Shown in pieces: positions 1 to 47,467 of a stretch of 47,467 bases of DNA. Every line of letters begins with the position of its first letter. Positions within the stretch are counted from its first letter, which is position 1. Origin of the DNA: Caldilineaceae bacterium (GTDB lineage: Bacteria; Chloroflexota; Anaerolineae; Caldilineales; Caldilineaceae); NCBI GenBank assembly GCA_022824685.1, contig JAJDZJ010000148.1:1-47467 (forward strand). Direction: 5' to 3'. Position numbers and translations under genes: made by a program. The notes under the pieces were generated by a model that saw only the letters and a program-made list of their open reading frames with translations, had not been told where the DNA came from and did no database searches.

Positions 1-533
1 ACCGGCCGTCAGGCGTCGAAATCATTTGGATTTCCCGTCTACGTGCCACTAATCGAACACTTCTCATGTCTGATCCCGAACTGGAGGGGAATTCTGAAGT
101 ATTTCGATGCTTTGACCCAATTTAGATGCAATTGCCCTGAGAGAAAGAGGGCCGGTATTGAGGGGAAATTTCTGCTGCTTGACCTTGAATCAGCAATATG
201 CTATAACATCGAGTACATAGGCAGGCTGTGTTGGTAACAGAGTGCGACCAATGATCGGGGTGAGTTTCAGGACGAGCCGCCGTGCAGCATTCTTAGAAAC
301 AACAACTCGCTGTCTCTCAACCTCGCCCAGTATGCGGGTTACGCCACACAACAACCGAACACAGTCCTGCCAGGGCAGCGGCCTTGAACACGATCGGTAC
401 AGCCTTTATACCGAATTGGGGCAGCGCACCAGCCATCTGAACGGTCGACAGGTGAAATGCGGACAGCGACCCAGAATATCCTTTTTGGCGACAGCATAGT
501 TCAGAAAGATCAGGAACAACGGGGGCGGCACCC
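1..533. other. Leader and intergenic region, no convincing gene
   Basis: No gene is supported here. Frame +1 is open from the window edge to 237, but its 64-79 residue product matches nothing I recognise. It could be the tail of an upstream gene or chance. A second short frame at 242-499 is Ser/Arg/Thr-rich and looks like noise. The only strong signal is the promoter-like pair at 179-207. If it is used, the first gene has a leader of about 320 nt. I saw no riboswitch consensus or terminator in that leader. Confidence 0.5.
179..207 (+). promoter_or_regulatory. Sigma70-type promoter candidate for the 0.5-10 kb operon
   Basis: TTGACC at 179-184 (5 of 6 to TTGACA) and TATAAC at 202-207 (5 of 6 to TATAAT) are separated by exactly 17 nt. 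Transcription would start near 214 and run into the plus-strand cluster whose first gene starts at 534. The match is good, but no experiment or comparison supports it. Confidence 0.5.
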
Positions 534-1823
534 ATGAGCAATATACCGATGACAAGACCGGAAGAGTTGCTGGCCTTCCACGACGGGAAATTCCCCGGCA
601 ACGCATTTCTCCGCCTTGAGGGCGGCCGCGTCCTCTTCAGCAACGGCACGCACTTCTCCGTCAGCGCCGATGGCGGCGTCACATGGAGCGAGCCGTATGC
701 CGGCCTGGATGAAAACGGCGACCCGCTCACGCTAAGAAACTGTTCACTCGTGCAACTCTCCGGCGGCGCCATCGGAATGGCGACGAAGCGCACTCGACCG
801 GGAACCACTCGCCTGTACGAGTCGCAGATGGTCTTCAGGCGCTCCGAGGATGAAGGGCGGACATGGTCTCGTCTGACGCTGATGAACCACTGGATGCTGG
901 CCGCGCATGCGCTCAACGACACGATGATCCGCACGCAGTCCGGCCGGATTATACTGCCGGTCTATTTTGGCATTGGGCAGGGCGGTTTTCACCAGGAGGG
1001 GGCGCCGCTTCCTGGCGGATATGTAGATGGCGTCTTTGTTTCGACGAGCGCGCATTTCTACGATCCCCACTTTACGGCCAGCTATGTGATCTACAGCGAT
1101 GACGAAGGCGAGACGTGGCAGAAGAACAGCGACGGTGAGCTGCTTATCATCATGGAGTACGGCGGGCGCTGGGAACTGACCAACGAGCCGACCCTGGTGG
1201 AGTATGCCCCCGGCAAGCTGCTGATGATCCTGCGTACGCGTCTGGGACGCATGTACCAGGCCTGGTCAGAGGACGACGGCGATACCTGGACCCGTCCCGA
1301 GCCGACGCAGCTCGCGGGCACACAAGCCCCGGCCCAGATCCGCCGGTTCCCCGATACAGGACACCTGCTCGTCGTCTGGACGCAGCAGAGCGAGGAGGAG
1401 ATCAAACAGGGCCTCATCCGCACGCGGCTGTCGACCGCGATCAGCCGCAATCAGGGTCGCATATGGGAACACTTTCAGAACCTGGAATCGATTCACGAAG
1501 AGACGCATGTCGAGCCCGGCCCTCTCTACACGGTCCGCCCTGAGGGAGCGTACGGCGCGCCGGGAGGAGCCGTCGTTTGCGACGTAGACTCCGTTAAGCC
1601 GTTGCCAGAGGGATACGGCATGTGGTCCTATCCGGCCGTGCTAGTGGCTGAAGACCGGGTCCTGATCCAGTACAACCACTTCCCGTTTGACATGGCCGGC
1701 CACCGGCATCGCGGCCACCATTTGAAGGTTCTTCCTTTGTCCTGGTTCTACGGAGGCGAGGACCCGACGACCGAGAATCCAACCCTTTCTCGAATTGAAG
1801 GGCACGTCAGGGGAGAGCTATAG
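534..1823 (+). CDS. Asp-box (sialidase/BNR-like) beta-propeller protein
   Basis: The 429-residue product has the sialidase-superfamily propeller pattern. Asp boxes of the form S-x-D-x-G-x-x-W lie at about residues 44-51, 104-111, 188-195 and 245-252, with a degenerate one at 304-311. A segment NEPTLVEYAPGKLL near 217-230 resembles the exo-sialidase core. There is no signal peptide or membrane segment, so the protein is probably cytoplasmic and acts on imported material. The ATG at 534 has only a G-rich, weak ribosome site upstream; ATG 549 is an alternative. It is the first gene of a plus-strand cluster containing two more Asp-box proteins and an importer. Family-level homology does not fix the substrate, which could be a sialic acid or another acidic sugar, and a hydrolase role is inferred. 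Confidence 0.85.
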   Translation: MSNIPMTRPEELLAFHDGKFPGNAFLRLEGGRVLFSNGTHFSVSADGGVTWSEPYAGLDENGDPLTLRNCSLVQLSGGAIGMATKRTRPGTTRLYESQMVFRRSEDEGRTWSRLTLMNHWMLAAHALNDTMIRTQSGRIILPVYFGIGQGGFHQEGAPLPGGYVDGVFVSTSAHFYDPHFTASYVIYSDDEGETWQKNSDGELLIIMEYGGRWELTNEPTLVEYAPGKLLMILRTRLGRMYQAWSEDDGDTWTRPEPTQLAGTQAPAQIRRFPDTGHLLVVWTQQSEEEIKQGLIRTRLSTAISRNQGRIWEHFQNLESIHEETHVEPGPLYTVRPEGAYGAPGGAVVCDVDSVKPLPEGYGMWSYPAVLVAEDRVLIQYNHFPFDMAGHRHRGHHLKVLPLSWFYGGEDPTTENPTLSRIEGHVRGEL

Positions 1824-1914
1824 CCTACCCGTTCAGGCTCCGGCAGATTTTTCCGTTTCAATCCATTTGAGACGAGTCTATTCCACAAAGAGGCAGGCAA
1901 GGAGGCAGATTGAC

Positions 1915-3156
1915 ATGGCACAGGAAGTTGAGCTGGGAGGTCTGCGTTTCACCGCAGGGACGCCGCGCGTCGTAGCCGAAGGTCTCGGATTCTGCTGGTA
2001 TCCCAGCATACGACGGTTTTCCACCGGCGAGTTGATCGTCTCCTACAGCAAGAACCCCGATTCCGGCGAAAACCTGACCAACGTCAACGGGATCTCGCTC
2101 TCGAAGGACGAAGGCGCTACATGGACCCAGCATGCCGATGTTTCCGGCCTCAGCGGTCGGTTGAACATCAGCCTGGCGGACGGTTCGCTGGCCGGCCCCC
2201 ATCAGCCGTATAAGCCGGATCCTCTCGGCCAGTGGCGCTCCTTCGTGGGCAACTATGGGCGCATCGAAAAGAGCGGCCAGCAGTACACCGTCGAACTGTG
2301 GGGCGCACGCATTGAAGGTCTGCCGCGTGATGTGAAGGCCCGCACCGTTCAGAGCCCCACCCGCTGGGCTGAAATATCCCCCTTTCTCGACATTATCGAG
2401 CTGGAGCCGGGGCGCTATCTGTCCACCGCCTACATGACCTTCGCAGGGGACGAGCGCTACTCCACCGTGGTCATGACCTCCGAGGATGAAGGCCGTACCT
2501 GGCATTACCTGTCCACCGTTTGCGGCGCGGAGGCCGGCGCCGATTCGTGGGAGGGCTTTTGCGAGGCATCACTGGTGCGCCTGGAGGACGGCGACCTGAT
2601 GTGCGTTGGCCGCATGGGCGGCGGCCGCGATCAGCTGCTGGCGCGCGCCTACTCCAGCGACGAGGGCAAGTCCTGGTCCCCCATCGACCGCCTGCCGGCC
2701 TGGGGCGTGCTGCCCGATGTCAAACGGCTGAGCAACGGCGCGCTGGTGATTTCATGCGGCCGGCCGGGCCTATTCATCTGGATCTCGACCGACCCGCGCG
2801 GCGAGCGCTGGGAGCCGTTCGACCTCATGGCCCACCACAACGCCGAAATGGGCGAGGCCCATCAGATCAGCTCCGGCAAGTACGGGCTGGAGCCGGTCAC
2901 CCGAGAACAGTACTACACCGTCCACCACAATTTCGACCTGCCGGACCAGACCACATCCTATACCTCGATGCTGGAGGTTGAGCCGGGTCGGCTGCTGATT
3001 GTTTACGACCGCATGCCCTATGGATGGATGCCTGTGCCGACCGACGCGGAAGTTCGCAGCCGGATCCTGGCGCGTTATCCCACTTCCACGCTGCCGCCGG
3101 ACAGCATGACGCCGGACGAGCGCGAACGCATCTACCTGTTGGAGTTGGAAATGTGA
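1915..3156 (+). CDS. Asp-box (sialidase/BNR-like) beta-propeller protein, second copy
   Basis: The start is set by a strong ribosome site, AAGGAGG at 1899-1905, nine bases before ATG 1915. The frame stays open upstream to 1795, but that extension would overlap the previous gene and has no ribosome site. The 413-residue product has Asp boxes at about residues 63-70, 189-196 and 247-254 and a weak one near 291-299. It also has the segment EGFCEASLVRLEDGDLM, typical of sialidase-like propellers. No signal peptide is seen. It follows the first Asp-box gene after 91 bp in the same direction, yet the two are clearly diverged, so this is an old paralogue rather than a recent duplication. Enzymatic activity and substrate are unproven. 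Confidence 0.85.
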   Translation: MAQEVELGGLRFTAGTPRVVAEGLGFCWYPSIRRFSTGELIVSYSKNPDSGENLTNVNGISLSKDEGATWTQHADVSGLSGRLNISLADGSLAGPHQPYKPDPLGQWRSFVGNYGRIEKSGQQYTVELWGARIEGLPRDVKARTVQSPTRWAEISPFLDIIELEPGRYLSTAYMTFAGDERYSTVVMTSEDEGRTWHYLSTVCGAEAGADSWEGFCEASLVRLEDGDLMCVGRMGGGRDQLLARAYSSDEGKSWSPIDRLPAWGVLPDVKRLSNGALVISCGRPGLFIWISTDPRGERWEPFDLMAHHNAEMGEAHQISSGKYGLEPVTREQYYTVHHNFDLPDQTTSYTSMLEVEPGRLLIVYDRMPYGWMPVPTDAEVRSRILARYPTSTLPPDSMTPDERERIYLLELEM

Positions 3157-3239
3157 TAGCGCAGATCCTGCAACCGCCCGCGGTCTGCCCCCACGCATAG
3201 GCGGGTAGATTCCGAAGAGTCGATTTGCCTATTGGTTTT

Positions 3240-3254
3240 CGAGGACAGTCCTCG
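3240..3254. repeat. Short palindrome upstream of the importer gene
   Basis: CGAGGAC and GTCCTCG flank a single A, forming a 15-bp odd palindrome. It lies 93 nt before the binding-protein start and 25 nt upstream of a poor promoter-like pair (TTGACC 3280-3285, TATACC 3301-3306, spacing only 15). It has the shape of a dimeric regulator site, but a 7-bp arm can occur by chance. Confidence 0.3.
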
Positions 3255-3347
3255 GTTAGGAGGAGACTATCGCCAAATGTTGACCGTGATTCACTGCAGA
3301 TATACCGGCAAATAGGACGGTCACTGTAAAATTCAGGAGAAAAGACC

Positions 3348-5048
3348 ATGCAAAGCTCTGAATCAAACAGTTTCTCACGCCGCAACTTCCTCAAAGGGTC
3401 GGGCATCGCCGCTGCCGGCGGCCTTCTTGCGGCCTGTACGCAGACTGCCGCCCCTGCGGGCGAGGCGCCTGCCGCAGACGAAGCCGCGATGGAATCGGAT
3501 CGCATGGGCGGCACCCTTGTCTTCGGCTACCCACAGAAGACCAGCTACCAGGACCTGCTGGCGATGGAGCACAATGCCGGCAATAGAAGGTACTACCTGG
3601 TCGGCCTGACTCACAACTGCCTGGTCAACATAAGCGCCGACTATACCACCTGGCTGCCCGAACTGGCGGAAAGCTGGGACTTTGACGGCAATGACGCGAC
3701 CTTCAATCTGCGCCAGGGCGTCAAGTGGCACGACGGCGAGCCATTCACGTCAGCCGACGTGGAGTTCACGATCGGACGCCTTGTCGGCCATCCGAACGTC
3801 AACCAGTGGAACGGCGTGCGTCACTTCAAGGGCATTATCGAGGGCATGACCGAGTTTTCCGAAGGTGAGGCTGACGCGGTGACGGGGATTTCAGCGCCTG
3901 ACGACCATACGATTGTCTTCCATATGACCAACCCCTATCGGGCCGCTTTTCTTGAGAAGCTGCTCAATTTCCCCATCATGCCCAAGCACCTCCTGAGCCA
4001 GTACCCGGAGGAACAGTGGGGCATCGACGAGCAGGGGCAGCAGGGCCTGAAGAACACGCCATACGCCAAGCAGCAGGGCATCGGCACAGGCCCCTTCAAG
4101 GTCAGCAACTACATCCCCGATCAGATCGTCGAGTACGAACCGTTCGACGACTACTGGGGCGGGAAGCCGCAACTGGACAAGCTGGCCTTTGTCCCCTATA
4201 CCGATCAGCTGGCAATGGCCGCGGCGGTTGAGAAGGGCGAGTGCCACATCGCCATCCGCACGCCGCAGTCGGAGTACGAACGCTTCCAGGCGATGGACCA
4301 CGTCGATATCCTGCTCAACCACGGCCCCAGCGCATTTGCCTGGTATCACAACCTCCGCTACGTGCTCAACGACAAGCGGGTGCGGCAGGGCCTGAGCCTG
4401 GCGCTGGACCGCGAGCAGATTGCCAAAGACTTCTTCTTCGGCACGGTCGAGGGCGCCAAGGCGCCGCTCTGGTACGGCGACTACGGCATCAGCCCCGACT
4501 CGGCCAAGTGGTACGAGTACAATCCGGAAAAGGCCCGGCAGCTCCTGGAGGAAGGCGGATGGGACTTCGATTACACGTTCCGCCTGGGGATGTCTTCGCT
4601 CTCAGCGACCTACGAGCCTCTCTATGCCATGTTGCGTGAAATGTGGGATGCTGTCGGCGTAAAGACCGAGTTCCACGTCATGGCCGCTGAATACACCAAC
4701 ATTCTGAACAATCCTCCGCACGACTTCGATACGCTCTTCAGCGGTTATGGTTGGGGGCTGACGCCCGGCGGCTTCATCCACAACTTCACCGATCCCCGCT
4801 GGGGAGATGTCGATGAGCAGGGCGTGTCGATGATCGATGAGCTGATCCTTGTGGAGGATCCGGAAGAGCTGCGCGAAGGCGCGCTGCGGCTGCAAGAGTA
4901 TGCTGCCGATCTCCAGCGGCACTGCGTAATCGCCCAGGTTCCCGGCATACATGTGATAAACAAACGTGTGCAGAGCGGTTCGGTCGTTCCGGTCTACGGT
5001 CCCCGCACAAACTGGATCGACTGGGTCAACGTCTATATGGAAGCATAG
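3348..5048 (+). CDS. ABC importer substrate-binding lipoprotein, family 5 (peptide/opine/nickel type)
   Basis: The 566-residue product begins with a twin-arginine motif (SRRNFLK, residues 10-16), a hydrophobic stretch and a lipobox ending LLAAC with Cys30 as the lipid anchor. An Ala/Pro/Glu-rich linker follows. The mature part has family-5 signatures: a 'LAESWDF-DGNDATFNLRQGVKWHDGEPF' type region near residues 105-130, then 'GTGPFKV', then 'DKRVRQGLSLALDREQI' near 343-360. AGGAGA at 3335-3340 supports ATG 3348. The protein would sit on the outer face of the membrane and deliver ligand to the two permeases encoded next. Family-5 proteins bind peptides, opines, metal chelates or oligosaccharides. 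The sugar-enzyme context favours an oligosaccharide or glycoconjugate here, but that is inference. Confidence 0.93.
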   Translation: MQSSESNSFSRRNFLKGSGIAAAGGLLAACTQTAAPAGEAPAADEAAMESDRMGGTLVFGYPQKTSYQDLLAMEHNAGNRRYYLVGLTHNCLVNISADYTTWLPELAESWDFDGNDATFNLRQGVKWHDGEPFTSADVEFTIGRLVGHPNVNQWNGVRHFKGIIEGMTEFSEGEADAVTGISAPDDHTIVFHMTNPYRAAFLEKLLNFPIMPKHLLSQYPEEQWGIDEQGQQGLKNTPYAKQQGIGTGPFKVSNYIPDQIVEYEPFDDYWGGKPQLDKLAFVPYTDQLAMAAAVEKGECHIAIRTPQSEYERFQAMDHVDILLNHGPSAFAWYHNLRYVLNDKRVRQGLSLALDREQIAKDFFFGTVEGAKAPLWYGDYGISPDSAKWYEYNPEKARQLLEEGGWDFDYTFRLGMSSLSATYEPLYAMLREMWDAVGVKTEFHVMAAEYTNILNNPPHDFDTLFSGYGWGLTPGGFIHNFTDPRWGDVDEQGVSMIDELILVEDPEELREGALRLQEYAADLQRHCVIAQVPGIHVINKRVQSGSVVPVYGPRTNWIDWVNVYMEA

Positions 5049-5087
5049 CGGCGGTCGACTCTGACCACCTTCGATTAACAGATCACC

Positions 5088-5120
5088 GGTCCTCCGGGGA
5101 CGTAACCGCCCCGGAGGACC
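5088..5120 (+). promoter_or_regulatory. Perfect 12-bp intercistronic hairpin between binding-protein and permease genes
   Basis: GGTCCTCCGGGG (5088-5099) and CCCCGGAGGACC (5109-5120) are exact reverse complements around a 9-nt loop. The hairpin starts 40 nt after the binding-protein stop and ends 18 nt before the permease ATG. No T run follows, so it is not a standard intrinsic terminator. In binding-protein operons such hairpins commonly protect the 3' end of the upstream message and allow more binding protein than permease. The right arm holds the only GGAGG near the permease start, 21 nt away, which is too far for an ordinary ribosome site. Confidence 0.65.
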
Positions 5121-5138
5121 AACAAACACTCTTCTGAT

Positions 5139-6107
5139 ATGTCAACCTACATTCTGCGCCGTATTCTCCTGGTCTTCCCGCTTTTGCTTGGCGTAACGAT
5201 TATCAATTACACGATCTTCGCGCTGGCGCCGGGGGACCCGCTGTCGGCCATGATAGATCCTCTTGAGTTGAACAGCATGACGGAGGAGGATGTTCGAGAG
5301 GCGAAAGAGGCGCTTGGCCTGAACAAACCGATCCCCGTCCGTTATCTGCTCTGGCTGAGCCAGGCCATACGTGGAAATCTGGGCTATTCGATCTGGTTTA
5401 ACACGCCAGTGTTTGATGTGATGCTCCGCGCCCTGGGCAATAGTATGCCCGTCATGATCTTTGCACTGATGACATCGACAATTGCAGGGATCGCGCTTGG
5501 CATCGTCTCCGCCCTGAAACCCTATTCGCTGCTCGACAGCGTGCTGACCACATTCGCCTTCGCAGGCGTGGCTGTGCCCGGCTTCTTTTTCGCATTGCTC
5601 CTCATTTACGCCGTGGCAATTCGTATGGACCTTCTGCCAACCGGTGGCGTCACGACGCCGGGCCTGGAACCCTCTTTCGGAGACAGGTTGGCCCACATTA
5701 TTCTGCCGGGCCTCGCCCTGGCCTACGAGACCACCGGCAGCCTCCTGCGCTATACAAGGTCGAGCCTGCTGGAAGTACTGAGTCAGGATTACATGACAAC
5801 GGCGCGCGCCAAGGGCCTGGTAGAGCGCATTGTGGTCCTGCGGCATGGACTGCGCAACGCACTGCTGCCAATCATCACCATTCTCGGCCTGCGTCTGCCG
5901 TTCCTGTTTGGGGGAGCGGTCCTCATCGAGACAGTGTTCAACTATCCCGGAGTCGGTCTTACGATGGTACAGGCCGCCAACATGCGAGACTACCCCCTGA
6001 TGATGGGCGGCGTGCTGCTGACAGCGATTCTGGTGCTGTTGAGCAACCTGCTTGCGGACCTGTTCTATACCGTAGCCGATCCACGCATTCGCTATGAAGA
6101 AGGCTGA
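5139..6107 (+). CDS. ABC importer permease, DppB/OppB family
   Basis: The 322-residue membrane protein has the DppB-type N-terminus (residues 3-32: RRILLVFPLLLGV followed by FALAPGDP). About six hydrophobic segments follow. The cytoplasmic EAA loop near residues 205-225 reads DYMTTARAKGL, the contact point for the ATPase. The C-terminus 'YTVADPRIRYE' is typical of this family. It pairs with the DppC-type permease encoded 5 bp downstream to form the membrane channel for the binding protein encoded upstream. No strong ribosome site precedes ATG 5139; its translation may be weak or tied to the hairpin just upstream. Confidence 0.93.
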   Translation: MSTYILRRILLVFPLLLGVTIINYTIFALAPGDPLSAMIDPLELNSMTEEDVREAKEALGLNKPIPVRYLLWLSQAIRGNLGYSIWFNTPVFDVMLRALGNSMPVMIFALMTSTIAGIALGIVSALKPYSLLDSVLTTFAFAGVAVPGFFFALLLIYAVAIRMDLLPTGGVTTPGLEPSFGDRLAHIILPGLALAYETTGSLLRYTRSSLLEVLSQDYMTTARAKGLVERIVVLRHGLRNALLPIITILGLRLPFLFGGAVLIETVFNYPGVGLTMVQAANMRDYPLMMGGVLLTAILVLLSNLLADLFYTVADPRIRYEEG

Positions 6108-6112
6108 GGAAA

Positions 6113-7021
6113 ATGACCGTTAAGCAAGCGGAGCCTGAGCAACTCTTTGAATCGACGCGTCGCTCCGCGACGGCCACACCGCGCGCCCGGTTCTGGCTCC
6201 GTTTTCGTCGCCACAAAATGGCCATGGCAAGCATGATCTTTCTGGCGATTGTGGCCCTGCTGGCTCTGGCCGCGCCCTATGTGACCCAGCATCCCCCCGA
6301 AAAGATTCACTCCGGCCTGACGCGCTCTGCGCCCAGCGCCGATCACATTCTGGGCGGCGATGTGGCAGGACGCGATGTCTGGTCGCGTGTGGTATACGGC
6401 GGGCGCGTCTCCCTCTCGGTCGGGCTGGTTGCAGTCTCAATCTCAATCCTGATCGCACTGATACTGGGGTCGCTATCCGGCTACTACGGCGGCGCAGTCG
6501 ACATGGCCATTATGCGCGTCACCGACGTTATGATGGTCTTTCCTCTCCTTATTCTGATCATGACCGTAGTGTCGGTCCTGGGCCCCAGCATCTACAATGT
6601 AATGGCGGTTATCGGCCTGCTGGGGTGGCCCACCTCCGCCCGTCTGGTGCGCGGGCAGATCCTGTCGGTGCGAGAATGGGACTTTGTCATGGCCGCGCGC
6701 TGCCTGGGCGTGCAGGACCGCAGCATCATGTTCAAGCATATCCTGCCGCACGTGCTCGCCCCGCTGCTCGTGGCCGCCACGTTCGGCGTCGCCTCCGCCA
6801 TCCTGACCGAGGCCGGCCTCTCATTCCTCGGCCTGGGCGTGCTGCCGCCGACGCCCTCCTGGGGCAACATGCTCAACGGCGCCCAGTCCATCTACATCCT
6901 CGAACGACACTGGTGGATCTGGGTACCCCCCGGAATGGCAATTCTGCTCACCGTGCTGGCGATCAACTTCATGGGCGACGGCCTGCGCGACGCCTTCGAC
7001 CCCCGCATGAGTCTCGATTAA
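6113..7021 (+). CDS. ABC importer permease, DppC/OppC family
   Basis: The 302-residue product has the DppC-type layout. A cytoplasmic N-terminus (FWLRFRRHKMAM) leads into the first membrane helix. Next comes the periplasmic segment with 'HILGGDVAGRDVWSRVVYGGRVSL', which corresponds to the conserved LGTD-GRD-SR-GxR region. The EAA loop near residues 185-205 reads WDFVMAARCLGV, followed by 'EAGLSFLGLGVLPPTPSWG', and the protein ends 'GDGLRDAFDPR'. ATG 6113 is five bases after the DppB stop, with GAGG just before it, so the two permeases are translationally linked. No ATPase gene follows, so the importer must borrow a nucleotide-binding subunit encoded elsewhere. Confidence 0.93.
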   Translation: MTVKQAEPEQLFESTRRSATATPRARFWLRFRRHKMAMASMIFLAIVALLALAAPYVTQHPPEKIHSGLTRSAPSADHILGGDVAGRDVWSRVVYGGRVSLSVGLVAVSISILIALILGSLSGYYGGAVDMAIMRVTDVMMVFPLLILIMTVVSVLGPSIYNVMAVIGLLGWPTSARLVRGQILSVREWDFVMAARCLGVQDRSIMFKHILPHVLAPLLVAATFGVASAILTEAGLSFLGLGVLPPTPSWGNMLNGAQSIYILERHWWIWVPPGMAILLTVLAINFMGDGLRDAFDPRMSLD

Positions 7022-7057
7022 CCGGCGCCCAATCCCTTACATTCGAGAGGACCCAAT

Positions 7058-8806
7058 ATGAATGAGCGCCCTTTCCTGCTCTCGGCCCTGGTGGACTTTC
7101 CTGACGACTGCCAGCGGTTCGAATTCACGGAGGATCTGCTGGCGCAGCTGATCGACCGGCTGCAGTGGATGGGCGTGCGCCGCGTCTACTGGAACTATTA
7201 TCACGACGGGCACTGGGAGTGGTTTAAGCACTACGAGCCGGGAGGGGGCGTGGCAAAGACGCTCGACAACCTGGGCGATCCGATGCGGGCGGGCCGGCGC
7301 CTGGCGCACGAGCGCGGGATTGAGTTTTTCGCCGTGATCAAACCCTACGAGAACGGCGTGAGCCACGCCAAGCCGAAAGCTGTTCTGACGAGCGAAGGGG
7401 TGACCGGACTGCCGGGGATCGGGGGCTGCTACCACGTAGAGCCGTGGGTGCTGCAACGGCCCGAGCTGCGCGTTCGGGCGCGGCGGGCGGATCTGCCGCA
7501 CGGGCTGGATGAGACGCCGGTCACGCGCATCCAGCTACGGCAGAAGGACATGGCGCCGCTTCGCATCCGACCGCAGGATCTGGAAATCTGGACCAGCGTT
7601 GACAACAACGGCTACAGCAAACGCGAATTGGAGTTTGACGTCACGGAAGGGGTAGATACGTGCCCCCGCAACGTGGTCGATATTGACGGCGAACCCGTTA
7701 CCGGCAAAGGGGAAGAAGTACGCGTTCTGGATATCACCGGCCTCAATCTTCTGGACCCGTTCATCGCGGTAACAACCGGTTTTGAAGACGGAGAGGGTAC
7801 GTTTACCAATACGGCAGTGGAGATGGTGCGCGCATTTGGGCCGGACGACAGGCCCTTGCCGATCGTGGTCGCCAGCCACAAGGCGATCTGGCGGCCGCAG
7901 CGGGATCTGCGCAGCGGCGACCTTGAGTACGATACGGGGTTGGGCTCCGCAGTTGTGCGCCTGGATGTATCAAACTCGGCCGCCGAGTTCAAGAACATTC
8001 TCACCTATGCGGACGACGTACCCGATGGGGTGATCGCATTTGCCAAGGGCCGCAACAGATACCTTTCCGGCTCCTTGTGCGAGGGCTACCCGGAGGTCGA
8101 GGCGTACTGGATGGACTGGGTCAGCGACTGCATCGCGGCCGGCGTTGACGGCATGGACGTGCGTATCTCCTGCCACAGTTCGTGGACCGACTCTCCCCAG
8201 ATTTACGGCTTCAACCCGCCGGTCGCGGCAGAGTACGAACGGCGTTACGGTGTCAATCCCGATGTCGAGCCATACGATCCCGTTCTCTTGGGTGAAGTGC
8301 GGGGGGATTTGTACGACAGGTTTCTGCGTTCCGCCAAGGCGCGCCTGGCCGCGGCAGAGTTACCGCTGCATCACCATATTGAACTCGAGTCCTTCCGACC
8401 GGACGCCTCGCCGTCGCGCGTGCGTTCCCGGCCCGGCAACATCACATTTCACTGGCGCCGCTGGCTGCGCACGGGTTTGACCGACGAGACGACGCTTTTT
8501 GGGCGCGCCTGGCCGCCCGAACGTCTCCTCAACGACGCCTTCGTGCAAAGCGTGCTGGATGAAGTGGCAGCGACGAGCGTGCCCGCGCACCTGAGCCTGC
8601 CAGTGAAAGTTTCGGGTACCGACGGCGGCCGGCTGGCCGACCAGATAGAGTATACATATCGTTCCGGTCGGCTAGACGGCTATACCATATATGAAACGGC
8701 AGCCCTTTACGACAGACACGGGACGGGTTCCGACGGGCGGCTGGATTTCCTGCCAGGTCTTACCGAGGCGGTGCGGGAGCGCGCTGAGGAATTGGGCCTG
8801 GTGTGA
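7058..8806 (+). CDS. TIM-barrel glycoside-hydrolase-like protein
   Basis: The 582-residue product has no signal peptide. Residues 1-110 look like the first half of a (beta/alpha)8 barrel: strands at about 5-12, 41-47 and 88-95, with 'DRLQWMGVRRVYWNYYHDGHWEWF'. A beta-rich stretch of about 190 residues (140-330) follows. Barrel-like strands then resume: GVDGMDVRI (362-370, Asp367), HHHIELESF (438-446, Glu442 and Glu444) and GYTIYETA (541-548, Glu546). These acidic residues at strand ends are candidates for catalysis. The segment 'EYERRYGVNP' recalls GHL10-like glycosidases. GAGAGGA precedes ATG 7058. It lies between the importer permeases and a third Asp-box gene, which suggests it processes the imported compound. 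I do not recognise the exact family; hydrolase function is inferred. Confidence 0.75.
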   Translation: MNERPFLLSALVDFPDDCQRFEFTEDLLAQLIDRLQWMGVRRVYWNYYHDGHWEWFKHYEPGGGVAKTLDNLGDPMRAGRRLAHERGIEFFAVIKPYENGVSHAKPKAVLTSEGVTGLPGIGGCYHVEPWVLQRPELRVRARRADLPHGLDETPVTRIQLRQKDMAPLRIRPQDLEIWTSVDNNGYSKRELEFDVTEGVDTCPRNVVDIDGEPVTGKGEEVRVLDITGLNLLDPFIAVTTGFEDGEGTFTNTAVEMVRAFGPDDRPLPIVVASHKAIWRPQRDLRSGDLEYDTGLGSAVVRLDVSNSAAEFKNILTYADDVPDGVIAFAKGRNRYLSGSLCEGYPEVEAYWMDWVSDCIAAGVDGMDVRISCHSSWTDSPQIYGFNPPVAAEYERRYGVNPDVEPYDPVLLGEVRGDLYDRFLRSAKARLAAAELPLHHHIELESFRPDASPSRVRSRPGNITFHWRRWLRTGLTDETTLFGRAWPPERLLNDAFVQSVLDEVAATSVPAHLSLPVKVSGTDGGRLADQIEYTYRSGRLDGYTIYETAALYDRHGTGSDGRLDFLPGLTEAVRERAEELGLV

Positions 8807-8860
8807 GGGCTGGTTGCGACAGGCTGTTTAGGCGGCCAAAGGCAAAAGGAGTGGGGGATT

Positions 8861-10015
8861 ATGCCTCAGATCACCCTTGGCGAGCCGGTCCTGATTGACC
8901 AGGCCCCGGTCGGGTTAAGAGAGTGGGGACCCTGGCAGTTTCCGCATCTTGAACGCCTGCCCGATGGCCATATCCACCTGGAATTTCACGTCGAAGCGGA
9001 CTCAGTCACCGCCTACGGGTTGCCTACCAGGCATGCGCTTTCCGGTGACGGCGGCCAGACGTGGGAAGAGGTTGAAAGCCGCGATGCCCGGGGCGGCTTA
9101 TCCTTGCCTAATGGAGATCGATTGCTGCCGGTGCAACTGCGATCCCGTCCCCGGGCCGAGGTGACGTTGCCCGAACCGGTGCTGGTACAGGAGGATGCGC
9201 CCAGCCGCATCACCCACATTTATCGAGCTGCCGACCTGGACGCGGAACTCTCAGGCTGGCGCTTCTTGCGTCAGCGCGGGGGCGAATCAATCTGGATCGA
9301 AGAGACGGCCACCGTGCGCATGCCTGGGGAAATCCGTATCGTCCGCGAGGACATGTACGCCTTCTGGCCCTCGTTTCACCATGGCCGCTCCCAGATAGCG
9401 CCGGATGGCTCCATTTGGGAAGCGATTCATACGAAGCGAATCGTCGACGGCAAGGTGCAGCCGGCGAACAATATTCTCTATCTGCGGTCGGTCGATGCAG
9501 GATATACCTGGGATGTTCTGAGCGAAATCCTCTACCAGCCGGACAGGAAGGCCGATCCCTACGCGGACCAACGGGACGGCTTCACCGAACCGGAATTCAA
9601 CTTCATGCCGGACGGTTCGGTGCTGTGCCTGATTCGCACCCATGACCTGCTGGGAGTCGGCCCTTCCTACTGGTGCCGCTCGCTGGACAGCGGGCAATCT
9701 TGGACCCATCCGCGTGTATTTGACGACCGCGGCGTATGGCCGCGCATGTTGACCCTGGAAAATGAGATAACGCTGGCGTCATACGGCCGGCCCGGGCTGT
9801 TCGTTCGCGCTACCGGGGACCCGGCCGGTCTCGAATGGGAGCAGAGGGTGGTGGTGGTCGAGCCAGCCGAAAGGCGCCAGGACACCTGCTCCTACTCCGC
9901 CCTGCTGGCGCTGGACGACCGCACGGCGCTGCTGGCCTACTCCGATTTCAACTATCTTGACGCGCAGGGACAAAAACGTAAGAGCATCCTGGTACGCACG
10001 GTGACCGCGGATTGA
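8861..10015 (+). CDS. Asp-box (sialidase/BNR-like) beta-propeller protein, third copy
   Basis: The 384-residue product carries Asp boxes SGDGGQTW (61-68), SVDAGYTW (210-217) and SLDSGQSW (274-281). The segment 'FTEPEFNFMPDGSVLCLIRT' (241-260) corresponds to the conserved core of sialidase-like propellers. AAAGGAG ends 12 bases before ATG 8861, a slightly long spacing. There is no signal peptide. This is the last gene of the plus-strand cluster and converges on the ribokinase gene, with 23 bp between their ends. It is as diverged from the first two Asp-box proteins as they are from each other, so the three probably act on different linkages or substrates of one glycan. That role is inferred. 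Confidence 0.85.
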   Translation: MPQITLGEPVLIDQAPVGLREWGPWQFPHLERLPDGHIHLEFHVEADSVTAYGLPTRHALSGDGGQTWEEVESRDARGGLSLPNGDRLLPVQLRSRPRAEVTLPEPVLVQEDAPSRITHIYRAADLDAELSGWRFLRQRGGESIWIEETATVRMPGEIRIVREDMYAFWPSFHHGRSQIAPDGSIWEAIHTKRIVDGKVQPANNILYLRSVDAGYTWDVLSEILYQPDRKADPYADQRDGFTEPEFNFMPDGSVLCLIRTHDLLGVGPSYWCRSLDSGQSWTHPRVFDDRGVWPRMLTLENEITLASYGRPGLFVRATGDPAGLEWEQRVVVVEPAERRQDTCSYSALLALDDRTALLAYSDFNYLDAQGQKRKSILVRTVTAD

Positions 10016-10036
10016 GCGGCTTGCCGCGTGCCGCTC
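10014..10036. terminator. Terminator-like hairpin between convergent genes
   Basis: GAGCGGC (10014-10020) and GCCGCTC (10030-10036) form a perfect 7-bp GC-rich stem with a 9-nt loop. It sits exactly between the stop of the Asp-box gene and the stop of the ribokinase gene on the other strand. Only a short TTCT follows on the plus strand. A bidirectional terminator is plausible from position, but the tail is weak. Confidence 0.4.
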
Positions 10037-10038
10037 TT

Positions 10039-10959
10039 CTACGCGGGGCCATGCTGGTCGACCGTCGCCCGCGTGGCCAGGGCCGTGACCGCGCCCAGCG
10101 CCCGGCAGGCAAATGCGCCGCATCTGTTGGCGAAGTGAACCGCCGCGGACAAGCTCTTGCCTTCGGCCAGCGCAACTGCCAGGCCGGCGTTAAAGGCATC
10201 GCCGGCGCCGGTGGTGTCGACGACCTCTACGGGTACGCTCGCCACCGTCTCCATGCCGTCCTCTGTCAGAATGAGAGCGCCCTTCTCACCCATCGTGACG
10301 ATGAGATTGCCGACGCCGCGGGCGCGCAGCCGGCGGGCCAGCTCGACGGTGTCGGCGGGGTCGTCAGGGGCAAGGCCAAGAAGGATGCGCAGCTCGGTCT
10401 CATTGGGTGTGAGGTAGTCGACGTTCCGGAGGACGTTTGCGTCGAGGGCAGTGGCGGGGGCGGGATTGAGGATGGTTCGCACGCTGTGCTTCGCGCCCAG
10501 CTCCATGGCCCGCGATGCCGCCGCGACCGGGATTTCCAGCACAGACATCACCACATCGCTGCGGGCAATCTGCGCTTCGACCTGGTCGACGAAAGCGCTG
10601 TCCATGAGTTCGTTTGCGCCCATGTCGAGGATGATGCCGTTTTCGCCGTCGTGGTTGAGGATGATGAATCCGACGCCCGTGGCCATCTCTGTCGTGCGCT
10701 GCAGGAGACTCGCGCCGACACCCTCCTGGTCGTACAGATCGATCGCGATTTCCCCCAACCTGTCGTCGCCGATGATGCCGGCGAGGTGGGCCTCGGCTCC
10801 CAAGCGGGCGACGCCGACGGCCTGGTTGGAGCCTTTGCCGCCGGGCCCCATGTCGAAGTCGGAGCCGACGAGGGTTTCGCCGAAGACGGGCATTCGTTGT
10901 GTCCGCAGGGTCATGCCGACGGCGAAGCTGCCGACTACGGTGATGACGGGCTTGGTCAT
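10039..10959 (-). CDS. Ribokinase-type PfkB-family sugar kinase
   Basis: The 306-residue product is a PfkB-family carbohydrate kinase most like ribokinase, which phosphorylates a free sugar with ATP in the cytoplasm. Diagnostic motifs are GGKGSNQA at 40-47 (sugar binding), NPAPA at 165-169, TPNETE at 184-189 and DTTGAGDAF at 248-256, with Asp254 as catalytic base and the anion hole beside it. The length is normal. It is the last gene of a minus-strand operon headed by a CUT1 sugar importer, so it probably phosphorylates the sugar that importer brings in. Ribose is the default reading, but related kinases take other pentoses, nucleosides or deoxysugars, so I leave the symbol blank. Confidence 0.92.
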   Translation of the reverse strand: MTKPVITVVGSFAVGMTLRTQRMPVFGETLVGSDFDMGPGGKGSNQAVGVARLGAEAHLAGIIGDDRLGEIAIDLYDQEGVGASLLQRTTEMATGVGFIILNHDGENGIILDMGANELMDSAFVDQVEAQIARSDVVMSVLEIPVAAASRAMELGAKHSVRTILNPAPATALDANVLRNVDYLTPNETELRILLGLAPDDPADTVELARRLRARGVGNLIVTMGEKGALILTEDGMETVASVPVEVVDTTGAGDAFNAGLAVALAEGKSLSAAVHFANRCGAFACRALGAVTALATRATVDQHGPA

Positions 10960-11007
10960 GGGAAGGGTTCTCTTTCCAGGCTGGAGGTCGTCGTTTGCGC
11001 CAGGGGG

Positions 11008-12378
11008 CTATGCGTCCTTGCTTTGCACGTCTGCTTGGGTGGGTACGGACAGGCCGACTTCTCCAGCTTTGGCAATCATAGCGTCTGCGACTTGACGAAT
11101 GTCAGCGCGTTCGGCGTCGGTGGCCGCGGCGATCTCTTCCGCGACCAGCTCGTCACAACGCCGGTGCAGGCCGTCCATGTCGGGGATCCGGTCGGGGAAC
11201 TTCTGGTGGAGTGCAGTGTGCCAGCGCTTGCCGTAGGCGGCGTGGATGGTCTCGTCGGCCCAGTCGAACTCCATGTCGTGCTGGCTCATCCTGTCCTGGT
11301 ATTGCCCAAAGGCCTCCGCCCGCTTGACCTTGTTGCCGATATTCTTGGTCTCGAAGTAGTGCAGCATGCCGAGACGAATGATCGGCTCCTGCCCGGCCGC
11401 GCTGTCGTAGATATAGCTGCCCAGCGGCATCTCCTGAAGTTCGAAGCCCCATGCGCGCAGCCGCTCATAGCCCATAAGCACGTGGCGGCTCTCGTCATAG
11501 GTCCAGCGCGCGGCGTCGTAGACGTATTCCCAGTCGAGGTCGTCTGCAAAGGCGTGCAGAATCGCCCCGCCCGTTTCTACGGCCCATACTTCATTCAGAT
11601 GACTGACACCGCTGCGAAGCTGCAGGTTTATCCCCTCACCGTAGGCAAATTTGGGATCGACGATGTCGGGCCAGTAGTAATGACAGAGATGGAAGCGCGG
11701 GTCCCGCGCCGGGATCTCCGCCAGCTCGAAGGGCCGCCGTCCGGGCAGGTCAATCGGAGTCAGCGCCGCGTGAGGCAAGTCCAGCGTCAATCCTCCAACT
11801 TGCTCTAACTGCTCCGCCAACGCCGAGGCCCAGCTCTCCGATTCCTGTCTGTGTTCAGAATCGGACACGGCCATCGCTTCCGCCTGGCCCTCCAACCAGG
11901 CGATCTGGGCTTCTTTCTCCTCGATCGCGAAGTTGAGAGCACGCAAAATCGGCCCGTCGCTGAGGTCGTCTGCACAGTCGACGTAACTCCGGTAGGCGGA
12001 CAGGAGAGCGGGCTTATAGACCCTCCGCAGCGCGAGCATGAAGGCCTGCGCGCTGGGGGCGTTGATCGACTCATCGAAGATTGCGACAAGGGGCGCGTCG
12101 TCGCCGATTTCAAGCATCCGCCTCGGATATCGCAGCTCGAAGACCCTTTCGCGCAGCGCGTGCGCCGTCAGCGTATCCTGCCAGGTGAAACGCGGCAGCG
12201 TCATCTTCGCTTCCAGCGGGGCAATGCCGGCAAGCCAGGCCGACTGGCTGATGATCAATGCGCGTTCGCAGAGGTAGAACCGTTTGAGAACGGTGGCCGC
12301 GTCCAAGCGCAGGAAACGAGCACGGGGATGCTCTCCAGGCAGATAGCGAGTATGGATGTCGGTCACGATTTTGCTCAT
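11008..12378 (-). CDS. Ferritin-like (DUF455/MiaE-like) protein
   Basis: The 456-residue helical protein carries paired metal-ligand motifs of the ferritin-like superfamily. ExxH occurs at Glu296-His299 (YDESRHVLMGYERL) and Glu376-His379 (ADETIHAAYG), with further Glu candidates at 263 and 343. The N-terminal half also has a helical stretch with Glu56 and 'WQDTLTAHALRERVFELR', so two ferritin-like halves may be present. Such proteins usually bind two irons and act as oxygenases, oxidases or hydroxylases in the cytoplasm. It lies between the MalG-like permease (46 bp away) and ribokinase (48 bp away) on the same strand, an unexpected place for this fold. A role in oxidising the imported sugar or its aglycone is only a guess. 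Confidence 0.7.
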   Translation of the reverse strand: MSKIVTDIHTRYLPGEHPRARFLRLDAATVLKRFYLCERALIISQSAWLAGIAPLEAKMTLPRFTWQDTLTAHALRERVFELRYPRRMLEIGDDAPLVAIFDESINAPSAQAFMLALRRVYKPALLSAYRSYVDCADDLSDGPILRALNFAIEEKEAQIAWLEGQAEAMAVSDSEHRQESESWASALAEQLEQVGGLTLDLPHAALTPIDLPGRRPFELAEIPARDPRFHLCHYYWPDIVDPKFAYGEGINLQLRSGVSHLNEVWAVETGGAILHAFADDLDWEYVYDAARWTYDESRHVLMGYERLRAWGFELQEMPLGSYIYDSAAGQEPIIRLGMLHYFETKNIGNKVKRAEAFGQYQDRMSQHDMEFDWADETIHAAYGKRWHTALHQKFPDRIPDMDGLHRRCDELVAEEIAAATDAERADIRQVADAMIAKAGEVGLSVPTQADVQSKDA

Positions 12379-12424
12379 AGGGGTCTGTCATTCACTACGG
12401 GGCAGCGGCTACAAGGCCATGAAC

Positions 12425-13270
12425 CTACCCCTTTACCGCGCCAGCCGTGAGGCCGCTGATCATGTAGCGCTGGAGAAACAGGAAGAAGATTAGGCCCGGG
12501 ACGATGATCAGCACCGCCATAGCCATTATGTTGCCCCAGACGACCGAACCGGCGATGCCGACAAAGAAGTTGATGCCGACTGAGAGAGGGTACTTGGACT
12601 GGTCCTTCATCATTGTGAGGGCAAACATGAACTCCTGCCAGGCAATTGTAAAGGCAAAGAGCGCTACCGCGGCAATGCCCGGCGCGGCCACCGGCAGAAA
12701 AACGCGGCGGATTGCTCCCAGGCGGCTACAGCCGTCAATCATTGCCGAGTCTTCCAATTCGCGTGGGACTGTATCGAAATATCCTTTCAACATCCAGGTA
12801 GAGAAAGGAAGAGCTGCCATTGTGTAGACTATGATCAGACCGGCGTAGGTATTGACCAGATTAAGCCTGGTCAATGTAACGAAGAGGGGGATCAACATCA
12901 GTACGCCTGGAAACATCTGGCCGGCAATCAACCAGACGCCTAACGAACGGCGCATACGAAACTGAAACCGTGAAAGCGCGTAAGCGCCCAAAGTGGTGAG
13001 GACGAGCGCGAGCAATGTCGTGACGGTGGCGATATAAAGGCTGTTCAGGAAGTAACGTCCAGCCGGAGTCTCGGTGAATACGTAGTTGTAGTTAGCCAGA
13101 GTCGGCGCCTTGGGGAATAGTACGGGCACTCTGGTAAAAATCTCGGCCCGCGCCTTGAATGAACTGGTCAGCATCCAGAAAAAGGGAAAGGCTGTAAAGG
13201 TGCTGATGAATAGCAACCACCCATACGCCAAAACGTAGCGTCCCAGCCGACGGCGGATGAACAGTTCCAT
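12425..13270 (-). CDS. Sugar ABC importer permease, MalG-like (CUT1 family)
   Basis: The 281-residue membrane protein has six predicted helices. The CUT1 permease EAA loop (about 170-190) reads ELEDSAMIDGCSRLGAIRRV, and the C-terminus 'QRYMISGLTAGAVKG' is characteristic of MalG-type subunits. AGGAG lies eight bases before ATG 13270. The start is 11 bp after the stop of the MalF-like gene, so both channel halves are co-transcribed and probably translationally coupled. Together they would move the sugar delivered by the binding protein encoded at 14570-15901. No MalK-type ATPase gene is present nearby; CUT1 systems of this kind often share one. Confidence 0.93.
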   Translation of the reverse strand: MELFIRRRLGRYVLAYGWLLFISTFTAFPFFWMLTSSFKARAEIFTRVPVLFPKAPTLANYNYVFTETPAGRYFLNSLYIATVTTLLALVLTTLGAYALSRFQFRMRRSLGVWLIAGQMFPGVLMLIPLFVTLTRLNLVNTYAGLIIVYTMAALPFSTWMLKGYFDTVPRELEDSAMIDGCSRLGAIRRVFLPVAAPGIAAVALFAFTIAWQEFMFALTMMKDQSKYPLSVGINFFVGIAGSVVWGNIMAMAVLIIVPGLIFFLFLQRYMISGLTAGAVKG

Positions 13271-13281
13271 GCGAATCTCTC

Positions 13282-14214
13282 CTATTCGACGTCTTCCAGG
13301 ACTTGCCGCGTGTATAACGTGATGGGCAATAGCAGCAATATCAGCATCACCACGCCGACAGCCGAAGCATATCCAATCTTGAAGAAGCGAAATGCGTTCA
13401 GGTAGGACATAATTGACAGCAACATCGTCGTGTCCCCCGGGCCGCCTCCTGTCAGCACATAGACGCTGTCAAAGTGATTGAAGGCCCAAATCGTGGTCAG
13501 GAGGATGGCGATTTTGCCTACGCGATTAAGGAGCGGGAGTGTAACCCAGCGAAAACGTCCCAAAACGCCGGCTCCGTCGATTGCTGCGGCTTCGTAAAGT
13601 TCCTCCGGCACTGTTTGCAAACCGGCCAGTAACATAACTACTGAAAAAGGCAGTAATTTCCAGACTGCTACAATCATCGTGGCCAACAATGCGGTATTTT
13701 TGTCGCCCAACCAGCCGATATTTCGATTGATAAGGCCAATTTCCATCAGCATATAGTTTAGCATTCCGAAATGAGGGTCGAAGATCCAACGCCAAGCCAA
13801 CGCGGCAACAACGGCTGGACAGACCCATGGAATCAGGGCCAGGCCCCTGAACAGACCCCGGAGGGGGATGTTTTCGTTAAGAGCGATCGAAGTAAGCAGA
13901 CCCAACAGATAGGATATGGCCACGATGCCAACGGTCCAGATGATATTGTTGGCAAGCGCCCCCCAGAATAACGTGTCGTTCGTCGTCAATTCGACGAAAT
14001 TCAGGACGCCTACCAGAGTTGTATCTTTGTTGTAGAGATTATACTGGGTGAAGGCGAGATAGATCCCTCGCAAAAGCGGGTACACCGTCAGCAGCAAGAG
14101 GGGAATGACGGTAGGCAGCAGGTAATAGTATGGAGTAATGTGGCGATTGCTCAGACGGCGGGAAAGGCGTTCAAGACTGTCAGGCAAGGGAACGGACAAC
14201 GATTTTGTAGTCAC
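13282..14214 (-). CDS. Sugar ABC importer permease, MalF-like (CUT1 family)
   Basis: This is the first channel half of the CUT1 importer. Features are a hydrophobic first helix (YYYLLPTVIPLLLLTVYPL), the EAA loop reading 'ELYEAAAIDGAGVLGRFRWV' and the C-terminal 'GYASAVGVVMLILLLLP'. The frame is open to a TTG at 14274, but that has almost no ribosome site. GTG at 14214 has GGAGG at 14224-14220 with five-base spacing and gives a 310-residue protein, so I chose it. The gene lies 355 bp from the binding-protein gene, and a perfect hairpin lies between them. Confidence 0.88.
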   Translation of the reverse strand: MTTKSLSVPLPDSLERLSRRLSNRHITPYYYLLPTVIPLLLLTVYPLLRGIYLAFTQYNLYNKDTTLVGVLNFVELTTNDTLFWGALANNIIWTVGIVAISYLLGLLTSIALNENIPLRGLFRGLALIPWVCPAVVAALAWRWIFDPHFGMLNYMLMEIGLINRNIGWLGDKNTALLATMIVAVWKLLPFSVVMLLAGLQTVPEELYEAAAIDGAGVLGRFRWVTLPLLNRVGKIAILLTTIWAFNHFDSVYVLTGGGPGDTTMLLSIMSYLNAFRFFKIGYASAVGVVMLILLLLPITLYTRQVLEDVE

Positions 14215-14370
14215 TTCTGCCTCCGTCCAGGATTCAGCAGCCTGTGGTACAACCGCAAGTGAGGTCGTCGTCAATAGAGCCTTGCCCGGGATGGCGGCAA
14301 GGCCGCGCGAAATCGGAATGTTGCGAATGCGCTAAGAATGACGTCGCAGAGCGCCTCTACAATGGTCAAT

Positions 14371-14403
14371 AACAGTAGACAGGGGTGGCCCCTGTCTACT
14401 GTT
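14371..14403 (-). promoter_or_regulatory. Perfect 15-bp intercistronic hairpin in the sugar importer operon
   Basis: AACAGTAGACAGGGG (14371-14385) and CCCCTGTCTACTGTT (14389-14403) are exact reverse complements with a 3-nt loop. In transcription order it lies 166 nt after the binding-protein stop and 156 nt before the permease GTG. No T tract follows on the minus strand, so an mRNA-stabilising or partial-attenuation role is likelier than full termination. The rest of the 355-bp gap (14215-14569) shows no gene. Confidence 0.7.
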
Positions 14404-14569
14404 TATCCTCGGCCCTGCCCAACAAATGGGGCATGGCTTCGGACATTCTGCAAAGGATATTACAGCGCAGCGCTGAAAGGAGAGGGCCTCCGGCAAGATC
14501 GTTGGGAACCGGGGACTGCAGACCGTCAGGCACCGGTTGCAGTCCAATTCGGCGCCTGCCAACCGGACT

Positions 14570-15901
14570 CTAGACCTGATACTCCTGCAGCAGTTTGGTC
14601 CCTTCGACCTCCAGGAGGTCGATCAAGTCGTCCAACGAGAGCTCATTTTGCAGGTATTTTTGGATGTTTGGCCCCAAGAGACGGTCATCGAACTCGGCCC
14701 AGGCCGGATGTTTGGGATAGCCGATACCGTGCTCAACTTCACGCAATGCTACGTCCCAGGAATGCTCCGTCGTGGTGAAGCGGGGATCCTGCATGGCTTT
14801 CACACTTGTCGGAAACAGCCAGTCGCCGTAAGCAATTGCCGAAGAGTTTTCATCGTTGGAAAGCCACTCGATAACTTCCCAGGCGGCATCAACCGTACCT
14901 CTGTCAACCGCGTCCGAAGCAAGCGACCAGGTCTGTGGTTCGCTGCTATTTGCGTGGCGCTTGTAATGGGGAAGGGGGACCATATGCCATTCAAATTCGG
15001 GCTCGGCCTCTATCACAATGCGCCGGGCCCAACAGCCGGTCTGGCGCATCGTATAGATGCCCAGTCCGAACGCCTCTAAGGTGTCGGAGCCGCCGAAACT
15101 TTCCTGTGACAGGATTTCATCCACCCAGAGCATGTCATGCCACAGTTGCAGGGCTTCACGCGCCGGTTGCACGTCGATCTCCCAGTTCTGCCCCATGCCA
15201 CCCATTACCTCGGCGCCGGTCTGCCACATCCAGGCAATAATGTCCTCCGTCGTCTGCGTCGCCGTAAGGTTGGCGGCCAAGCCGAAATAGTCCGGCGGGT
15301 TGGTGAGTTCCTTGGCGGCGGGAATGAATTCGTCCCAAGTCCAACCATCCAGAGGCAGTTCGATGCCTGCTTCATTGAACCGGTCGGCATTGACATACAT
15401 CGTCCCGACTTCCCAGCACCAAGGCACGCCGAAGATCCTGTTGTCCAGCGGCGAGATGGCCGCGTCCAGAGCCTTGGTGTGTGTCGTTTCCGCCAACCCG
15501 GAGTTGTTTATCAGTTCGGTCAGATCCAGGTAGCCGCCCTGGGTGCCGTACTCATTCGCCCATGCTGTGATACCGTGGACGATTTCAGGCGTCACGCCGC
15601 CGGCGATCGATGTAGTCAGGTAGTCGCGGGCCTGGCCCCAGCCGCCCTGGATGTATTCGGCGGCGATTCGGCTCCCGTGTTCGGCATTCCAACTGTCGAT
15701 CGCTGCTTGCGCAGCCTCAACGGCGCCCGGCTGCCATACGAGCGTGTAGAACTGCACGGTCTGCGGTTCAGCTCCGCCTTCCATCTCTCCGGCGCCCTCC
15801 TGGGGCGCGACCGGTGCGGCGCAGGCGGCAAGGGCAACTCCTGCGGAGGACAGGCCAGCCACCTGCAGAAAACTCCGTCGACTCATTCTTGTTTCGTTCA
15901 C
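14570..15901 (-). CDS. Sugar ABC importer substrate-binding lipoprotein (family 1, CUT1)
   Basis: The 443-residue product starts at a GTG (15901) supported by GGAGG six bases upstream. A twin-arginine motif (SRRSFLQ, about residues 8-14) and a lipobox ending LAAC (Cys27) show export and lipid anchoring. A Gly/Glu linker follows. The mature region has the family-1 fold pattern: 'AAIDSWNAEHGSRIAAEYIQGG', 'DYLTTSIAGGVTPEIVH' and 'YVNADRFNEAGIELPLDGWTWDEF', as in maltose- and oligosaccharide-binding proteins. Together with the two permeases downstream it forms a CUT1 importer for a mono- or oligosaccharide. Ribokinase at the operon end suggests a pentose-containing ligand, which is inference. Confidence 0.94.
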   Translation of the reverse strand: MNETRMSRRSFLQVAGLSSAGVALAACAAPVAPQEGAGEMEGGAEPQTVQFYTLVWQPGAVEAAQAAIDSWNAEHGSRIAAEYIQGGWGQARDYLTTSIAGGVTPEIVHGITAWANEYGTQGGYLDLTELINNSGLAETTHTKALDAAISPLDNRIFGVPWCWEVGTMYVNADRFNEAGIELPLDGWTWDEFIPAAKELTNPPDYFGLAANLTATQTTEDIIAWMWQTGAEVMGGMGQNWEIDVQPAREALQLWHDMLWVDEILSQESFGGSDTLEAFGLGIYTMRQTGCWARRIVIEAEPEFEWHMVPLPHYKRHANSSEPQTWSLASDAVDRGTVDAAWEVIEWLSNDENSSAIAYGDWLFPTSVKAMQDPRFTTTEHSWDVALREVEHGIGYPKHPAWAEFDDRLLGPNIQKYLQNELSLDDLIDLLEVEGTKLLQEYQV

Positions 15902-16031
15902 GTTCGACCTCCTCTGGTCATAGTAGGGTTCTTAGCTAAACCTTTCCCAATTACGAAATTTTGAATGCGATCGGCGATGCACGAAGGCGGAGGATTCTTG
16001 CGGGAACAATGCCTGGAAGGCATTTCGAGGA

Positions 16032-16060
16032 AGTTTAATACGCCACAGAATGGTTGTCAA
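16032..16060 (-). promoter_or_regulatory. Sigma70-type promoter candidate for the sugar importer operon
   Basis: Read on the minus strand, a perfect TTGACA (complement of 16055-16060) is followed after 17 nt by TAAACT (complement of 16032-16037, 4 of 6 to consensus). Transcription would begin near 16025, giving a leader of about 120 nt before the GTG at 15901. Confidence 0.5.
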
Positions 16061-16267
16061 CCCGCTTCATTGAGTCAGGATCTGTTGAATCTTTGAGCGT
16101 TAAATTCAAGTGAATGGGAGGTGTGGAGAGCACGACTCGGCGCAACAGCAATTGGCACAGGTTCTGACCATTTTGGACAGAAAGAAGAACCGTAGGGGAC
16201 GAACGCTGCATTACAAGAAGGGGTTGCATTTCGCCCGGCGGGCCGCGGTGAGGAAAATTATGCGCAG

Positions 16268-16295
16268 TTGGACACCACAGGCATTCGCATATATT
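16268..16295 (+). promoter_or_regulatory. Weak promoter candidate for the dehydrogenase cluster
   Basis: TTGGAC (16268-16273) and TATATT (16290-16295) are 16 nt apart, with a predicted start about 50 nt before ATG 16357. The -10 is good (5 of 6), the -35 poor (3 of 6). Confidence 0.3.
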
Positions 16296-16356
16296 ATGCC
16301 AGCAGAGTAAAGGAGCCATTTCCCAACCCGACAGGCGTATCCGAAATGACTACGAC

Positions 16357-17364
16357 ATGAGATCGGTGATTTGCGTTCATGAACGATTTGACGCCATCTG
16401 GCCGTTTGCCGCGGACTACTGGCAGGAGCGTTGGAGTATTGATAGCCGCTGCGAGTTGTACCGTTCGCAGGACACAGGCGCGGGCGCACCGCAACTTGTC
16501 CCGGACCCCGCCACGGTCGTGCGCCTGGTCCTATTAGGCCTTCCGGCCGACAACAAGGACTTGGCTCCGTTCTCTGCGCTCGAAGAATGTTTCCATGGCG
16601 CGAACAGCGATCTTTCGTCCGGCGGTATCAGCGAGGCGGAGGCCCGCGGCGTCAGCTTCATTCCCCACCGTGTGGACGTCTACTGGGGACAGTCAGTAGC
16701 CGAGTTCGCGTTGGGGTTGACGATCTGCGCCCTTCGCCGCATTCCCCAGAGCTACTTTGCCATGATGGAGAGCCACGACCCTTGGCGCCACCGGCCTGAG
16801 CAGGGCCGGCCTGGCCAACGGGGCGTCCAGTTTTGCGACGACCCACAGTTCACGAATGGCACGCTGGCCGGCAAGCGCGTACGCGTGGTAGGCGCAGGCA
16901 ACATTGGCGCCCGCTATGCCTCCTGGTGTTCGACGATGGGCGCGCACGTGGCAGTCTGGGATCCATTCGCGCCTGATGCATCGTTTGCAGTTGCTGGCGC
17001 GGAGCGTCGCTTCCATCTTTCAGAGTTGGTGAAGGACTCCGAGATCTTTGCTCCCATGTTGCCACTCACGGAGAGCACGCGCGGCCTGATTCACAAGGAA
17101 GCAATCGATGCTCTGCCGAACGGGAGTCTCGTTGTGCAGGTGACTCGAGCCCACATCTGCGACACCGTCGCGCTCTACCGGCGCGTCCTGAACGACGAGC
17201 TAGCGCTGGCCGCCGATGTATTTGATGTCGAGCCGGTGGCGCTGGACTCTCCCCTGCTCGGACGTCACAACGTCGTCCACACGCCCCACAACGCCGGCCG
17301 CACCAAAGACGCCAACCAGGCCTGGGTGGATGATCAGATTGCACGTTTCAGACCTCGCCCGTAA
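16357..17364 (+). CDS. D-isomer-specific 2-hydroxyacid dehydrogenase
   Basis: The 335-residue product has the NAD-binding domain of the D-2-hydroxyacid dehydrogenase family. The Rossmann motif is VVGAGNIGARYASW (about 175-188). The family's Arg lies in 'QVTRAH', Glu in 'DVFDVEP' and catalytic His in 'HTPHNAGRT'. Such enzymes interconvert 2-keto acids and D-2-hydroxy acids in the cytoplasm, for example glyoxylate or hydroxypyruvate and their reduced forms. The N-terminal substrate half is divergent and has an insert near 150-170 (HRPEQGRPGQ). ATG 16357 has only a weak ribosome site; AAAGGAG near 16309 is too far upstream. It heads a plus-strand cluster, 38 bp before the TIM/FGE-like fusion gene. 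Confidence 0.85.
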   Translation: MRSVICVHERFDAIWPFAADYWQERWSIDSRCELYRSQDTGAGAPQLVPDPATVVRLVLLGLPADNKDLAPFSALEECFHGANSDLSSGGISEAEARGVSFIPHRVDVYWGQSVAEFALGLTICALRRIPQSYFAMMESHDPWRHRPEQGRPGQRGVQFCDDPQFTNGTLAGKRVRVVGAGNIGARYASWCSTMGAHVAVWDPFAPDASFAVAGAERRFHLSELVKDSEIFAPMLPLTESTRGLIHKEAIDALPNGSLVVQVTRAHICDTVALYRRVLNDELALAADVFDVEPVALDSPLLGRHNVVHTPHNAGRTKDANQAWVDDQIARFRPRP

Positions 17365-17402
17365 TTGCCTGCGGCCTGTCCTGGACGCGAACAGGAGGAG
17401 AG

Positions 17403-19565
17403 ATGAATCCTACTGAATCGGAGCGCCTCGCTACTTTGTCGGGCAACCTGAAGAACGACTTCTCGGCACACGTGGGGCGCGGGGGAGCAGAGACCACCGA
17501 GCTGGACCGGGTGCGCAATTCGCTGCGCGACTCCCTCGACCTGGATATTTTTTCGCGCCAAGGAATTGAGTGGTACCGGAGCGCCTATGTGGAGGCCTTC
17601 CTTTTCATGTACGATCTGTCGTTCTACGATCGCGAGGCTGGACGCTACCGCATCGACGAAGTTCTGGATGACGGTGAGCGCGAGTTCGGTGGTTACGACA
17701 TCATCCTCCTTTGGCAGTCCTATCCCCGCCTTGGCATAGATGACCGCAACCAGATCGACTATTACCGCGACATGCCGGGCGGCCTGGAGGGGTTACGCGA
17801 AGTGGTGGACCGCGCCCATGCGCGCGGCGTGCGCGTCTTCGTCAACTACAATCCATGGGATATCGGCACGCGCCGCGAGCCGGGCGCGCCGCCCTATACT
17901 GATAGAAGAGGATATCGCGCCACATTCCCCGACACCGGGGCGCCCGCTGTAGCCGACGCTGAGGCTTTGGGTGCCGTGATCAAGGAAATCGGGGCCGACG
18001 GCGTCTTCCTGGATACGATGGCCTCGGACGACCCAGGTTTCCTGGCGCCGATGGAGCGGGCCAACGCCAACATTGTTTTCAACCCAGAGGCCGTTCCCCC
18101 TACCAAAGCTCTCTCATCGATCGCGGGCAGCTGGCTACAGCGCAACACGGTTGTCCCGCCCGACCTCTTGACCATCCGCTGGGTGGAGCCGCGTTTTTCT
18201 TTTCGCGCAATCGACCGCAACGCCGACGAACACAGTGATATTATCCAGAAGGCATTCTTCCACGGTTGCGGGCAGGTTGTGTGGGAGAACATCTTCGGCT
18301 GGTGGAATCCCTGGAATGAAGAAGATCGCGCACTGCTACGCCGCTGTGTCCGGCTACTGCGCCGGTTCTCCAAGGCATTCCAGGACCGGGACTGGCAACC
18401 ATATGTTGCCACGGAAATTGAAGGCGTTTACGCACACCGCTGGCACGACGGCGATAGTGTACTGCATACGCTGATCAACGAGACAGGCGGTCTGGTCGAT
18501 GGCCCGCTATTGCCTGCGCCCGCGGTTGCGCCTGACGGCCGCCCTATGCGCCACTACGACCTATGGAATGGGAGAGAAGTTGAACCCGTTCCACGAAGTG
18601 ACGCGCATCTGCTTTCCCTTTCTCTGGCCAGAGGCGCGGCGGGATGTATCGTTTCGGCTCCTGAGGGCATAGACATAGACCTGCGTTCCGGGTTGGAGGG
18701 ACGCAAAAAGGAAGGACCTGACGGTATTGACCGCAGGCGCGTCGGTCTTGCCGATCTGACTCTACGTCCAGTCGAACCATCGCTCCCGGTCGCGGCCGGT
18801 GAGCAACCTGAGGAAATGTGCCTGGTTCCTGCGGGTCCCTTCATTTTCGGCGTGCGTCACAATAACCGCACGGCCATGGAAGGCGCCTGTTACGGCAAAA
18901 TGGACCAGCTTTGGGACAAGTACCACCCCCGGGAATTTGTCGACCTGCCCGAATACTGGATCGATCGAACCGAAGTCACCAACGACTCTTACCGCACTTT
19001 TCTTGAACAGACCCGTTACCTGCCGCGCGATCTGACCAACTTTCTGCGTCACTGGCAGAAACCGTCCGGATCCGATCATGAGCCCTGGGAATGGAACCCG
19101 CCTGACGGCAAGGAGCGACATCCCGTAATCTGGGTCGACCTGGATGATGCCCGCGCCTACGCCCGGTGGGCGGGAAAGCGGCTGCCAATCGAAGAGGAGT
19201 GGCAGAAGGCAGCAGGTTTTTCCGTCTGGCCGTGGGGTGACGGCTTCGACCCATCCCTTTGCAACAGCGGCAGCGACGACACGACCCCGGTTGACCAGTT
19301 TCCGGGCGGGGCCAGCTACGTGGGATGCCTTGATTTGGCTGGAAACGTCTGGGAGTGGACCGAAAGCGAACGCGACGACGGCCACACGCGATACGCCATC
19401 ATCCGAGGCGGCAGCTACCTAAAGGTAGAAGGCAGCATCTGGTACAACGCCAGCGGCGCGCAGCCCAACGACTGCCACGAGAAGATTCTGTTGATGTATC
19501 CCGGGCTGGACCGCTGTGGCACAGTCGGCTTTCGCTGCGTCAAGGACGTTGCGCCTGTTGGATAG
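17403..19565 (+). CDS. TIM-barrel-like domain fused to an FGE-sulfatase-like domain
   Basis: The 720-residue product has two parts. Residues about 55-420 look like a glycosidase-type barrel: 'RGVRVFVNYNPWDIG' (141-155), 'GADGVFLDTMA' (197-207, Asp204) and 'NIVFNPEAVPP' (223-233, Glu229), then a beta-rich tail. Residues about 470-715 are a formylglycine-generating-enzyme-like domain: 'MCLVPAGPFIFG' (472-483), 'DRTEVTNDSY', 'ARWAGKRLPIEEEW' (587-600), 'DLAGNVWEWTES' (644-655), 'RGGSY' (668-672) and 'VGFRC' (708-712). True FGE enzymes carry two catalytic cysteines right after RGGSY; here that stretch reads LKVEGSIWYN, so oxidation of sulfatase cysteine is unlikely. The domain may bind a ligand or act in another FGE-fold reaction. 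AGGAGGAG precedes ATG 17403. No signal peptide is seen. Confidence 0.85.
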   Translation: MNPTESERLATLSGNLKNDFSAHVGRGGAETTELDRVRNSLRDSLDLDIFSRQGIEWYRSAYVEAFLFMYDLSFYDREAGRYRIDEVLDDGEREFGGYDIILLWQSYPRLGIDDRNQIDYYRDMPGGLEGLREVVDRAHARGVRVFVNYNPWDIGTRREPGAPPYTDRRGYRATFPDTGAPAVADAEALGAVIKEIGADGVFLDTMASDDPGFLAPMERANANIVFNPEAVPPTKALSSIAGSWLQRNTVVPPDLLTIRWVEPRFSFRAIDRNADEHSDIIQKAFFHGCGQVVWENIFGWWNPWNEEDRALLRRCVRLLRRFSKAFQDRDWQPYVATEIEGVYAHRWHDGDSVLHTLINETGGLVDGPLLPAPAVAPDGRPMRHYDLWNGREVEPVPRSDAHLLSLSLARGAAGCIVSAPEGIDIDLRSGLEGRKKEGPDGIDRRRVGLADLTLRPVEPSLPVAAGEQPEEMCLVPAGPFIFGVRHNNRTAMEGACYGKMDQLWDKYHPREFVDLPEYWIDRTEVTNDSYRTFLEQTRYLPRDLTNFLRHWQKPSGSDHEPWEWNPPDGKERHPVIWVDLDDARAYARWAGKRLPIEEEWQKAAGFSVWPWGDGFDPSLCNSGSDDTTPVDQFPGGASYVGCLDLAGNVWEWTESERDDGHTRYAIIRGGSYLKVEGSIWYNASGAQPNDCHEKILLMYPGLDRCGTVGFRCVKDVAPVG

Positions 19566-19623
19566 ACAGTGGGGGAAAGGTCACCCGGCTTTACGCAATC
19601 CTCAATAGAGTCAAGGAGTGAAG

Positions 19624-20493
19624 ATGACGACGGATCTGACACCGTTAGAGCGCATGGCACAGCTCCAGCAGAACGGCTTCTGTATTATTGAAAATGTGGC
19701 CGACGAACGTCTCCTGAACAGGACGCGGGCCTGCGTCGACAAGGCCCTGGCGGAAGTAGACCCCGAACGGCTGGAAAAGACCAAGTCTCCCGGCAGTCTG
19801 ATCGATTCCAATGACTACCCTGAGCTGGCCGACCTGATCGGCAACCCGCGCGCCTTGGCAGCGCTTGACCGGATGGGGTTGAAGGACATCAAGTTTTGGA
19901 AGGCGGTGATCATCAGCAAACCGCCGGGCGGGCCGCGGCTCTACTGGCACCAGGACTGCCTGATGTGGCAGGACCCGCGGGCGTACAGTGAAAGGCCGCC
20001 GATGATCTTTCTGATGTACTACCTGGAGGACACGACGCGCTGGAACGGGTGCCTGCGCTTGCTTCCCGGCACGCACCGCTACCGCCACATTCTCCACGAC
20101 ATGGGCGAGGCCCACACCAGGGAGATCAACCGCATTGACGACCCGGACGATCCGCGGTTCCGCGATTATCCCGGCGAGGTGGACGTGCCGGTCAGGGCCG
20201 GCGATGTCGTGGTCGGGGACGCGCGCATGTTCCACTCGGCGCACACCAACCATTCGGACGAAAAGAGGACGGTGATCACCATCTGGTTCCACCCGTTTTT
20301 CTCCGACCTGCAGGAGCCGACCCAGAGCTGGATCCATGCCTTCATGCACCGCCAGCACGCAGACTGGCCTCAGGACGCCCTCGCCAAGATCGAGCCGCTC
20401 ATCCCCGACTATCGCGGCGGGGTTGCACCGATGGAGCAGAGTCGGACGCCCGACGAACGCTTACGCTGGCCCGAAGCGGTTGCCGCCAGCTAG
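19624..20493 (+). CDS. Phytanoyl-CoA dioxygenase (PhyH) family protein
   Basis: This non-haem Fe(II)/2-oxoglutarate-type oxygenase has the iron triad in place: WHQD (His-x-Asp) near residue 108, HSAHTNHS with the distal His near 205, and Arg in 'KRTVITIW' for 2-oxoglutarate binding. Typical PhyH patterns include 'GFCIIENVADERLL' at the N-terminus and 'CLRLLPGTHRY'. AAGGAG at 19613-19618 sets ATG 19624 as the start; the GTG at 19618 overlaps that ribosome site. The product has 289 residues and is cytoplasmic. Bacterial PhyH proteins hydroxylate diverse small molecules, so the substrate cannot be named. Its place between the TIM/FGE-like fusion and a uronate-dehydrogenase-like gene points to a sugar or carboxylate. 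Confidence 0.88.
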   Translation: MTTDLTPLERMAQLQQNGFCIIENVADERLLNRTRACVDKALAEVDPERLEKTKSPGSLIDSNDYPELADLIGNPRALAALDRMGLKDIKFWKAVIISKPPGGPRLYWHQDCLMWQDPRAYSERPPMIFLMYYLEDTTRWNGCLRLLPGTHRYRHILHDMGEAHTREINRIDDPDDPRFRDYPGEVDVPVRAGDVVVGDARMFHSAHTNHSDEKRTVITIWFHPFFSDLQEPTQSWIHAFMHRQHADWPQDALAKIEPLIPDYRGGVAPMEQSRTPDERLRWPEAVAAS

Positions 20494-20596
20494 TCGTAGT
20501 TCGGCGGCGCTGACGAGAAAGCACACCGGCAATCACTCTTGATTACGCGCTGATTGGCTTTAATTTGGATTCCAAACGCCCTTCCTGGAGACAGTG

Positions 20597-21325
20597 ATGA
20601 AGATCCTGATCACCGGCATTGCCGGAAAGATTGGCCGTTATCTGGCGCCGGTACTCGCCCAAGACCACGAAGTCTATGGCATTGACCTTCACCCCTCGGA
20701 CTGGCCCAACGCCGCGCAGGCCGATCTCTGCGACGCGGAGGCGCTGCCCTCCGTCTTCGAAGGCATGGAGGTGGTCATCCATCTGGCCGCCGACCCCCGC
20801 CATGAGGTCGAGATCGGCTGGGACGAACTGACCAATCCCAACCTGATCGCCACTGCACGCATGTACGACGCGGCTCATGACGCGGGCGTGCGCCGCGTCA
20901 TCTTCGCCAGTTCGATGCACGTTATGGGGGCCTACGAATGGGATGAGCCGTACCTGTCCATTCTCTCCGGCCGGCACGACGGCCTGGACCCGGACTCCAT
21001 TCCACTCGTCAAAGGGGATGATCCGGGTAGACCGGACAGCCGCTACGGCGCGACGAAGATTTTTGGCGAGTCGTTGGGACGCTACTACACGGAGGGCGGC
21101 AACATCGACCGGCCGGACCAGCGGCCAATGGAGGTAATCTGCGTTCGCTTAGGCACGCTGCCGGCTTCGGACCGGCCTGGCAGCGACTACCGCTCGCTGG
21201 TGAGCTGGTTCAGTTATCGGGATGCCGGCGGCTTTTTCCGGGCCTGCGTTGAACGGCCAAACATCAGCTACGAGATCATTTACGGCGCGTCCAATAACAG
21301 GTGGAAGATTTACGACACGCCCTAG
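20597..21325 (+). CDS. Uronate-dehydrogenase-like SDR, truncated by an in-frame TAG
   Basis: The 242-residue product is an extended SDR: TGIAGKIG (NAD binding, residues 6-13), 'IHLAADPR', 'FASSMHVMGAY' (catalytic Ser region) and YGATK (Tyr/Lys pair). The 'SSMHVMG' and 'RLGTLPASDRP' segments resemble uronate dehydrogenases, which oxidise hexuronates to aldarolactones with NAD. Reading stops at TAG 21323-21325 after 'KIYDTP'. The same frame continues for 20 codons of family-like sequence. The missing tail is short, so the enzyme may still fold. TGGAGA upstream favours ATG 20597 over the GTG at 20594. The cause may be a nonsense mutation, a sequence error or, least likely, readthrough. Confidence 0.82.
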   Translation: MKILITGIAGKIGRYLAPVLAQDHEVYGIDLHPSDWPNAAQADLCDAEALPSVFEGMEVVIHLAADPRHEVEIGWDELTNPNLIATARMYDAAHDAGVRRVIFASSMHVMGAYEWDEPYLSILSGRHDGLDPDSIPLVKGDDPGRPDSRYGATKIFGESLGRYYTEGGNIDRPDQRPMEVICVRLGTLPASDRPGSDYRSLVSWFSYRDAGGFFRACVERPNISYEIIYGASNNRWKIYDTP

Positions 21326-21388
21326 GCGTGGAAGCTGCTGGATTTCATGCCCGTTGACAGGGCCGAAGACCACTGGCGCAAGGAATAG
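21326..21388 (+). pseudogene. Detached C-terminal codons of the uronate-dehydrogenase-like gene
   Basis: Immediately after the TAG, the same frame encodes AWKLLDFMPVDRAEDHWRKE and then a normal TAG at 21386-21388. The pattern 'hydrophobic-LxFxPxDRAED' is the usual C-terminal helix and tail of this SDR group, so these codons once belonged to the gene upstream. Confidence 0.7.
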
Positions 21389-21438
21389 ACAACTGCTTTC
21401 GGCCTGACCATTGGAATGGTAAGGGAGGATAACCAATT

Positions 21439-22335
21439 ATGCCTATTGGATACGGCGATTTTCGTTATGAGATTGACGATTCCTGGCCGAAGGTTCCGGA
21501 AGGGTGGTCGCTGGGCTCGGTGCCGGATGTGGCGGTCGACTCACGCGATCGAGTTTTCGTCTTCTGCCGCCACAAGCACCCGGTGGTGGCGTTTGAGGCG
21601 GAGACCGGGAACTTTATCACCTCCTGGGGTGAGGGCGAGTTCACCGAGCCGCACGGCATCTTCATTGATTCCGATGACTACGTTTGGGTGACAGACCGGC
21701 AGGAGCACGTTGTCACGAAGCACACGCAGCACGGCGAAAAGCTGCTGGAGCTGGGCCGGCGGGGTTGGGCGATGATGACAGTGACGCCCTACGGCACGTC
21801 GTTGGACCCGCCGTTCAACATGCCGGCGGGGGTGGCCATCGCGGAGGACGGGTGCATTTTCGCGGCTGACGGATACGGCAATCACCAGGTCCACCGTTTT
21901 TCGGCGGACGGGGAGCTGGAACTATCGTGGGGCACGTCTGGGCTCGAGCCGGGGCAGTTTGCGTTAGTGCATAATCTTGGCATCGACACGCAGGGGCGTG
22001 TGTTGGTCTGTGACCGGGAGTCGAGCCGCATTCAGATTTTCGACCGCGAAGGCCAGTTCGTCACGATGTGGGAGGATGTAAACGGGCCTGGCGATGTCTA
22101 TTGCAGCCCAGATCAGCTTGTGTATGTGGCGGAGCAGGGCGGCTCATTGGGCAAAGGCCCGGCCCCAATTGGGATATCGATTTTCCATGAGTCGGGCGAG
22201 TTGGTGGGTCGATTCAGGGGGAGGGAAACGGGACTGTTGATGCCTCACGGGATTTGGTGTGATTCGCGCGGCAACATCTTTGTGGCAGAGCTGGGAACTG
22301 AGGGGAACCGGGCGCGCAAGTTGGTAAAGATTTAA
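21439..22335 (+). CDS. NHL-repeat six-bladed beta-propeller protein
   Basis: The 298-residue product consists of NHL-type repeats of about 45 residues. Examples are 'VPDVAVDSRDRVFVFCR', 'EPHGIFIDSDDYVWVTD', 'MPAGVAIAEDGCIFAAD', 'LGIDTQGRVLVCDRESSRI' and 'MPHGIWCDSRGNIFVAE'. The layout resembles the lyase domain of peptidylglycine-amidating enzymes and bacterial relatives of unknown function. There is no signal peptide, so it is probably cytoplasmic. GGGAGG lies about ten bases before ATG 21439. It is the last gene of the plus-strand cluster and converges on the epimerase gene with only 8 bp between the stops. A lactonase or lyase role next to a uronate-dehydrogenase-like gene would make sense, since that enzyme makes lactones, but this is a guess. 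Confidence 0.82.
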   Translation: MPIGYGDFRYEIDDSWPKVPEGWSLGSVPDVAVDSRDRVFVFCRHKHPVVAFEAETGNFITSWGEGEFTEPHGIFIDSDDYVWVTDRQEHVVTKHTQHGEKLLELGRRGWAMMTVTPYGTSLDPPFNMPAGVAIAEDGCIFAADGYGNHQVHRFSADGELELSWGTSGLEPGQFALVHNLGIDTQGRVLVCDRESSRIQIFDREGQFVTMWEDVNGPGDVYCSPDQLVYVAEQGGSLGKGPAPIGISIFHESGELVGRFRGRETGLLMPHGIWCDSRGNIFVAELGTEGNRARKLVKI

Positions 22336-22343
22336 GGCAAAAT

Positions 22344-23357
22344 TCAGGCCGGGCGTTCCATTTCTGTTTTTCGCGCCCAAGCTTCGTCAATCATTTGAAA
22401 CACGTCTCTGGCAGGATTGTATCCGAGGACGGCTCGCGCCTTGGCGATGCTTAGTTCCCAGTGGACAACCTTAGAGACAGTCACCTCGACGCAGGGCCAG
22501 CCGGTCACTTTCGAAATATACTTCAGCAGTTCATCGTGGGCGAACGGTTGTCCCGCCATGAGATGGAAAACGTTGCCCACAGCGACCTCTTTCTCCAAGA
22601 GCAGGAGCAGTCCTTCAGCCAGATTTCGGGGATCATTTACCATTTCCGTCGCGGCTTTGCCTCGCGGGTCATAGGCGATCACAAGGGTAGGGTCGCGGGG
22701 ATCCAGGTCCCCCAAGTTTTCGACAGTCTCTTGCTCTTCAGGTGACAGGCTCGGCCTGGATTTCAGAAGGTTCAGGAATCCGGGCAGGTAGAGTTTGTCT
22801 GCCCAGATCGACATGGGGTCAAGAAGCTCATCGCAGGCCAGCGTTACACCAAAACGGGGAATCGTCACTGGCAGGCCGCACCGCCGCATGTAGTTCCAGC
22901 ACATATCCTCGCACAGGATTTTGCTCATTCCATACGGATCGTCGTTGATACGTGGATGCTGTTCGTCCACCGGCAGATAGAGGGCGCCGTTGGGATTCCA
23001 ATAGACATTGTCGGTGCTGGCAAGGACGAACCGTTTGATCCGGCTGGCGTGAGGGACGAGGGTTTCCAGCAGATTGTAAGTACCGACTACATTGGTGGCG
23101 AAGATTTCATCTGAGGTGCGGCCCTGGGGCAAATGGGCGCCCAGATGGTAGACCGCGTCGACTCCCTCCACAGCAGGTTTCAGGCTGTCTCTTTCTGTGA
23201 GCTGCCCCTCCACGATTTCGACGCCCAGTCCTTCAATCCGTGCCCGCAGAGGATCTGCCGGTATCACGAGGGCGCGCACCTCATGGTTATGTCTCAGAAG
23301 TTCGGCAACAAGGCGGCTGCCGATGCGTCCCGTTGCGCCGGTTACAAGGATCTTCAT
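22344..23357 (-). CDS. NAD-dependent epimerase/dehydratase (extended SDR)
   Basis: The 337-residue product has GATGRIG (NAD(P) binding, residues 7-13), 'VYHLGAHLPQG', 'VLASTDNVY' with the catalytic Ser/Thr region and YGMSK with the catalytic Tyr and Lys. Length and motifs fit nucleotide-sugar epimerases, dehydratases or 4-reductases in the cytoplasm. GGAGCG precedes ATG 23357. It lies 65 bp downstream of the DppC-type permease gene on the same strand, separated from it by a terminator-like hairpin, so it may be transcribed separately or by readthrough. The substrate cannot be told from sequence. Confidence 0.87.
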   Translation of the reverse strand: MKILVTGATGRIGSRLVAELLRHNHEVRALVIPADPLRARIEGLGVEIVEGQLTERDSLKPAVEGVDAVYHLGAHLPQGRTSDEIFATNVVGTYNLLETLVPHASRIKRFVLASTDNVYWNPNGALYLPVDEQHPRINDDPYGMSKILCEDMCWNYMRRCGLPVTIPRFGVTLACDELLDPMSIWADKLYLPGFLNLLKSRPSLSPEEQETVENLGDLDPRDPTLVIAYDPRGKAATEMVNDPRNLAEGLLLLLEKEVAVGNVFHLMAGQPFAHDELLKYISKVTGWPCVEVTVSKVVHWELSIAKARAVLGYNPARDVFQMIDEAWARKTEMERPA

Positions 23358-23392
23358 AGTTTACGCTCCATTGTCGAATAATAGGCGTATAA

Positions 23393-23412
23393 GGGGAGGA
23401 ATCTTCCTCCCC
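23393..23412 (-). terminator. Terminator-like hairpin after the second peptide-type importer
   Basis: GGGGAGGAA (23393-23401) and TTCCTCCCC (23404-23412) form a perfect 9-bp stem, better drawn as eight pairs with a 4-nt loop. It starts 11 nt beyond the DppC stop in transcription order. The tail on the minus strand is TTATACG, only weakly T-rich, so termination may be partial. Confidence 0.5.
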
Positions 23413-23422
23413 AATTGTGGTT

Positions 23423-24328
23423 TCAGCGTTCGCGCAAGGTTGGATCAAGCAGGTCTCGGAGGCCGTCGCCTAGAAGATTGAAGCCGAGCACGGAGATGGC
23501 AATGGCGATACCAGGGAAGACCGACATTTCCGGATGCGTATTCAGGTACTTACGCCCTCCGGCCAGGATCGCGCCCCAAGAAGGGGCGGGGGGTTGGGCG
23601 CCAAATCCCAGAAATGTCAGGGCCGCCTCGCTCAGGATGGTCCAGGCAAGCCCGATCGTAATCTGTACGATCACCGGGGCCGCGGCGTTGGGAAGCAGAT
23701 GGAGCAGCATGATTCGCAGGTTGGAGACCCCGACGGCCCGTGCGCTTTCGATGTAAGGCAGTTGTGACACAGCGATGACCGCGCCGCGTGTGACACGACA
23801 GAGAATGGGGACATAGATGACTGCAAGCGCGATGATCAAGTTCTGGGTGGACGGCCCAAGCAGGACGGAAATGGTCAAGGCCAACAGGAGACCGGGAATC
23901 GCGAACAGCAGATCGATGAACGCCATGATGCCGTTCTCGACAGGCCCGCGTAGAAAGCCGGCGGCAATCCCAAGCAGCAGGCCGACGAGGCCGGACAAGG
24001 CCATTGACAGAATGGCGACGAGCAGGCTGAACCGCCCTCCGTAAATGATCCTGCTGAAGAGGTCGCGTCCCAAATAGTCGGTGCCAAACAGGTGCTCCGC
24101 GCTCGGGCTGGCGAGCATCTGACTGAAATCCGCCTCGAAAGGGTCGTTGGTCGCAAAGAAAGGGGCGAAGACCGACGTGATGATCAGCGCAAGGGTTATG
24201 ATAAAGCCGACCACGAACAGGCGGTGACCCGCTGCACGGAGCAAGAAACGTTGCAGCGGTTTTCTCGTCGTAAATGTCCGCTCCGCCTCCGCGCTACTGG
24301 TAGCGAATTCGCGGATCGAGTTGGCCAT
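23423..24328 (-). CDS. ABC importer permease, DppC/OppC family (second system)
   Basis: The 301-residue permease has the DppC layout: a charged N-terminus and first helix, then 'HLFGTDYLGRDLFSRIIYGGRFSL' (the conserved FGTD-GRD-SR region). The EAA loop reads 'LPYIESARAVGVSNLRIMLL', followed by 'EAALTFLGFGAQPPAPSWG' and the terminal 'GDGLRDLLDPTLRER'. Its ATG at 24328 lies inside the end of the DppB gene, a 35-nt overlap, so the two are translationally coupled. It matches canonical DppC more closely than the copy at 6113-7021, showing the two importers are separate systems and not a recent duplication. Confidence 0.93.
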   Translation of the reverse strand: MANSIREFATSSAEAERTFTTRKPLQRFLLRAAGHRLFVVGFIITLALIITSVFAPFFATNDPFEADFSQMLASPSAEHLFGTDYLGRDLFSRIIYGGRFSLLVAILSMALSGLVGLLLGIAAGFLRGPVENGIMAFIDLLFAIPGLLLALTISVLLGPSTQNLIIALAVIYVPILCRVTRGAVIAVSQLPYIESARAVGVSNLRIMLLHLLPNAAAPVIVQITIGLAWTILSEAALTFLGFGAQPPAPSWGAILAGGRKYLNTHPEMSVFPGIAIAISVLGFNLLGDGLRDLLDPTLRER

Positions 24329-25241
24329 AGAGCAGGTCCACTACAAGATTGACGAACACGAATGCAGTCGAGTAGAGAAGCAAGACACCCTGTAGCACAG
24401 GCAGATCCCGGTTCAACAGAGCGCGCACCGTCAGCTGGCCCAATCCCGGAACGAAGAACATCTCCTCGATCAGGACCGTCCCGCCCAACAGATAACCCAA
24501 CTCCAGACCAATGACGGTTACGATTGGAATCGCGGCATTCTTGAGACCATGCCGCCAGAGTACTTGTCTGGGACGGAGCCCCTTGGCGTGCGCCACCCGC
24601 ATGTAGTCGCGACTGAGAACCTCAAGCACTGCCGAACGCACGACGCGCGTCATCACCGCGGCCAGGGGCAGCGCGAGGCTCACTGTAGGCATAACCATAT
24701 GCAGCAGGTTGACGCCCAGGCCGTCGCTGAAAGGTTTATAACCGGAAGGCGGAAGCCACTGCAGGCGTGCGGCAACGACCAGAATCAGAATCGTGGCAAT
24801 CCAGAAGTTCGGAATCGAGATTCCCAACTGTCCGAATTGCATCGCCATTAGGTCAATCCAGGTTCCGTTGCGGGCAGCCGCCAGGATTCCCAAGGGAATC
24901 GCGATCGAAAGCCCCAGAAGAATAGTCAGAGCGGCCAGTTCTACGGTTACGGGAATACGAGATTTGACCAGATCCCAGACCGGGTAGCCGCCCAACAGGG
25001 AGTTGCCCATGTCCCCCCTGAGGATATCTCCCAGCCAGTCAAAGTACTGCACGTGGAGCGGACGGTCAAGCCCCAGGAACTGACGCATCTTTTCTGCCGC
25101 TTCCGAGCCTGCGCCCACTGTATCGAGCAACACGAGCACAACGTCGCCGGGAAGCGCGTGCATCAGCAGAAAGACGAGGGTCGCCACCGCCCAGACTGTC
25201 AGTACGGCTCGAATCAGACGGCGACCCAGAAATCGCGCCAT
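24294..25241 (-). CDS. ABC importer permease, DppB/OppB family (second system)
   Basis: The frame is open to 25313, but ATG 25241 begins the family-typical 'MARFLGRRLIRAVLTVWAV' and has GAGGAG upstream. The extra 24 residues are Cys/Pro/Arg-rich and unlikely. The 315-residue product has 'LMHALPGD', the EAA loop 'EVLSRDYMRVAHAKGLRPR', 'GYLLGGTVLIEEMFFVPGLG' and the terminal 'LLYGQLDPRIRYQ'. It pairs with the overlapping DppC-type gene. The binding-protein gene that should feed it is interrupted just upstream. Confidence 0.92.
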   Translation of the reverse strand: MARFLGRRLIRAVLTVWAVATLVFLLMHALPGDVVLVLLDTVGAGSEAAEKMRQFLGLDRPLHVQYFDWLGDILRGDMGNSLLGGYPVWDLVKSRIPVTVELAALTILLGLSIAIPLGILAAARNGTWIDLMAMQFGQLGISIPNFWIATILILVVAARLQWLPPSGYKPFSDGLGVNLLHMVMPTVSLALPLAAVMTRVVRSAVLEVLSRDYMRVAHAKGLRPRQVLWRHGLKNAAIPIVTVIGLELGYLLGGTVLIEEMFFVPGLGQLTVRALLNRDLPVLQGVLLLYSTAFVFVNLVVDLLYGQLDPRIRYQ

Positions 25242-25322
25242 ATATGGTCGTCTCCTCTTCCACAGTTTGGAAATGCGACTTGGGCTCGGTGCGTCACAGA
25301 AGGGACGACACACCGCCGAACG

Positions 25323-25359
25323 GAGGACGCATCCCCAGACTTCAGAGAAATGCGTCCTC
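25323..25359 (-). promoter_or_regulatory. Perfect 10-bp intercistronic inverted repeat in the second peptide-type importer operon
   Basis: GAGGACGCAT (25323-25332) and ATGCGTCCTC (25350-25359) are exact reverse complements around a 17-nt loop. The element lies between the original end of the binding-protein gene (25380) and the DppB start (25241), the same relative place as the hairpins at 5088 and 14371. No T run follows. Confidence 0.55.
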
Positions 25360-25379
25360 TTGGCTAGGACTGAGTTCCG

Positions 25380-25694
25380 CTACCGGTCCAGCCAGACGTA
25401 CTTCAGGAAGCGCACCGTGCCCAGACCATCTACCTGATAGTCCATGACATCGGGGTGCATGCCCATGCGATCGTCATAGGTGAAGAGGTAGATGAGGGGC
25501 CATCCCGTCTCATACCCAATGGTCAGCGCCTCGGTATACAGCTCTCTGCGCCGGTCGGGATCGGTTACCGTGCGCGCCTCTTCGACCAGTACGTTGTATT
25601 CGGGAATGTCAAAGTTGGGCGCAAAGCCGTGCGATACGCCCTCCGGATGCATAATACCGTAGAAGATATCGTCCGGGCTGGAAGCGTAGAGACC
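25380..25694 (-). pseudogene. Detached C-terminal part of the interrupted binding-protein gene
   Basis: Directly after the in-frame TAA at 25697-25695, the same frame stays open for 104 codons to TAG 25382-25380. It encodes 'GLYASSPDDIFYGI', then 'MHPEGVSHGFAPNFDIPEYNVL' and the family-5 C-terminal pattern 'DPDRRRELYTEAL' and 'WPLIYLFTYDDRMGMHPDV'. This is the missing end of the lipoprotein upstream; joined, the two give about 533 residues, a normal length. An internal ATG at 25652 could in principle restart translation, but the fragment alone could not bind ligand. Confidence 0.8.
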
Positions 25695-26981
25695 TTACAG
25701 GGCGGCGGTGAATTCGCCCTTGTAGACCTTCTCCACCCACACCGCGTGGTCGGTGGCCAAAAGGTTGAATTTTATTCCCAACTCGGCGGCGCTGATCTGG
25801 AGGATCTCGGCGATCTGACCTTCATCCGAGGCAGCGCCGTAAAAGTTGAGGTCCACTTCAAAGCCGTCCGGATAGTTGGACTTGGCCAGGTATTCTTTAG
25901 CCTTCTCGATGTCAGGCTCCTTGAAATACTCGATCCCAGTGTAGTACTGGCTGTTCGGAGGCTGTGGGTCCCCTGCGAAAAAACGGTTGCAGCGGCCGGC
26001 TGTGTATACATCGCACATGACCTGCCTGTCGACCAGATGCTGCAACGCCTTCAACACATTGGGGTCGTTAAACGGCTCCCGCCCTACGTTGAAGGTGAAC
26101 ATGAAGAATATGCCGGTGTCACCGGTAAACAGCTTGTACTCCTGCTGGGTCAGAGATTCCCAGGAGGCGCCGGGCACCATCATGATGAAGTCGACCGCGT
26201 CCGAGGAGAGATTGGCTGCGCGCGCGGCGTCGTCGAGCAGGTAGGACATGCTGATGCCATCCAGGTAGGGTACGCCTTCCTCCCAGTAGTCTTCATTTCG
26301 GACCAGCTCGGTCTTGACGCCGGGTTCAAACTCCTGCAACTTGAAAGGTCCCGTGCCGATGTATTCGAACGGCTCCTTCTCAAATGTGCCAGCAGGCATG
26401 ACCAGCACGGCCGGCCTGCCAAGCACGTCCAGGAAGGGGCTGTATGGTTCCTTGAGGGTTACTTTAACGGTGTATTCATCGACAGCCTTGACGCTGGCGA
26501 CCGGGGAAAGCCAGCCTGCATATGCGGAGATTGATTCATCCATCGCGTGTTCAAAGGAGTAGACGACGTCCTCGGATGTCATCTCTTCACCATTGTGGAA
26601 CAGGACGCCTTGACGCAGATTGAAGATGTATTCGGTGTCACTGACGGCCTCCCAGGACTCGGCCAGGGACGGGTTGTTGTTGTACCCCGAGTCCCAATAC
26701 AGCAGCCCTTCATAGATCTGGTGGAGGATGTTCCACTCGGTCGCGCCGTGAAGTCGTCCACCCCAAGGGTTGATCACGGTTGACGCCTGCGCCTGGCCAA
26801 ACTTAAGGATTCCGCCGTACTTGGGCCCTCCCTCATCGGCCGGGGCGGCCGCTTCCGATTCAGCGGCGGCCTGTTCAGCGCCACTGTCCGCGGGGGCCGC
26901 TGGAGCACAAGCAGCCAGCAGGGCAAGCACCATGAATAGTCCGAGAATCGTAGTGGCAATGGAGAAATTACGCCTTCTCAT
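25695..26981 (-). CDS. ABC importer substrate-binding lipoprotein, family 5, truncated by in-frame TAA
   Basis: ATG 26981 has AGGAGG seven bases upstream and gives the signal MRRRNFSIATTILGLF leading to a lipobox LLAAC with Cys25. The open frame extends to 27053 but without a ribosome site. An Ala/Glu-rich linker follows, then family-5 features: 'AESWEAVSDTEYIFNLRQGV', 'GTGPFKLQEFEPG' and 'DPNVLKALQHLVDRQVMCD'. Translation ends at TAA after 428 residues ('GEFTAAL'), about 105 short of normal, removing part of the ligand-binding lobe. The remainder is intact in the same frame, so the lesion is one base or a sequence error. Both permeases downstream are intact, so a recent mutation or error is likelier than long decay. 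Confidence 0.85.
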   Translation of the reverse strand: MRRRNFSIATTILGLFMVLALLAACAPAAPADSGAEQAAAESEAAAPADEGGPKYGGILKFGQAQASTVINPWGGRLHGATEWNILHQIYEGLLYWDSGYNNNPSLAESWEAVSDTEYIFNLRQGVLFHNGEEMTSEDVVYSFEHAMDESISAYAGWLSPVASVKAVDEYTVKVTLKEPYSPFLDVLGRPAVLVMPAGTFEKEPFEYIGTGPFKLQEFEPGVKTELVRNEDYWEEGVPYLDGISMSYLLDDAARAANLSSDAVDFIMMVPGASWESLTQQEYKLFTGDTGIFFMFTFNVGREPFNDPNVLKALQHLVDRQVMCDVYTAGRCNRFFAGDPQPPNSQYYTGIEYFKEPDIEKAKEYLAKSNYPDGFEVDLNFYGAASDEGQIAEILQISAAELGIKFNLLATDHAVWVEKVYKGEFTAAL

Positions 26982-27398
26982 CTCTTGGCCTCCTGTTGTC
27001 TTACATGAATTTGACGGCTGGAAACATCGGTGCGGAAGATTGCAAGACAACATAATTTTATTACATTGGAGATGCGCAGGTCAAGTCATTTTTCCCGACC
27101 GGCTTGCGAACCTGATGCGCCACGAATCTGTTTGCCCATCATGGGTGTCTCCGTTCTGAGCCCGCAAGTAGACCAGCTTGAACCGCTCAGGAAAGCGCAG
27201 GCGGAGGCTCGGTATTGGAATTGAAGGCCCTCCAGGCAGCCCCTGCTTTTCGCACCAGTCGGAGCACAGCCTGAATGATCTAAGGTTGAAATGGAAGGAA
27301 AGGAGAAGGGAGTAGATAGGTGATTCAGGGAAGTGGAATTGAGCTCGGGTAAATCGACCGTACACCTGATTACAGTGGCCAGCCGTCCACTTGCACCC
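26982..27398. other. Intergenic region upstream of the second peptide-type importer
   Basis: The 417-bp gap holds the promoter candidate at 27055-27084 and the ribosome site of the binding-protein gene. The remainder, up to the end of the Gfo/Idh/MocA gene, shows no gene; a 94-codon minus frame (27081-27365) has no family resemblance and no ribosome site. No terminator for the upstream gene stands out. Confidence 0.5.
27055..27084 (-). promoter_or_regulatory. Sigma70-type promoter candidate for the second peptide-type importer
   Basis: On the minus strand TTGACC (complement of 27079-27084, 5 of 6) and TAAAAT (complement of 27055-27060, 5 of 6) are 18 nt apart. The predicted start is about 65 nt before ATG 26981. 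Confidence 0.45.
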
Positions 27399-28472
27399 CT
27401 ATGCTCGGTACGCCTTAATCATATCGATCAGCAGCGCGATCTGTGCGCGACCTCCTGAGGCGGGCGTGCGGGGCGTTTGACCGTTCACAATGCAGTCGTG
27501 GAAGTGGGTCAGTTCGAGCTTGAAGGCCTCCTCGTATGAGGCGGTGGTGGTGGACTCGCGGTAGCGGCCCCCGTCCATCCGCCACTCTTCCACTACGGTG
27601 GCGGCGTTCTTGAGGAACGGGCTGGGGAAGACGATGGACACGACGCTGTCCGGCGCGTAGACGGTCATGGACTCGTCGAAAAGGCGCAGATTCGGGACTG
27701 CGGTCGTCTCTACGACACAGCGGAGGCTGTTGGAATAGGCCAGAATCGAGATGATGGCCCCGCCCCCGTTCCAGATATCGGTGGACACGACCCGCTCCGG
27801 CAGGCCGAAAGCGGCATCCAGTATGTAGATGTCGTGAATCAAGAGCCCCAACATCTTTCCGTAGGCGCGCAAGACCGGTTCAGGCTGGGCGCCGATGGCG
27901 CGCTGCAGGCTGTCCTGGTGGAGTTGATTCATGCGGTTCTTCTCGTGCGCGTCGATGTCATCCACGCGCACGATGTCATAGTGCTGCAGGAACAGGTCGT
28001 TGGGCCCGTTGACATCGTGGAGGCGGATCAGGTTGGGGTTCTGCACCCGCCGGATGCGTTCGCGGCCGGCCAGGTAACCGGGGTCGTAGATCTTGTGATG
28101 GCCGAGCATGGCCACGCGGCCGCTTTGTGCCTGGGCATCCAGAAGTTCGTCGGCTTCGTCCAGGTTGTTGCACATCGGCTTTTCAATGAAGACGTGCTTG
28201 CCGGCCCGCAGCGCGTCGGTCGCAGGCTGGGCATGGTCTCGTGTCAGCACCATCACCGCATCCACGTCGGCGCGATCCAACATTTCGCGATAGTCCGTAA
28301 ATGTATGCCGAATGCCGAACCGGGCGGCAACGGCTTGTACCGTGCCAGGGGAAAGATCGCACAGGGCCGTAACTTCGAAACGGTCCGGAATCTCGAACAG
28401 ATGCGGCAGGTGCATCACCTGCGCGATCATTCCGGTACCGATGAACCCGATTTTGACTGGCTTGTTTCCCAC
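27399..28472 (-). CDS. Gfo/Idh/MocA-family NAD(P)-dependent oxidoreductase
   Basis: The product starts 'KPVKIGFIGTGMIAQVMHLP', the Rossmann motif GxGxxA/G of this family, then has 'CDLSPGTVQAVAARFGI', 'VMVLTRDHAQPATDALRAGKHVFIEKP' with the EKP motif carrying the catalytic Lys, and a C-terminal alpha/beta domain. These cytoplasmic enzymes oxidise or reduce sugars, inositols and related polyols. GTG 28472 has AGGAG with seven-base spacing and gives 357 residues; the ATG at 28508 lacks such a site. It follows two PhyH genes and a PIG-L-like gene on the same strand at gaps of about 90 bp, a plausible operon for a modified sugar. Confidence 0.88.
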   Translation of the reverse strand: MGNKPVKIGFIGTGMIAQVMHLPHLFEIPDRFEVTALCDLSPGTVQAVAARFGIRHTFTDYREMLDRADVDAVMVLTRDHAQPATDALRAGKHVFIEKPMCNNLDEADELLDAQAQSGRVAMLGHHKIYDPGYLAGRERIRRVQNPNLIRLHDVNGPNDLFLQHYDIVRVDDIDAHEKNRMNQLHQDSLQRAIGAQPEPVLRAYGKMLGLLIHDIYILDAAFGLPERVVSTDIWNGGGAIISILAYSNSLRCVVETTAVPNLRLFDESMTVYAPDSVVSIVFPSPFLKNAATVVEEWRMDGGRYRESTTTASYEEAFKLELTHFHDCIVNGQTPRTPASGGRAQIALLIDMIKAYRA

Positions 28473-28563
28473 AGTCTGACTCCTGTGCTCGGCGGAACGC
28501 GCCACCATGTAACACGGTTCGCGTCTTCCGCCTGGGATGCGATGCTACGCGGTCCAGCCATTC

Positions 28564-29781
28564 TCAGAACGTAGCGACGAAAGCCTCTACGCTGAGATCC
28601 GCCGGGACCTGGTCGAAATAGTAACGAGTCTCCTCACCCTGGAAGCCCGGCGCCCACTGGTCTTCATCAGCCTGCAGCAGATCGTCGACAAACTTGAAGC
28701 GCGCCCACAGCTTGCCGGCTTCCTTCTGTGTGAAGCGGTTGGCGAGCGGCCTGCCCCACTGAAGAGTCGTGGGATGGATGCTCTCAGCCCACAACCGTTC
28801 CTGCTGGGGCAGGGTGTCGAAGTTTGGACTCTTCAGGTGATGGATGCGTTTGGCGCTCTTGCTCAGGAAGATGGTTGAGAGCAGGCGGCCGTTTTCGCCG
28901 CGTCCAGGATGCAGCCTGTCCAGAGCGGCCCTGTATGCCGTGCCGTCGCCGTCGACTACCGCCCGCAGCGCCGCCTCGATCTGCTCGAACTTCTGGGTGC
29001 TTCGCCCGTTCCACCGTCGGAAGGACTCTTGTGACGCACGAGAAAGATGCTCAAGGAAAGGCAGTTCCTTGTGCGTGGTGAACTCCGAGAAGCCGCCGTG
29101 GATTGTGCGCCGCATTTTGGCGTTGTAGCGGCTGCCCCAGTGCAGAAGGGGCAAGATGTAGGCGACCCCATCGCCGGCCGCGAGATGGGTCTGGACAGCG
29201 CCAGGCAAGGGCGCCCGAGCGTCTTCAGTCATGGCCGCGTTTTCCTCGGCGGTGTTGAGCCGGGCATGGCTGCCGGGGACGACCCAAAGGACGTTGTCGT
29301 CGTAGAGCGGGAGGTTCCACTGCACGTAGCGGGGGCCATTCTCGAGGACGTCGTCGGCGTAGGCCTGGAGCGGCGCGGTGTGGGGCGGGTAGAAGTCACG
29401 GTGCCAGCCGCGATGGCCGCCTGTTTCGTGGTCGCGTACCGGGTTGCACATGAGCATCATCTCGGTGACGGCGGCGTCCTCCACGCCTAGCAGGCGGCTG
29501 CTGACCCCCTGCATGTTCTCGTGCAGCCAGATCTCGACCGCGCCAATGGTCTGCGCATCGATCTGGCCCGCCAGCACTCCCAGATTAAGACGCGGTTGCG
29601 CGTGGGTCTCCCAGATGCCGCCGGCCGGGTCATCCGGTCCCCGCTCGCGCGCCCAGATCTCCTTTTGCCGCTCGACGAGCAGCTCATGGGCCCGCCGCAG
29701 ACCTTCCAGTTCTTGCGGCGGAATGACCCCCCGCAGAATCACAAATCCCTCTTCAAGAAACTGATCGCGACTGAATTTCAT
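28564..29781 (-). CDS. Phytanoyl-CoA dioxygenase (PhyH) family protein, long form
   Basis: The 405-residue product begins 'FLEEGFVILRGVIPPQELEGLR', the usual PhyH start. It carries the iron-binding WHRD motif ('GGHRGWHRDFYPPHT', near residue 131), the distal His in 'PLLHWGSRYN' and Arg in 'MRRTIHGGF' for 2-oxoglutarate. It is longer than most PhyH proteins; residues from about 260 onward form an extra helical region rich in Arg, Lys and Gln. It is predicted cytoplasmic. An AAGAGGG site lies upstream of ATG 29781. It is clearly diverged from the other two PhyH genes in the window. Hydroxylation of a sugar- or lipid-linked compound is likely, but the substrate is unknown. Confidence 0.87.
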   Translation of the reverse strand: MKFSRDQFLEEGFVILRGVIPPQELEGLRRAHELLVERQKEIWARERGPDDPAGGIWETHAQPRLNLGVLAGQIDAQTIGAVEIWLHENMQGVSSRLLGVEDAAVTEMMLMCNPVRDHETGGHRGWHRDFYPPHTAPLQAYADDVLENGPRYVQWNLPLYDDNVLWVVPGSHARLNTAEENAAMTEDARAPLPGAVQTHLAAGDGVAYILPLLHWGSRYNAKMRRTIHGGFSEFTTHKELPFLEHLSRASQESFRRWNGRSTQKFEQIEAALRAVVDGDGTAYRAALDRLHPGRGENGRLLSTIFLSKSAKRIHHLKSPNFDTLPQQERLWAESIHPTTLQWGRPLANRFTQKEAGKLWARFKFVDDLLQADEDQWAPGFQGEETRYYFDQVPADLSVEAFVATF

Positions 29782-29868
29782 GACTGTACCCTCTTCATCC
29801 TCGTCCCAGGATGTCGATTCCCGAACTGGGTCTTGTTCGTAATGTAACCTGCTTGACGACGCGTCGGG

Positions 29869-30687
29869 CTAACTGATAACACGGCAGGTGGCGTGCAGTT
29901 TGCGTCCTCTCTCAGAGATATTGTCGAACTCGGCCTGTGTCATCTCAATTGGCACGCGCTGGTTGAACCAGGGCAGTGAGTAGCAGATCACCAGTTCCGG
30001 CCGCACGTGATCCGAGCGGTTTGGCGTGCCGCGGTGAAGTGTACGCGGGTCCTGGATCCAGAGCGTTCCCTTTTTCAGATTGAGGCGGCGCCGAGAGGGG
30101 AAGTCGCCAACTTCAAGTACCTCGTCGTATCGGTCCTCCATGGCCGGGTCAGCGAGGTATTGCGTACATGGCAGTATCTCGAAGCTGCCATTTTCCTCGC
30201 AGGTGTCAACCAGGGGGAACTTGACTCCAAAATGGGGGCAGACTTCGAGACCAACGTGCGGCGCCAATTTGGAAATGCCGGCGTCGCGATGCCACCTCTG
30301 GAATTCGCTGCCCGGATAGGGGTTGTTCGAGTGATAGCAGGTGATGCGATAGTCCTCAGTGCCCCAATAGCGGTCCAGAAAGTTGAGCAAGACCGGATTC
30401 TCGTAGATCTCCGGGTCGGCGAACGGCTGCTCCCAGGGGATGTAGAGCGTGTAGCGATTGACCACTTGCAGGCGCCCCTCGAAGACAAGGCGGTCATCGC
30501 TGCGTGCTTGCAGGTCCACACCGCCGGCAGGATTGCCGTGCGTTCGCACTCTCTCCAGGTAGGGAAGAAATGCCTCCCGGATACGGTCGATCTTCTCCAC
30601 CGGAATCAGGTCTTCGAAGAGCACATAACCGTTGATACGAAGCTCTGCCAGTTTAAGATCGAGGTCATATTGGTTTGGCGACGCCAA
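29869..30687 (-). CDS. Phytanoyl-CoA dioxygenase (PhyH) family protein
   Basis: The start is TTG 30687, supported by GGAGG eight bases upstream. The 272-residue product has 'LRINGYVLFEDLIPVEKIDRIREAF', the WHRD iron motif (about residue 133, 'FQRWHRDAG'), 'GSFEILPCTQYL', the distal His in 'RTLHRGTPNRS' and Arg in 'RPELVICYS'. The full triad suggests an active Fe(II)/2-oxoglutarate oxygenase in the cytoplasm. It stands 94 bp after the PIG-L-like gene and 87 bp before the long PhyH gene on the same strand. Two adjacent PhyH genes of different length argue for sequential hydroxylations or two substrates, which is inference. Confidence 0.88.
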   Translation of the reverse strand: MASPNQYDLDLKLAELRINGYVLFEDLIPVEKIDRIREAFLPYLERVRTHGNPAGGVDLQARSDDRLVFEGRLQVVNRYTLYIPWEQPFADPEIYENPVLLNFLDRYWGTEDYRITCYHSNNPYPGSEFQRWHRDAGISKLAPHVGLEVCPHFGVKFPLVDTCEENGSFEILPCTQYLADPAMEDRYDEVLEVGDFPSRRRLNLKKGTLWIQDPRTLHRGTPNRSDHVRPELVICYSLPWFNQRVPIEMTQAEFDNISERGRKLHATCRVIS

Positions 30688-30781
30688 GATCAGGTCCTCC
30701 TTCGGAGCGGGATTACAGTTTACAGGGGACTACCCGGCCTGACTGCAGCAGTCGCAGCGTTTGCCCCAGTTCTGAGGGATA

Positions 30782-31645
30782 TCAGTCAACGGGCACCCGA
30801 TAGGATGTCTCTTCGATCTTTTCGTGGTCTGACGAGCGTGCAAGCTCCATTGCCCGCTCGGTAACCGGCAGATAGTAGTGCGTTTCGGCGTTCATCGAGA
30901 TGAATCCCTCCGCGTAGGCAACACCGCCGGACATCCCGAACGCGCCGTCGCTGGTCTCGATGCGTTTGCGGGCGTAGGCCCCCCCGTAGCCCTGGCTCAC
31001 AAGACAGTCGAGGGCGGCCAGCTTCTTGTCGACGACATCGGTGATGTCGATGAAGACATCGTTGTAATACCCGCCCTCGGACTGCCAGACCTGGCGGGGA
31101 ATCGCGGCCGCGCCGGTGCCGAAGAAAAAGACCTGGGCGGCCTTGTGCGGCGGATTGCGGTCGCCGGGGTCTACGCCGGATGCCAGTGAGAGAGCATGGA
31201 GGACGATTTGCCCGGCGATGGCATGCGGATTGGTAAGGCCGTCGCCTTCTTTGGGGAAGTGGGTCAGGACAATGTCCGGTTTCAGTTGGCGAAGGAGCCG
31301 CGCCAGCCGCCTGACAGCCTCGTCAGTGACGAGCAGGACCGCATCATCGGCGCCGAAGAAGTACACGTCTTCAACGCCCAGCAGATTGCAGGCCTCGCGG
31401 GCTTCTTCCGCCTTGACGTCGGACCGCTCCGCCATGAGGGACTGCAGTTCATCGGCCTCAGGCACTTCGCTGCGATGATGCATTTCGTCACTGATGACCT
31501 TGTCATGCACACGCGCGCCGTGCGTGAGAACGACGCAGCCAACATAGTCTCCCCGCGCCGCGTGATGGGCCATTGTCCCACCCGATTGATCGAAAATGTC
31601 AGCGGGATGAGCGCCGACGGACAGAATGCGTAGCGGCTCAGACAT
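30782..31645 (-). CDS. PIG-L/LmbE deacetylase homologue with altered active site
   Basis: The 287-residue product has the PIG-L fold: 'LRILSVGAHPADIFDQSGG' at the N-terminus, 'DVYFFGADDAVLL', 'PDIVLTHFPKEGDGLTNPHAIAGQIV' and a C-terminal helical region. In working N-acetylglucosaminyl deacetylases the first motif is AHPDD, where the first Asp is the general base and the second binds zinc, and the later motif is HPDH. Here they read AHPAD (His13, Ala15, Asp16) and TNPH (His141). The metal ligands seem kept, but the catalytic Asp is Ala, so simple hydrolytic deacetylation is doubtful. AGGAG precedes ATG 31645 by nine bases. It is the first gene of a run with two PhyH genes and a Gfo/Idh/MocA gene. 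Confidence 0.83.
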   Translation of the reverse strand: MSEPLRILSVGAHPADIFDQSGGTMAHHAARGDYVGCVVLTHGARVHDKVISDEMHHRSEVPEADELQSLMAERSDVKAEEAREACNLLGVEDVYFFGADDAVLLVTDEAVRRLARLLRQLKPDIVLTHFPKEGDGLTNPHAIAGQIVLHALSLASGVDPGDRNPPHKAAQVFFFGTGAAAIPRQVWQSEGGYYNDVFIDITDVVDKKLAALDCLVSQGYGGAYARKRIETSDGAFGMSGGVAYAEGFISMNAETHYYLPVTERAMELARSSDHEKIEETSYRVPVD

Positions 31646-31656
31646 GGGTCATGTCT
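31640..31656 (-). promoter_or_regulatory. Small hairpin covering the start codon of the PIG-L-like gene
   Basis: AGACATG and CATGTCT are exact reverse complements separated by GGT. In the minus-strand mRNA the stem would include the ATG and lie directly next to the AGGAG ribosome site, so it could slow initiation. A 7-bp arm is short enough to be chance. Confidence 0.25.
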
Positions 31657-31871
31657 CCTGGTTGTTGTGGGCGTTCTGATCAGCCTAAGTATAGCTTACA
31701 AACCCACGAGGAGTGAGTGGACAAAATCAGGGGAAAATGAAATTGTCCTGACCGGCGCGCTGCGTTTTAGCGCTGCGCGGTCTCGGTCTGTCGCTGCTCG
31801 GAAAAGCTCGTAATCGTCTCCTCCTGCAAGAACGCGCGGCCGGCCGAAAGTGACAGTGTCTCGCCCTGAGT

Positions 31872-33398
31872 CTAAATCGGCCAGATTGCGTCCATCTCCC
31901 ACGCCTCCAGGGAGTGGAGAGTTGCGTTTCCGCCCCGCGAGAAGATCTGCACGCCCAGACTGTCAGGCCGCGCCGGATAGATGCGCTTGCCCAGGTAATG
32001 GCCCCCTTGGGCAAAGACCTCGACGATGCTTCGGTCGACGAAGACCCGCAGCTCAATCGGCTGGCCGTAGGCGTGCCAGACGGTACAACGCTGCGACTCC
32101 CGGTTCTTGACCCCCTGACTGACACTCGAGCGGGTAACGTCCAGGACAAGCAGTCGGTCAGGACTCAAATTTTCCTGCGGCTGCGTTGAATCATTGGGAT
32201 TGACGTTGAAGCGAATCATCGTCTGTTCCGCGCCGTCGGGCGAACAACACACTTTCAGGCCGAACTCCTCTGCGCTCTCCCAACTGAAAACCGCCCGGAG
32301 CTCAAGCCGGTTGCCGCGCACGCCGTCAAGCGTTACCGTCGAATCTCCCGCTAGGCGGAGGTCGGACGTTTTTACAGGGTTGCGGCGCAGCGCCTCCAAC
32401 TCCTCAACCGGGCTCATGAGCAACTCGCCCTCTTCACCCAGTGAGAGCGCCATCGGCAGGGCCATAATGCCCGACCAGCCCGATGCCCGCTGAATGTAGC
32501 CGTACCGTCCCTCGGACAGCCTGCCAAAGAGCACGCGCCGGCCGTTACCGTCCAGCAGCGTCTGGCACTCATTCAGGATGCCCGTCCTGTTGGAGAAACC
32601 GGTCTCACCGTATGCCTGCCTCCCGTGCCTTGTGGGCGTGAATCTCTGGTTCTCGTAAATCCCCGTATAGTACTGCGGCCCGCGACTGTGGCTGGCGAAG
32701 AGCAGGACATGCCTGTCGCCCAGAGGGAAGAAGTCGGGCACAGCACAGTCCTCACCTGTTTCAGTGTGCTTGCCGCCATCGTAAAGAGGATGCAGGTATT
32801 CCCAGTGCACCAGATCCTTCGACCTGTACAGGAAGGCCCTGTCCGGCTCAAGGCCGTCAAATGACGCCTGGCCGGTGTTACCCGTTAACGCGTAGTAGGT
32901 GTCGCCCTCGATCCAGGCGCAGGGAGCGCCGTCTACTATATAGTCGTCATCAGGGCCCTGTGTCGGGATGACCGGGTTCGCCTCCAGCTTTTCCCATTCG
33001 ACCAGCATCTCATCCTGACTCGTGGCGAGGCAGATCCCGCCCCGCACGCCATGGTAGATGATGGTCGGGACGCCGTCCATGTTGACGAAGGCCGTGCCGC
33101 TGTAGCAGCCGTCCCGGTCGTAGGGATCCACCGGCGCGAGCGCGATCGGCAGGTCCTGCCAGTGCACAAGATCTTCGCTGACGGCATGACCCCAGTGAAT
33201 CGTTCCCGTTGCGCCGCCGTGGTAAGCGTCGTAAGGATTGTTCTGATAAAACAGGTGATACCTGCCCTTCCAGAAAATCGTGCCGTTCGGGTCGTTCAGC
33301 CAGTTGTGCGGGGCCAGGAAGTGATAGGCCGGGCGATACGGGTCGGATGCCAGTTTCATGCGGTTCAGTTCCGAGGCATTCAAGTTTGATTCGGTCAA
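31872..33398 (-). CDS. Glycoside hydrolase family 32-like enzyme
   Basis: The 508-residue product starts at TTG 33398, with AAAGGAG eight bases upstream; a longer frame from GTG 33491 starts inside an inverted repeat and has no ribosome site. The GH32 beta-propeller opens with 'HFLAPHNWLNDPNG', whose Asp (about residue 36) is the nucleophile in invertases and fructanases. 'DGCYSGTAF' follows. The later motifs are unusual: the RDP position reads VDG (about 155-157), and the ECPD acid/base region reads GEDCAVPDFFPLGD (about 215-228). A C-terminal beta-sandwich with 'ELRVFVDRSIVEVFAQGG' is typical of GH32. No signal peptide is evident, so imported fructosides or related sugars are probable substrates. 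The shifted motifs make the specificity uncertain. Confidence 0.85.
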   Translation of the reverse strand: MTESNLNASELNRMKLASDPYRPAYHFLAPHNWLNDPNGTIFWKGRYHLFYQNNPYDAYHGGATGTIHWGHAVSEDLVHWQDLPIALAPVDPYDRDGCYSGTAFVNMDGVPTIIYHGVRGGICLATSQDEMLVEWEKLEANPVIPTQGPDDDYIVDGAPCAWIEGDTYYALTGNTGQASFDGLEPDRAFLYRSKDLVHWEYLHPLYDGGKHTETGEDCAVPDFFPLGDRHVLLFASHSRGPQYYTGIYENQRFTPTRHGRQAYGETGFSNRTGILNECQTLLDGNGRRVLFGRLSEGRYGYIQRASGWSGIMALPMALSLGEEGELLMSPVEELEALRRNPVKTSDLRLAGDSTVTLDGVRGNRLELRAVFSWESAEEFGLKVCCSPDGAEQTMIRFNVNPNDSTQPQENLSPDRLLVLDVTRSSVSQGVKNRESQRCTVWHAYGQPIELRVFVDRSIVEVFAQGGHYLGKRIYPARPDSLGVQIFSRGGNATLHSLEAWEMDAIWPI

Positions 33399-33483
33399 AG
33401 GTGCAACTCCTTTCGCGGCTGGGGTTGAGGCAGACTTTGAAGAGAGGGTCGGTTGGCCGGTTGAGCAGAGGATAGTAAATGCA

Positions 33484-33509
33484 GCGAGCACACCTGTTTG
33501 AGTGCTCGC
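33484..33509. repeat. Inverted repeat upstream of the GH32-like gene
   Basis: GCGAGCAC (33484-33491) and GTGCTCGC (33502-33509) form a perfect 8-bp inverted repeat around 10 nt. It lies 86-111 nt upstream of the GH32 start. It could be an operator for a dimeric regulator or a leader hairpin. The rest of 33414-33685 shows nothing further. Confidence 0.4.
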
Positions 33510-33685
33510 ATCGAGTATTCCCGGTTGCTCACGTTCAGGCTGACCATGACCACGGCTTCCTCGCAGAGTCTTCGTGCGGTCTCTTCGGGGGCTGTGGTCA
33601 TCATAGTCTCCACCGCGGACTCAGTTTTGCGGCAATCCGGAGCAGTTTCCCGGCATAGAGCTTCGGCCCAACCGCAAGCCTTTTT

Positions 33686-34813
33686 TCACTTGCAAGTTGC
33701 CTGCTCAAACCGGTCCGGTCGGAACTGGTCGAGAGGGTATTCGGTCGCCCCTTCGGAGGCCAGATCGGCGAGGATCTTCCCCACCAGAGTCGAAAATTTG
33801 AATCCGTGCCCCGAAAATCCAGCGGCGACCAGCACGTTCGGATTACCAGGGTGCGCGCCGATGATGAAGTCCCGGTCGGGCGTGTTTGTATACATGCAGG
33901 TCCCGCCTTCGACGTAGGTGAAACCGGCGTCAGGCATCATGGCTTCGAGCCATTCCTGCAGGTCATCCCGCTTACCCAGATCGAGCTGTCGGTCGACCCG
34001 GCCGGGGGAGGTCTCAACGCCGAGGCCATCGTCGGCGGTCTTTACGCCCGGACCGTAGTCGGGAAAACCGTAGAATTTAGTTTCCATGTCGCCAAAAACC
34101 GGCAGGCGGCCGGGCTGATAGGGGGCGCGGTTCTTCGGTCGGAAGTAGAACTCCTGCTGGCGGGTCACGCGTAACGGCAGCGAAAGATCTGCGAGGAGTT
34201 CAGAGGCCCACGGGCCGGGCGAAATGATCAGCCTGTCGCAACGAAATTCGCCGGCGGAAGTCTCCAACAGGGGCGTTTCCTGGCTTATGTCGACGCGGTG
34301 GACGCGGACCTGCTCGTGTATAGTCGCGCCGGAGCGCTGCGCCTGTTTCAGGTGCTCCAGGATACAGCGGCCAACGTTCAGAAGACCGGCCTGGGCAGTG
34401 AAGCAGGTGACGGTGTCCGGGGGCAGACGCAGTGCAGGATAGCGGTCGGCAACCTCCTGAGGCGTCGGGCGTTCAATCGTCCTGTTGAGCGACTCCATCG
34501 CTTCGGCTGTCCGTTCGATGTCCTTGTTGCCGGGGCGGGCAAAGTAGAGCAGTCCCGTGAAGTGCATCAGCTTCTCTTCGGCGCGGGAGTCCAACTCTTG
34601 CCATAACGGGATGGTCGCTTCAGCGAGCTCAATGTAGCGAGGATGGGGATAGATGTCGCGGAAAATCCTGGAGAAGCCGTGTGAACTGCCGAGGGCATGG
34701 CCGAGCTCGAACTGTTCGATGCCTTCAGCAGGCACGCCGCGGCGGGCTAGGTGATAAAGGGTAGCACTTCCCATAGCGCCCAGTCCGACGACGAGAATTC
34801 TTGTATTGCGCAT
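33686..34813 (-). CDS. FAD-dependent sarcosine oxidase-like protein (MSOX/SolA family)
   Basis: The 375-residue product starts at ATG 34813 directly before the Rossmann motif (RILVVGLGAMGSATL, GxGxxG at residues 10-15); the open frame runs on to 35023 but the extra 70 residues show no homology. 'GSSHGFSRIFR' (42-52) and the C-terminal 'GGTCMYTNTPDRDFIIG' plus 'NVLVAAGFSGHGFKFS' match monomeric sarcosine oxidase and N-methyltryptophan oxidase closely. Cys306 is the expected covalent FAD attachment site. These enzymes remove an N-methyl group from amines such as sarcosine, releasing hydrogen peroxide and formaldehyde or its tetrahydrofolate adduct. The gene has its own promoter and may belong to N-methylated amine use rather than the sugar genes. 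The exact amine is unknown. Confidence 0.9.
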   Translation of the reverse strand: MRNTRILVVGLGAMGSATLYHLARRGVPAEGIEQFELGHALGSSHGFSRIFRDIYPHPRYIELAEATIPLWQELDSRAEEKLMHFTGLLYFARPGNKDIERTAEAMESLNRTIERPTPQEVADRYPALRLPPDTVTCFTAQAGLLNVGRCILEHLKQAQRSGATIHEQVRVHRVDISQETPLLETSAGEFRCDRLIISPGPWASELLADLSLPLRVTRQQEFYFRPKNRAPYQPGRLPVFGDMETKFYGFPDYGPGVKTADDGLGVETSPGRVDRQLDLGKRDDLQEWLEAMMPDAGFTYVEGGTCMYTNTPDRDFIIGAHPGNPNVLVAAGFSGHGFKFSTLVGKILADLASEGATEYPLDQFRPDRFEQATCK

Positions 34814-35554
34814 GGCATTTTGTTCCGATAAATGGGGGTGAATGGGTTCCTGTTTGGGGCACGGAAACCGGACCTGACTTCGGAAGACTGGTGTGATTAT
34901 ATCGGAACGGTTAGCGTCGTTCAAGCGCCGAACAGGTAAAGATGTGTGCAGTACAAAATGAGGGCGAACTTTCTTACGCCTCCGGCAAAGATTTAGATGA
35001 AGCCAGGTCGCGTCCCCAAGCAAAACAGGTGTCGTGCCCTCCGACCACTAGCCACTGACCACTGACCAATGCCGTTCTGTGCGTGGGGGATTCCCCCCGC
35101 AGCGCCCCCCTTCAACTACATGCCTCACCCTCCGGTGCGCCCTCTTCCCAGCCGTGCGCCTGTCCGGCATTGTGCCCGCCGCCGACCTGATACGTTTCGG
35201 AGAATGACCGAATGGCGCCAGCGGTGAAAGGTTGGGCGCGGATGGCGCCCAAAACAGAGGAATCTTGGCATGAAAATCGTGCTGCACCGGTCCCGTCCAT
35301 CCCTCAGTCTAAGTTCCTTGTACGGGTGACGTCACGAAAAACCGAACGTGCCTGATTCAGTCAGCCGCAGTCAAAAAATCTGGGATGCGCCCGACAGGAA
35401 ACGATCCTCTTGCAAGGTCGCAGTAGTGAGGTTACGCGCCCCCCCTTGCTTGTCACTACCTGAGGACTCGCCGGGGCTTGCAGAAGCAGTCGGGTGAAGA
35501 GAACCTGGCCGAAATTGGGGCGGCGTCTCATGTGGGACGGTGCATGCCGTCAAT
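34814..35554. other. Intergenic region of about 740 bp
   Basis: It holds the promoter for the sarcosine-oxidase-like gene near its low-coordinate end (34896-34924). The rest contains no credible gene. Short frames (for example minus 35048-35287, 79 codons) are Arg/Pro/Ser-rich with no family match. A small direct repeat, CCACTGA twice plus a partial third, lies at 35052-35068. I see no terminator for the BKACE gene whose 3' end borders the region at 35555. Confidence 0.5.
34896..34924 (-). promoter_or_regulatory. Sigma70-type promoter for the sarcosine-oxidase-like gene
   Basis: On the minus strand TTGAAC (complement of 34919-34924, 4 of 6) lies 17 nt before a perfect TATAAT (complement of 34896-34901). 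The predicted start gives a leader of about 76 nt. Confidence 0.55.
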
Positions 35555-36499
35555 TCAGTTGTCGATGCCCAACATCCGGCGCGTCTCTTCGATCGTGGCG
35601 ACGCCCCGCCCCAGGTCGTTGGCGATGCGCGCAATCCGCTCCACCATCTGGGCGTTACTCTGCGCAAGTTCACCGCGCTGGTAGTGGATACAGTCCTCCA
35701 GCCCGGTGCGCACATGGCCGCCAAGCAGCATCGCCATCACATTTACCTGAATCTCTTCCAGGCCCAGCGCGCATGTCTGGAAGAGGGAATCCTCCGGAAG
35801 GTTGCGCACCATGTAGAGAAAGCTGTCCATACTGGTGTTGATGCCGCTCTGCTGCCCAAAGACCAGTTGCAGAAAGTAGGGCTTGTCCAGCGCGTCGCGC
35901 TGGATGAGATAGTCCAGGATATCGAGGTGCCCAGGGTGGTAGAGAAAGACCTGCGGTTTAATGCCGCGTTCCCGCAGACGGTGTGCCGTGCGTTCCGAGT
36001 CGTCAAAGGTGGCGAGAGTAACCTTGCTGGGCCCGCTGTCGCCGCCCGTGTAGGCCGCGCCGCCCCGAAAGGTCATTGGCCCCGGGTTGAAGGCCATGAT
36101 GTCGGGGCTGGCCTCGATAGGCGCGGATTTGTAATGGTGGGCCGTTCCAACGAAATCGCTGCCTGCGGTGGTGAGATCGGCGAATCCTTGCGAATTGTCC
36201 ACCAGGATCTGCGGCGCCTTGGCGCGCATCAGTTCGTTAATCTCGCGATAACGGTCCGCCTCATGCGATGCCTGGGTCGGGTCTTCGGCCTGGCGGGCGT
36301 GGATGTGGATGATGGTTGCGCCGGCCGCGAAAACCTCGGCCGCAGCATCGGCCTGTTCTTCGGCTGTAACCGGCATCGCCGGGTTCTCGCTCTTCTGATG
36401 CCCGCCCGTCACGACCGCGCTGATGATCACCGGCGGCATGCCTTCGCTGATCCGCCTGACATACTCGCGTTGGTTCGTGTAATCCCATGTGATGTCCAT
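35555..36499 (-). CDS. BKACE-family (3-keto-5-aminohexanoate cleavage-like, DUF849) protein
   Basis: The 314-residue product matches the beta-keto acid cleavage enzymes, zinc-dependent TIM barrels that condense a beta-keto acid with acetyl-CoA and split it. Signatures are 'PPVIISAVVTGGH' (strand 1), 'GATIIHIHAR' (zinc-binding HxH), 'LVFGQQSGINTSMDSFLYMV' and 'LGGHVRTGLEDCIHY' near the C-terminus. GAGGAG precedes ATG 36499. It is the last gene of a four-gene operon with three dehydrogenases, so it probably cleaves a beta-keto acid they produce from a sugar acid or carnitine-like compound. The substrate is not determined by the sequence. Confidence 0.88.
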   Translation of the reverse strand: MDITWDYTNQREYVRRISEGMPPVIISAVVTGGHQKSENPAMPVTAEEQADAAAEVFAAGATIIHIHARQAEDPTQASHEADRYREINELMRAKAPQILVDNSQGFADLTTAGSDFVGTAHHYKSAPIEASPDIMAFNPGPMTFRGGAAYTGGDSGPSKVTLATFDDSERTAHRLRERGIKPQVFLYHPGHLDILDYLIQRDALDKPYFLQLVFGQQSGINTSMDSFLYMVRNLPEDSLFQTCALGLEEIQVNVMAMLLGGHVRTGLEDCIHYQRGELAQSNAQMVERIARIANDLGRGVATIEETRRMLGIDN

Positions 36500-36510
36500 A
36501 GAAACGCTCC

Positions 36511-37599
36511 TCAGTTCGGAACGATTACGCCCTTGATGAATCCGTCCAACTCGATTTGACCTCCGGCCGCACGCACAGCCCTTTCTGCCTCCTCCAGCGG
36601 AAAACGGTGCGTGACCATTTTCTCGATGGGATAGCGGCGCGACTCGACGATCTTGATCGCTGCCTGCACGGCAGGCGTATCATGCGTATTCACCCCCTGA
36701 ACGCGCAGCTCTTTGATCGGGATCTTGCTGGGAACGACGGCAACCTCCTGGTCGCCGGTGTTCGAACCGACGACGACAACGCCCATAGGCCGCGCCAGGT
36801 CCAGCGCCAGGGGAAATGAAGCCGTGGCTCCGGTCAGGTCCACGACAAGATCGGCTAGCACGCCGTCGGTGAGCTCAAGAACAGCTTCGACCGGTTCTTC
36901 ATGGTCGAGATTGATGGTGTGTGTCGCGCCGAACTGCCTGGCCAGCTCGAAACGGTGTTCGTCCTGCGTCAGCCCAAGCACGATGATCTTCGACGCCCCG
37001 GCCTCGTTGGCCGCCAGGATCGAGGCCAGGCCTTGCCCGCCCGGCCCGATTACAACCACGTTATCGCCAATAGCAACGCCGCCCTTCGTGCGCACCCAGC
37101 GCAGCCCGTTGCCGATGTTGGCGCATGTCATTGCCGCAGCCTCCGCAGGCACATCCCCGGCAATGCGGTGCACGCGCGAATTGGGAGCCAGATACATGTA
37201 CTGGCTGTATGCCCCCCACAGATGCGGCGGCACACTGGATGGCGTCGTCCCGCCGTAGCCCTGATGCTCTTTGCAGAAACGGTACTCTCCCAGCAGGCAC
37301 CAGCGGCAGTGCCCGCACCCAAACAGGTGCTCAACGATAACGCGATCACCGACCCCGACGCCCCAGCGCGCCGCGGCTCTACTCCCCAGTTGCTCAATGT
37401 GCCCGACGAGCTCATGTCCCATGATAAGCGGAAATCGCTTTGCATCGGTCCAACTGTAGATGCGGGGATCGCTGCCGCAAACGCCGCACATCTCGACTTT
37501 CAGCAGGCCGTCTTCCTCACCGATGGCCGGAAGGTCAAAAGCCTGGATCTCCATCTTCCGCGTGGCTACGACAACGGCCGCGTCTACTTTGCTGGACAT
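36511..37599 (-). CDS. Zinc-dependent alcohol/polyol dehydrogenase (MDR family)
   Basis: ATG 37599 is set by GGAGGG six bases upstream; the longer frame to 37644 lacks such a site. The 362-residue product has the catalytic zinc ligands (Cys41 in CGVCGSD, His62 and Glu63 in GHELVG) and a complete structural zinc lobe with Cys95, 98, 101 and 109 (CGHCRWC...C). The cofactor motif is VVVIGPGGQGLAS. It resembles threonine or sorbitol dehydrogenases and would oxidise a secondary alcohol with NAD in the cytoplasm. It begins 68 bp after the zinc-less MDR gene and ends 11 bp before the BKACE gene. Confidence 0.9.
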   Translation of the reverse strand: MSSKVDAAVVVATRKMEIQAFDLPAIGEEDGLLKVEMCGVCGSDPRIYSWTDAKRFPLIMGHELVGHIEQLGSRAAARWGVGVGDRVIVEHLFGCGHCRWCLLGEYRFCKEHQGYGGTTPSSVPPHLWGAYSQYMYLAPNSRVHRIAGDVPAEAAAMTCANIGNGLRWVRTKGGVAIGDNVVVIGPGGQGLASILAANEAGASKIIVLGLTQDEHRFELARQFGATHTINLDHEEPVEAVLELTDGVLADLVVDLTGATASFPLALDLARPMGVVVVGSNTGDQEVAVVPSKIPIKELRVQGVNTHDTPAVQAAIKIVESRRYPIEKMVTHRFPLEEAERAVRAAGGQIELDGFIKGVIVPN

Positions 37600-37667
37600 G
37601 CCGGACCCTCCATAGGCAGAACAGCGCCTCCCAGGTGAATGCAAGTCGTACTGCGACCTGGACAGCT

Positions 37668-38768
37668 TTACTTCGAGGTGAGGTCGAAGATGACTTTCAA
37701 CATCCCTGTCGCCCCTTCGTCGATCAGCTTGTAAGCCTGAGGCGCTTCTTCCAGGGAAAAGCGATGCGTAATCAGACCGCTGACGTCAAGCCTGCCGGTG
37801 TGCAGGAGCTTGATGATTACATTGTGCACGCGAATGATGTCCCAGCGGCGATGGTAAAGTCCGCTCTCTGGGTTCTCGGGTGGAAGACGATACCCTCCGC
37901 TGCGTGAGTGTAGGATCTGCCCGGCGCTGCGGCAGAACTCTTCGCCGAGATAGAGGTCTTCGGCGGGGCCGTCATACATGCCCACGGCGACGACCTTGGG
38001 GAAAGGCGTGCCGCAGTGCATGGCCAGTCCGATGCCGTAGGTCCGTCCGGAGCACTCGAAACAGACGTCGGCGCCCGGACCGCCGAGGATTCTTTTCACC
38101 TCGCGCCCGACATCGCCGTGGCTGGGGTTGAGAGCGTAATCGGCGCCAAGCCGTTTTGCCGTTTCCAGCCGTTCATCGAGCAGGTCGATCGCGATGACTG
38201 GGTCGGCGCCTGAGAGTTTGCACAGCTGCATGGTCAGCAAACCGACTACACCTTGACCGACAACCACTGCACTCTCGCCGATTCGCACCGGTCCCACGAG
38301 TACGGCGTCCAGCGCGACGGCGCCCAGACTGATGAAAACGTACTTTTCCAGGTCATCGTCGGGCGGCAGCGCGTAGGGAAAGACGCTAACGCCCACACCC
38401 TGGGTGGTTGCCCCGACCTTTGCCTGGTCCAGATTGAAGTTTCTGGTTTCTCGATGGTGCGCCGAGCCCATCACGACGTCGCCGACCGCGAGTTCATTCA
38501 CCTCCGAACCAACCTCCACCACGCGGGCAACATCCTCGTAACCGTAGGTGAAGGGGTGGTTCATCGAACGCCCCTCCGTTACGAAGCCGTCCGTCTCCAC
38601 GCTGCGGCCATGCCAGACGGCTTCACCGCGATAATGGGAACTCTCGGTGCCGTGGCTGATGCCGGAATAGAGATTGGCGACTTTCACGTCCCTGCGACCA
38701 ACGGGTGGGTCGACATATTCGCCAATTTCCACCTGCCGGGGACCGACAAACAGGACTTCCTTCGGCAT
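37668..38768 (-). CDS. MDR-family dehydrogenase lacking zinc ligands
   Basis: The 366-residue product has the MDR fold: an N-terminal GroES-like domain and a Rossmann domain with 'VVVGQGVVGLLTMQL' and 'VIAIDLLDERLETAKRLGADYALNP'. The catalytic zinc sites are gone: the usual CG-SD segment reads YSGISHGTESSHY and the GHE motif reads GYED. The four-cysteine structural lobe is also absent. It resembles the BchC-like/threonine-dehydrogenase-like subgroup. A dehydrogenase or reductase without zinc, using NAD(P), is likely. It starts 6 bp after the SDR stop, so the two are tightly linked. No strong ribosome site is seen, which fits translational coupling. Confidence 0.85.
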   Translation of the reverse strand: MPKEVLFVGPRQVEIGEYVDPPVGRRDVKVANLYSGISHGTESSHYRGEAVWHGRSVETDGFVTEGRSMNHPFTYGYEDVARVVEVGSEVNELAVGDVVMGSAHHRETRNFNLDQAKVGATTQGVGVSVFPYALPPDDDLEKYVFISLGAVALDAVLVGPVRIGESAVVVGQGVVGLLTMQLCKLSGADPVIAIDLLDERLETAKRLGADYALNPSHGDVGREVKRILGGPGADVCFECSGRTYGIGLAMHCGTPFPKVVAVGMYDGPAEDLYLGEEFCRSAGQILHSRSGGYRLPPENPESGLYHRRWDIIRVHNVIIKLLHTGRLDVSGLITHRFSLEEAPQAYKLIDEGATGMLKVIFDLTSK

Positions 38769-38774
38769 AGGCTG

Positions 38775-39578
38775 TTACGGAGCGAACCCGCAGGTCAGGC
38801 CGCCGTCGACGAGGAGATTGACGCCGGTGATGTATTTGGCCTCGTCAGATGCCAAGAATAGCGCGGCGTAGGCGACATCCCAGGCGTCCCCCATCTTTTT
38901 CATCGGGCAGAGGTTGTCACGCTGTCTGATCATCTCTTCTACGCCCTCGTCGGAATAGGCGTCCTGGAGGCCCTGGGTGATGAAGGGTGTATTCATCAGG
39001 CCGGGGAGGACGCAGTTGGCTCGAATGCCCTTCCGGGCATATTGCATTGCAATGTTCTGGGTGAGCTGGTTGATAGCGCCCTTGGAGGCGTTGTAGGAGA
39101 CGCTCGGGTATCCGGTGTAGCGGATGCCGGCGATGGAGGAGATGTTGACGATTGCCCCACCTCCTTGCTTCTCCATGTGAGGGATACAGAACTTGCAGGT
39201 CAGAAACATGCCCTTCACATTGACATCCATCAGCCGGTCCCAGTTTGCCTCACTGATTTCGACCGGCCCGCCCACCTCGATGATGCCGACGTTGTTGTGA
39301 AGGATGTCGATACTGCCATATTTCTTGATGCAAGCCTCGGCCATCTGTTCCACAGCCTGGGAGTCTGTCACATCGGCCTGAAAGACCAAGCACTCTCCGC
39401 CCTCCTGCTCGATGACGGCCTTGGTCTCGTTGGCGGCCTCCAGGTTGTAATCGACGAGAAAGACACTCGCCCCTTCGCGAGCGTAGAGTGTCGCGGCTGC
39501 CTTGCCGTTGCCCCAGCCGGGGCCGACCGAACCGGCGCCGGTTACAATGGCAACTTTTCCTTTTACCCGGTCTGTCAT
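38775..39578 (-). CDS. Short-chain dehydrogenase/reductase (classical SDR)
   Basis: The 267-residue product is a classical SDR. The glycine motif is expanded, TGAGSVGPGWGNG (13-25) instead of TGxxxGxG. 'LHNNVG' corresponds to NNAG, Ser147/148 lie in ISS, and YNASK gives the catalytic Tyr162 and Lys166. The C-terminus 'YITGVNLLVDGGLTCG' is family-typical. It would oxidise or reduce a hydroxyl/keto group with NAD(P) in the cytoplasm. It heads a minus-strand operon with two MDR dehydrogenases and BKACE. GAGG lies five bases before ATG 39578. Confidence 0.9.
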   Translation of the reverse strand: MTDRVKGKVAIVTGAGSVGPGWGNGKAAATLYAREGASVFLVDYNLEAANETKAVIEQEGGECLVFQADVTDSQAVEQMAEACIKKYGSIDILHNNVGIIEVGGPVEISEANWDRLMDVNVKGMFLTCKFCIPHMEKQGGGAIVNISSIAGIRYTGYPSVSYNASKGAINQLTQNIAMQYARKGIRANCVLPGLMNTPFITQGLQDAYSDEGVEEMIRQRDNLCPMKKMGDAWDVAYAALFLASDEAKYITGVNLLVDGGLTCGFAP

Positions 39579-39748
39579 TGGTACCTCACATTAAGTCTTG
39601 ATCTGGTCTCTATAGATCTTTCAAAGAGTCGACGGCATTTCCAAGCGCGTCGACCCATTCCAGGGGCACAGACTTTTGCAGTTCGATCTGCAAAGGCTTG
39701 GGTCGGGGGGATGGGACAGTTCCGCTTCAGTCGGGGTGAACTGTTCTC

Positions 39749-40255
39749 TCATTCTGCCGCTCTGATATTGGCCAACGCTTCCCGCGCTACGCTCGCCCAG
39801 GATTCCGGCAAGTTCTCGCTCAGCCACTGGATTTTCTTCTCGGCTCTTGTTTCTTTGAACTCGCCGAGCTGCCGAATGACAACCTCGGCCAAGCCGGGCC
39901 GGGCAGGATAGCGGTCTGCGGCGATATGTGTGGGCAACCTTTCCAGAATGTCGAGCAGGTGCAGACGTATTTCCTCCGTATCGGGCGACGGTATCCACGC
40001 TTCGCGAACATACCCCCTGGAGGCATACTCGCTACTATTGTTGCGCATTATCGGTCCGATTGGAATCGGATCGCGTTGGGGTCTGCGGTGGGGATGGTTG
40101 GCGCAGTAGGTCCAGAAAGGGTCCTTGATCGGGACGCGCCTGATCTCGCAGTAGGGTTCCAAGTCGTTGTTGGACGACTCGGGGTAGCCCTTCTCGCCGC
40201 GGTTTTTGCGATTGAACCAGCAGGTCCCACAGCAGTCGGAGCCTCCATTGGGCAT
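39749..40255 (-). CDS. Cys-rich protein of unknown function
   Basis: The 168-residue product has an N-terminal Cys/His cluster: CC at 8-9, Cys12, Cys36, Cys51, His54 and His56, in a context rich in Trp, Asn and Pro ('GTCWFNRKN', 'FWTYCANHPHRRP'). This could bind zinc or an Fe-S cluster. Residues about 90-168 form a helical region with several Leu repeats. The pattern looks like a conserved, uncharacterised protein rather than a chance frame. GAGGAG lies nine bases before ATG 40255. It follows the large lipoprotein gene but is separated from it by a clear terminator, so it is probably transcribed alone. I assign no function. Confidence 0.75.
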   Translation of the reverse strand: MPNGGSDCCGTCWFNRKNRGEKGYPESSNNDLEPYCEIRRVPIKDPFWTYCANHPHRRPQRDPIPIGPIMRNNSSEYASRGYVREAWIPSPDTEEIRLHLLDILERLPTHIAADRYPARPGLAEVVIRQLGEFKETRAEKKIQWLSENLPESWASVAREALANIRAAE

Positions 40256-40282
40256 GTGTCTTAGCTCCTCTTGTTGGGGTCG

Positions 40283-40320
40283 AAAAAAGAGGCGAAAGTG
40301 GGTAAGCGGCCACTTTCGCC
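40283..40320 (-). terminator. Rho-independent terminator of the repeat lipoprotein gene
   Basis: On the minus strand a perfect 11-bp stem (arms at 40310-40320 and 40291-40301, GGCGAAAGTGG / CCACTTTCGCC) with an 8-nt loop is followed by TCTTTTTT (complement of 40283-40290). It lies 36 nt after the lipoprotein stop. This is the clearest intrinsic terminator in the window. Confidence 0.85.
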
Positions 40321-40355
40321 CTTAAACTGTTTCAAGTCGGTTGATGCCAGGATGG

Positions 40356-42836
40356 TTACTCCTGATTCAGTTCGGCGGTTACGTCCAGCTGCGCGCCGAC
40401 GATCAGGGGCAGGAGTTCTTCGGCAAACAGGGCGGAGACATTGGGATCTGCGAGTATGTTTGCGATATCTCCTGGAAGGAATGGCGCGGCCAACTCCAGT
40501 GTACGGAGGATGGACGGCGAATCATAATGGACTGTGAGGAGAACCACTTCGTCGGCGACGACATTCAGCTGGTTGGCAGAGGAGGTCAACTCCAATTCGG
40601 AGACTTGCAGACCGTCGTAGAGGATGGAGGCAATGTTGGCGGGCAGGGCCGGCAGGTTGACGCCGTTCTCCTGCAACTGACCTGCGGGCACGCCGGCCAC
40701 AGAAGTGATTTCCGAACCTTCCAGCGTGAGCCCGAGCCCGAGAACGGGGCGGTGCTCGACATCGATGTCAGGGGGTTCCATGCGGACTGCGGTTACATCG
40801 AAAGCGGGCGCCATTTCTATTCCTTCTGCGCCATCGGCCACCGGTATGGAGAGGGCGACGCCGATATCGGTCTTCTGAAGGAATTCAAGGCCAACGCCGA
40901 GCATCCCAGGCGGGATGGGCAGCAGTTCGGTGACGACGCGCTGGAGGGTTTCCAGGGATTGATCTGTCCATGAGATAACGGGCAGGTGGCCGCCGTTGGA
41001 GGCCAGATAGAGGCTGGCGTCGATGATATTGAGATCGAGCCTCTGGATACCGAGGCTCTGCATATCGGTGATAAAGCGGGGTTGCAAGATGGACTGGCTG
41101 CCGAGGGGGATGCCCATGACGGCGAGCGCGCCATCGGCCTTTACTTCAACTGGCAGCGAGGCCAGCCTGGTTTCGGGGGCTTCCTGTCCTGCCAGGGCGA
41201 GCTGTACATCAAGTCCGTTTGAGATTACGGGGGGCAGGTGGGGCAGGTACTGGCTGATTGCGCCGATGATGGCGACATCTTCCTCAAGGGAGGAGACGAC
41301 GACGAGAAGCCGGTTGAGCGCGGCTTCGTCGTACTGTATGGTGAGCAGGCTGCCGGAATCGACGACGAGATCGATGCCGCCGGCGGACGTGGTGAGCTGC
41401 AGCGTGTCCGAGCCGACTCCGCCGACGATGTTCATGACGGTTGGCGGCAGGCTGACGGGCGGCAACAGGCCCATGAGGTCGGTGAGGGAGATGCCGAGGG
41501 CCGAGGTAACGTAGCCGTCGCTGTCGATGGCCGCGCCGATTCTGAGGGCCGGATCTACGCCTTCGGGCGCGGCTGCGAAGTTGGGTGCTCCCACGTCGAA
41601 TTCTTCGCTGAAGGTCATCCCGTCCTGCGCGGGCAGGTCAACGGAAAGGCCGATATTCGTTTTGGCGAGGAGGCCGCGCATAACGGTAAGGCCGACATCG
41701 ACCATGCCCGGCGAAACGCCAAGGAGGTCAACGGCGACGTCACCGATCGTGTCGAGGGATGAGTCGGTCCAGAGTATGGAGGGCAGGGACTCTTGGTTGA
41801 GCGCCAGGTAAAGGCCGCCGGACTGGATACTCAGGTCCAGCTTCTGTGCGTTGGTTGCGCCGAGGATGCCCATGATGTCCGCGGGCACGATGGAACCAAG
41901 CCCCAGAGGGATGCCGAAGGCGCCCAACGATCCGTCTTCACCGATGCTGACCGGAATGGTTGGGAGCATCGTATCGGCGGCCGGTTCGCCGGTAAAGGAG
42001 ACGATGATATCGAGGTCTGCGCCCTGGAGTTTGGGCAGGACTTCACCGATCATGCCGCCCATGGAGGCGTCGACGAAGGCGCTGACGATGGGCATCAGAT
42101 TGTCGAGTCGTTCGGAATCGTATGCGAGTCCCGGCAGATCTGTGTTATCAAGGGCGAGGTCGATGCCGTTAGGTTGGGTGGCGAGGGAGAACTGTTCAAC
42201 GCCGACCGCGTTCAAGATTTGGAGGGCCATCGGCGGGAGCGCCACACCAAGCGAGGCTCCGAGGGACTGCTCGATTTCCGACAAGGGGATGCCTTCGAAG
42301 GAGGCCTGCCCTTCAGAGTCGAAGGCGAGGCTGGCAAACTGAAGGGGCCCGATGGTGGTTTCGGAGGCGCTCTCTGATGAGACAAGCTCTTCGCCCTGCC
42401 AGTAGGGGATGTTCTGGCCGGCAGTGGGCAGAATGATAATGGCTCCGAGGCCAACTCTGCGCAGCCAGGGCAGCGCGGAGGCTCCGACTTCGGCGCCGGC
42501 CACATTGGAGAGGATGTCGCCAACGAGTTCGGCTGATTCGTCACTCCATTTCAGATAGGGGAGAGGTTCTCCGTCGGCATGCAAAAAGACGCCGTGATAA
42601 CCGATGCGCACCTCAAGGACGTCGACACCGGCAACGGAGAACTGATCCAGCATAGGTTGCTGCAGGATGGCTCCCATACTGAAGCCAAGCACAGTGCCGT
42701 TGCCGTTGGCATCAACTCTGATTGGAACTGACGGGAGGTTGAACCAAGTAGAGCCGCCCTCGCCGCCGCCATTACAGGCGCCCAGCACCAGGATTAAGGC
42801 CAGGATTACAATAAATTTGCGGAGTAAGGCCGGCAC
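40356..42836 (-). CDS. Large lipoprotein with a threefold two-module repeat, unknown function
   Basis: The 826-residue product has a lipoprotein signal: a basic start, hydrophobic ILALILVLGA and lipobox LGAC with Cys21. After it come six modules in the order A-B-A-B-A-B. A modules begin near residues 35, 292 and 559 ('P-V-x-dG...GIPLG...SIL', 'LYLA-NxE-LP-I-WTD-SL'). B modules begin near 165, 430 and 698 ('GI-L...LPP...', 'L-L-T-S', 'L-IxYD'). The A-B unit recurs about every 260-267 residues. No Cys remains after the lipobox. The pattern suggests repeated beta/alpha domains on the cell surface, perhaps ligand or lipid binding, but no family is recognised. It has its own promoter and terminator, so it is a single-gene unit. 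Confidence 0.85.
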   Translation of the reverse strand: MPALLRKFIVILALILVLGACNGGGEGGSTWFNLPSVPIRVDANGNGTVLGFSMGAILQQPMLDQFSVAGVDVLEVRIGYHGVFLHADGEPLPYLKWSDESAELVGDILSNVAGAEVGASALPWLRRVGLGAIIILPTAGQNIPYWQGEELVSSESASETTIGPLQFASLAFDSEGQASFEGIPLSEIEQSLGASLGVALPPMALQILNAVGVEQFSLATQPNGIDLALDNTDLPGLAYDSERLDNLMPIVSAFVDASMGGMIGEVLPKLQGADLDIIVSFTGEPAADTMLPTIPVSIGEDGSLGAFGIPLGLGSIVPADIMGILGATNAQKLDLSIQSGGLYLALNQESLPSILWTDSSLDTIGDVAVDLLGVSPGMVDVGLTVMRGLLAKTNIGLSVDLPAQDGMTFSEEFDVGAPNFAAAPEGVDPALRIGAAIDSDGYVTSALGISLTDLMGLLPPVSLPPTVMNIVGGVGSDTLQLTTSAGGIDLVVDSGSLLTIQYDEAALNRLLVVVSSLEEDVAIIGAISQYLPHLPPVISNGLDVQLALAGQEAPETRLASLPVEVKADGALAVMGIPLGSQSILQPRFITDMQSLGIQRLDLNIIDASLYLASNGGHLPVISWTDQSLETLQRVVTELLPIPPGMLGVGLEFLQKTDIGVALSIPVADGAEGIEMAPAFDVTAVRMEPPDIDVEHRPVLGLGLTLEGSEITSVAGVPAGQLQENGVNLPALPANIASILYDGLQVSELELTSSANQLNVVADEVVLLTVHYDSPSILRTLELAAPFLPGDIANILADPNVSALFAEELLPLIVGAQLDVTAELNQE

Positions 42837-42885
42837 GAGCCGCCTCCTTATGGGTGCGTAACAAAGATAAGCAGATAAGAACCAG

Positions 42886-42906
42886 CGACGCGCCGCGGGC
42901 GCGTCG
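42886..42906 (-). promoter_or_regulatory. GC-rich leader hairpin of the repeat lipoprotein mRNA
   Basis: CGACGCGCC (42886-42894) and GGCGCGTCG (42898-42906) form a perfect 9-bp stem with a GCG loop. It falls about 15 nt after the predicted transcription start and 50 nt before the ATG, so it would sit near the 5' end of the mRNA, where such stems can block RNA decay. Confidence 0.5.
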
Positions 42907-42926
42907 AGCGAACACAGTATGGCACC

Positions 42927-42955
42927 GTTATATCACGATTGATTTGGAAAGACAA
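42927..42955 (-). promoter_or_regulatory. Sigma70-type promoter for the repeat lipoprotein gene
   Basis: On the minus strand TTGTCT (complement of 42950-42955, 4 of 6) and TATAAC (complement of 42927-42932, 5 of 6) are exactly 17 nt apart. The leader to ATG 42836 would be about 85 nt. Confidence 0.5.
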
Positions 42956-43249
42956 TGCCGGAAGTTTCGCTCTGGTCGAATTGATGTGTCGACTCTATGA
43001 ATACAGTGCGCATTGGTCCGCGACGGCCCAGTTTCGGATTCATCTTGATCAGAAGGACCGCCGAATCTTGTGGGCACTTTCCAAGGTTACCACACATCTT
43101 ACAATAGGTCATATCGAGACACAAAACCGGCATTTGGGACGGGGGAACGGCGGGGGTCAGGGGTTAGGGGAACTGCAGGGGAACTGCGGGGGAAGGGCGC
43201 GAGGGACGGGGTGGCGTCGAGGGGCGGGCAGTCAGGGGATCGGCGGGGA

Positions 43250-43271
43250 GGGCGCCCACAAGGGGCGCCCC
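43250..43271. repeat. REP-like palindromic element in a G-rich tract
   Basis: GGGCGCCC (43250-43257) is repeated as GGGGCGCCCC (43262-43271) after ACAA. Each half is itself palindromic, and the two can pair into a larger hairpin. The surrounding wording, ending in CTACAGGGG, resembles dispersed intergenic repeats seen in many GC-rich bacterial genomes. Only one copy is in this window. Confidence 0.45.
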
Positions 43272-43610
43272 TACAGGGGAAGGGCGAGTAATCCACGGAG
43301 GGGCATGGGGAAGGGCGGGGGTATGGGTGGCGGGGCAAGATTTGGCAGGGCAGGATTGGCGCAAGTTTGAGGGCGCCTTTGGGCATTCACGATGAGGCCT
43401 GCAGCCCGCTTTTCTGGGCTAACCGAAATCTGGGCTGCGCCCTTTGGGACACAGAATGGTAGACGGGCGGCCCGCCGTAGTTGAGGTGGGGGGGGTCACT
43501 TCATTGGCCGGGGTTCCAGCGCAGGCGAATTCAGACTGAGAGGTGACCAGCCGAAAGGACCTGGGCGCGCGGGCCTGGAAGAGGCTTACGCGGCGCCGAA
43601 CCCCGTATGC

Positions 43611-45356
43611 TCATTTTTCGTGCGGCTTTTGGGCGCGGGCGCGCAGCGCGGACAGCATGGCATCCTGTTCGTTCCAGGGGTACTCGGTCTCTCCGTAGCA
43701 CATGCTGCGTTCGTGTCCCTTGCCAAAGGAGGCCACGACATCGCCTGCGCGGGCCATTGCCACGCCAAAGCGAATTGCCTCGGCGCGATCGGGCACGACG
43801 GCAAACCGGGCCGAAGGGGACGGTGACGTTGTTTGCGATAGTTCGGGAGCGTCGTACAGGAGGCTGTGCTGGCCGCGGGCGCTTTCGGCCGGGCTCGGGA
43901 TTACGTCCTGAATGCCGGCCGTGATTTCGCGGTTGATTTCCGCCAGATCTTCGGTACGGGGGTCTTCGGCGGTGATGACGGTGAAATCGGCCAGGCGGCC
44001 GCTGACCTGCCCCATCAGTCGCCGTTTGCCGCGGTCTCGCAGACCGGCGCAGCCAAAGATCGCAATCAGTCGTCCGCCTTCACTGCCTGCATCTTTGGTG
44101 ACAAGCGGTCGCAGCGTCTCCAACGCCCGTTCGAGGCTGGCAGGGGAATGGGCGAAGTCGACGACGGCCAGAAAGTCCTGGCCGCAGTCCATACGCTGCA
44201 TTCGGCCCAGGACGGAGGAGAGAGAGGCGACGCCCAGCCGGATCCGCTCTGGGGAGATGCCCAGGCCGAGAGCGACCGCTGATGCGCAGAGAATGTTTGA
44301 CACATTGAACTCGCCGATCAGCCGGGTCTCCATGGGGATGGCGCCGCCCCACCAGACAAGCTCGAAGCGGGTGGCATCGGGCAGATACTGGATCTTGCGG
44401 GCGTAAACGTCAGCAGTTGGGTTGGCGGCGCTGTAGGTGTAGGAGGAGACGGCGGGGGAATCGGAGCGGGCGCGCTCTTCGGCCAGCGCGTTCTGCAGGT
44501 GCGCGCAGCTGCTGTCGTCGAGGTTGAAGACGGCGATACGGGGAACGCCAGGCTTTGGCGGGGACCGAAACAGGCTACGGAAGAGCAGAAACTTTGCCTC
44601 CCGATAGGCCTCAAATGAGCCGTGAATGTCGAGGTGTTCGTGGGTGATATTGGTGAGCGCGGCCGCATCATACTCGACTGCCGCGACGCGTTTCTGATCG
44701 AGCCCGAAGCTGGTGCTTTCGACAACGGCGAAGCGGCACCCCGCTGAACGCAATTGCGCCAGGAATTTCTGCACCGTCGGCGCGTCGGGCGTTGTCACGT
44801 GAAGACCGGTCTCCTGCTCGACGGCAGCGATGCGCGCGCCGACGGTTGTGATGACGCCCACGCCGGCAGAGCGGCAGAGGATCGCCTCGAGCAGGGAGCA
44901 GGTTGTTGTTTTGCCATCGGTGCCGGTCACGCCGATTACGGTCTGGGCGCGGCTGGGGAAATCGTAAAAGGCTGCGCTGAGCCAAGCCAACGCCTCCCGG
45001 CTGTCATTCACCTGGATATAGGGCGTCTGTGTTTGCTGTGGCCACCAGCCGCGTTCTTCCAGCCGGATCAGGGGGAGGCTGCCCACGACGGCGGCGGCGC
45101 CGGAGGCAACGGCCTGGGGAATGAAGCGATGGCCGTCGGTCTGCAGGCCCGCGACGGCGACAAACAGCGAGTTCCCGCTGACTTCCCGGCTGTCATCGGT
45201 GACTTGACCCACTGCAAGGGGGGGAACTTCCGGGTCTCCGGCAACGCGCAGCGCGTCCGGAAGCCGGGCCAGCAGGGCGGTCAGAGTTTTCTCCTGGCCG
45301 GTCACTTGCGCGGGGGGCCCGGAGGCGGCGGCCGGTTTGAAAGCGTTCGCCGTCAT
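43611..45356 (-). CDS. murE: UDP-N-acetylmuramoyl-tripeptide synthetase (MurE)
   Basis: The 581-residue product adds the third amino acid to the peptidoglycan stem peptide, using ATP in the cytoplasm. The N-terminal domain has 'VTDDSREVSGNSLFVAV'. The ATP site is GVTGTDGKTTT (142-152). TTPDAP (188-193), a modified 'ESTSFGLDQKRV' (213-224), 'TNITHEHLDIHG' (235-246) and Lys255 in 'EAYREAKFLLF', the usual carbamylated Lys, follow. 'VVDFAHSPASLERAL' corresponds to the DYAHTPDSLE motif. The specificity loop reads EDPRTED instead of the DNPR of meso-diaminopimelate enzymes, so the third residue (diaminopimelate, ornithine or another) cannot be fixed. The ATG overlaps the stop of the upstream propeller gene (ATGA), so its translation is coupled to that gene. 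No other mur gene is in the window. Confidence 0.92.
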   Translation of the reverse strand: MTANAFKPAAASGPPAQVTGQEKTLTALLARLPDALRVAGDPEVPPLAVGQVTDDSREVSGNSLFVAVAGLQTDGHRFIPQAVASGAAAVVGSLPLIRLEERGWWPQQTQTPYIQVNDSREALAWLSAAFYDFPSRAQTVIGVTGTDGKTTTCSLLEAILCRSAGVGVITTVGARIAAVEQETGLHVTTPDAPTVQKFLAQLRSAGCRFAVVESTSFGLDQKRVAAVEYDAAALTNITHEHLDIHGSFEAYREAKFLLFRSLFRSPPKPGVPRIAVFNLDDSSCAHLQNALAEERARSDSPAVSSYTYSAANPTADVYARKIQYLPDATRFELVWWGGAIPMETRLIGEFNVSNILCASAVALGLGISPERIRLGVASLSSVLGRMQRMDCGQDFLAVVDFAHSPASLERALETLRPLVTKDAGSEGGRLIAIFGCAGLRDRGKRRLMGQVSGRLADFTVITAEDPRTEDLAEINREITAGIQDVIPSPAESARGQHSLLYDAPELSQTTSPSPSARFAVVPDRAEAIRFGVAMARAGDVVASFGKGHERSMCYGETEYPWNEQDAMLSALRARAQKPHEK

Positions 45357-47260
45357 AGCTCGTCGGTTCCGGAGCCTCCGTCGCGGGCGAACGATATTCC
45401 GGCGACCAGCATCAGCAGGAAAAAGACTGCGGCGCCGCCAACCCAGATCGGCGGGATCCGGGTGAGATTCCGGTTGAGATTGCCTGGACTCACGGCAGTG
45501 GATGTCGCGGTTGGCGCTGGCTCCGGTCCGGCCGCTGAAGTGGTTGGCGCGCTGGTCGGCGTACTGTCAGTCGAAGGCGGCGGAAGCGGTGTCTGGGTCT
45601 GGATTGGGTCAACCGCGGGGGCGTTGGGATCGGGCGTTGGGGTGGACGTACCGGCGATTTCAGGGGTGGCTGCCGGCCCTTGTGAACTTCGCTGCGGCGC
45701 AGGCGTACACGTAGGCACGGGCGTTATTGCAGGGGCATTGGGGTCTGGCGTCGCGGTTAATGTACCGGTCGCGGTGGGCGTATCGGCGGGGGCATTGGGG
45801 TCTGGCGTCGCGGTTAATGTACCGGTCGCAGTGGGCGTATCGGCAGGGGCATTGGGATCGCGTGTGGCTGTCGGGGTGCTGGTTGACGCGGGCGGTCCGG
45901 TTTGGGCATCGGGGACGACGTTGTCGGTCAGCAAACAGGGGGATGTCGCGCCTTCGGGAGGCCCGTCGGGATCGCGGGTAACGGTGGCAGTTGGTGTGGC
46001 CGAAGGCGCGTTGGGATCGGGTGTGGCGGTGATGGTCGGCGTTTCTGAGGGCAAGGTGGGAATAGGGGTCGCGGTGGGGGTAGGGGTCTCGGTAGCCAGG
46101 GGCGCAACCGTGGACGTTGGCGACAGAGACGGGGTTGGGGTTGGCGCTCTGGGCAACTGGGCCGGATCCAGAGGCGTAATCTGGGCCGAAGACAGGAACG
46201 TTGCGCTGCTGTCGAGCGTCCTGAGGACGCCATCCTGTTCTGTGCCGGCGTAGGTGACGCCCACGAAGGTTGAGGAGGAGGCCAGACGGAAGACCGGGTT
46301 GGTATAGGCGGCGCCATTGACGGGCACGCGAGTCCAGTCCGGTACACCTTGCGTCCAAAGCCCGACATTGGTGCCAACTACGACGCCTTGGCCGCTGACG
46401 GCCAGGTCGTAGATGACGACACCGGCGGGGAAGGCGGGGTCCTGCAGCCAGTTTTCGCCATCGTCGCTCAGGTAGAGTCCGGAGGCGAAGGTGCCGACAT
46501 AAAGACGGTCATGCAATTTTGTCATGCCGCGTGCGATGATGCCCGCCGGCAGGTTGACCCGTTCCCAGTTTTGAGTTCCTGAAGCGAGGCGCCAGACGCC
46601 ATCATGGGTACCGGCAAAGAGGTCGCCTTGCCTGTCTGCAAAGGCGCGCACGCGCAGCGCGCTGCCGGACAGGCCCTCGCTGTACCACTCCCAGCTTAGG
46701 CCGCGGTCCAGGCTGCGCACAACGCCGTCATGGCGGGTTCCGGCATAGAAGACGGTTTGGCCGTTTTCGATGCGGGTATAGAGGCGGCCGATGCCGCTAT
46801 TCGGGGAGAGGACCTGTTGGATTGAGGACTCCTGCCGCCAGGACAGGCCGCCGTCTTCGCTGATGAAGAGATTGCCGACACCGCCGTCGGCGGCGAGGAC
46901 GAAGTTGCCGTCCTGTGGATCGAAACGGATGGAGGCGACAGAGGTATCGGGAGGGAGCTCGGCGTTGGCGCGGCTCCAGGTGTGGCCGCCGTCGGCGCTG
47001 CGGTAGATTCCGGCGGGCACGGGGACGTTTAGTGTGCCGGCGACGATGATACTGGCGTCATCGGGCGAAATGTCCAGGCCAATGATGCTGTTCGAGAAGG
47101 GCACGAAGCCTGATTGGGCGAAGATTCGGCTGCCGGAAAGGGCGAGCAGCGCCGTCAGAAGCAGGAGAAGCGGCCACAGTCGCCGATGGACGGGTGAAGC
47201 ATTGGATGCCGATTCAGAGCGGTGTGGACCGCGCGGATTTTGCTGGTGACCAGCCTGCAT
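45353..47260 (-). CDS. Surface-anchored Asp-box beta-propeller with Pro/Thr-rich stalk
   Basis: Start choice: ATG 47260 follows GGAGGG by four to five bases; ATG 47272 has no ribosome site. The 635-residue product has a hydrophobic signal ('LWPLLLLLTALLALSG', about 28-43) and a propeller at about 55-365. Asp boxes are SADGGHTW (88-95), SEDGGLSW (134-141), SLDRGLSW (183-190) and SDDGENW (265-271). A Pro/Thr/Ala-rich stalk (about 370-600) contains five DPNAP motifs. A single membrane helix ('WVGGAAVFFLLMLVAGISFA', about 606-625) and a short acidic tail end the protein. It should stand on the outer face of the membrane, reaching across the wall. It is the first gene of a two-gene unit with murE. 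Sialidase activity is not implied; this propeller type also serves binding or assembly roles. Confidence 0.87.
   Translation of the reverse strand: MQAGHQQNPRGPHRSESASNASPVHRRLWPLLLLLTALLALSGSRIFAQSGFVPFSNSIIGLDISPDDASIIVAGTLNVPVPAGIYRSADGGHTWSRANAELPPDTSVASIRFDPQDGNFVLAADGGVGNLFISEDGGLSWRQESSIQQVLSPNSGIGRLYTRIENGQTVFYAGTRHDGVVRSLDRGLSWEWYSEGLSGSALRVRAFADRQGDLFAGTHDGVWRLASGTQNWERVNLPAGIIARGMTKLHDRLYVGTFASGLYLSDDGENWLQDPAFPAGVVIYDLAVSGQGVVVGTNVGLWTQGVPDWTRVPVNGAAYTNPVFRLASSSTFVGVTYAGTEQDGVLRTLDSSATFLSSAQITPLDPAQLPRAPTPTPSLSPTSTVAPLATETPTPTATPIPTLPSETPTITATPDPNAPSATPTATVTRDPDGPPEGATSPCLLTDNVVPDAQTGPPASTSTPTATRDPNAPADTPTATGTLTATPDPNAPADTPTATGTLTATPDPNAPAITPVPTCTPAPQRSSQGPAATPEIAGTSTPTPDPNAPAVDPIQTQTPLPPPSTDSTPTSAPTTSAAGPEPAPTATSTAVSPGNLNRNLTRIPPIWVGGAAVFFLLMLVAGISFARDGGSGTDEL
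45732..45845 (-). repeat. Tandem 57-bp repeat in the stalk coding region
   Basis: Two copies of a 57-bp unit (45732-45788 and 45789-45845) differ at two positions only, and a third copy begins at 45846 but diverges after about 11 nt. Each encodes the 19-residue stalk unit DPNAPADTPTATGTLTATP (in register with the frame). The near identity implies recent duplication, so stalk length is probably variable between strains. Confidence 0.85.
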
Positions 47261-47301
47261 AGACCCTCCCATAAAGGGGCGCCGGAGAGGTAGGTTTAAA
47301 A

Positions 47302-47329
47302 TTATACGTCAGACAAACTATAGCACAAA
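47302..47329 (-). promoter_or_regulatory. Sigma70-type promoter for the propeller-murE unit
   Basis: On the minus strand TTGTGC (complement of 47324-47329, 3 of 6) precedes a perfect TATAAT (complement of 47302-47307) by 16 nt. The leader to ATG 47260 would be about 35 nt. The remaining sequence to the window end is G-rich and shows no gene. Confidence 0.45.
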
Positions 47330-47467
47330 AGCCTTTGTCGTTGCGGGGGACTGGGATTCTGTCTGGACGGGGATTTGGGGGGATTTTTGGGATTAGGGGG
47401 ATGGGGGAAACGGCAACGGCGAACGGCAACGGCAGATTGATCCGCGAAGGGACGCGAAGGGGCGCGG

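Follow-up and report, generated by a model that had tools for sequence, protein, structure and literature searches.

The window analysed here, a 47,467-nt stretch of DNA from a member of the Caldilineaceae (Chloroflexota) whose genome is a 5.2-Mb assembly of 243 contigs, encodes a lipoprotein that consists of six copies of a single domain and belongs to an undescribed family, that of the A-B module lipoproteins, widespread in Chloroflexota. We tentatively propose that it is a membrane-anchored binding or tether protein of the cell envelope, whose reach or valency has been raised by duplication of its units.

The lipoprotein gene reads from 42836 to 40356 on the minus strand and encodes 826 aa from a GTG start, with a Shine-Dalgarno-like AAGGAGG legible 6 nt 5' of the GTG (42843..42849, minus). 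An earlier note on this DNA had recognized the open reading frame at 40356-42836, but its strand needs correcting to minus. The note's description of a lipoprotein with Cys21 agrees with the signal peptide and lipobox at 42774..42836 (minus; Cys21 codon 42774-42776), where the sequence reads LVLGAC. A lipobox Cys shortly ahead of the first module is a membership feature of the family that is present in the window protein (LGAC21), and this alignment column is conserved in nearly all orthologs. Two multi-unit members, L059 (1732-3420) and L067 (5893-6786), have lost the Cys and retain a hydrophobic N terminus, so their products are probably anchored by an uncleaved helix. Beyond the signal peptide, the 826-aa protein has no further strong hydrophobic segment. 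Comparison of the gene with five orthologs gave dN/dS values of 0.10-0.14, so that a pseudogene or chance ORF at 40356..42836 is ruled out by a ratio of about 0.1; the gene is under purifying selection.

The protein is organized into three A-B units of ~265 aa apiece. Self-alignment, the check that had been set beforehand, revealed a significant internal repeat (z 35.6 between units 2 and 3, 26.5 between units 1 and 2, and 17.5 between units 1 and 3, with 0 of 300 shuffles as high), and the period of about 260-267 residues reported in the earlier note stands. Its landmark positions also fall within a few residues of where it had put them, for example G182, G448, LPSILWTD at 351, and LPVISWTD at 618. 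Further support comes from an independent profile built from one-unit proteins of other loci only; a match of each unit to this profile is a second membership feature, and all three window units match it (E 3.5e-40, 8.8e-23, and 5.9e-23). Module profiles and predicted structural elements place, all on the minus strand, A1 at 42381..42746 (residues 31-152), B1 at 41967..42380 (153-290), A2 at 41577..41972 (289-420), B2 at 41175..41576 (421-554), A3 at 40767..41180 (553-690), and B3, the most diverged of the six, at 40359..40766 (691-826).

The six modules of the proposed A-B-A-B-A-B arrangement are thus retained, but the division into two module types is not, since all belong to one domain family. 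When the A halves of 31 one-unit relatives were aligned with their B halves, profile to profile, hhalign gave Prob 100 and E 1.3e-42, and the A profile matches B1 at 3e-19, as strongly as it matches A1. A and B are copies of one module of ~125-130 aa, present six times in the window protein; with A homologous to B, the period-260 unit is itself a duplicated ~130-aa module. The module consensus opens with two strands carrying (D/E)G.PS..G, followed by a helix, NIQH.E, DGL...VNG..LP...W, two helices, and a final strand that ends FP...GA..IP in one-unit members. A single-module profile has exactly ten matches in nearly all of the near-complete genomes of the window's genus, a number that fits six in the window gene plus two in each of two one-unit paralogs; because modules of the window protein went into this profile, the result is partly circular for the window's genome.

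The AF2 model of the full-length protein (pLDDT 77.3, pTM 0.60) predicts alpha/beta modules, with the element order b-b-(b)-a-b-b-b-a-a-b repeated in six successive copies, as expected of the repeated domain fold that had been claimed from sequence. Prediction of one A-B unit from 71 unit rows, a check suggested at the same time, gave a confident model (pLDDT 88.3, pTM 0.82) on which none of the PDB chains compared could be superposed; in VIA-align not one of 998 came up to Z 2. Sliding-clamp homology was suggested by Foldseek, where clamps (PCNA, DnaN, gp45, 9-1-1) dominate the lists from both the PDB and a viral library for both models. One could imagine a clamp fold re-used outside the cell, each A-B unit being a diverged clamp fold and the units forming ring-like arches, and the similar helix-strand-strand-strand order and the weak alignment of module B2 to clamp domains (Z 2.1-2.2) would fit such a picture. 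However, the best PDB match for the unit, to PCNA, has an E of 0.015, a TM-score of 0.11, and an rmsd of about 19 A, and the best E for the full-length model, 9.6e-4, is spread over 931 columns with an rmsd of 36 A. Superposition of the unit does not support clamp homology, and we regard re-use of the fold as very improbable; the clamp ranking reflects a similar element order and may be coincidental. A confident model without a structural match makes this family a good target for fold discovery.

Sequence searches agree with the earlier statement that no family could be recognized. With E values up to 10 admitted, Pfam gave 0 families for the window protein, leaving no known family that spans its whole length; nothing significant was found for the lipoprotein family among NCBIfam and PHROG profiles or, in single-sequence, unit-profile, and module-profile searches, among PDB sequences, and plasmid and phage records contained no match to the lipoprotein. 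Neither the LppX_LprAFG Pfam profile nor the wall-binding Pfam domains (LysM, SPOR, OmpA-like, PG_binding) matched the window protein or the 31 one-unit relatives.

The composition of the mature lipoprotein, very hydrophobic and acidic, is unusual for a soluble protein (GRAVY +0.41, 44% AILMFV, pI 4.05, net charge -79), and its hydrophobic content exceeds that of soluble proteins encoded nearby in the window. Given this GRAVY and pI, the lipid binding guessed at in the earlier note is possible; for its wider suggestion of a lipid or polymer ligand, the composition and the neighboring murE offer indirect support only. A carrier of lipids or other hydrophobic ligands would hold acyl chains in a hydrophobic cavity in each unit and pass lipids outwards, as in LprG/LppX or LolA. 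The pairing of one-unit relatives with a small membrane partner, described below, could be read in the same way. Yet high GRAVY can come from low charge alone, the absence of any Pfam match extends to LppX_LprAFG, and the LppX/LprG, LolA, and TULIP folds are not among the structure matches listed by Foldseek, although absence there is not exclusion. On balance we consider a carrier somewhat unlikely.

Of 150 genomes sampled from the class to which the Caldilineaceae belong, 41 carry one-unit or multi-unit members of the family (30 of 103 good genomes), and one genus of another Chloroflexota class gives weak matches. A family found in about a quarter of the sampled class genomes is missing from Pfam, NCBIfam, and the PDB. 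Its basic form, surveyed within Chloroflexota, is one A-B unit on a lipobox, and the window protein represents the Caldilineaceae multi-unit branch. One-unit genes often occur in tandem (e.g., L105, L106, and L107). Directly downstream on the same strand, 28 of the 70 distinct one-unit genes with enough flank, a raw count irrespective of phylogeny that covers 8 GTDB families, have a gene whose product, of ~100-260 aa, contains two hydrophobic segments and is here called the two-TM protein. Genome searches find this protein once or twice per genome, with most copies adjoining a family gene in 12 genomes, and it is rare away from family genes. Because it is found mostly right beside them, the one-unit lipoprotein gene and the two-TM gene likely form one module, and their products may interact physically. 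The two-TM protein is a frequent companion, not a condition of membership, and a search of the window's genome found no match to it.

At L105, L107, L113, and L163, in two GTDB families, one-unit genes lie directly beside xanthine-dehydrogenase-like molybdenum hydroxylase genes, and in two Caldilineaceae genera a SIS-domain (GlmS/NagB-II-like) gene is next to or near one one-unit paralog (L101, 1500-2543, plus strand; L104, 6744-7787, minus strand). In one genus of another Chloroflexota class (L145-L147), two adjacent diverged members of about 329 and 432 aa are paired, the second with N-terminal hydrophobic stretches in place of the lipobox. The tight adjacency of one-unit and two-TM genes, together with the molybdenum hydroxylase operon beside some of them, could also point to a lipoprotein with an accessory or regulatory role in a membrane complex, one that binds the two-TM protein and controls an enzyme or transporter, with no polymer or lipid ligand; the Caldilineaceae version would then use a replacement partner. 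We think this unlikely, as the molybdenum hydroxylase neighbor is confined to two GTDB families and no two-TM partner is detectable for the multi-unit form in the window's genome.

In the Caldilineaceae, the multi-unit gene has a different and conserved setting. Upstream of it in the window lies murE (43611..45356, minus), the sole gene above the MurE cut-off in the window's genome, preceded with a 4-bp overlap by a gene for a BNR/Ycf48-like secreted or membrane protein (45353..47272, minus) that holds its place ahead of murE across the Caldilineaceae. This protein has a stalk of Pro/Thr-rich repeats (PTPTATPDPNAPADTPTATGTLTATPDPNAP-like) and a hydrophobic segment at its C terminus. BNR protein, murE, and lipoprotein gene recur in this order in the Caldilineaceae, and several genera have nuoN still farther upstream. 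Of the 35 Caldilineaceae loci with enough upstream sequence, 34 have murE upstream of the lipoprotein gene and on its strand, a raw count irrespective of phylogeny, with orthologs down to 30% identity. One gene separates murE from the lipoprotein gene in L068, and murE is missing in L062.

That this order persists where the proteins are 30-50% identical suggests some link in function or expression. In the window's genus murE and the lipoprotein gene lie roughly 400-950 bp apart, which makes a single operon less well supported. Linkage to murE across the whole lipoprotein family was rejected, as it holds in Caldilineaceae only and one-unit genes elsewhere are not near murE. Since the link is absent outside Caldilineaceae, where the nuoN-murE order predates the arrival of the lipoprotein gene, it may be positional, a matter of inherited gene order.

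On the 3' side, the window contains a 168-aa ORF just beyond the lipoprotein gene (39749-40255, minus) with a Cys-rich start (CCGTCWFN...CEIR...YCANHP); it is kept in most of the window's genus and has no Pfam match. In other Caldilineaceae genera the lipoprotein gene is often followed by a divergent Wzy_C protein, a CHAT protein, and then DUF5656, as in L058 (7690-11753, minus) and its equivalents, where a protein of ~880 aa with a Wzy_C (O-antigen ligase) domain accompanies a CHAT-domain protein. This conserved Wzy_C/CHAT pair was not found beside the lipoprotein gene in the window's genus.

The multi-unit form was sought with conserved-peptide patterns in all genome contigs, and all confirmed loci come from MAGs, with the label Caldilineaceae or Chloroflexota on nearly all of them. 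Three units are present in 27 of these 37 loci (about 795-837 aa) and two in 9 (540-577 aa), the last being cut by a contig end. In a unit tree from a quick search, with SH-aLRT as its only support, the first units all group in one clade (98) and the later, second-type units all in another (96). Units 2 and 3 of L063 and L066 are sisters (100), apart from those of the window's lineage. The simplest history suggested by these sequences is that one A-B unit became two and that a third then arose, at least twice, by duplication of unit 2; alternatively, units 2 and 3 may have recombined in one lineage. At least two gains of a third unit mean that extra units were repeatedly kept.

From established lipoprotein biology, we infer that the window protein would be exported by Sec and lipidated at Cys21, leaving its N terminus anchored in the outer leaflet of the cytoplasmic membrane and its modules projecting into the wall zone. 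Most likely each A-B pair would form a compact domain that binds a partner in the envelope, be it a polymer of the wall or of a layer, an envelope component linked to lipid, or a different protein of the envelope. More units would give a longer membrane-to-wall reach or a higher avidity, and the multi-unit protein would tether or scaffold the unusual envelope of the Caldilineaceae. The one-unit form in other families of the class would probably work in complex with the two-TM protein encoded next to it. The module repeat, the six-fold element order, the confident unit model, the conserved murE order, and the repeated gain of units favor a tether, as do the adjacency of the two-TM gene and the envelope layers of Litorilinea aerophila. 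The reading is weakened by the absence of a known wall-binding domain, the restriction of the murE link to Caldilineaceae, and the missing two-TM partner in the window's genome.

The species label Litorilinea aerophila is carried by loci L049 and L050, both with the multi-unit gene. In cryo-tomograms of this species, which is without an outer-membrane assembly system, inner and outer layers and a protein lattice are seen, their composition being unknown (PMC13319060). The lipoprotein is a reasonable candidate component of envelope layers of this type, and a conserved multi-module lipoprotein linked to murE offers a concrete, testable candidate for those of the Caldilineaceae. A bolder and rather doubtful possibility is that the module is a fold absent from the PDB that defines, with its two-TM partner, an undescribed envelope system widespread in the class, and that the Caldilineaceae have enlarged it to four or six modules, making it a structural part of a multilayered envelope that lacks an outer membrane.

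Among known systems, mycobacterial LprG, of Pfam LppX_LprAFG, is reported to bind lipoglycans in a hydrophobic pocket (PMC4214796). LprG and LppX resemble the window protein in being lipid-anchored extracytoplasmic proteins of an unusual envelope with a hydrophobic composition, whereas the window protein has no sequence match to them and is made of repeated ~125-aa modules. DNA sliding clamps (PCNA, DnaN) share repeated alpha/beta modules of similar size and the top Foldseek rank, but they are cytoplasmic, in contrast to an exported lipoprotein, do not superpose on the A-B unit (TM 0.11, Z under 2), and show no sequence match. Tethering lipoproteins such as Braun's lipoprotein and the LysM proteins link the membrane to the wall or an outer layer, a role only proposed for the window protein, which differs in architecture and has no known peptidoglycan-binding domain or recognized covalent-attachment motif. 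The unnamed one-unit lipoproteins of the same class (e.g., L003, L088, and L086) have one unit instead of three, are often paired with a two-TM gene, and lie away from murE, but share with the window protein a lipobox and homologous paired modules, with a profile E of 3.5e-40 to the window protein.
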